Positions 1 through 31,397 of a stretch of DNA of 31,397 nucleotides are shown here, piece by piece (within the stretch, counting starts at the first letter, position 1; every line of letters begins with the position of its first letter). The notes beneath the pieces are model-generated. The model did no database searches and was not told the DNA's origin. It worked only from the letters and a program-made list of their open reading frames with translations. This DNA comes from a virus. The stretch spans positions 1 to 31,397 of the IMG/VR virus record IMGVR_UViG_3300031974_001216. One strand, written 5' to 3'. The translations under genes and the position numbers were made by a program.

Positions 1-152
1 CCCGAAAAAAGGTCCCCCCCCCCTCGCGTGAATGCGTCCGGCATTGGCAAAGCGCCCCAGTAACCCGGCCCACCCAGTTTAGAATGATTTCAAATTGCAT
101 CTGGTAGCGCGGATCGAGCGCCTAGTTGCGAGACGTTCGCAAAGATAATGGC

Positions 153-181
153 TTGACCCATGTAATCCCATGTGGTCCTAT
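153..181 (+). promoter_or_regulatory. Candidate promoter P1 (TTGACC-N17-TCCTAT)
   Basis: A -35-like TTGACC (153-158) is followed after 17 bases by TCCTAT (176-181), with TGG just upstream giving an extended -10. The spacer holds AATCCCATGTGG, shared with other early intergenic sites near 1491, 3336 and 3378. It lies 28 bases before the first gene. The -10 is a weak match, so the support comes mainly from the shared spacer motif and the position. Confidence 0.45.
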
Positions 182-209
182 GGATTAACGGATGAACACG
201 GAGGTTCAC

Positions 210-443
210 ATGTCCAAACGCGAAGCACTCTTTACCGCCATGCGCGGTCGCATTTTCAAAGCCACTTTCACCAAGGCTGACGGATCGATCCGTCAGGCAT
301 GGGGCCAGTTGATCGAGGATGACCGGCTGGTCGACCATCCCAACACGGTCACTTTCATCGATTTTGGTCTCGGCAAGCCACGTCGCGCCAAGCTCGATCT
401 GCCCCACGAATTCCGGTCAGGCAAGACCGTTCACAAAGGTTAG
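210..443 (+). CDS. Small DUF2693-like phage protein
   Basis: This encodes a 77-residue basic protein. The centre (FKATFTKADGSIR, then a short strand ending in FIDFG) resembles the small SH3-like DUF2693 phage family, whose role is unknown; the assignment is from pattern memory only. I chose the ATG at 210 over the one at 192 because ACACGGAGGT lies 5 bases upstream of it. The same extended ribosome binding site precedes the genes at 534, 1546 and 3440. It is the first gene after promoter P1, and a UUCG hairpin and a hammerhead ribozyme follow its stop codon directly. Confidence 0.7.
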   Translation: MSKREALFTAMRGRIFKATFTKADGSIRQAWGQLIEDDRLVDHPNTVTFIDFGLGKPRRAKLDLPHEFRSGKTVHKG

Positions 444-456
444 GGCTTCGGCCCTA
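441..456 (+). other. UUCG tetraloop hairpin before the ribozyme
   Basis: TAGGGC (441-446) and GCCCTA (451-456) form a 6-bp stem around TTCG, a very stable RNA tetraloop. No T-run follows, so it is not a normal terminator. Its last two bases are also the outer bases of stem III of the hammerhead, so the two structures compete at that edge or stack on each other. It could protect the 3' end left on the upstream mRNA after ribozyme cleavage. Confidence 0.7.
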
Positions 457-507
457 CCGTCCGACAGTGTGCACTGTCGCTGATGAGGCCAAAAGGCCGA
501 AACGGTA
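455..507 (+). ncRNA. Type III hammerhead self-cleaving ribozyme
   Basis: All conserved parts are present in order. Stem III is UACCGU (455-460) with ACGGUA (502-507), open at the ends, which makes it type III. C461 is the cleavage-site base, so the cut is expected between 461 and 462. Stem I is CGACAGUG (462-469) with CACUGUCG (472-479). The core CUGAUGA is 480-486. Stem II is GGCC (487-490), loop AAAA, GGCC (495-498). GAAA is 499-502, with A502 pairing U460. Every stem is perfectly paired and no core base deviates. It lies between two early genes, so it should split their shared transcript 73 bases before the second start codon. Loops I and II are very short, so tertiary contacts that speed cleavage may be weak. 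Confidence 0.93.
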
Positions 508-533
508 AACCAGACATGACCACGGAGGTTGAT

Positions 534-971
534 ATGTCTATTTCTAGAGTGTTCCTCGATATCGAGGATGTTGTTGAGGTCGAGCTTGAGCGTAAGGACG
601 GCAAGCTTTTCATCTGGTACTGGCATGGCGCGGATCGTGCCATCGGTCATTTTGCGCTACACGGCCAGCCCGAGGTGTTCGTCAAGGATGCCGAAGGTCG
701 CCGCGACATCGAAGACGCCGAGATCGAGGTCGAGGTCGAAGCGGAGTATGTTCCGAAGACCGGACCCGAGACCCGCGCTCGGGTGATCGAGCTTCTCTCG
801 AACACGCGCGAAGGCTACACGGTCGAGCAGCTTGTCACGTTCGTCCCGAACATCACCACCAAGTCGTCTATGTGGACCGTGCTGCACGATCTCCGCAAGA
901 CCGGCGTCGATGTCCGTAAAGGACCGTCGCGGTTTGGTGGCAAAGCGCGGGCCTTCTGGATCGCGTCCTAA
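534..971 (+). CDS. Phage protein with C-terminal winged-helix-like domain
   Basis: This encodes a 145-residue protein. The N-terminal half is beta-rich and acidic (a Glu/Val run around residues 60-72). The C-terminal 65 residues, beginning TRARVIELLSNTREGYTVEQL, read like a winged helix: helix, turn, helix, then a basic wing (KGPSRFGGKARAFWI). This suggests nucleic-acid binding, possibly regulation, but no named family is recognised. I chose the ATG at 534 because CCACGGAGGTT lies just upstream; an in-frame ATG at 483 falls inside the hammerhead core. Ribozyme cleavage would leave this gene with a 72-base leader starting in stem I. A strong terminator follows the stop. Confidence 0.75.
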   Translation: MSISRVFLDIEDVVEVELERKDGKLFIWYWHGADRAIGHFALHGQPEVFVKDAEGRRDIEDAEIEVEVEAEYVPKTGPETRARVIELLSNTREGYTVEQLVTFVPNITTKSSMWTVLHDLRKTGVDVRKGPSRFGGKARAFWIAS

Positions 972-1017
972 CCGGTTACCTCCGGAGACCGGGCCAGCTT
1001 GCGCTGGCCCGGTTTTT
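972..1017 (+). terminator. Intrinsic terminator with overlapping alternative hairpin
   Basis: ACCGGGCCAGC (988-998) and GCTGGCCCGGT (1003-1013) form an 11-bp GC-rich stem with loop TTGC followed by five Ts. Just upstream, CCGGT (972-976) can pair instead with ACCGG (988-992), which would break the base of the terminator stem. The region between holds TTACCTCCG (976-984), an anti-Shine-Dalgarno-like sequence. Confidence 0.85.
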
Positions 1018-1040
1018 CCAACCCAACACGGAGAAGAAGA

Positions 1041-1196
1041 ATGACACAGGAAGATATGATCGAGCTTGCGAAGCAGGCCAAATTCAAGATCGAGTTTATG
1101 GCACTCATGCTACTCGCGGATCGTAAGGACATGGCGGCATCCGCCTACGAGGAAGCACTAGCCAACCTCAGGGCAATCATCGGAGAGGAATCATGA
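1041..1196 (+). CDS. Hypothetical 51-residue protein
   Basis: This encodes a short, mostly helical protein (MTQEDMIELAKQAKFK at the start) of no recognised family. ATG 1041 is chosen because ACACGGAG, a shortened form of the extended ribosome binding site of nearby genes, lies a few bases upstream. The gene begins 24 bases after the preceding terminator and I see no promoter between them, so expression probably needs readthrough. Its stop overlaps the next start (ATGA), so the two genes are probably translated together. Confidence 0.65.
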   Translation: MTQEDMIELAKQAKFKIEFMALMLLADRKDMAASAYEEALANLRAIIGEES

Positions 1197-1378
1197 GCTT
1201 CGATGCATGGTATAAAGAGTGCGACGGGATAGTATCCCGTCGCCTCGGCGTCGGTGTCGAAGACCTGCCCGACGCGCCTTGGCGGGACTATCACGAGGAT
1301 GGCCTCACGCCGAGCGAAGCCATCGAGTGCGCCAAAGAAGATGCATGGGATGACTACCTAGTCCCCGGCGTCCTGTAA
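1193..1378 (+). CDS. Small acidic phage protein, possibly DUF5419-like
   Basis: This encodes a 61-residue acidic protein. The core VGVEDLPDAPWRDYHEDG followed by an SEAIE helix resembles a small phage family of unknown function that I remember as DUF5419; the match is tentative. The start overlaps the preceding stop as ATGA. An intrinsic terminator begins six bases after the stop codon. Confidence 0.65.
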   Translation: MSFDAWYKECDGIVSRRLGVGVEDLPDAPWRDYHEDGLTPSEAIECAKEDAWDDYLVPGVL

Positions 1379-1384
1379 CTATCG

Positions 1385-1417
1385 GCCCCCGGCCTCGAGG
1401 CTGGGGGCTTCTCTTTT
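1385..1417 (+). terminator. Intrinsic terminator
   Basis: GCCCCCGGCC (1385-1394) pairs with GGCTGGGGGC (1399-1408) around TCGA, with one G-T wobble in the stem. A pyrimidine-rich tail containing two short T-runs (TTCTCTTTT) follows. It closes the 1041-1378 gene pair. Confidence 0.8.
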
Positions 1418-1444
1418 CCCTGGGCACCGGCGCCGCCTTCATAA

Positions 1445-1475
1445 GCCGCAGGGCGCAGGGCGCAAGGCCCGCAGG
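1445..1475. repeat. GC-rich heptamer repeats, left cluster
   Basis: Two perfect GGGCGCA units (1451-1457 and 1458-1464) are flanked by the related GCCGCA and CCCGCAGG. The same unit recurs in a longer cluster at 2206-2311 on the other side of the gene at 1546-2133. The cluster lies in a non-coding stretch just upstream of promoter P2. Confidence 0.75.
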
Positions 1476-1484
1476 ATTATTGTT

Positions 1485-1512
1485 TTGATTACATGGGATT
1501 ATGTGGTAGTAT
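1485..1512 (+). promoter_or_regulatory. Candidate promoter P2 (TTGATT-N16-TAGTAT)
   Basis: TTGATT (1485-1490) and TAGTAT (1507-1512) are 16 bases apart, with TGG directly before the -10 as in an extended -10 promoter. The spacer is ACATGGGATTATGTGG, which contains the early-region motif and is itself an imperfect dyad (ACAT...ATGT). It lies 34 bases before the gene at 1546. Confidence 0.55.
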
Positions 1513-1545
1513 TCTAGGACATGGAAAAACACGGAGGTTTATACC

Positions 1546-2133
1546 ATGCTTTCTAACGTCTCAAAAATGCCGGGCAAATCTATATCCCGGTCAGCGTTCC
1601 GGTGCGGGGTTGGCAGCAAGCTTGCCGAGGTGCCGGGGTCCGTCTGCTTTGATTGCTACGCGCGCAAGGGCATGTATCGCATGCCGAACGTAGTAAACAA
1701 GATGGAAGAGCGCGAAGAGTTCTTTCACGCCATTGATTTTGTCCCGCGCATGATCGCGCTACTGACCCGGACGCGCGCGCCAGAGTTTCGCTGGTTCGAT
1801 TCCGGAGACGTGGAAGACGTTCGCATGGGGCTGAACATTCTGGACGTATGTGAGGCCACGCCGAACAAGCAACACTGGATTCCGTCGAAGGAATACCAGA
1901 TCTGGGCCAAGGTTCTGAAGATTCGCAACCTGCCCGACAATGTCACCTTGCGGATCTCTGCCCCAATGGTGGACGGACCGCCGCCCAAGGCATGGCAGAA
2001 CACCAGCACGGTCACCGCCGGCGATAACATCACGGGCCATGCATGCCCCGCGCCAGAACAAGACGGTAAATGTGGCCCGTGCCGCGCCTGTTGGGATCGG
2101 TCGGTCGCCAATGTCACCTATCACAAGCACTAG
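1546..2133 (+). CDS. GP88-family cysteine-rich phage protein
   Basis: This encodes 195 residues. The block GSVCFDCYARKG (C34, C37) followed by YRMPNVV, the central RWFDSGDVED, IPSKEY and a C-terminal Cys cluster (C167, C176, C179, C182) fit the GP88 family first named from mycobacteriophage gene 88. No function is established for that family; the Cys pattern suggests a metal or iron-sulfur site, which is inference. Start ATG 1546 follows ACACGGAGGTT. The gene is a single-gene unit with its own promoter and a perfect palindromic terminator, and heptamer repeats occur both upstream and downstream, as if it formed a cassette. Confidence 0.75.
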   Translation: MLSNVSKMPGKSISRSAFRCGVGSKLAEVPGSVCFDCYARKGMYRMPNVVNKMEEREEFFHAIDFVPRMIALLTRTRAPEFRWFDSGDVEDVRMGLNILDVCEATPNKQHWIPSKEYQIWAKVLKIRNLPDNVTLRISAPMVDGPPPKAWQNTSTVTAGDNITGHACPAPEQDGKCGPCRACWDRSVANVTYHKH

Positions 2134-2148
2134 GAGCTTCCTCCGGGG

Positions 2149-2181
2149 AACAGGGACGGTCTATAGACCGTCCCTGTTTTT
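2149..2181. terminator. Palindromic terminator between convergent genes
   Basis: A perfect 30-bp palindrome (2149-2178) centred on TATA gives a stem of at least 12 bp. Five Ts (2177-2181) on the + strand make it a strong terminator for the GP88-type gene. The opposite strand has only a short T-run. The stop codon of the convergent nuclease gene (2161-2163) lies inside the palindrome. CCTCCG at 2140-2145 lies directly before it. Confidence 0.85.
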
Positions 2182-2628
2182 ATTCATGCCCGCGCCATCA
2201 TCATCGGGCGCAGGACGCAGGACGCAGGACCATCGATCATGGGCCGCAGCGCGCAGGGCGCAGGGCGCAGCGCCTATATCACCGCACCATAGGGCCGCAG
2301 GACGCAGGACCGAGAGCCGCGAACCGTGCAACTCGGGCGCTAAACCACCGTCAAACAAAAATACAAGGCCGGTCGGCGGCTCGTGGACCAAGAAAAAACT
2401 TACACCACCACAGCGGGAATGCCCCAGATGCCAAGCAATCTGGGATTTTGAGATAGAAAAGCGGTCATTGTTGGTAATTTTTAGTTCAGCCCACACCGGC
2501 ACACCATCCATGCACAGATATACGTCTGGCATCCCCTCACCGGCACGGTTTTCAATCCGCTGGCAATGGGTCTTTTTCGGTAACTTCTGCCTCAATGAGC
2601 TCCATAGCTGGCGTTCTGTTCGAGGCAT
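2161..2628 (-). CDS. PD-(D/E)XK (VRR-NUC-like) nuclease
   Basis: This encodes 155 residues. The nuclease core is RIENRAGEGMPDVYL, then WAELK: E26, P34-D35, E48 and K50, followed by SKSQIAWH (Q63). This is the VRR-NUC/Holliday-resolvase-like layout seen in stand-alone phage nucleases. ATG 2628 is chosen because AGAGGG precedes it with normal spacing. The start lies inside the end of the small terminase gene, so the two are coupled. After residue ~104 the sequence is encoded by GC-rich heptamer repeats (residues ~106-141) and looks unlike the family, so the original C-terminus may have been replaced. A role in DNA branch cleavage or packaging is inferred. Confidence 0.78.
   Translation of the reverse strand: MPRTERQLWSSLRQKLPKKTHCQRIENRAGEGMPDVYLCMDGVPVWAELKITNNDRFSISKSQIAWHLGHSRCGGVSFFLVHEPPTGLVFLFDGGLAPELHGSRLSVLRPAALWCGDIGAAPCALRAAAHDRWSCVLRPAPDDDGAGMNKNRDGL
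2206..2311. repeat. GC-rich heptamer repeats, right cluster (three blocks)
   Basis: Block A (2206-2231) is GGGCGCA followed by two GGACGCA units and GGACC. Block B (2241-2274) is GGGCCGCA, GCGCGCA and two GGGCGCA units. Block C (2292-2311) is GGGCCGCA, GGACGCA and GGACC, echoing the end of block A. The unit is GGRCGCA. The blocks lie inside the 3' end of the nuclease reading frame and match the left cluster at 1445-1475. Confidence 0.85.
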
Positions 2629-3091
2629 CTTCAACCCTCTTCATATTGTCAAAAGCATGTGGGTGCCGCTTGCGAAGGTCATCGAGTCGGGCAACGATCT
2701 CTTCTCGCGACAGTTGGTCAAGCTGGTGGATGTGCTGTTGCTCACGCCGGTCGATGGTCAGGCCACCGAGAGCGGATCGAATCTTCTCAGCGTTGATGGC
2801 GGCAGAGAATTGACCAGACTCTTCTGCCCCGCGCGACAGTTCGTCGAGGCGTTTCAGTTGTCCGACAAGAGTGACACCGTATTTCCGCTCCCGCTCTTCC
2901 CGCAGTTCTTTGATCAGGTCAGTGACCAGCGGGTAGGACGTACCGTCCAGCAGTTTATAGGCATGTTGCTTGGCGGCGTCGGGCGAGTAGCCAGCCAGCC
3001 TAGCGCACTCGGCATTACTGTATCGCCCCTCGACGTAGTACCTAGCAAACTCTCGTTGCCTGTTGGTCAGGCCAGCGGTCTTTTTTGGCAA
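2552..3091 (-). CDS. terS: Terminase small subunit
   Basis: This encodes 179 residues. The N-terminus (LTNRQREFARYYVEG, then NAECARLAGYSPDAAKQHA) is the helix-turn-helix DNA-recognition domain of the Terminase_2 small-subunit family, followed by a charged helical region that normally drives ring assembly. It would select viral DNA and stimulate the large subunit during packaging. The start is TTG 3091, preceded by AGGGGG at suitable spacing; no better ATG lies near. Only the small subunit is present here; the large subunit is not in the window. The gene is far from the other late genes and is followed by an overlapping nuclease gene. Confidence 0.85.
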   Translation of the reverse strand: MPKKTAGLTNRQREFARYYVEGRYSNAECARLAGYSPDAAKQHAYKLLDGTSYPLVTDLIKELREERERKYGVTLVGQLKRLDELSRGAEESGQFSAAINAEKIRSALGGLTIDRREQQHIHQLDQLSREEIVARLDDLRKRHPHAFDNMKRVEDASNRTPAMELIEAEVTEKDPLPAD

Positions 3092-3100
3092 GGTGAGCCC

Positions 3101-3120
3101 CCTATAGGTTTTTCTGTGGG
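3101..3120 (+). repeat. 20-bp inverted repeat, left copy
   Basis: CCTATAGGTTTTTCTGTGGG is the reverse complement, with one mismatch, of 3284-3303. The copy sits 10 bases upstream of the terS start codon. Confidence 0.9.
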
Positions 3121-3223
3121 TTTTTGTTTTTCGCAGAGCAAAGGGTCGCGCGAGCGGTTTTGCTCGCTATGTAGTGGGACGAACGGTACGAAGTGGGACG
3201 GGAATTTGTTAGTAAAAACAACG

Positions 3224-3250
3224 CTCGTACCACTCGTACCACTCGTACCA
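3224..3250 (+). repeat. Tandem 9-mer array, three perfect copies
   Basis: CTCGTACCA occurs three times in a row (3224, 3233, 3242). The reverse complement of its core, GGTACGA, occurs at 3185-3191, so the array could fold back on it or serve as iteron-like binding sites. Confidence 0.9.
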
Positions 3251-3259
3251 CCATTTCCC

Positions 3260-3283
3260 AAAAATTTTTTCAAAAAAGTTTTT
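3260..3283. repeat. A/T-only hairpin
   Basis: AAAAATTTTTT (3260-3270) and AAAAAAGTTTTT (3272-3283) form an 11-bp stem with one bulged G, in a genome that is otherwise fairly GC-rich. It could be an easily melted segment or a weak bidirectional terminator. Confidence 0.7.
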
Positions 3284-3303
3284 CCCACAGAAAAAGCTAT
3301 AGG
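3284..3303 (-). repeat. 20-bp inverted repeat, right copy
   Basis: CCCACAGAAAAAGCTATAGG is the partner of 3101-3120, with 19 of 20 bases complementary; 163 bases lie between the two copies. Confidence 0.9.
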
Positions 3304-3328
3304 AGCTAACACATCTGCATTTTTCTGT

Positions 3329-3357
3329 TTGCATAACATGGGAAACTGTGGGATAAC
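3329..3357 (+). promoter_or_regulatory. Candidate promoter P3 (TTGCAT-N17-GATAAC)
   Basis: TTGCAT (3329-3334) and GATAAC (3352-3357) are separated by 17 bases. TGG precedes the -10. The spacer contains ACATGGGAAACTGTGG, 12 of 15 bases matching the core of the P2 spacer. It probably starts the long early operon at 3440. A further motif copy in the opposite orientation lies at 3378-3396. Confidence 0.5.
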
Positions 3358-3439
3358 CTATCTCATGAATTCGGACACCACATGGGATTCCCCACAATAA
3401 ACCACCAAGGTCCGAGGTTCAAGCTACACGGAGGTAGTA

Positions 3440-3748
3440 ATGAAAAAGCAGAACAACATCATCGAGAGTCTTGAGGCTCGGACCGCTGCACTGGGTGGCG
3501 AGTTTCGTGTCCAGCGTTACAAGTACATTCGCGAGGCGTTTGTGGAGATGCGGTTTGGTGACACGAACCTGACGATCAACATTGGCCCGAAGGGTGCGAT
3601 CAAATACTGCTCGTGGTTCTTCATCGATGCGAGTGGGCAGTGGTCTGTCCATCATGACGAGAAGTGTTTCACCGGCAAGCGCAATGGTGCGGAGATCGGT
3701 CGGTTCTTCAACCTGATGCAGAGATATGCAGTGAAGGAGGCAGCGTGA
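3440..3748 (+). CDS. Hypothetical early protein, 102 residues
   Basis: This encodes a basic protein with an N-terminal helix (NNIIESLEARTAALGG) and alternating strands (RYKYIREAFVEMRFGDTNL). I do not recognise a family. The start follows ACACGGAGGTAGTA, the extended ribosome binding site of the left-end genes. It is the first gene of the long early operon behind P3 and is coupled to the next gene by a TGATG overlap. Confidence 0.7.
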   Translation: MKKQNNIIESLEARTAALGGEFRVQRYKYIREAFVEMRFGDTNLTINIGPKGAIKYCSWFFIDASGQWSVHHDEKCFTGKRNGAEIGRFFNLMQRYAVKEAA

Positions 3749-4203
3749 TGAACAAGGTAGAGTTTTCGGCGGACACTGGTGCGCCAAGGATCATCATCCA
3801 ATCGAACCCATCGTGGGATGCGTGGGTGGATATCTGCGAGGCCGTGTGGGTCACGGCCTTGGAGGGTGGGTGCAATTACTGGATGGACTACATCCACATT
3901 CGTCATCTGGAGACGAGTGCCCCATACGCGAAGCTGCCGGAGGGCCGGTACTGGAGTCTGAAAGATGGTGGCGACATCATCAAGAACTTCAGCATCGTGG
4001 TTCACCACAACGCTGACGATTGGGGGTCCGGCGAGTCCGAGGTCACCGAGGCCAAGTCATTCGATGTGGTCACGGTTGGTATCAACAATCTGCCGCCGGA
4101 GATCAAGCTGTCGATCATGAATCCATACACCTGTGACATCGACGCCGAGATTGCGGACCAGATCGTGCAGACAGGTTTGTTCGGGAGTGCGGTCTATGGC
4201 TAA
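3748..4203 (+). CDS. Hypothetical early protein, 151 residues
   Basis: This encodes an acidic protein with Trp-rich N-terminal strands (SWDAWVDICEAVWV, GGCNYWMDYI). No family is recognised. ATG 3748 is chosen over an in-frame upstream start because AAGGAGG (3734-3740) precedes it and its A overlaps the preceding TGA stop. Confidence 0.7.
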   Translation: MNKVEFSADTGAPRIIIQSNPSWDAWVDICEAVWVTALEGGCNYWMDYIHIRHLETSAPYAKLPEGRYWSLKDGGDIIKNFSIVVHHNADDWGSGESEVTEAKSFDVVTVGINNLPPEIKLSIMNPYTCDIDAEIADQIVQTGLFGSAVYG

Positions 4204-4414
4204 ACACGGAAGTCCCGAGGACCGAGGTTCGGCGGACAGGTATTATGGTCGGCGGTACAACCCGCACTGGCACTGGTACAGCGATCATGGCTGTCAGACT
4301 GTGGAGTCCGAACACATGACCGTCGAGGAGATTGGTGAATACAACAAAGGTTGGCACGGCGAGACAGGCGAGAAGGTCTGGTTCGAGCCGAAGCCACAGA
4401 TGGAGGACTATTGA
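4196..4414 (+). CDS. Hypothetical early protein, 72 residues
   Basis: This encodes a short His/Tyr/Trp-rich protein (RYYGRRYNPHWHWYSDHG), followed by an acidic helix. No family is recognised. ATG 4196 overlaps the end of the preceding gene by 8 bases, consistent with translational coupling; the ORF opens earlier, but only in antiphase with that gene. Confidence 0.65.
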   Translation: MAKHGSPEDRGSADRYYGRRYNPHWHWYSDHGCQTVESEHMTVEEIGEYNKGWHGETGEKVWFEPKPQMEDY

Positions 4415-4415
4415 T

Positions 4416-4688
4416 ATGGCAGCGAGAATCATTGAGGCCGAGTACCATGTGCAGGCCACACACTTCTGGGAGATCAAGCACATCGAGGGGTGGCCGGTTG
4501 ATGCCGAGGGTCAGCCGCGTGAGATCGAAACGGCACATGACTTCTACATCAAGTGGGGGCTGCTGCATGTGCAGTGGCACAAGGACGGTCACAGGTTTGA
4601 GTACGAGCCGACTGCCGAGGAAAATGGTGACGGCATGGACTACAAGTGGCCTGACGCCGAGTACATCGATGGGGAGTTGGTGACATGA
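4416..4688 (+). CDS. Hypothetical early protein, 90 residues
   Basis: This encodes an acidic protein rich in Trp, His and Glu (HFWEIKHIEGWPVDAEG, LLHVQWHKDGHRFEYEP), probably a small beta-fold. No family is recognised. The start lies one base after the preceding stop, with TGGAGG nine bases upstream. The stop overlaps the next start (ATGA). Confidence 0.65.
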   Translation: MAARIIEAEYHVQATHFWEIKHIEGWPVDAEGQPREIETAHDFYIKWGLLHVQWHKDGHRFEYEPTAEENGDGMDYKWPDAEYIDGELVT

Positions 4689-5029
4689 GGTATTACGCAA
4701 AAGAACAGGTGCTGGATGCCGAGGGCAAGCACGTTTCAGATCGACTGACACCTGTGTGCAGTTCGATTGCCCGGCTGGAGAAGAGGTTGTTGCGGCATCG
4801 CGAGACCTTTCCGCTAGAGGAAGGCCAGCGGTTTGCGGGGAGGGTATATGTCTACGCCGCCAAGCGATACAGTGCCGCCGCGCACGGTGTCTACGAGATT
4901 GTGGACGGCAAGCTGAAGCGGCTCCGGAACAGTTCCCTTTGGAATTCTTTCGTGGACCCCGAGACGATGGACAGGGACCACACATATCCGAGTGTAGTGA
5001 ACCACTATGAGGAGGCAGACAATGGGTAA
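4685..5029 (+). CDS. Hypothetical early protein, 114 residues
   Basis: This encodes a basic protein starting MRYYAKEQVLDAEGK, with a central basic helix (SSIARLEKRLLRHRETF). No family is recognised. It is coupled upstream by ATGA overlap and overlaps the next gene by 8 bases. Confidence 0.65.
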   Translation: MRYYAKEQVLDAEGKHVSDRLTPVCSSIARLEKRLLRHRETFPLEEGQRFAGRVYVYAAKRYSAAAHGVYEIVDGKLKRLRNSSLWNSFVDPETMDRDHTYPSVVNHYEEADNG

Positions 5030-5228
5030 GGTAAGCGATTGGCTGATTGGCATGCAAGAGGATGCCACATGGATGAGCCGAGATTCGTGGGCCGCGAAGC
5101 ACGGTGCGACGAATCTGCGAGTCTATGACGAGGTGCAAGAGGACATGACAGGTCAGCGTTCTCCGACGCCTGAGATGTTGCAGGAACAGATCAACAAGTT
5201 AGAGGAGATATTCGGTGGCAAAGGTTGA
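5022..5228 (+). CDS. Hypothetical early protein, 68 residues
   Basis: This encodes a small helical protein (KVSDWLIGMQEDATWMS; C-terminal helix LQEQINKLEEIFGGKG). No family is recognised. ATG 5022 is chosen over 5007 because GAGGAGG lies at proper spacing before it. Confidence 0.65.
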   Translation: MGKVSDWLIGMQEDATWMSRDSWAAKHGATNLRVYDEVQEDMTGQRSPTPEMLQEQINKLEEIFGGKG

Positions 5229-5361
5229 CGACTACCAAGGCGTCGAGTGTGACTGGTGTGGACATACATGCTGGGAGCACACGACATTTTTCGGGGACAT
5301 CCGTTGCGACGAGTGTGCCTATGAAGACGAAACCTACAGAAGGGAGATTCTAGGTGACTAA
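5215..5361 (+). CDS. 48-residue zinc-ribbon protein, GTG start
   Basis: The gene is short but well supported. GTG 5215 follows AGAGGAG and overlaps the preceding stop. The product has two Cys pairs, CDWC (residues 13-16) and CDEC (33-36), plus a Cys and a His in between (HTCWEH), typical of a small treble-clef or zinc-ribbon fold. The role is unknown. Its end overlaps the next GTG start by 8 bases. Confidence 0.65.
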   Translation: MAKVDDYQGVECDWCGHTCWEHTTFFGDIRCDECAYEDETYRREILGD

Positions 5362-5617
5362 AAAAGACAAACGAGTGACGCGCGACATGCGTCTGACGAT
5401 GCTGAAGATTCACAACGATCTGAAGGATATCAAGAACACCATCGAGGAATGCAATGACATCTGGCTGTCTGATCTACAGAAGCTGAATAAGATCATTCAC
5501 ACATTGCACCACGAGTTCGAGTTCAAGGCGCCCAAGGAGGGGCATGGGTATTGGTCGGACTGGGTGTTCGCCGAGGATGTAAAAGAGGAGGACGAACCCG
5601 AGGAGACGATGCAGTGA
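5354..5617 (+). CDS. Hypothetical helical early protein, 87 residues
   Basis: This encodes a charged protein with a long helix (residues ~10-50: RLTMLKIHNDLKDIKNTIEE), probably a coiled coil, and an acidic C-terminal tail. The start is GTG 5354, preceded by GAAGGGAG. No family is recognised. Confidence 0.65.
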   Translation: MTKKDKRVTRDMRLTMLKIHNDLKDIKNTIEECNDIWLSDLQKLNKIIHTLHHEFEFKAPKEGHGYWSDWVFAEDVKEEDEPEETMQ

Positions 5618-5808
5618 AGGTCGTCTGGGTTCTGTTGCTAGTCACAGGGTATGGTGTCGATGAATTCGACACCAAATCCCTTGGCGGCTACGATACCATG
5701 GCACAATGCTATCTGGCATCGACTCAAATCTTTTGGGAGAACATGCCGATAAACCAAGAAGCGTTGTGCATCAGAGTGGAGTACATGGACAATGACAGTG
5801 ACGATTGA
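5614..5808 (+). CDS. Small probable secreted Cys protein (paralogue of 6681-6893)
   Basis: This encodes 64 residues. The N-terminus MKVVWVLLLVTGYG is a short hydrophobic stretch like a signal peptide or anchor. The rest carries two Cys in the pattern YDTMAQC...ALCIRVEY, which lines up with YKTVEQC...GKCFRVVG in the gene at 6681. Export and a disulfide are inferred. GTG 5614 overlaps the preceding TGA and fits the signal-like start better than the upstream frame. Confidence 0.6.
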   Translation: MKVVWVLLLVTGYGVDEFDTKSLGGYDTMAQCYLASTQIFWENMPINQEALCIRVEYMDNDSDD

Positions 5809-6001
5809 AGAAGGTGACGGCACGATGCAGCGGCGTTTGGACTTGGGTCTATGCCCGAAGTGTCGGACAGCCTTGGACCCTGGACCGGCGACCGTGTGCC
5901 GATGTTGTGGATTACATATCGGCGGTGTACTGGACCCCCATGGTTGTACACCGTTGATCGATCCTGAGACGGTAATCAGCATGACAGGAGCGTTGAGATG
6001 A
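5792..6001 (+). CDS. Small zinc-ribbon protein
   Basis: This encodes 69 residues with CPKC and CRCC pairs about 15 residues apart, a zinc-ribbon layout, then a short C-terminal region. No family or target is known. The start is uncertain: ATG 5792 overlaps the previous gene by 17 bases, while ATG 5825 has a GAAGG upstream and would still include both Cys pairs. Confidence 0.6.
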   Translation: MTVTIEEGDGTMQRRLDLGLCPKCRTALDPGPATVCRCCGLHIGGVLDPHGCTPLIDPETVISMTGALR

Positions 6002-6348
6002 TTGCAGAAGAAAATCAACCGAGAATCACCAGCCGCGCCAAGAGGTCTTTCGGCGCAGGCATGATGACGCAGTGGTGGTTCAAGAACTCTGTGTACCATG
6101 ACCCATCAGTCATTGATCCAGACTTTGACACATGGGTCTGGGGGGAGGCTCCGATAGACCCGACGTTTTGTGAGGAGCCGTACCGTGGTCCGATATACAA
6201 CATCAGCGGACCATCGAGCGTGAACGGTCGCATACCACGCACCCCAGAGTATTTCAGGAAGCGCGAACAAGAACTTAGGGCAAACATAAAGAGAATGAAT
6301 CGCCGTAACAGGATGCAAAAACTTTTTGACATGGAGTTCCCTAAATAA
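5998..6348 (+). CDS. Hypothetical early protein, 116 residues
   Basis: This encodes a basic protein with an aromatic middle part (MMTQWWFKNSVYHDP, TWVWGEAPIDP) and a strongly basic C-terminal helix (KREQELRANIKRMNRRNRMQ) suggestive of nucleic-acid contact. No family is recognised. The start overlaps the preceding stop as ATGA. Confidence 0.65.
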   Translation: MIAEENQPRITSRAKRSFGAGMMTQWWFKNSVYHDPSVIDPDFDTWVWGEAPIDPTFCEEPYRGPIYNISGPSSVNGRIPRTPEYFRKREQELRANIKRMNRRNRMQKLFDMEFPK

Positions 6349-6363
6349 CGGAAGGAATCAGTA

Positions 6364-6582
6364 GTGGGTGGAATTGCAAATTATGGGATTATCCAGTGCC
6401 ATCAGGTAACATGTGATGGATGTGGTGATCGAGCGGATGTGACATGGAAGCGGGGGCACTTGTGTGTACCGTGCTATTTCAAGGAGGTTGGTTATGAACC
6501 AAACAGAGTTAATGCCAGAGGCAAAAACCGAGCAAAGCATGGAGTGGAGCACCGCCGTTCAGGTAATCGACTGGTGCGTTAG
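6364..6582 (+). CDS. Small zinc-ribbon protein, GTG start
   Basis: This encodes 72 residues with CDGC and CVPC pairs separated by about 17 residues, followed by a basic C-terminus. Start GTG 6364 follows GGAAGGAA. Its last 89 bases overlap the next gene, which is unusually long for this operon, so the true C-terminus may be less certain. Function is unknown. Confidence 0.55.
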   Translation: MGGIANYGIIQCHQVTCDGCGDRADVTWKRGHLCVPCYFKEVGYEPNRVNARGKNRAKHGVEHRRSGNRLVR

Positions 6583-6679
6583 CGAGATGCTCGATAAGAT
6601 TCACGAGTGGCCCGAGGATTATGGTCCGGGCAGGGCTGACGAGGTCATGGAAGCCTGGGAACGTATTTTAAGAGGTTAG
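6494..6679 (+). CDS. Hypothetical early protein, 61 residues
   Basis: This encodes an acidic helical protein (VIDWCVSEMLDKIHEW). Start ATG 6494 follows a strong AAGGAGG (6481-6487), better than the upstream in-frame start. It overlaps the end of the zinc-ribbon gene in another frame. No family is recognised. Confidence 0.6.
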   Translation: MNQTELMPEAKTEQSMEWSTAVQVIDWCVSEMLDKIHEWPEDYGPGRADEVMEAWERILRG

Positions 6680-6680
6680 G

Positions 6681-6893
6681 ATGGAAGCGATCATCGCAAC
6701 AGTATCATTCTGTGTAATGGCAAGCATGCCACCGGAGTGTGGCTACATTGAAGACGAACGAGGGCCGTATAAAACTGTGGAGCAGTGTGAGGTTCGCATA
6801 GACGAGATGTTCGGCTTGTTGCGTATTATGTTTCCGCCCCACCTGATAAAGGCCGAGGGTAAATGTTTTAGAGTTGTGGGAGAACAATTGTGA
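6681..6893 (+). CDS. Small probable secreted Cys protein (paralogue of 5614-5808)
   Basis: This encodes 70 residues. MEAIIATVSFCVMASMPPECG resembles a short signal peptide or anchor. Downstream, YKTVEQCEVRIDEMF and GKCFRVVG match the pattern in the 5614 gene. No function is known; export and a paired-Cys fold are inferred. It starts one base after the preceding stop and ends in a GTGA overlap with the next gene. Confidence 0.6.
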   Translation: MEAIIATVSFCVMASMPPECGYIEDERGPYKTVEQCEVRIDEMFGLLRIMFPPHLIKAEGKCFRVVGEQL

Positions 6894-7114
6894 AACCCCG
6901 TGATCCAAACTGGAGGGCTATCCGGCGCCACAACGTAGTACCGGACAAGCGCGATAAGTTAATTGAAGAGATTCACAACAATATGCTCCGCGACACGCAA
7001 GACCGGTGCCCCCGCTGCGGTGGTTCGGGCAAGGTCGAGGTTCACGGACATTATCAATGCGCTGCATGTGCCAGCGTGATCGACGACTGCTGCCAAGGAG
7101 AGTGTGCAACATGA
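6890..7114 (+). CDS. Small DnaJ-type zinc-finger protein
   Basis: This encodes 74 residues. The C-terminal half has CPRCGGSGKV, then CAAC, then CCQGEC. The CxxCxGxG pattern is the repeat found in DnaJ central zinc domains and in many small phage proteins. The N-terminal half is a basic helix, so RNA or DNA binding is possible. The start is GTG 6890, overlapping the preceding TGA. The stop overlaps the next ATG. Confidence 0.65.
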   Translation: MKPRDPNWRAIRRHNVVPDKRDKLIEEIHNNMLRDTQDRCPRCGGSGKVEVHGHYQCAACASVIDDCCQGECAT

Positions 7115-7338
7115 CCGACAACATACTGAGTTTCCCCATCAACCGAGTCGAGAAGGCCCGTGCTCCGGTGCCTGACGTATGCGCGACAGCAGCCGAGAAC
7201 TTCGAGGAGATCATCATTCTCGGGCAGAACAAGGAAGGTGCCGTACAAATGATCACCACGGTTCATGATCCGGCGGAAATCTTCTGGTATTTCGAGGCCG
7301 CGCGGTTCGGTATCATGCTGGGTGCGACAGACGAATGA
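7111..7338 (+). CDS. Hypothetical early protein, 75 residues
   Basis: This encodes a small alpha/beta protein (ILSFPINRVEKARAPVPD, then AVQMITTVHDPAEIFWYFEAA). No family is recognised. ATG 7111 is chosen because AAGGAG lies upstream and the start overlaps the preceding stop; it is coupled to the helicase gene by ATGA. Confidence 0.65.
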   Translation: MTDNILSFPINRVEKARAPVPDVCATAAENFEEIIILGQNKEGAVQMITTVHDPAEIFWYFEAARFGIMLGATDE

Positions 7339-8792
7339 AGTTCAATTACAAAACGGAGCCGTACGCGCACCAGCACGAGGCATTGGTCCGTAGCTACGAC
7401 AAGCGTAACTATGCCTACTTTATGGAGATGGGTTGTGGGAAATCAAAGGTACTTATTGACAACATCGTGTGGCTCTTCGAGGAGGGTCGAATTGACACGG
7501 CGGTTATTGTTGCGCCGAAGGGTGTTTACCGCAACTGGGAAACGTCGGAGATTCCAATTCATTTCCCCGAGAATATTCCGCACGAGATTTATGTATGGAA
7601 TCCGAGTCCCAACAAGTCACAAGCAGAAAGACTCAAAGCCGGTCTTCAAGAGCGTGGCGTCCTCCGCATACTACTGGCAAACGTGGAAGGGTTTGCGACT
7701 AAGAAGCTACCAGCTTATGTGGATAGGTTCATTCAAGGCAGGCAAAGCCTACTTGCTGTTGATGAGTCCACTACTATCAAGAACCCCAAGGCCAAGCGCA
7801 CTAAGAACTTGGTCATCCTCGGTTCGAAGGCGGCATATAAAAGAATCCTAACAGGATCGCCTGTCACCAAATCACCGCTCGACCTCTATGCTCAGTGCGG
7901 ATTCATGGACAAGCGGCTTCTGGGGTTCGACTCGTATTACTCGTTTCAGGGACGGTACGCGATCACTCGCACACAGCGTATGGGATCGCACTCATTCAAT
8001 CAGGTCGTGGGCTACCGGAATCTTGAAGAGCTATCGAACAAGCTACTGACGTTCTCGTATCGCGTGACAAAGGACGAGGCGCTGGACCTACCGGAGAAGA
8101 TATACACCACCCGGCGGGTGATGCTGACGAAGGAACAGATCGAGTATTACCACTCGCTGAAGAAGGCTGCTATCGCGATTCTCGACAACGGTGAGCTAGT
8201 CTCGGCGCCGGCTGCTATGACGCAGCTTATCAGGCTCCAGCAGTTACTGTGCGGTCATCTGGTAACCGACGACGGAGAACTGGTGGAGGTGCCAAGCTAT
8301 CGGATCGACGCACTCATGGAGTGTATCGAGGAGATGGATGGCAAGGTCATAATTTGGTCACGATTCCGATACGACATCCGCAAGATCGAGGCTGCGTTGA
8401 AGAAGAAGTACGGACCCGAGAGCACGGTCACGTACTTCGGTGACACCACCAGCGACCAACGCGAAGAGGCGAAGAAGCAGTTCCAAGAAGGTGATGTTAG
8501 ATTCTTTGTCGGCAACCCGCAGACCGCAGGCATGGGCCTGACGCTACACGCGGCGACCAACGTGATCTATTACGCCAACGACTTCAACCTCGAGAGTCGG
8601 GTGCAATCAGAGGATCGAGCGCATCGGATTGGTCAGCATCATCCGGTTCTGTATGTGGATCTGATGGTCCCGCAGACGATTGATGTTCACATTGTGAAGA
8701 CGTTGCAGAAGAAGATCGAGTTGTCGGCTGCTGCTTTGGGTGAAGAAGTCCGGAAATGGTTGGAACTTTCCCCCCGCCGAACCGACGATTAG
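7335..8792 (+). CDS. SNF2-family (SF2) DNA helicase/translocase
   Basis: This encodes 485 residues with all main SF2/SNF2 motifs. A Q-like YAHQHEAL lies at 10-17; motif I GCGKSK is at 33-38, Ia VIVAPKGVYRNW at 57-68, II DEST at 143-146, III LTGSP at 172-176, IV IIWSRF at 339-344, V MGLTLH at 400-405 and VI QSEDRAHRIGQ at 424-434. It has no fused nuclease or chromatin domain, as is usual for phage SNF2 proteins. It would use ATP to move on double-stranded DNA in replication or recombination. The last ~200 bases are overlapped on the other strand by a nuclease gene. Confidence 0.92.
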   Translation: MKFNYKTEPYAHQHEALVRSYDKRNYAYFMEMGCGKSKVLIDNIVWLFEEGRIDTAVIVAPKGVYRNWETSEIPIHFPENIPHEIYVWNPSPNKSQAERLKAGLQERGVLRILLANVEGFATKKLPAYVDRFIQGRQSLLAVDESTTIKNPKAKRTKNLVILGSKAAYKRILTGSPVTKSPLDLYAQCGFMDKRLLGFDSYYSFQGRYAITRTQRMGSHSFNQVVGYRNLEELSNKLLTFSYRVTKDEALDLPEKIYTTRRVMLTKEQIEYYHSLKKAAIAILDNGELVSAPAAMTQLIRLQQLLCGHLVTDDGELVEVPSYRIDALMECIEEMDGKVIIWSRFRYDIRKIEAALKKKYGPESTVTYFGDTTSDQREEAKKQFQEGDVRFFVGNPQTAGMGLTLHAATNVIYYANDFNLESRVQSEDRAHRIGQHHPVLYVDLMVPQTIDVHIVKTLQKKIELSAAALGEEVRKWLELSPRRTDD

Positions 8793-9132
8793 AGGCTTTG
8801 CCGATGATCGCTTGGTGTTGCACTGTCATGGAGGCGTAGAGTTGATGCGGGTACAAGGCGCAAGACCCAGTTTCGAGGTCCACGTACAGAAGACGTATAC
8901 CCATTTTCCGCTGCTTTTGTTTCAGCTTGCGCGAGATGTAGGTTCCGTTCTCTCGCTTGCTGGCCTTCTTGACATCAAACAGGTGCATCTGGCCGTCAGG
9001 TGCAAGGGCGATAAGGTCAATCGGACCCTGCGCCATCACTGGCTGGTAGACATAACACCCCTGTGCCACGAGCCAGGCCGCAGCAATCAGTTCAGCTTGG
9101 GATCCATCTCGGATCCTGTGATCAACTCCCAT
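8584..9132 (-). CDS. PD-(D/E)XK endonuclease, inverted within the early operon
   Basis: This encodes 182 residues. The first ~97 form a nuclease domain: GSQAELIAAAWLVAQG (E14), then GPIDLIAL (D39) and LFDVKK (D53, K55). The layout recalls the PDDEXK_5 group, which includes intron-borne homing enzymes, though other nucleases share it. The rest is Ser/Gln/Pro/Asp-rich and low in complexity, and residues from ~114 are encoded antisense to the SNF2 gene. It is the only leftward gene between 3.4 and 16.8 kb. No clear ribosome binding site is seen before ATG 9132, so the start is less sure than the domain. Confidence 0.75.
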   Translation of the reverse strand: MGVDHRIRDGSQAELIAAAWLVAQGCYVYQPVMAQGPIDLIALAPDGQMHLFDVKKASKRENGTYISRKLKQKQRKMGIRLLYVDLETGSCALYPHQLYASMTVQHQAIIGKASNRRFGGGKVPTISGLLHPKQQPTTRSSSATSSQCEHQSSAGPSDPHTEPDDADQSDALDPLIAPDSRG

Positions 9133-9139
9133 TGAATAC

Positions 9140-9168
9140 TTGACTTTCCCGACTTATGTGGGGTAAGT
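9140..9168 (+). promoter_or_regulatory. Candidate promoter P5 (TTGACT, TTATGTGGGG)
   Basis: TTGACT (9140-9145) is followed after 11 bases by TGTGG, the same spacing (11-12) as in P1, P2 and P3. The -10 itself (GGTAAG or GTAAGT) is poor. It lies between the leftward nuclease and the rightward ribbon-helix-helix gene. Confidence 0.4.
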
Positions 9169-9204
9169 CTCCATCAGTTCACGAATAAAATCAAGGAGAA
9201 GAGC

Positions 9205-9348
9205 GTGGATACGACGAAGTACAAATCAGTTGCCGTTCCCATCGATGTTCACAAGAAGCTACAGAAACTAGCCAAGGAAAGCGAAAGAAGTGTTGGTCGT
9301 CAGATAGCGCACATGATTAAGATACACGAGCAAAAGAAAGTCGCTTGA
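9205..9348 (+). CDS. 47-residue ribbon-helix-helix (Arc-like) DNA-binding protein
   Basis: GTG 9205 has a strong AAGGAGAA five bases upstream. The product begins MDTTKYKSVAVPIDVHKKLQ and continues as KLAKESERSVGRQIAHMI: a beta-strand with alternating residues, helix A, a turn and helix B, the layout of Arc/CopG-type ribbon-helix-helix repressors, which bind DNA as dimers. It has its own candidate promoter. A plausible but untested role is binding to the ACATGGGA-type sites in the early promoters. Confidence 0.75.
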   Translation: MDTTKYKSVAVPIDVHKKLQKLAKESERSVGRQIAHMIKIHEQKKVA

Positions 9349-9373
9349 CCCAAAAAGTTTGCCGGTGTATCAC
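9345..9373 (+). promoter_or_regulatory. Candidate promoter P6 (TTGACC-N17-TATCAC)
   Basis: TTGACC (9345-9350) and TATCAC (9368-9373) are 17 bases apart, the best consensus match in the window (5 of 6 and 4 of 6). The -35 overlaps the stop codon of the ribbon-helix-helix gene. Transcription would start near 9380, at the foot of a hairpin. It would drive the replication block. Confidence 0.5.
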
Positions 9374-9380
9374 ACTGGCC

Positions 9381-9413
9381 GCAGCCCGCGCTTACCTCCG
9401 TGGGCAGGGCTGC
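9381..9413 (+). ncRNA. 5'-leader hairpin with anti-Shine-Dalgarno loop
   Basis: GCAGCCC (9381-9387) and GGGCTGC (9407-9413) form a perfect 7-bp stem around a 19-base loop. The loop contains TTACCTCCGTGG, whose reverse complement covers CACGGAGGT, the extended ribosome binding site of the genes at 210, 534, 1546 and 3440 (9-10 continuous base pairs each). It sits at the expected 5' end of the P6 transcript. It may act in trans on those leaders, or in cis on its own AAGGAG; both are inference. Confidence 0.45.
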
Positions 9414-9458
9414 ACCAACACCCGAAGGGGTTAAACTTTGTACCTGAAGGAGAGAGAG

Positions 9459-10028
9459 ATGAGCGATGTGTTCTCGCTATTCGAAGAAGAGGCAGTCAAC
9501 GCCGACAAGTTTGACAAGGTGCAGAAGGAGGGGGCAAGTGACCTCTCCAACATGATCCGTCGGTCGCTCGAGATCGACAAGCAGATCGCAGATGCAGAAC
9601 AGTTTCTGAAAGATCTGAAATACAAAAAGCGCAAAATCAACGAAGAAGACATTCCGATGCTCATGGAGGAGATGGGCATGGACAGTGTCACCGTGGACGG
9701 TAACAAGGTTACGCTGCGGCAGTTCGTTCATGCGCGAATCGCAGATGACAAGCGTGAAGAAGCGTTCAGTTATCTGCGTTCCATTGGCGAGGCTGACATC
9801 ATCAAGAATGATGTGACTGTCTCGTTCTCAGCAGGACAAGACAACATGGCTGGCTCGGTGGTCGATGACCTCCGGCAACAGTACGGTCTTGAGCCGTCGC
9901 AAAAGACCCATGTCCACGCATCCACCCTGAAGGCGTGGGTCAAAAACAGAATCGAAGCCGGCAAGGAGTTGGACTTCGACACATTTGGGGTTTTCGTTGG
10001 CACAGAAGCCAAGATTTCAAGGAGCTAA
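9459..10028 (+). CDS. Coiled-coil phage protein (Gp157-like architecture)
   Basis: This encodes 189 residues. Residues ~35-72 are a coiled coil (SLEIDKQIADAEQFLKDLKY and on), followed by a short beta segment (MDSVTVDGNKVTLRQF), the order found in Gp157-type phage proteins; homology is not certain. The C-terminal half is an alpha/beta region of unknown role. ATG 9459 is chosen because AAGGAG (9447-9452) precedes it. It is the first gene of the replication block and is followed at once by the SSB-like gene, so a role in DNA metabolism is likely but unproven. Confidence 0.7.
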   Translation: MSDVFSLFEEEAVNADKFDKVQKEGASDLSNMIRRSLEIDKQIADAEQFLKDLKYKKRKINEEDIPMLMEEMGMDSVTVDGNKVTLRQFVHARIADDKREEAFSYLRSIGEADIIKNDVTVSFSAGQDNMAGSVVDDLRQQYGLEPSQKTHVHASTLKAWVKNRIEAGKELDFDTFGVFVGTEAKISRS

Positions 10029-10030
10029 AA

Positions 10031-10843
10031 ATGGCTGGTACAGCAGTAGCAGATAAGAAGCAGACCGCACCCGCAGAGATTTTTGCCGACATGGCAGAGT
10101 TCGCTGGCGAGGGCATGGATTCAATCGGCACCGAGGATATGCAGATTCCGTTCTTGCGGATTCTTCAGCCTCTGTCGCCAGAGGTGCAGAAGGGTGACGC
10201 CAAGTTCATCAAGGGCGCATCCGCAGGTGATCTGTTCAACACCGTTACTCAGCAGGTCTGGGACGGAGAGGATGGCGTTGTGGTTATTCCGTGTGGGTAC
10301 ACCGTCAAGTATCTCGAGTTCGGCTTGCGCGAGGCAGGCGGTGGATTCTTCGGTGAGTTGGATGTTAACTCTCCGGACATCAAGAACACCACCCGCAACG
10401 GTGCGTGGGAGATTTTGCCATCGGGTAACGAGCTTGTCCGCTCGGCACAGCACCTCGTGCTGATTGTCGATATCAAGACCGGCCAGACTCAACAGGCAAT
10501 CTGTGACATGAAGAAGACACAGTTGAAGGTGTCTCGTCGCTGGAATACGCAGATGCGTATGGTGCAGTACGAAGGCCCGAACGGACCGTTCAACCCGCCG
10601 ATGTGGGGCACCGCCTGGAAACTGACCGTGGTCTCGGAGAGCAATGACAAGGGCACGTGGTACAACTACGTCGTGTCCCGTGTCGAGCCAACCGAAGTAC
10701 CGAGTTCCGCGTTTCACGCTGCGAAAGAATTCTTCCAGTCTTTCCGGTCCGGTGACGTACAGACACAGGCTGGAACACAAGACGAGATGAACAAGCAGTC
10801 AAAGGCTGCATCCAGCAACGCGGACGACGATATCCCATTCTAA
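10031..10843 (+). CDS. Phage single-stranded DNA-binding protein-like, SSB-type C-terminus
   Basis: This encodes 270 residues. The middle is beta-rich with aromatic and basic residues (GVVVIPCGYTVKYLEF, VSRRWNTQMRMVQYEG). The last ~35 residues are a Gln/Ser/Asp-rich linker ending DDDIPF, identical to the last residues of bacterial SSB, which recruit partner proteins. This, with its place before primase, helicase and polymerase genes, supports a single-stranded DNA-binding role. The core is not the usual bacterial SSB sequence, so the fold is inferred. The ribosome binding site is AAGGAG just before ATG 10031. Confidence 0.65.
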   Translation: MAGTAVADKKQTAPAEIFADMAEFAGEGMDSIGTEDMQIPFLRILQPLSPEVQKGDAKFIKGASAGDLFNTVTQQVWDGEDGVVVIPCGYTVKYLEFGLREAGGGFFGELDVNSPDIKNTTRNGAWEILPSGNELVRSAQHLVLIVDIKTGQTQQAICDMKKTQLKVSRRWNTQMRMVQYEGPNGPFNPPMWGTAWKLTVVSESNDKGTWYNYVVSRVEPTEVPSSAFHAAKEFFQSFRSGDVQTQAGTQDEMNKQSKAASSNADDDIPF

Positions 10844-10844
10844 T

Positions 10845-10965
10845 CCACCGGGACTTTGACCGTGGTACAGGGGGCTGCGGAAAGATCAACAGGTCCGGTG
10901 GGTGTGCTTCTCCGCACATAGATATTGCTTGTTGATTACCCCCTGCCTTTTTTTATGGGGGCAGG
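10845..10965 (+). ncRNA. Structured leader RNA of the primase gene (candidate riboregulator)
   Basis: Four helices can be drawn in the 123 bases before ATG 10967. CCACCGGGAC (10845-10854) pairs with GTCCGGTGG (10893-10901) with one bulge. TGCGGA (10876-10881) pairs with TCCGCA (10911-10916), interleaved with the first, a pseudoknot order. CAGGGGG (10868-10874) pairs perfectly with CCCCCTG (10939-10945). CCTGCC (10942-10947) pairs with GGCAGG (10960-10965), which would hide the ribosome binding site. The last two share bases and exclude each other. I do not match it to a known riboswitch class. Confidence 0.5.
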
Positions 10966-10966
10966 T

Positions 10967-12496
10967 ATGAACCTAGCAGAACGGTTCATGGCTGCGTTTG
11001 AAGGATTCAGCGCAGCACATGGACAGACACAAATATCAGAAGAACGTCGAGCCGGTAAGCAGAAGGCGAAGTCTTTCATTGTACGCCAACCGCTCACGCT
11101 CGAACTTATCGAAGGGCATCTTGCCGGCGACAAGGGTGTTGGCTCGATCCCGATTAAAGAAAACAACAAGTGCTCCTTCGGAGCACTCGACATCGATCAG
11201 TATCCGCTCGACCTTGCAGCGATAGACAAGAGGCTACAAGACAATGACATTCCCGCTGTGGTCTGCCGTTCGAAATCAGGTGGCGCACATATCTTCTTCT
11301 TTTTCACAGAGGAGATCGGTGCTGGCGAGTTCCGTGACAAGGCGGGTGAGATCAGTGCCTTTCTTGGCTACGGTGGTTGCGAAGTGTTTCCAAAGCAGGA
11401 GCAGCTTCTGGTCGAGCGTGGTGATGTTGGTAACTTTATCAACCTTCCGTACTTTGATTCGGAACAAACGCTCCGTTACGCAGTTAAGGAAGATGGCGAT
11501 GAGGCGGAGATCGAGGAGTTCCTAGAGCTTGTCGAAGCGCGGCGGTGTACTCCAGAGGCTTTCGTTACACTGTCTCTTGGGCGCAGTCTCGACGAGTTCA
11601 TGGAATACCCACCGTGTATGCAGAGTATGTTCTCTGACGGCGTGCCGGAAGGGACGCGGAACATCGTGATGTTCGGCACGGCTATCGCCTGTAAAAAGGA
11701 GCAGCCGGAGAACTGGAAGTCCCGACTCGAAGAGATCAACATCGCGCACGTGCAGCCTCCGCTGCCTGCGTCTGAGATCGTCATCATCCAGCAGCAGCAC
11801 GAGAAGAAAGAGTATGGCTACCTGTGCCAGCAGGAGCCGTTCAAGTCACGCTGTAACAAAGCTCTATGTAAAACAAAGCAGTTTGGTATCGGTGGGGGTA
11901 GTGCCTCCGCTGACATCACTGGCCTGTGCGTGGTCAAGTCGGAGCCTCCGGTCTGGTTCTGCGACGTTGACGGTAAGCGCGTGGAGTTGATTACCGAGGA
12001 GCTACAGACACCGCAGAAGTTTCAGAAGGCATGTATGGAACAGATCCACCTAATGCCACCGATGATGAAGCTGGGTGACTGGCAGGCTATGGTCACGGTA
12101 CTGATGTCCGACATGAGCGAGATCGAGGTGCCGGAGGAACTGACATACAAGGGTCAGTTCATGGACTTCCTCGAAGAGTTCTGCACCGGCAGGGTTCAAG
12201 CTGCGAGTCCCGAGGAACTAGCACTGGGCAAGCCGTGGACCGATGACGGACTGACCTACTTCCGTATCGAGTCCCTGATCAAGTACCTGCGTAACAACCG
12301 CTTCGACACCTACAGCCGGGGTCAGATTCAGGAGCGCCTGAAAGAACTGAATCCAGACGGTAGCGCATCTGGGCAAAAGAGGTTCAAGGGTTCAGACAAC
12401 CAGTGGAAATCTATCCGCGTCTGGCACATACCTGCTTTTAGTCCCGAGGTCGAAGCTCCGGACATCGACATACAAGGAGAGGAGGTTCCGTTCTGA
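10967..12496 (+). CDS. Archaeo-eukaryotic primase (TOTE-type)
   Basis: This encodes 509 residues. The N-terminal half carries AEP primase motifs: ALDIDQY (D75, D77), SKSGGAHIFFF (102-112, H108), then CEVFPKQ and GNFINLPYF. This is the TOTE-type primase domain, also found in phages. A Cys cluster near residue 288 (CQQEPFKSRCNKALC) may bind zinc. The C-terminus is an acidic run ending GEEVPF, like SSB tails. It would make primers for the polymerase at 14278. The start is not certain: ATG 10967 is chosen because GGGGGCAGG lies upstream; a TTG at 10925 and an ATG at 10955 are also in frame but have no ribosome binding site. Confidence 0.85.
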   Translation: MNLAERFMAAFEGFSAAHGQTQISEERRAGKQKAKSFIVRQPLTLELIEGHLAGDKGVGSIPIKENNKCSFGALDIDQYPLDLAAIDKRLQDNDIPAVVCRSKSGGAHIFFFFTEEIGAGEFRDKAGEISAFLGYGGCEVFPKQEQLLVERGDVGNFINLPYFDSEQTLRYAVKEDGDEAEIEEFLELVEARRCTPEAFVTLSLGRSLDEFMEYPPCMQSMFSDGVPEGTRNIVMFGTAIACKKEQPENWKSRLEEINIAHVQPPLPASEIVIIQQQHEKKEYGYLCQQEPFKSRCNKALCKTKQFGIGGGSASADITGLCVVKSEPPVWFCDVDGKRVELITEELQTPQKFQKACMEQIHLMPPMMKLGDWQAMVTVLMSDMSEIEVPEELTYKGQFMDFLEEFCTGRVQAASPEELALGKPWTDDGLTYFRIESLIKYLRNNRFDTYSRGQIQERLKELNPDGSASGQKRFKGSDNQWKSIRVWHIPAFSPEVEAPDIDIQGEEVPF

Positions 12497-14007
12497 TGGA
12501 AAAGGCAATCTTTGGCCCACCGGGCACAGGCAAGACAACCACCCTCCTCAACATCGTGGACGAGGCGCTGCAAGGCGGCATGGATCCGACACGGATTGCG
12601 TTTGTTTCGTTTAGCCGCAAGGCAGCAGACGAGGCACTGGCTCGTGCAAAAGAGAAGTTCGGCTACGACGAGAAGCAGCTTGTCTGGTTCCGCACCCTGC
12701 ACTCGATGGCGTTTCGGTATCTGGGACTGACGACAACAGACGTGATGAAGGGCGCTGACTACAACGACCTTGGCAAGGCGCTCGGACTCGAGTTCCGGTC
12801 ACACGCTGCACTGAAGATGGAAGACGGTCCGATGTTTGTTACTGGTGTCGGTGGGGATGCGTACATCAACATCATCAGCAAGGCACGGGCAGCAGAGATC
12901 CCTGCCGAGAAAGAATACGACATGTCTGCCCACTGGAGCATGAGCAGGCAGCAACTGCGGCTGGTTGAGAGTGCGCTGGCACGGTACAAGGACGTACACG
13001 ACAAGGTGGACTTCGTCGATATGATCGAGCAGTTCATCCTCGGCGGCGAAGGCCCGAACCTCGACCTGCTGATTGTGGACGAGGCGCAAGACCTGACACC
13101 GTTGCAGTGGCGCATGATCCGAGAGGTTCTAGTTCCACGGTCCAAGGTCGTCTATTACGCGGGCGACGATGACCAGTGCATCTATTCGTGGATGGGTGTG
13201 GATGTGAAGGACTTCATGAACGCATCTGAGAACGTCACCGTTCTGGACAGATCGTACCGTCTCCCCAAGCCGATCTACGATGTGGCTCAGAGCATCATCC
13301 GTCGTGTAGCAGTGCGACAAGATAAAAGCTGGGATCCGAACGATCACGCTGGCACCGTCAAGTTCCATCATGATATCATGAACGTGGACCTGCGAACTGG
13401 CGAGTGGCTTATCCTTGGCCGTACGAATCACATCGTTAACAAAATCGCCTCTGACCTCAAGGACCAAGGCTTCGTGTTTTGGCGTGAGGGTTCGGGTTGG
13501 TCCATCTCCCCGAAAACTCTGAACGCGCTGGAGGTATGGATCCGATTATGCAGAGGCGAAAAATTTACCCCAATGGAAATGAAGACTTTTGGCTCGTACT
13601 TGAGGAAGGAAGTTATCAACCGCCAGGGGAAAAAACGCTTCAACAATTTAGACCCAGAGATCGCTTACTCTCTCGACGAACTTGTCGAGAACTGCAACAT
13701 GCTCGTATCGCGCGAGATGCACTGGACCAAAGTGCTGCGGGCGTCGGAGAAGGAGGCACTGTACATAGCCTCCATCCGGAGGAGCGGCGAGAGGATTCTG
13801 GGGGATGCGAAGCCGAGGATCCGTCTCTCGACGATTCACAAAGCAAAAGGTGGCGAGGCGGATAACGTCCTCCTCCTCACCGAAACCACAAAGACCTGTG
13901 AGAAGAACGATCCGGACGACGAGGCACGGGTGTTTTATGTCGGCGCCACTCGCGCCCGGCAGAACCTGCACGTCGTTGAATCCGGCAAAGTGAGGTATGC
14001 AATATGA
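12496..14007 (+). CDS. UvrD/PcrA-like SF1 DNA helicase
   Basis: This encodes 503 residues. Motif I GPPGTGKTTT is at 7-16, Ia-like FVSFSRKAADEA at 36-47, motif II DEAQDL at 195-200, motif III GDDDQCIYSWMG at 223-234, a STIHKAKGGEADNV-type motif V region in the C-terminal third and motif VI VFYVGATRARQNLHVV at 479-494. The protein is shorter than bacterial UvrD (about 720). It would unwind DNA by 3'-5' movement in the replisome or in repair. It starts at the last base of the primase gene and is coupled to the next gene by ATGA. Confidence 0.92.
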   Translation: MEKAIFGPPGTGKTTTLLNIVDEALQGGMDPTRIAFVSFSRKAADEALARAKEKFGYDEKQLVWFRTLHSMAFRYLGLTTTDVMKGADYNDLGKALGLEFRSHAALKMEDGPMFVTGVGGDAYINIISKARAAEIPAEKEYDMSAHWSMSRQQLRLVESALARYKDVHDKVDFVDMIEQFILGGEGPNLDLLIVDEAQDLTPLQWRMIREVLVPRSKVVYYAGDDDQCIYSWMGVDVKDFMNASENVTVLDRSYRLPKPIYDVAQSIIRRVAVRQDKSWDPNDHAGTVKFHHDIMNVDLRTGEWLILGRTNHIVNKIASDLKDQGFVFWREGSGWSISPKTLNALEVWIRLCRGEKFTPMEMKTFGSYLRKEVINRQGKKRFNNLDPEIAYSLDELVENCNMLVSREMHWTKVLRASEKEALYIASIRRSGERILGDAKPRIRLSTIHKAKGGEADNVLLLTETTKTCEKNDPDDEARVFYVGATRARQNLHVVESGKVRYAI

Positions 14008-14300
14008 AGAACAGAGAAGACTTCCTGCGTGAAGCAGAAGAACTAATCAACGGTCCGAGGGCCGAGGACTACGGTCCGGCGCTGTTGAACCACGAGCGGA
14101 TTGCCACGATCTGGAGCGTCCTGCTTCGTTCCAAGTTACTGGACAAGATCACGCCGACAGAGGTGACGGCTATGATGATCGGCCTGAAGCTGGCCCGACT
14201 TGCCGAGGACATGCACAAGGACGATTCGTGGGTAGACATCATCGGCTACGCAGCACTCGGAGGAGAGATTTCGTACGATGGCAAAGACACACCAGTTTGA
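14004..14300 (+). CDS. DUF6378-like phage protein
   Basis: This encodes 98 residues. The sequence REAEELINGPRAEDYGP, the basic/hydrophobic helix around EVTAMMIGLKLARLAEDM and SWVDIIGYAAL is the pattern of the DUF6378 family, common in phage replication or nucleotide-metabolism clusters. The all-helical, acidic layout recalls MazG-like pyrophosphohydrolases, but the catalytic set cannot be confirmed by eye. It overlaps both neighbours. Confidence 0.75.
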   Translation: MKNREDFLREAEELINGPRAEDYGPALLNHERIATIWSVLLRSKLLDKITPTEVTAMMIGLKLARLAEDMHKDDSWVDIIGYAALGGEISYDGKDTPV

Positions 14301-16191
14301 CATATTCGATGCGGAAGAACTCAAGCGCGTAGCAGCGTCAGGGGTTGAGGGCACGTGGTCACCGCCATCGAGCTTCCCTGACCTGACGAGATTTGACCGC
14401 ATCGCTATTGACCTCGAGACTCGAGACCCGAACCTGATAAGGCTCGGCCCCGGTTGGTGCCGCGACGACGGCTACGTCATCGGCTACGCTGTCGCGGCTG
14501 GGGATTTTGTGGGGTATTATCCCGTACGTCATGAAGGCGGTGGGAATATCTCGGAGAAGAAGGTCGTCAACTGGCTGCAAAAACAGTTAGCCACGCCGCA
14601 CATCGACAAGATTATGCACAATGCGCTGTACGATCTGGGCTGGCTACGCTGGGCGGGCATCGAAGTGCAGGGCCGGGTGATCGATACGATGGTGGCGGCG
14701 CCTCTGCTCGACGAGAACCGCCGGTACTACAATCTGAACAGCCTGGCTCGTGACTATCTAAGCGAGTTTAAGAACGAGAAGCTGCTGCGTCAGGCGGCAG
14801 AGGTGTTCGGTGTAGACCCCAAGTCTGGCATGTGGCAACTGCCTAGCCAGTTTGTAGGCCCGTACGCGGAGCAGGATGCTGCGGTTACTTTGCGCCTGTG
14901 GGATCGACTGGAACAGGAATTGCGTGACGACGAGTGCACCGGCATATTTGAACTGGAGTCGTCACTTACTCCGCTGCTGCTGGACATGAAACAGACTGGC
15001 GTCCGTGTTGATATTGACCGCGCCGAGCAGGTGAAGAAGGAACTGAAGTCTCGCGAGAACGTACTACTTAAAGAAATAAAGGCAGAGACCGGCGTCCTTG
15101 TGGAGCCATGGGTTGCCACATCTATAGCAAAGGCGTTCGACGCGCTTGGGCTGACGTACGAAAGGACAGAGAAGTCTAATGCTCCCGCCTTTACAAAAGC
15201 ATTTCTTGCGAATCACGAGCATCCTGTCGCGCAGAAGGTCGTACGCCTTCGCGAGTTTAACAAAGCCAACACGACATTTATTGAAACCATTCTTGAACAT
15301 TCGCATAACGGTCGTATCCATTGTGATTTTCACCCTCTTCGTTCAGATGAAGGGGGCACAGTTACCGGACGATTTTCTTCGTCCAACCCGAATCTCCAGC
15401 AAATCCCGGCGCGTGACCCAGAAATAAAGAAGATGATCCGTGGCCTCTTTATACCAGAAGAGGGGCACAAGTGGGGATCTTTCGATTACGCCTCGCAAGA
15501 GCCAAGGTGGCTGGCCCACTATTGCGCGTCCCTGAAGGATCCGCATCCGATGATCGCCGAGGTTGTCGAGGAGTATCGCGGGGGCAGTGCCGACTTCCAC
15601 CAGAAGGTAGCGGACCTTGCTGGGATCAGCCGCAAGGAAGCCAAGACCGTGAATCTCGGAATCATGTATGGCATGGGCAAGAAGAAGCTGGCCGGTGTCA
15701 TGGACATCGAGGTGGACGAGGCGACCGAACTGCTGGGCAAGTACCACGACAAGGTGCCGTTCGTGAAAGGCATGGCAGATCTTGCCATGCGTCAGGCAGA
15801 GAAGAACGGATTCATTCGCACTGCTCTGGGACGCAAGTGCCGGTTCAATATGTGGGAGCCAAAGATGTTCGGATACCACAAGCCTCTCCCACTTGAAGAA
15901 GCTGCCAAGGAATATGGCGGTCGTGGGGCAATCAGGCCGGCCTTCACATACAAGGCACTGAACAAGCTGATCCAAGGTTCGAGTGCCGACCAGACCAAGA
16001 AGGCCATGGCCGTGTGCTATTCAGAAGGATTCACACCAATCCTGACGGTGCATGACGAATTGTGTTTTAACGTGAACTCTGATGAACAGGCTGCGCGGAT
16101 CAGTGAAATAATGTCAACTTGCGTGAAGGGGCTGAAGGTTCCCTTCGATGTGGACACCGAGCTTGGCGACAACTGGGGTGAGGTGGGATGA
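14278..16191 (+). CDS. polA: Family A DNA polymerase with 3'-5' exonuclease
   Basis: This encodes 637 residues. The exonuclease has DLET (D45, E47), HNALYD (D119) and YAEQD (Y196, D200), the DEDDy set. The polymerase domain has TGRFSSSNPNLQQIP (363-377), motif A DYASQEPR (D403), motif B with R452, K456, N459, L460, Y464 and motif C HDE (592-594). Leu460 stands where E. coli Pol I has Phe762. There is no 5' nuclease domain, as usual in phages. It is the replicative polymerase of this phage by context, following the primase and UvrD-like genes. The start overlaps DUF6378 by 23 bases after AGGAGAG. Confidence 0.96.
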   Translation: MAKTHQFDIFDAEELKRVAASGVEGTWSPPSSFPDLTRFDRIAIDLETRDPNLIRLGPGWCRDDGYVIGYAVAAGDFVGYYPVRHEGGGNISEKKVVNWLQKQLATPHIDKIMHNALYDLGWLRWAGIEVQGRVIDTMVAAPLLDENRRYYNLNSLARDYLSEFKNEKLLRQAAEVFGVDPKSGMWQLPSQFVGPYAEQDAAVTLRLWDRLEQELRDDECTGIFELESSLTPLLLDMKQTGVRVDIDRAEQVKKELKSRENVLLKEIKAETGVLVEPWVATSIAKAFDALGLTYERTEKSNAPAFTKAFLANHEHPVAQKVVRLREFNKANTTFIETILEHSHNGRIHCDFHPLRSDEGGTVTGRFSSSNPNLQQIPARDPEIKKMIRGLFIPEEGHKWGSFDYASQEPRWLAHYCASLKDPHPMIAEVVEEYRGGSADFHQKVADLAGISRKEAKTVNLGIMYGMGKKKLAGVMDIEVDEATELLGKYHDKVPFVKGMADLAMRQAEKNGFIRTALGRKCRFNMWEPKMFGYHKPLPLEEAAKEYGGRGAIRPAFTYKALNKLIQGSSADQTKKAMAVCYSEGFTPILTVHDELCFNVNSDEQAARISEIMSTCVKGLKVPFDVDTELGDNWGEVG

Positions 16192-16679
16192 TTGTACGGT
16201 TATCGTTGTCTGAGATGCTGCTGGCTGTCCAAATTGCTGGGCAGCAGCAAGTTCAAAACCTAAAACAAGGACGACAAGCACGATACGGCGCACCGAAAGA
16301 CTTCGGCTCTGCTGTCGGTATTTGTCTAACAGGAATTCTGGGGGAAATGGCTACGGCCAAAGCTCTCGATAAATTTTGGTCGGGTAACGTAGGACAGCAC
16401 GGAACAACAGATGTGGGAGGACAGCACGGTGTCGAGGTGAGGTCCAGAACAGAGACCGGCAGGAATCTTATTCTGCATCCACGGGATTCGGACGATAAAA
16501 AATATGTTGTCGCAGTAACGCAAAACGCCCCTGACATTCATCTTGTTGGTTGGTGCTATGGGAGAGACGGCAAGAAACAGGAGTTTTGGCAGGAATTCAC
16601 TGGACGCCCCTGCTTCTTTGTTCCAGACGAAGCTCTTCAGCCAATAGAGAAGATACTAGAAAAAAGGGAGAAGAAGTGA
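16188..16679 (+). CDS. Phage protein with degenerate PD-(D/E)XK-like motif
   Basis: This encodes 163 residues. GILGEMATAKAL (E53), GTTDVGG (D75) and VEVRSR (E83, R85) follow the order of a restriction-type nuclease core, but Arg stands where the catalytic Lys is expected. The following block (LILHPRDSDDKKYVVAV, then HLVGWCYG) is shared with a phage family that I recall as uncharacterised and also carrying VEVR. It could be an active variant or a non-cutting relative. It is coupled to polA by ATGA. Confidence 0.7.
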   Translation: MIVRLSLSEMLLAVQIAGQQQVQNLKQGRQARYGAPKDFGSAVGICLTGILGEMATAKALDKFWSGNVGQHGTTDVGGQHGVEVRSRTETGRNLILHPRDSDDKKYVVAVTQNAPDIHLVGWCYGRDGKKQEFWQEFTGRPCFFVPDEALQPIEKILEKREKK

Positions 16680-16864
16680 TGCAAAACTGTTTTGCTTGTG
16701 GCGGAAAATTAATCTGGGGCGGTGATCACGACATTGAAGACGACGAGGACTATTTCATCGTCTCTAACCTGTCATGCCCTGAGTGTAAGGCGTTCTATCT
16801 TATGTATCACCCAACGCCGCCATCCGATGAGACAAACGAGACGCCCGATTCGGGGTCTGTTTAG
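16679..16864 (+). CDS. Small zinc-ribbon protein at the end of the early block
   Basis: This encodes 61 residues with CFACGG near the start and CPEC about 28 residues later, a zinc-ribbon layout, followed by a Pro/Thr/Asp-rich tail. ATG 16679 overlaps the preceding TGA; GGGAGAAG lies upstream. The last 65 bases overlap the 3' end of the lysozyme gene on the other strand. It is the last gene of the rightward block. Confidence 0.65.
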   Translation: MQNCFACGGKLIWGGDHDIEDDEDYFIVSNLSCPECKAFYLMYHPTPPSDETNETPDSGSV

Positions 16865-17249
16865 CCCACTTCGAGTCCAACATCTGACGGCTGGCCTCGC
16901 GCCAGTCCCTAGAATCGACCGCCGCCTTCATTTTTTTGAAGCCAGACAGCCGAGGACGGCCTAGTTGAAAGCACATGTTCGCAATGATCAATTGTGCCTC
17001 TTCTGGCAAGTCGTTGAAATCACTGTACAATAATTCGCAATCTCGTACAGTTCGTTGCACATCGTCGTGGAATAGGTCATCGACGTGCTCCTGAGAGACC
17101 TCTGAGCCTACTTCGAAGCCGTAAAGCTCGTCATCTTCGGTGATTAGGTGCCCAATTCCGACGGTGGGGTAGCCGAGATGGTCCAAATAGATCTCGAGCT
17201 TGCATCCTTCGTCGGCGGCTAGTTCGATCTGTAGCTGTTCTAGGTTCAT
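16800..17249 (-). CDS. Endolysin, T4-type lysozyme (GH24)
   Basis: This encodes 149 residues. The catalytic triad is E14 (AADEG), D23 (YLDHLG) and T29 (YPTVGIGHL), with exactly the spacing of T4 lysozyme E11-D20-T26. The C-terminal part (NMCFQLGRPRLSGFKKMKAA, then RASRLSHRMAAL) is the usual helical lobe. It cleaves the MurNAc-GlcNAc bond of peptidoglycan at the end of infection. No signal peptide is visible, so it needs a holin; no clear holin is in the window. CGAGGA precedes the start. Confidence 0.93.
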   Translation of the reverse strand: MNLEQLQIELAADEGCKLEIYLDHLGYPTVGIGHLITEDDELYGFEVGSEVSQEHVDDLFHDDVQRTVRDCELLYSDFNDLPEEAQLIIANMCFQLGRPRLSGFKKMKAAVDSRDWREASRQMLDSKWAKQTPNRASRLSHRMAALGDT

Positions 17250-17259
17250 GGGATCCTCG

Positions 17260-17358
17260 TTACATACAAAGGTCTTCGTAGCGGGTGGTATACCGCCGAT
17301 GTTGACTCAGATCAGCAGCACGAACAGGACGTAATAGGTTACGCAGCCAGCGGATCAT
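17260..17358 (-). CDS. Tiny basic ORF (32 residues) between virion and lysis genes
   Basis: The reading frame starts MIRWLRNLLRPVRAADLSQH and ends YTTRYEDLCM. Its ATG overlaps the stop of the large virion gene (TGATG), AGAGGA lies upstream, and the ORF ends 10 bases before the lysozyme start, so it fills the gap exactly. The N-terminus is an amphipathic basic helix. It is too short for a normal holin, and function is unknown. Confidence 0.5.
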   Translation of the reverse strand: MIRWLRNLLRPVRAADLSQHRRYTTRYEDLCM

Positions 17359-20300
17359 CACACAGTCCTCTGCGCGATGGACAGGTTCTTCAGAACGTCG
17401 ATGGGGTTACCACCAAGAAGCGCCGGATCAGGCGCTGCCGTCTGAGTAGGTACGGGGGCCGCTGTCGCCGCCGGAGGAACAGCGCCAGTGGGAGAAATAG
17501 CCCCCGTATTCGGTGTCGGCGTTGCCGCCGAAAGATCCAAGGTCCGAGTTTCGCGGTCCTCGGACGGAGGTTCAACAGGCTCTTCGATCAGATCACGGCC
17601 CATGAACTCACGTTGTATGCGATTCAGTTGGCGCATTGGTAGACGCGCGATCTTCCGCGCTTGTCCTTGCACCGCCGTCTCCGCCCAAACGTCTCGGAAC
17701 GTCTGACCACTAATCGTCACCGGGCGGAACTTGCCCCTCATCAGGTAAGCTGCTTCCTGTTTACCGACCTTAGCTTCACGAAGTGCGCGATAAACCTCAA
17801 TTCGCCTCTTGTTCCTTGGAACTCCAGCCGACTCCATCACGTCCAGCGCCCCTTTAATCTTCTGATGCATTTGTTGCTGCGCGCGGAAGGCATCTAAGTT
17901 GGCGTTTGTGTATGCTTGCAGAACATCCTCAACAGTACTGTCGTTTGCCTTGGCTACACGAGTGAATGAACCGGTCGCCTGTGAGCGCAGATCAGTGAAG
18001 TCATACCCCTCAAACGTGAGAGAGTCAAAGAGGTTGCCCTGTTGCGGGCGGATACCAGTTAGAAACGACAGAGCTTCCTGATCTGCGGGCAACACCCTGC
18101 CGAGACGATCCGGGTCACCTGTCGCTGCTCGAGTCAAACGACCGGGGACCAAGCCTCCGGGCTTGATGTCAAAGAAGAGACGTGTGACTTCCGGGTTGAA
18201 GCCGCCGAGAATGTGGAACATGCTCTTCTGGAGCTTGGTTCCCTGATCATTTACGTCATCCCAAATCCGCGCGCCTGTCGCTGTCTTGCCCCCACGACCA
18301 AAGTAGTCAGACGGCAGCGCATCCATAACCCGCTCGGCAACCAAAGATTCTCCAGCAAAAGGCTCCATCAGAGAGGTGAACGCTGCCCACGCCCCGGCGG
18401 TGATTCTCTGCACGTCACCCTGCCCAAGTTCTCCCTTTTGGCTCATCACCTCAAGAGCCTCACGGGCCGGAGCAATGACAAAGTCAAACGGCATCATGTA
18501 GCTGAGATCGGCAAAAATGAAATCTCCCTTGGCGTTAGGCTTTCCGATCACGGCGACCTGATGTCCTGCCATGTAGTAGGGCAGAGCAAACTTCTTGATG
18601 TTGTCGAGATCTTGCTCCGTCATTTTGTTGGCCAACAAGCTACCCTTGACGATGGCTGTCGGGACAACACCAGCAGAAGCGACGTAGCTGGCAATTCGGT
18701 TTGCGCCAATCGCACGGATCTCACGCTCGAGACGACGTGCGCCTGCCTCGCCAACCTCCTGCACTAGATCATCCGACGCCTTGAAGGCCATGTCCTTCAG
18801 GCCACGATTCAAGATGTTCGTGCTGTTACGAATGACTTCGGCGGGGAAGGCTACGAAGTTACCAGCCACAGGGATACGACGAATGCCCTTGATGATCTCA
18901 GGAACCCGAGAGTATGTGGGCATGGTCTCTTTGACAATGTCACCTGACAAAACATTCAAGAAGCCGTGCCGAGCAACAAGAGCCGAGGACTGAGGACCAA
19001 GGCCCGAGTTCACAAGACCTTGTGCTACACCGCCGCTGATCTCATCCGCGTTGATGCCGGCTGCACGAAGCGCAGCCCCGTACTTGCCGTGCTCTCCGAT
19101 AAATCCGACGGTCTTCCAATAGGTGTCGGTGTCGGCGTACATCTTCTGAGCAAACTGGATACCCGGCATCTTCGACAAGAGGCTTCCCGCCGAGTGCGCC
19201 AGCTTCTCGGTCTTCATGCCCGAGGCTTCGCGAAGCAGGTTCTTGTATTCCTCGACGGCCAGGTTTTCGTCCCGTAGACCAAGATCGCCAATCATGCCAT
19301 GAAAGCGATCAAAGTCCTCGGTGCTCTGACCTCCGACCTTGCCGTATGCCAACTTCAGAGCTTCGTCCAACTCCACGTGACGCGGGATGTTGCCGTTGGC
19401 TCCGACCATGAAGGTTCCGCTGATGAAGTTACGGATCTGACCGACAGGGTTCAGGACGGTCTTGCCCATCTGAGACACGCCCTTCGCCAGAAGCGAAGCT
19501 GACAACAACTCGTTTACAATGTTCGACGACCGAACTGGCTGTGTGAGCGCGTTGTAGAGTTCTTTTTGAACAAAGTCGCCGGACAGAGCGCCGTACTTAC
19601 CTGCGTAGATTGTTTTCTTGGCGGCATCTCCGGTGCGGCGGTCGCCCAACTTTACATACCCCGCCTGCTTCAAAAGCTGCTCGTTGGCATTTTCTCCAGA
19701 AACAACAAGCGGGCGCGGGCCCTTAAAGCCGTTTGCGATAAACGCATCTAACTGCGGCAAAGCCTCATCAGCGGATGTGCGGTAGCTGGTAGCCACTGCC
19801 TGATAAAAATCGTTGGCTGTGATGGTCTTGGCAAGATCACCAACCGTCGTCAGGAACAGCTTTCGAGGGTCGCGGATCTCACCCATAAGCTCACGAATCT
19901 CAGGAACCTTGTTCAGGAACTTGGCCCGCTGCGAAAACATATCTTCCGCAATAGTGATAAGCGGGCGACGGTCAGCGGTTTCGACCACCTCGTCATAGCC
20001 GCGCTTGGCAAGCTCCATTGTGGCTTCAGGACTCAGGCGTGGATCCACCTGCTTACCACGCAGCAGTGTTTGGTTGATGGTTTCCGTGGCTTCCTTCGCT
20101 GCCTCTTCAGGCTCCATGCCTCCGCGAATCAGCATCTCGGTGTACTTCTTCACACCGGATCGGTACTTCGGGTTCTCTGTGAGAGCGCGGGCCTGCGCCG
20201 GATCAATGACAAAAGCCTGCTCGTACAAGCGGCGGAGATAAGCGCCCCTGTTCCGCTCAATGTCCTTAATCGCCTGCGTTGCCAATTCCGCGTTGATGTC

Positions 20301-21398
20301 ACCGCTGTCGATACCAACCCGCAGGCTCTGAACAGCCATGTCGGACAGGCGGTCGATCTGCCCGCGCATTTTAGTACCGAGGTTCACGACCTCCGTGCCG
20401 TAGTCCGCCAGTGCGTCCTTATCTCCTTCGAGAAACATCAGCAAGTCGTCATATGATTTTTGCACACCGGGCTTGGTCTTCGCAAAGATGCCCTGCTTCT
20501 TCACAACCTTGCGGGCAGCGTTGTCAAAGCCAGTGAGAAGTTCTTCAGCCAGCCGGGCTTCCTGCTGCGAGATACCTTTGACCGCTGTAAATTCTTCATA
20601 CAACTGCTGGTTCACGCCACCCGAAGGAGTGAAGTATCTGCTCAGACCACCCTTAAAAACTTTTTCGTCGATCTGCCTTCCGATAAACTCGAAACCATCG
20701 CTGATGCCACCAGCCACAGCAGGCATGCCGGGCACCATACTGAGACCGCGTGTTGCCAACCCGACCGCAGGTAGAACACCCTCGGCTGCAAGACCTACGA
20801 CAGAGGCTTCGACACCAATCTTGAACTTGTTGGACAGGGTCTGAGCCGCTGCGTCACGACCAAGCAGGCCGCTTTCGTCCACGGTTCGAAGCTCTTCGGG
20901 GAGTACGGTAAAGGTGTCGGCAAGTGTGCCTGTACCATCCGGGGCAACAATCATCTCGGCTGCGCCGCCCGCCAAACTGGTTGTTGCGGCAAGCCTGGCC
21001 CTGCGGCTGAAGTTGCTTGTAGGTGCAGACAGCAGTGCTTTTCCCGCCGCAGATTCGCCAAACTTGGTGGCTGTGCGAGTAAAAGCAGAACCGGCGGGGG
21101 CAACTGCCATCTTGTTGGCTACAGAAGAGGCGCGTCCCATCCAGCCCGCCACAGGAATGAACGCCGTGGCGAAGGTGGTGATACCTTCTACGGTCTGCCC
21201 CGCTGCGGTTTCAGGAGTCAGGCCCAGATAATTTTTCCCAGACTCGAAAAAGTTGGTGACCTCGGGGCGGAAGTTTGTCCCGACAGTGTAGTCGATGATC
21301 GCAGCACCGGTTTCAGAGATACCTTGCGGTAGGCCAACAAGACCAGCACCTACACCCTGCGCGATATCTCCCGCAATGTTTACATCTTCTTCCGCCAC
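17358..21398 (-). CDS. Large internal virion (ejection-type) protein, 1346 residues
   Basis: This is the largest gene in the window. The N-terminal 250 residues hold Gly/Ala-rich hydrophobic stretches (GVGAGLVGLPQGISETGAA, SLAGGAAEMIVAP), followed by long charged helical regions, further hydrophobic stretches around mid-protein and a Pro/Ala/Thr-rich tail. Size, composition and the place beside other virion genes and lysozyme fit a podovirus internal protein ejected into the cell with the DNA. No lytic transglycosylase motif is evident. The start is GTG 21398, seven bases after the preceding stop. The role is inferred. Confidence 0.7.
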   Translation of the reverse strand: MAEEDVNIAGDIAQGVGAGLVGLPQGISETGAAIIDYTVGTNFRPEVTNFFESGKNYLGLTPETAAGQTVEGITTFATAFIPVAGWMGRASSVANKMAVAPAGSAFTRTATKFGESAAGKALLSAPTSNFSRRARLAATTSLAGGAAEMIVAPDGTGTLADTFTVLPEELRTVDESGLLGRDAAAQTLSNKFKIGVEASVVGLAAEGVLPAVGLATRGLSMVPGMPAVAGGISDGFEFIGRQIDEKVFKGGLSRYFTPSGGVNQQLYEEFTAVKGISQQEARLAEELLTGFDNAARKVVKKQGIFAKTKPGVQKSYDDLLMFLEGDKDALADYGTEVVNLGTKMRGQIDRLSDMAVQSLRVGIDSGDINAELATQAIKDIERNRGAYLRRLYEQAFVIDPAQARALTENPKYRSGVKKYTEMLIRGGMEPEEAAKEATETINQTLLRGKQVDPRLSPEATMELAKRGYDEVVETADRRPLITIAEDMFSQRAKFLNKVPEIRELMGEIRDPRKLFLTTVGDLAKTITANDFYQAVATSYRTSADEALPQLDAFIANGFKGPRPLVVSGENANEQLLKQAGYVKLGDRRTGDAAKKTIYAGKYGALSGDFVQKELYNALTQPVRSSNIVNELLSASLLAKGVSQMGKTVLNPVGQIRNFISGTFMVGANGNIPRHVELDEALKLAYGKVGGQSTEDFDRFHGMIGDLGLRDENLAVEEYKNLLREASGMKTEKLAHSAGSLLSKMPGIQFAQKMYADTDTYWKTVGFIGEHGKYGAALRAAGINADEISGGVAQGLVNSGLGPQSSALVARHGFLNVLSGDIVKETMPTYSRVPEIIKGIRRIPVAGNFVAFPAEVIRNSTNILNRGLKDMAFKASDDLVQEVGEAGARRLEREIRAIGANRIASYVASAGVVPTAIVKGSLLANKMTEQDLDNIKKFALPYYMAGHQVAVIGKPNAKGDFIFADLSYMMPFDFVIAPAREALEVMSQKGELGQGDVQRITAGAWAAFTSLMEPFAGESLVAERVMDALPSDYFGRGGKTATGARIWDDVNDQGTKLQKSMFHILGGFNPEVTRLFFDIKPGGLVPGRLTRAATGDPDRLGRVLPADQEALSFLTGIRPQQGNLFDSLTFEGYDFTDLRSQATGSFTRVAKANDSTVEDVLQAYTNANLDAFRAQQQMHQKIKGALDVMESAGVPRNKRRIEVYRALREAKVGKQEAAYLMRGKFRPVTISGQTFRDVWAETAVQGQARKIARLPMRQLNRIQREFMGRDLIEEPVEPPSEDRETRTLDLSAATPTPNTGAISPTGAVPPAATAAPVPTQTAAPDPALLGGNPIDVLKNLSIAQRTV

Positions 21399-21404
21399 GG
21401 TGAC

Positions 21405-23135
21405 TTACTCACTTGTTTCTGCGGGAGCGTTCAGCGTTGTGAAGGAGTCATTCAGGACTCGAGCAATTTCCATGAGCTTTTCTGTGTCGAGATTACCATC
21501 TTCGTCAGAGAAAGACTCAAGAGCCATTGGATCCTTCATTATGTTTCCAAGAACTCCACCAAAAACGGTCATCACGGGATCCGTTTTACCCGCTTTCTGC
21601 ATCTGCACGTAGCTTGCGTAAAGCTCGTCGTCACCAGAAATAGCTTCTATCACCCGAAGCTGATCAGGCTTAAGATCTAGCTGATCCTGTTTTAGCTTAA
21701 TGTTTGCGTCGAACTGCCTGATTCCTTCGTCCAGTCGAGTTTGCGCGAGTTTCTCGTTCGAGGAAATCTGCGCCAGCACATTTGATTTAGCGGCGGCGAG
21801 TTCTTTGTCTCGCAGTTCGACCGCCCGCTTGTGCGCCTTCTCTGCTTCTTCGCCACGAAGATCGGCGCCGTATCCTGTGATAGCCACCTGACGACCAAAG
21901 GCGCGATCTGCTTGAAGCTCTTGGAAGCTGCGATCTTCTTGCTTTTCGCGGCGTTCAAGTGCTGTCTTTGCCACAAGACTCTTAATGGCCTTGTCCTCGG
22001 CAGCGACCTCTCGGGACTCTTCGCCCACAGCCTCACCGTATTTTTGCAAGCCAGCCGCAGCACCCTTGGCGATGTTGGTCATCGCATTATCGCTTTCGCC
22101 AGCGGCAATCATGAGACCAGTCATCATCAGATTATAGTTGGCGTCCGTACGAACGTCCTTGGCGCGATCTTCACCAAAGAACTCCTTCAGTACGGCGTAC
22201 TCTTTTTCAAGGCTGTCGATGCCAAGAACCTCATTGGTCTTTTCGCGCTTTTTAGCCTCTGATAGATTCCCGCTTTGAATGTCGGTGACCTTGTTAGTAA
22301 CAGCCTTACCAACAGGCGCGGCTCTCTGATTGCGCTCCATGTCAGAAAGACCGGCAGTGGGATCAAGCTGTTCGACAATCTCTGGCGTGATAACCTTCTG
22401 AGCCTCCGGCTCCTTGGCGGGACGCTTTGGCTTCGGTGTCGGAACCATCATTCCCGAAACATCTTCTTCCGGTTTTTCCGCAGGTGGGGATGAAGGCGCA
22501 GACGACGCAGGCGCAGAAATTGTTTCAAAACTTCCCTGCATTTCAAGAAAATCATCATCGCCCATAAGAACGTCAGAGCCTGCTGTGCTGGGCATTGCAC
22601 GAGCCCGTTTGTCTGGATCCATGTACGGATCACCCATTGCCAAACGAAGCTCTTGTTCCTGACGACGCGCTGCGCCAAGTTCTGTTTCCTGCGGGGTAAA
22701 TGCAGAAACGATCCCTCGAGTCATCGCCGCATCTGCTCCGGCAAGGGAGTCGAGTGCAGAACCGGTGACTCCTCTTACGGCGGTATCCGTCGCCGTAAGG
22801 GCGCCTTGGATCGGTGTCTTTCTTTCTTCCGTTCCAAACATCAGGCGATCTAAGCCCGTGTCTTTATAAATTGTGCCAACCGGAACGCCCGGAGCACTAG
22901 AAGGCACAGGCATACCGAAATACTCGAGAGGATACTGAATGCCGCGCATGATCTGCGCTGGATCAAACAGACGATTTCTGGTGTTCACCGCCGCTCCCGT
23001 CTGCGCCCGCATCGGCTGACCCTGTGCCACAGCCTTCTGCGCTGCCGTCATCAACGGAGCAGAAGAGGCCAAGATCCCAGTTGCACGTCTCGCGGCTCGT
23101 GGATCACGGAACATTCTACGGTTCATGGGGTTCAT
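21405..23135 (-). CDS. Virion-associated coiled-coil protein, 576 residues
   Basis: The N-terminus is basic (NRRMFRDPRAARRATG), the middle is Pro/Glu-rich, and residues ~330-510 are strongly helical and charged (ERREKQEDRSFQELQADRAF and following), a probable coiled coil. It lies between two other putative internal virion genes, so it is probably part of the internal core or ejection apparatus. No enzymatic motif is seen. The start overlaps the preceding stop (TGATG). Confidence 0.65.
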   Translation of the reverse strand: MNPMNRRMFRDPRAARRATGILASSAPLMTAAQKAVAQGQPMRAQTGAAVNTRNRLFDPAQIMRGIQYPLEYFGMPVPSSAPGVPVGTIYKDTGLDRLMFGTEERKTPIQGALTATDTAVRGVTGSALDSLAGADAAMTRGIVSAFTPQETELGAARRQEQELRLAMGDPYMDPDKRARAMPSTAGSDVLMGDDDFLEMQGSFETISAPASSAPSSPPAEKPEEDVSGMMVPTPKPKRPAKEPEAQKVITPEIVEQLDPTAGLSDMERNQRAAPVGKAVTNKVTDIQSGNLSEAKKREKTNEVLGIDSLEKEYAVLKEFFGEDRAKDVRTDANYNLMMTGLMIAAGESDNAMTNIAKGAAAGLQKYGEAVGEESREVAAEDKAIKSLVAKTALERREKQEDRSFQELQADRAFGRQVAITGYGADLRGEEAEKAHKRAVELRDKELAAAKSNVLAQISSNEKLAQTRLDEGIRQFDANIKLKQDQLDLKPDQLRVIEAISGDDELYASYVQMQKAGKTDPVMTVFGGVLGNIMKDPMALESFSDEDGNLDTEKLMEIARVLNDSFTTLNAPAETSE

Positions 23136-24085
23136 CAGGCTCTCCCGAAGTTGAACAGGTTACCAAAGCCCCGCGCTTCACCAGCAGCACCCAGACCAGC
23201 AATACCGAGACCAAGAAGTTGAGACGTGGCGCTCGGACCGGGGGTCGTGGTTGTGGAGGTCGTCTGTTGCAGAGCCGGAACACCACGGAAGATGTCGGAC
23301 AGGAAGCCAAGCTGCTGGAACGGAAGCTGCTGCTGTGCAAGGACGTTTTGCTGACCGATGTTGAGACCGGTCTGTGCCTGCTGCTGTTGCAGCCCACCAA
23401 TACCAAGAAGCGTGTTGATGTCCTGCGTCCCCATTGCTTGACCCAACTGGCCAAGACCGGCAACTCCCTGAGACAAGGCTCCACCAAGTTGCGCCTGCCT
23501 CAACTGTTGCTGCGCTGCGTCCTGCGCTAACTTCGAGGCTTGCGAGAATCCTGCGCTGCGAAGACGCTCTCCAGTCCGAGCCTGTTGCTCAAGAACATTC
23601 CTGCCAAGTTCACCCTGCACAACAGCGGCCCGGCTTCCGCCAAATGCGCCCTGACCAACAGCCCGAGCATTTGCTGCCTGCTCTTGTATCTGACCTTGGC
23701 GACCAATGTCTGCCTGCGCCCGCTGAACTACGTCCTCAAGATACGGATCCATATACTCTTTGTAAGCATTTGGATCCATGCCTGCACCGGCTGCGGTCTG
23801 CATTGCGCCGGTCAGGCCAGCTTGAGCCTGCTGCAAGAAAGGTTGGTAGGCACCCACACCAGAAAGAGCAGAAGAGATAGCTTGCTGTTGACCTTCGGAA
23901 AGCGCCGCCTGCTCTGCTGGAGCAAACGGCATCGTCAGGCCAAGACCGCTATCTGCCGTGGGGTTTCCTTCGGCGTCAAGAACAACGGGCTTAAAGAGAC
24001 CTTGAGCCGAGGTCAGCAGGTTTGCCAGATACTGTTCTTGGAACTCGGGAAGACGAGCTACTTGTTCTACAGTTTGTGTTGCCAT
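23135..24085 (-). CDS. Gln/Ala/Gly-rich virion protein, 316 residues
   Basis: This protein has long Gln-rich helical stretches (GLQQQQAQTGLNIGQQN, LAQDAAQQQLRQAQLG) and a Gly-rich C-terminus (LLGLGIAGLGAAGEARGFG). The N-terminus (EQVARLPEFQEQYLANLLTS) looks like a short conserved helix. Such composition is common in podovirus internal or DNA-transfer proteins. The role is inferred from position and composition only. Confidence 0.65.
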   Translation of the reverse strand: MATQTVEQVARLPEFQEQYLANLLTSAQGLFKPVVLDAEGNPTADSGLGLTMPFAPAEQAALSEGQQQAISSALSGVGAYQPFLQQAQAGLTGAMQTAAGAGMDPNAYKEYMDPYLEDVVQRAQADIGRQGQIQEQAANARAVGQGAFGGSRAAVVQGELGRNVLEQQARTGERLRSAGFSQASKLAQDAAQQQLRQAQLGGALSQGVAGLGQLGQAMGTQDINTLLGIGGLQQQQAQTGLNIGQQNVLAQQQLPFQQLGFLSDIFRGVPALQQTTSTTTTPGPSATSQLLGLGIAGLGAAGEARGFGNLFNFGRA

Positions 24086-24843
24086 TATGCCTGGGCCTCC
24101 AGTTCGGCCATCATATCATACATGCGGGCAGCGCCGATATCCCTATCTCCACCACCTGCACCACGGACAGCCGCTGCTGTTATTACAAATTCCCCATCAG
24201 ACAGACGGGCGGGCACGGAATCAGAAGTGCCGGTCCCCGGACCGGTGACCTCGCCTCCATGCATGTAGTTGAAGTCAGAAATCTCGCGACGATAATCTGC
24301 CAGATCCTCTGGATCATTCAGTTGGTACACATCACCAGTCTCACGCGACCGAGCAGTAAAGTCAAACATCTCACCTTTCGGGAATGGGCGGCGCTCTCCC
24401 CCTTCTTCCTCTTCTTCTGTCTGGCCGAGCAAGGCCAGAGATCCGAGGCCCAGACCGGCTGTGAGCATTTTGTTCTCACTGGCAAAATCACCGAGAGTGC
24501 TAAGAATACCCTTGTTCTCCAGACCCGTAGATTGCCCGATCTTACCGGAAACTGAATATGTATCGGTGGGCACTCGAGCAGCGGCTGTAGGTATCGGGCC
24601 TCGCGGCAAGAAGCCGCCGGAGCCAGCCGGCCTGAATCCCGCTGATTGTGCGCCATACCCTAACGCCCCGCCAATAAGTGCTGTCTTCATGGCGTCATCT
24701 ACATCCTGACCAGCAACCAAGCCTCCGATACCAGAGCCAATACCAGCGCCCATCGGACCACCCAGACCAAAACCAACAACGCCGCCAATGACCGGCGCGG
24801 CGTCTTTGATAGCATCCGTTAATTTATTAAAGATTCCCATCAA
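24085..24843 (-). CDS. Gly-rich membrane-active virion protein, 252 residues
   Basis: Residues ~17-65 are a Gly-rich hydrophobic region (APVIGGVVGFGLGGPMGAG, IGSGIGGLVAG), like membrane-inserting segments of phage ejection proteins, and a second hydrophobic stretch lies near residues 125-140. The C-terminus contains VPARLSDGEFVITAAAVRG, a motif that recurs at the ends of many phage tail and ejection proteins. A role in crossing the host membrane is inferred; a holin role is less likely given the size and position. Confidence 0.65.
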   Translation of the reverse strand: MMGIFNKLTDAIKDAAPVIGGVVGFGLGGPMGAGIGSGIGGLVAGQDVDDAMKTALIGGALGYGAQSAGFRPAGSGGFLPRGPIPTAAARVPTDTYSVSGKIGQSTGLENKGILSTLGDFASENKMLTAGLGLGSLALLGQTEEEEEGGERRPFPKGEMFDFTARSRETGDVYQLNDPEDLADYRREISDFNYMHGGEVTGPGTGTSDSVPARLSDGEFVITAAAVRGAGGGDRDIGAARMYDMMAELEAQA

Positions 24844-25070
24844 GTCACCACTTTTACAGTGCCGCTATCATTATACAGAGCACCGGTTTCTAGTCCAGTC
24901 GCGCTGGTCGGCAGGTTTGTCAGAGTCAGCTTCGTGCCGCGCATTTCGCCGGGTGTTCTTTCTTGCGAGATGAATATCTCCAAAGCTCGAAGCAAGTCCG
25001 CCATGTACTGCGAATCGTAATCTTCGGGCGCCTCCGGGAGTCGGGGTGGTGGGTTTTGTACCTGTGCCAC
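24840..25070 (-). CDS. Small virion-region protein, 76 residues
   Basis: The protein has a Pro-rich N-terminus, a helix (YMADLLRALEIFISQERTPG) and a C-terminal beta part (LTLTNLPTSATGLETGALYN). The last part resembles the ends of small tail-region proteins in marine phages. It overlaps both neighbours by a few bases. Function is unknown. Confidence 0.6.
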   Translation of the reverse strand: MAQVQNPPPRLPEAPEDYDSQYMADLLRALEIFISQERTPGEMRGTKLTLTNLPTSATGLETGALYNDSGTVKVVT

Positions 25071-27205
25071 TATTGTCTCCCGTCAGGCCGCAGATCAACG
25101 CGCGGACTTCCTAGCTTCCACTTCGTCCCAAGAGCCGTACTCTCCACACGAACTGCGAAAGCCCTGCCTCTTGAACGAAGGTGTAACTGTTCTGTAAATG
25201 TCTCGACATCTCCTGATATCGAACCAATCGCGGTTCCAGCATCCGTGTTGTCGAATGATGCGCCGGGGAATCGACGAGACTTTACTGTAAACACAGCTTG
25301 TGGGCTACTTAAATTAGTAGACCCCAAGAATGTCAGGTCAGGAATAACGCGCCTGATATACGTGAACTTGTCACCATCACCGATGTCGATAGCAGCAGAC
25401 TCGATAAACGAAGTCATAGCTGACCCGTCATCGTCGAAGCCAATCTCGTGGTTAAAGATGTACTGACTGCCAGCAGCCAAAGGGTTGGCCCGCGTTCCAC
25501 GGTCCAACCATGCTGTTCTAGCTAGACTACCAAAGTACCAAACCTTTTCGCCGTAGTTATATATGACGTACTTGTCGTTTTCCGTGGATGATGCAGATGG
25601 ATAGAACCAGAATATCTCGCTAAATTCTGAGTTGATACCCGAGGTGACCTTGTCAGATTCCGCAATGTTGAAATCACCAAACACCTTCTGCCTCACACTG
25701 CATGGAAGCTGCTGTGTGCGGCCAGCGTAGACATAGAAATTATCTATACCCATCCAATACACAACATCCTCTGTCGCTACGGCTGCATTCGGACCCATGA
25801 TCGTGATGTTCGAGGCAAGCTGTGACAGGCCAAAGGTAAAGGGTGGCCCGATGAACCGCAGAGAAAATAGGGCCGTATCGGTCCAAACAAGGATCTCACG
25901 TTTTGTTTCAACCGCCTGGACAAAGGTGGACCCTGATCCAAGCCGCAAGTCTCCAGCAGTGTTTGTTGTAAGTGGATACCAAGTGACTGGATCTTCTTGT
26001 GACGAAAACCGGATCAATAGTGGATCTTGTACGCCGTCACCCTGCGTATCGGATGCTCCCCCCAAGCCGTCACAACCGAAAGCCAAGACATGTCTGTCTT
26101 GATCAGAAACCAAAACCTGCTTGGCTATGGTCGGCACACTTCGCTTTGTGCCTGTCCGTGTGGATAATTCGACGGCGCGGGTGGATAGATTGTTAGTGCG
26201 ATCCCAATAGAAGATGCCACCATCTCGTGCGTTGATCAGCAAGTCTTCGCCAAAGTTGTCATGCGACCACAGGCGAATCTGCGTTGTAGTTGTCAGACCG
26301 CCCGATGCCGCATCACCCCAACCAAAGTAATCGTTTGCTGCACTTGCATTGCCAGATATCAAGGTCACGGTAGCGCCGTCAGCATGTGTCGATGCTTCTG
26401 TACCGGACTGCGCCCGTGTCACTGTCAGGTCATTGGTCGATACGTTGGTGACTTTCAGTATTTCGTTGTCAATCAGGATCAGATCGTTGTTGGCTATGCC
26501 TGTACCGCTGGTAACCGTAAGTGTTGTATCAGAGTCAGAGAACGTGCCGCCCTCGTTGATCGTGGTTTCAAGTGCGCCTGCCGCTACACCACCGTACAAA
26601 CCCGCACCCCAGCCTGTGCCACCGACAGTCGAGTCCAGACCGACGTTGATCTGATATGTGCCAACGGTGCTTGATCCACCATTACCTGTGTCGGACGAGT
26701 TGGCTGCGACACTGGCAGTAATGGTATAACTGTTGGCGTTGACGATGCTGACGATCTGATATTCTATGTTCAAGACTGCGGCAGTGATGTTACCGCCCAA
26801 TGATGCCGCGCCAGAAAATGTGACGAAATCATTTTCGACAGCGCCATGTCCCGTTTCTGAAACGGTGATCGTTGTGCTGCCATTTGTGGCTGCAAAAGTT
26901 ACATCGCCGGACCCCGTGGTCAAACGTATAGGCGTAATGTCGTTAAACGATCCGCCCTCTTCGATGTAATATTTCAGATGTGTGCCGACGCCAAGGTAGT
27001 TCGACCCGTCGAGTGCGATCCAGTTATGCAGCGCACGAGCGGAACCGAGATAGGTGGACGAGCTAAACTTTTCCCAGCCGCCCAGCTTTTCAGGGTATCC
27101 AAACCGAAACCGTATCTTGTCACAGTCACGCCAGCCACCTTCGTTAGAATACGACGTGACCTCTTGGTTTATGCCGGGACGGAATTGTAGCTTCGTTAGT
27201 GGCAT
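25070..27205 (-). CDS. Large beta-rich structural protein, 711 residues
   Basis: The N-terminus MPLTKLQFRPGINQEVTSYS and GGWRDCDKIRFRFGYPEKLGG is a block common in marine podovirus structural proteins of unknown exact role. Two Ig-like/beta modules with TITVSETGHGAVENDFVTF and TLTVTSGTGIANNDLILID follow, and the rest is rich in WxxG-like strands. It may be a tail-tube or head-tail connecting protein. ATG 27205 is chosen over the upstream opening at 27322, which would run through the preceding gene. Confidence 0.7.
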   Translation of the reverse strand: MPLTKLQFRPGINQEVTSYSNEGGWRDCDKIRFRFGYPEKLGGWEKFSSSTYLGSARALHNWIALDGSNYLGVGTHLKYYIEEGGSFNDITPIRLTTGSGDVTFAATNGSTTITVSETGHGAVENDFVTFSGAASLGGNITAAVLNIEYQIVSIVNANSYTITASVAANSSDTGNGGSSTVGTYQINVGLDSTVGGTGWGAGLYGGVAAGALETTINEGGTFSDSDTTLTVTSGTGIANNDLILIDNEILKVTNVSTNDLTVTRAQSGTEASTHADGATVTLISGNASAANDYFGWGDAASGGLTTTTQIRLWSHDNFGEDLLINARDGGIFYWDRTNNLSTRAVELSTRTGTKRSVPTIAKQVLVSDQDRHVLAFGCDGLGGASDTQGDGVQDPLLIRFSSQEDPVTWYPLTTNTAGDLRLGSGSTFVQAVETKREILVWTDTALFSLRFIGPPFTFGLSQLASNITIMGPNAAVATEDVVYWMGIDNFYVYAGRTQQLPCSVRQKVFGDFNIAESDKVTSGINSEFSEIFWFYPSASSTENDKYVIYNYGEKVWYFGSLARTAWLDRGTRANPLAAGSQYIFNHEIGFDDDGSAMTSFIESAAIDIGDGDKFTYIRRVIPDLTFLGSTNLSSPQAVFTVKSRRFPGASFDNTDAGTAIGSISGDVETFTEQLHLRSRGRAFAVRVESTALGTKWKLGSPRVDLRPDGRQ

Positions 27206-27213
27206 GTCTGTCT

Positions 27214-27909
27214 CTAAGCCCCCGGTGTACCGGGTGCGTTGAAAATATTCATGTTGATCGTACCAGAGGCGGGAACATTTGTATTGAATGTGCCGGTTAC
27301 CGCTGGGTGCGACCACGACCAAGAGTTAGATGACTGATTGTCTGCGGTTTTGACTTCGCCATTTGTGAAGGTGCTGTCGTTTCCCCACGGCGAAGATGTC
27401 AGGTTGAGCGTCTGCCCCGTGTTGTTTGTGAGCGTCATGTCATAAACCCGTGTCAGTCTAGGATAACTAAAAACAGGATTTGCATTTCCCGACCCCGACA
27501 TGGTCAAAGAGTCACCGTCATTCACAGTTCCCGTAACCGTCGAACCAACCGTAGCCAGTATCTGAATACCACCACGAAACAAACTAGCTTGTCCCTCATC
27601 CGTGTTATTATTGGTTAAAGATATTGTGACGGTTGATCCTCCGGCAGATCCAGTGTCAATCGTAAAGCTCACATCGCCAGCACCTGTGATTGTGCTGCTT
27701 GTGCTGTCGTTTGAAACTACCGCTGCAACGCTTCCGCTTGTTGCACTCGTGGTTCCGCTGTCAGAATTGGATGCCACTACAGTTGCCGTGGAAGGAACCT
27801 CTGATCCACCGCGATAATACTCCGACATGGATATAGGATTCGATCCGCCGTAGAAGGTCTGAACTTCAGAAAGCGAGATCGCGTTTCCTGCGCCACCATC
27901 AACACCCAT
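27214..27909 (-). CDS. Beta-rich tail protein with SLS-type N-terminus, 231 residues
   Basis: The N-terminal block ISLSEVQTFYGGSNPISMSEY recurs in many marine phage tail proteins and probably attaches them to the virion. The rest is Ser/Thr/Gly-rich beta structure (VTISLTNNNTDEGQ, GDSLTMSGSGNANPVF). It may be an adhesin or fibre. No catalytic motif is seen. Confidence 0.65.
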   Translation of the reverse strand: MGVDGGAGNAISLSEVQTFYGGSNPISMSEYYRGGSEVPSTATVVASNSDSGTTSATSGSVAAVVSNDSTSSTITGAGDVSFTIDTGSAGGSTVTISLTNNNTDEGQASLFRGGIQILATVGSTVTGTVNDGDSLTMSGSGNANPVFSYPRLTRVYDMTLTNNTGQTLNLTSSPWGNDSTFTNGEVKTADNQSSNSWSWSHPAVTGTFNTNVPASGTINMNIFNAPGTPGA

Positions 27910-27918
27910 TTATACCTC

Positions 27919-28800
27919 CTATATGCTACCGAAGGCTGTCACGTCGCCTGTGACCTTGAGGTTGCCACTGGTATCTAACTCCATCTTGGCAGTGCCTGCA
28001 TATGAAATGACAAGTTTGTTAGACGAGACAGAGAACACCCAGTCGTTAGAGCTATTGTCTAGCGTGAACGTATCACCTTGTACCGTGCCGGTAACATCAA
28101 CACCCACTGATGTGGTCTCAATCTTTTTGCTGTCATTGTGATAAAGTTCGACAGCACCGCCATCGACAAACTTTGCCATTTCGTGACCATCAGCACCGTC
28201 AATGTTCAACGTGCCTAACGTGGTGATGTGACCGTCTGTGCCATCCCAATACACAGAAACATCATCACCGGCACCAAACTTCAGTCTGTTAACCTCTGCA
28301 CCGGAGCTATCTGGAAATTCAATGTTGTTGCCGTTGGTAGCAAGTACGCCACCAAGCTGTGGCGTGGTATCATCAGCTACTTCCGGTATGAAGCTGGCTT
28401 TTTGTACCGCCGCGCCACTGCCAGCACCGTCAGCGAAAATCCACGCCGTCTCGCCGTTTAGAATAGATACGTCGCTGCCAGAGCCTTGTGTAAAGGTGGC
28501 CGTCTGACCAGAACCGTTCTTAACCAAGTACACCTTGTCTTGATCATTCGGGCTGATGGTAATCGTGTTGGTGCCGGATGGAGATCCAGCAAGCACCAGA
28601 ACCTTGTGACCGCCGTCAGACAACGTCCCGTCCGTGGTGGTCAGTGTGGTCGTTGTACCCGACAGAGACAGAGACAGAACACCGTTGATGGCACGATCAA
28701 TGATGTCGAAGTTCGAGTTGGTCGTCGCACCCCAAGTACCTGCCTGTTCACCAGATCCGGGTTTCTCAATGCCTATATTAGCTGTGTATGAAGATGCCAT
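27919..28800 (-). CDS. Tail fibre-like protein, 293 residues
   Basis: The start ANIGIEKPGSGEQAGTWG is a typical phage tail-fibre N-terminal attachment block. DTTPQLGG, NNIEFPDSSG and DSKKIETTSVGVDVTG are motifs found in trimeric fibres of marine phages, and the C-terminus forms repeated short beta strands. It probably contacts the host surface. There is no intramolecular chaperone domain at the end. Confidence 0.75.
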   Translation of the reverse strand: MASSYTANIGIEKPGSGEQAGTWGATTNSNFDIIDRAINGVLSLSLSGTTTTLTTTDGTLSDGGHKVLVLAGSPSGTNTITISPNDQDKVYLVKNGSGQTATFTQGSGSDVSILNGETAWIFADGAGSGAAVQKASFIPEVADDTTPQLGGVLATNGNNIEFPDSSGAEVNRLKFGAGDDVSVYWDGTDGHITTLGTLNIDGADGHEMAKFVDGGAVELYHNDSKKIETTSVGVDVTGTVQGDTFTLDNSSNDWVFSVSSNKLVISYAGTAKMELDTSGNLKVTGDVTAFGSI

Positions 28801-29286
28801 TTAGTTCACCACTTCTGTCCATGTTTCTGCCGTGCTGCCAGCATTGATCTCGGTCCAAGTATCACCAGTATGGGTGATCTCTGTCCACGTCTCGGCAGTC
28901 TCCCCGGCGTTAACTTCCACGAACTTAATATCACCGCTTGTGGATTGTACCACCAAGAACTCAATATCAGAAGACCCACTAGCAATTCGTGTTCCAACGG
29001 TGCTTTGCGTCAGGTTGCTGCTTAATGTGCCGGTGGTTGCAAGTCTGATTCGTGTGCCTGCCGATGTCTGCGTCAGGTTGGTACTAAGGTTACCCGGCAC
29101 ACCTACCATGATACCGCTTGCCACTGATGCCTGACTGCTTATGCCTGTCATCTCTGACGAGCCAGAAGCTATATGTATGCCTGCCGTCGTCTGTGTGGCG
29201 TTAAAAGAAAGCGAACTTACGCCGGTCCTTACAATGCCTTGCGTGGCAGCAAAAGGCTCTTGTGCAAAGGCGGCAGTCGCAAACAT
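28801..29286 (-). CDS. Repeat-containing tail-region protein, 161 residues
   Basis: The protein is built of imperfect repeats: NLTQTSAGTRI and NLTQSTVGTRI in the middle, and TAETWTEI, GDTWTEI, TAETWTEV at the C-terminus. The N-terminal FATAAFAQEP resembles a cleavage site but is more likely chance in a virion protein. The role is probably fibre or adhesin. The start overlaps the preceding stop. Confidence 0.6.
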   Translation of the reverse strand: MFATAAFAQEPFAATQGIVRTGVSSLSFNATQTTAGIHIASGSSEMTGISSQASVASGIMVGVPGNLSTNLTQTSAGTRIRLATTGTLSSNLTQSTVGTRIASGSSDIEFLVVQSTSGDIKFVEVNAGETAETWTEITHTGDTWTEINAGSTAETWTEVVN

Positions 29287-29471
29287 CAGTCAGCGTCCGC
29301 TATGGTCAAGGTACCGGCGGCGACCTGTCGCTGGATTTCGTCGTAGTGGCGGTTGGCTGGGTCAAGGGGTACGGACAGATTTTCTCCGTCAATAACGGCA
29401 TTGATGGAAGCGTTCTGCCCCGATACTTGACCAAGCACATATTGTGCAGATGTGATGTTCATTTCGTCCAT
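29286..29471 (-). CDS. Small tail-region protein, 61 residues
   Basis: MNITSAQYVLGQ, then INAVIDGENLSVPLDPANRHY and EIQRQVAAGTLTIADAD form a block I recall from several marine phage genomes next to fibre genes. Function is unknown. The stop overlaps the start of the next gene. Confidence 0.65.
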   Translation of the reverse strand: MDEMNITSAQYVLGQVSGQNASINAVIDGENLSVPLDPANRHYDEIQRQVAAGTLTIADAD

Positions 29472-29473
29472 AA

Positions 29474-30583
29474 TTACAACTCCGCATCAAAAGCAATAAA
29501 GGATGTTTGGTTGTTGTTTGACATCAACTGAACTGCCTGACCAGTGGTAAGGCCGCTAGACACATTAGCGTCAATGCCAACAAGGTCAGGACCAGAGCCG
29601 TCGCCACTAATGGCAGGGGTAATACTGCAAGTTGTATTCCCAGCGGGTTGTGCTAGGGCATAATCAGAGGCTGTTCCTGTCGTGCCTATGCTGGGCGTGG
29701 CCCTCATTTTAACAGGTAAGTGGTAAGTTCCTGCGCTGCCTGTTGTGCTAGTAGCACGGTGATTGTTGTACCGTAGATAATTACCATTAGCGTTAGCTGA
29801 ATCTAGTCGATGATAATACCTCTGACACCTAGCCAACTCATCGCCAAACGACCGATGCTCAAACGGCGTGGCCTGTTCTCCAAGTTCAAGCTGGACTCCG
29901 GAAAATCTTAACGTCGCTGAACTTGTGGCAAATATATTGGTAGATGTTGATAGGTGGTTCTTGTAGCCATCCTCCCAAGTGTTAGCAGCAGAAGCCCTTG
30001 CAGTGCCGGAAGAGCCACCAATAGATGCTAAAGCAACATATGCCCCCACCAAGTTGTCCGTTCTCCAAGTGCCGCTGGTGTCACCTGCGAATGTTAGCGT
30101 TTTCCTTTCCCAAGTGTTGGCAGAATTAACTGTCCAGTTTTGAACAATAGACCTAGTTATCGGACTGCCATTGAACAGCGCACAAGAAAAGTCCCCCGTA
30201 ACACTGCTCTTAACATAAAATGAAATCGTAACAGTCTGGGCGTTTGAGGTGCCAAAAGAAAGCTGGGCTGTGTTGTGACCTTCAATAGACTGCTCTATCG
30301 GCACTGATATATCACTACCATAAGACGATTGAGTTGTAGTAACTGCAAGTTTGTAACAATGACTGAACCCTTCCAAGTCGGTAATGTCTTCTTGAGAAAC
30401 ATCGTAACGTGCGGTTCCGTTATTGTAACCTCTGAAGCGGTCAACGCCGTAGCCATAACCACCCACAGGTTGACCTGTTGCATTTCTCTGGTCAACAACC
30501 ATCGCACCGTTAATGACAAGGTTCCTGTTCGACAACGCCGTCTGCGAACCAATCAGTGCGGCGAGTTCTGCTGCCTTACTCAT
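29474..30583 (-). CDS. Tail adhesin with carbohydrate-binding-like domain, 369 residues
   Basis: The N-terminus has NRNLVINGAMVVDQRN and GYGVDRFRGYN, followed by a jelly-roll-like region (TVTISFYVKSSVTGDFSC, RKTLTFAGDTSGTWRTDN) and RFSGVQLELGEQATPFEHR, a sequence shared by many phage receptor-binding proteins. These features suggest glycan binding. ATG 30583 is chosen; it overlaps the preceding stop (ATGA), and the frame's first possible start at 30601 lies inside the neighbour. Confidence 0.75.
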   Translation of the reverse strand: MSKAAELAALIGSQTALSNRNLVINGAMVVDQRNATGQPVGGYGYGVDRFRGYNNGTARYDVSQEDITDLEGFSHCYKLAVTTTQSSYGSDISVPIEQSIEGHNTAQLSFGTSNAQTVTISFYVKSSVTGDFSCALFNGSPITRSIVQNWTVNSANTWERKTLTFAGDTSGTWRTDNLVGAYVALASIGGSSGTARASAANTWEDGYKNHLSTSTNIFATSSATLRFSGVQLELGEQATPFEHRSFGDELARCQRYYHRLDSANANGNYLRYNNHRATSTTGSAGTYHLPVKMRATPSIGTTGTASDYALAQPAGNTTCSITPAISGDGSGPDLVGIDANVSSGLTTGQAVQLMSNNNQTSFIAFDAEL

Positions 30584-30984
30584 GCGAGGTCTCCCATCCA
30601 AGAAACACAGTTTGCAAGACCGTCAGTCTGATTTGCAGATGATGCGTGATAGCTAACCAATCGTGTTGAACCAGTCTTAAATGCGTTAGTGTATGTAGCT
30701 GTGTACCCAGAAATATTAAAGTCTTCATTTGGGTCGTCGCCACGCTGACCACCTGCGGTAAAGCAATAGTCTGTATTGCCCATGCTACTGGTAAAGTTAG
30801 TCTCAAAATCTCCAGTTGCATGGTCTGTTACAGATGCAATATTCAGTGAATCACGAGTGCTATTACCACTGTGTTGTTTGTTGTTCACCCACGACTTTGC
30901 ACTACCCCCTGCAACAAAGCTGGTGGCAATGCTGTTGTTCCCGCTGGCATCCTTCAGGGTGTTTACTCGCAGTTCACTAGCCAT
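30580..30984 (-). CDS. Tail adhesin-like protein, 134 residues (paralogue of the next gene)
   Basis: Begins ASELRVNTLKDASGNNSIAT, a frequent N-terminus of small marine phage fibre proteins, followed by a beta domain (RDSLNIASVTDHATGDF, NTDYCFTAGG). The last residues, SWMGDLA, match the end of the neighbour. The domain lines up with that of the gene at 30984, suggesting a duplication. Confidence 0.65.
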   Translation of the reverse strand: MASELRVNTLKDASGNNSIATSFVAGGSAKSWVNNKQHSGNSTRDSLNIASVTDHATGDFETNFTSSMGNTDYCFTAGGQRGDDPNEDFNISGYTATYTNAFKTGSTRLVSYHASSANQTDGLANCVSWMGDLA

Positions 30985-31397
30985 TATGCGAGGTCTCCCA
31001 AGACTGCTGCATCATTATAGTCACGGTCTAGGGCTATAAAATTATTGATAGACGTAACATACCCCTGATGCACTCTGTATAAAGATGAGGTTCTAGGCGT
31101 CAGGTTGTCATACACCTGCATAGCGACCAATCCTGTGTCTGCGCTTTCTTTATCTCCCGATTGTGCGAAGGCAGAATAGGTGGCGTTATTCATATTATTT
31201 GTCAGCGTAAAAGAAGTATCACCTGTTCCGTTATCTGTAAGGCTAGAATTGTTAAAACTACCTAGCACAGATGTTGAACTGTCCGTATCAAAATTACACC
31301 GATGTTTTACCAACCCCTGCTGCAACGACTGCGTAGCTGCGCCACCCTCGCTGGTAATCGTGATATCACCTGCGCTGGTTACACCCTGCATGCTATC
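30984..31397 (-). CDS. Tail adhesin-like protein, N-terminus cut by the window edge
   Basis: The frame is open to the right edge, and the first ATG seen (31391) is internal to a longer frame, so the gene probably starts beyond the window. The visible part (LGSFNNSSLTDNGTGDTSFT, NMNNATYSAFAQSGD, ending AAVLGDLA) aligns with the next adhesin gene. It is probably part of a run of variable fibre proteins. Confidence 0.6.
   Translation of the reverse strand, partial: DSMQGVTSAGDITITSEGGAATQSLQQGLVKHRCNFDTDSSTSVLGSFNNSSLTDNGTGDTSFTLTNNMNNATYSAFAQSGDKESADTGLVAMQVYDNLTPRTSSLYRVHQGYVTSINNFIALDRDYNDAAVLGDLA

Follow-up and report, generated by a model that had tools for sequence, protein, structure and literature searches.

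The locus raises two linked questions: what would a self-cleaving RNA do between two phage genes, and does the stable hairpin directly in front of it belong to the same element? The window (the whole stretch analyzed, 31,397 bases of a viral record from IMG/VR) carries replication genes on its plus strand (a SNF2-type helicase and a family A DNA polymerase). Near its start lie gene 1 (positions 210 to 443, +; 77 amino acids) and gene 2 (534 to 971, +; 145 amino acids), and the gap of 90 bases between them holds the cassette described below, all on the plus strand. Gene 1 had been called DUF2693-like in a first-pass annotation; it has relatives in IMG/VR and matches the Pfam family PF10902 WYL_2 (27.6 bits, E = 3.5e-6), which we take to be the former DUF2693. 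Upstream of gene 2, an RBS-like GGAGG stretch at approximately 520 to 530 (+) is conserved among relatives. Between the two genes, neither a consensus scan nor hairpin folding revealed a terminator. Because a scan near gene 1 found no sigma-70-type promoter, we infer cotranscription of genes 1 and 2 from their order. The label "early" given to this transcript in the first-pass annotation comes from gene content only (replication genes on the same strand). Directly 3' of gene 2, a hairpin (GGGCCAGC-UUGC-GCUGGCCC, then GGUUUUU; 991 to 1017, +) folds at -18.4 kcal/mol and is likely an intrinsic terminator; the consensus terminator scanner did not list this hairpin and U-tract. The mRNA of gene 2 would thereby run from the ribozyme cut to a terminator. 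Elsewhere in the window, a reading frame at 1546 to 2133 matches GP88 (PF17338, E = 5.5e-20), and positions 1 to 25 are low-complexity sequence (an A run, then a C run), probably a contig-end artifact.

Positions 455 to 507 (+) form a complete type III hammerhead. In stem III, UACCGU (455 to 460) pairs with ACGGUA (502 to 507); this stem is open and stems I and II are closed by loops, which is the three-helix arrangement that type III requires. The core consists of CUGAUGA (480 to 486), GAAA (499 to 502), the A502-U460 pair (A15.1-U16.1), and C461 at the cleavage position (C17, or H17), so that direct reading of the window finds every invariant hammerhead position satisfied. Stem-loop I (462 to 479, +; -8.1 kcal/mol) pairs 462 to 468 with 473 to 479 around a GUGC loop or, alternatively, has six pairs and the loop UGUGCA (468 to 473), the latter being the form conserved among relatives. 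Stem-loop II (GGCC-AAAA-GGCC, 487 to 498, +) pairs 487 to 490 with 495 to 498 around AAAA and is backed by the Rfam match, pair counts, and loop comparison. The hammerhead is intergenic and in sense orientation (gene 1 ends at 443). The predicted cut, 3' of C461 and before 462 as originally proposed, leaves 72 nucleotides (nt) of leader ahead of the gene 2 start codon (ATG, 534), which agrees with the "73 bases" stated previously.

The Rfam model for type III hammerheads, RF00008, matched positions 454 to 508 (+) over its full length (model positions 1 to 54 of 54) at 43.7 bits, with an E value of 1.1e-8 in the local stretch and 1.5e-6 across the whole window and 4,227 Rfam families. This was the only Rfam match with an E value of ≤3 in the window, which thus holds one hammerhead only. 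The search proposed in the first-pass annotation therefore found the ribozyme, below the gathering score: a default Rfam scan returned nothing, as 43.7 bits falls under the 48.5 bits required, a figure that is an annotation threshold and not a biological feature. In nearest-neighbor folding, stem III lost out to an extended stem I. This counts against the reading we favor, although the method leaves out tertiary contacts, of which hammerheads make use.

To place the element among its relatives, IMG/VR was searched with the proteins of both flanking genes, and the RNA was not used in the search. A scan of the relatives' loci found the same hairpin and hammerhead ahead of the downstream gene. 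Compensatory changes occurred in stem I (CGACAG/CUGUCG to CGGCAG/CUGCCG and UGGCAG/CUGCCA), where they affected all six counted pairs, in stem II (GGCC/GGCC to GACC/GGUC), and in the hairpin (UAGGGC/GCCCUA to UAGGCGC/GCGCCUA). MAFFT misregistered hairpin arms of unequal length, so hairpin pairs were counted by script from the loop outward. In an alignment of 20 sequences (the relatives plus pattern hits), 96.6% of stem cells paired and 9 of 16 pairs changed on both sides; none of 500 shuffles reached either value, and all slid versions were exceeded as well. This alignment showed no variation in the core or in the four inner pairs of stem III, in both cases partly because the collection pattern demands the core and fixes these pairs. 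Loss of the core in related phages had been named beforehand as an outcome that would speak against the ribozyme; in this comparison, core and stems were kept. The first-pass annotation had also left the cleavage speed open on account of short loops, a concern that loop recurrence softens: unrelated phages share loop I (UGUGYR/UGAGUG, as in UGUGUG/UGAGUG) and loop II (mostly AAAA), as would be expected of loops in tertiary contact. In six loci (L005, L009, L027, L071, L078, and L084), the hammerhead is a variant in which an additional U follows CUGAUGA ahead of stem II (CUGAUGAUGGCUGUUAGGCCGAAA) and stem I is bulged. Some of these are in the same gene context; L005 scores 32.6 bits, and the loop contact or the rate may be altered in the variant.

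How typical is the low score? We searched 42 phage records whole, all picked for holding a pattern match, so that the 35 records matching RF00008 (E ≤ 0.001) are not a measure of prevalence. Most of their hammerheads scored roughly 30 to 47 bits, and 3 of the 42 records exceeded 48.5 bits. Standard annotation misses phage hammerheads because most score under this threshold, and default Rfam settings thus overlook most hammerheads of the window's type. The same counts bear on whether the window holds a chance or decayed hammerhead-like sequence that is inactive. Its score under the gathering threshold would fit such a sequence; low scores, however, are general among phage sequences (3 of the 35 matching records pass), the core is intact, all stems covary, and diverged relatives conserve the hammerhead. 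Judged by sequence comparison, a chance origin is excluded, since relatives keep the core and the stems covary beyond shuffles, and inactivity through chance or decay is very improbable.

The matching records held up to four hammerheads each, and multiple copies within one record were all on one strand. Several hammerheads per record recall retrozymes, in which paired hammerheads give rise to circular RNAs or to a mobile element, and the window copy could then be a solitary relic. We give this reading hardly any weight: the window has one hammerhead, a single copy is conserved before one gene, and circular or spliced products were not detected for phage hammerheads (PMC3088659). The retrozyme or circular-RNA reading was rejected for the window on its single copy.

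We then considered the hairpin. UAGGGC-UUCG-GCCCUA (441 to 456, +) folds at about -9.2 kcal/mol, contains the stop codon of gene 1 (TAG, 441 to 443), and stops 5 nt short of the predicted cut. Bases 455 and 456 also form the two outermost pairs of stem III, so that two base pairs can go to either the hairpin or stem III but not to both. We scanned IMG/VR viral contigs with exact hammerhead core patterns and three stem III sequences, leaving the upstream sequence unconstrained. In nonredundant sets for which stems I and II were required, we then counted hairpins that had 6 or more pairs and ended no more than 12 nt from stem III. In the CCGTC set, 69 of 85 hammerheads had such a hairpin (shuffles, mean of 5.7 and maximum of 10), compared with 4 to 12 of about 80 at other positions in the same loci. 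The separate GCGTC/GGGTC set gave 25 of 50 (shuffles, mean of 3.3 and maximum of 6), and pattern matches unable to form the ribozyme showed no enrichment (6 of 106; shuffles, 10.1). These shuffles preserve base composition only and not dinucleotides. In bacterial genomes, just 10 of the scan's matches formed both stem I and stem II. The hairpin is not obligatory, as roughly one in five hammerheads of the first viral set and one in two of the second had none with 6 or more pairs.

Among guard hairpins, as we call them, the paired bases vary widely, and the distance from hairpin end to cut is nearly fixed (median, 6 nt; 5 to 7 nt in 72 of 94). The median energy of the set is -13.75 kcal/mol, and the window hairpin is weaker. 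We rejected the hairpin as an intrinsic terminator for want of a U-tract: in the window it is followed by CCGUC, and a U-tract followed 1 of 94 hairpins in the set. In 17 of 72 cases, the upstream gene runs into the hairpin with its stop codon, as gene 1 does in the window. In six loci (L181, L095, L185, L200, L205, and L208), this stop codon appears to sit in the hairpin loop itself, e.g., in GUAA tetraloops, which packs stop, hairpin, and cut tightly together. The first-pass annotation placed the hammerhead directly after a UUCG hairpin. The adjacency stands, and the hairpin is part of the element, a recurring partner of phage hammerheads and not a mere neighbor.

The hairpin could act as a folding insulator that folds first and protects the ribozyme from mispairing with coding RNA upstream, the cutting still being done by the hammerhead. 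It abuts the ribozyme on the side transcribed first, and extra-stable tetraloops are in use (UUCG in 21 of 90), as an insulator would suggest. In partition function calculations, however, the probability of stem III was better with native than with shuffled upstream sequence in only 65 of 135 cases (Wilcoxon P = 0.11, not significant), a weak test given that equilibrium folding ignores cotranscriptional order and tertiary contacts. The native context of the window even lowers the stem III probability (0.02 versus 0.18), and the first set has no matching enrichment of hairpins on the 3' side (12 of 85, versus 69 of 85 on the 5' side). We therefore regard insulation as an unlikely explanation of the hairpin.

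Our preferred reading, to which we assign a probability of roughly 0.6, is that the stable hairpin and the type III hammerhead together make up a self-cleaving intercistronic processing cassette that yields a 3' end guarded by the hairpin and a leader with a 5'-OH. The polymerase would transcribe gene 1, the cassette, and gene 2 as one RNA, and the hammerhead would fold on the nascent transcript and cut after C461. At its 3' end, the upstream mRNA would then carry its stop codon, the UUCG hairpin, and a tail of five bases that terminates in a 2',3'-cyclic phosphate, an arrangement that should withstand 3'-to-5' exonucleases. The downstream mRNA would begin with a 5'-OH on C462 at stem-loop I and continue through the leader, GGAGG, and the winged-helix gene to the terminator near 1017. 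The two mRNAs would be separate and could differ in stability without a host nuclease. Protection of the upstream end by the hairpin is argued by analogy: E. coli RNase II reportedly stalls 5 to 7 nt before a duplex (PMC3293843), which is the tail length that the window cut would leave. Also in E. coli, the upstream one of two genes gained expression from a stem-loop placed next to the RNase E cut that separates them (PMC10667835). In that reporter study, the protection given by a stem-loop of -25.4 exceeded that given by a weaker one of -9.3; the window hairpin lies near the latter, which counts against the preferred reading.

The first-pass annotation also described gene 2 as winged-helix-like, and structure prediction bears this out. 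Its AlphaFold model has a pLDDT of about 90 at residues 71 to 130 and of 82 to 84 elsewhere, with three helices (residues 78 to 89, 97 to 103, and 110 to 122) and a two-stranded wing (127 to 131 and 139 to 143). The C-terminal half is thus modeled as a confident winged helix, and VIA-align superimposes it on that of PafBC (7p5x) with a Z score of 9.7 (70 aligned residues; root mean square deviation of 2.2). The nearest structural matches are the WYL-type activators PafBC and DriD. With a WYL_2 protein encoded by gene 1, the two products could be parts of one regulator; against this idea, gene 1 is not conserved beside gene 2.

The cassette was said to separate two particular genes, which is true of one side only. 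A gene 2 family profile, seeded partly from hammerhead-bearing loci, found a hammerhead upstream of the gene 2 homolog in 19 of 19 viral loci, several of them near-identical and hence not 19 independent events. Identity within the family drops to about 28% across these loci, and the genes upstream of the cassette are of at least three unrelated kinds. The cassette is linked to the downstream winged-helix gene, and the upstream gene is exchangeable. Given this tie, protection of the upstream message would make a strange sole purpose for the cassette. The cassette might instead mainly serve the winged-helix gene, with the cut dropping the 5' triphosphate and upstream context, the 5'-OH and stem-loop end altering the stability or translation of gene 2 mRNA, and the hairpin being secondary. 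Hammerheads of several genomes likewise have ardA just downstream (PMC3088659). Such a role, which leaves the near-fixed hairpin distance 5' of the cut unexplained, is a real possibility that we place somewhat short of an even chance; it is compatible with the processing cassette.

Across viral hammerheads, an upstream stop codon lay within 60 nt in 68% of cases, versus 25% at random positions in the same loci. An ATG-led frame started within 70 nt downstream in 93%, versus 63% at random positions, a weak control since ATG-led frames are common; in the strand test of flanking frames, open frames on the opposite strand are likewise common in GC-rich DNA. Among 50,697 cultured-phage records, neither a DNA search with the first 2.2 kb nor tblastn with both flanking proteins gave a match. 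The nearest cultured DNA polymerases (48 to 53% identity; 023Pt_psg01, DSL-LC04, HTVC023P, and HTVC027P) point to phages of the Pelagibacter type and others from aquatic habitats; 023Pt_psg01 and HTVC023P, the two checked, had no RF00008 match. A BLAST search of cultured phages with the cassette returned short or chance matches, except for Rhizobium phages. RHEph01 and vB_RleA_TRX32-1 (Autographiviridae) have weak, unannotated type II/III hammerhead candidates between small genes (L342, 658 to 715, 2078 to 2148, and 2544 to 2605; L343, 1767 to 1838), and in RHEph01 a predicted minus-strand gene, gp002 (469 to 714), overlaps one of them. RF00008 does not recognize the hammerhead of PaP3, an active variant (PMC3088659).

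Taken alone, the ribozyme is an ordinary hammerhead of type III. Message splitting as an idea goes back to 2011, when phage and prophage hammerheads were proposed to cut polycistronic RNA and cleavage was demonstrated in vitro and in E. coli (PMC3088659). The window hammerhead, which the first-pass annotation had offered as a useful addition, accordingly belongs to an established kind. In its main text, that paper mentions neither a hairpin at the cut site nor a fixed downstream winged-helix gene. Searches of the open-access literature turned up no mention of the cut-site hairpin. The composite of hairpin and hammerhead appears to be new, and specialists may have seen it. What hammerheads do in bacteria and phages is listed as an open question in a 2017 review (PMC6155905); the near-fixed distance from hairpin to cut and the lack of a U-tract provide a concrete hypothesis for phages. 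That phages carry a widespread composite of this kind as a nuclease-independent maker of mRNA ends seems to us an even bet. If true, one RNA would set both a protected upstream 3' end and a structured downstream 5'-OH end, and this would explain why so many phages keep hammerheads.

In T7-type early transcripts, RNase III sites split polycistronic RNA into mRNAs with structured 3' ends. In the cassette, a ribozyme would replace the host RNase III, and there is no long duplex. The window element shares with the RF00008 hammerheads the core, the three-stem architecture, the open stem III, and an NUH cleavage triplet (GUC); it differs in its short stem II (4 pairs) with a tetraloop, in its subthreshold score, and in the recurring hairpin that precedes it, which the Rfam model does not include. 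Like the clustered hammerheads of Perreault et al. (PMC3088659), it is intergenic and co-oriented with the genes, and those hammerheads were likewise proposed to cut RNA into operon- or gene-length mRNAs, whereas the window holds a single copy. A further parallel lies in the selective RNA processing and stabilization elements, in which a stem-loop lies just 5' of an intercistronic endonucleolytic cut (PMC10667835); unlike these, the RNA described here would cut itself, leaving a 2',3'-cyclic phosphate and a 5'-OH, and would be phage encoded and independent of the host RNase E.
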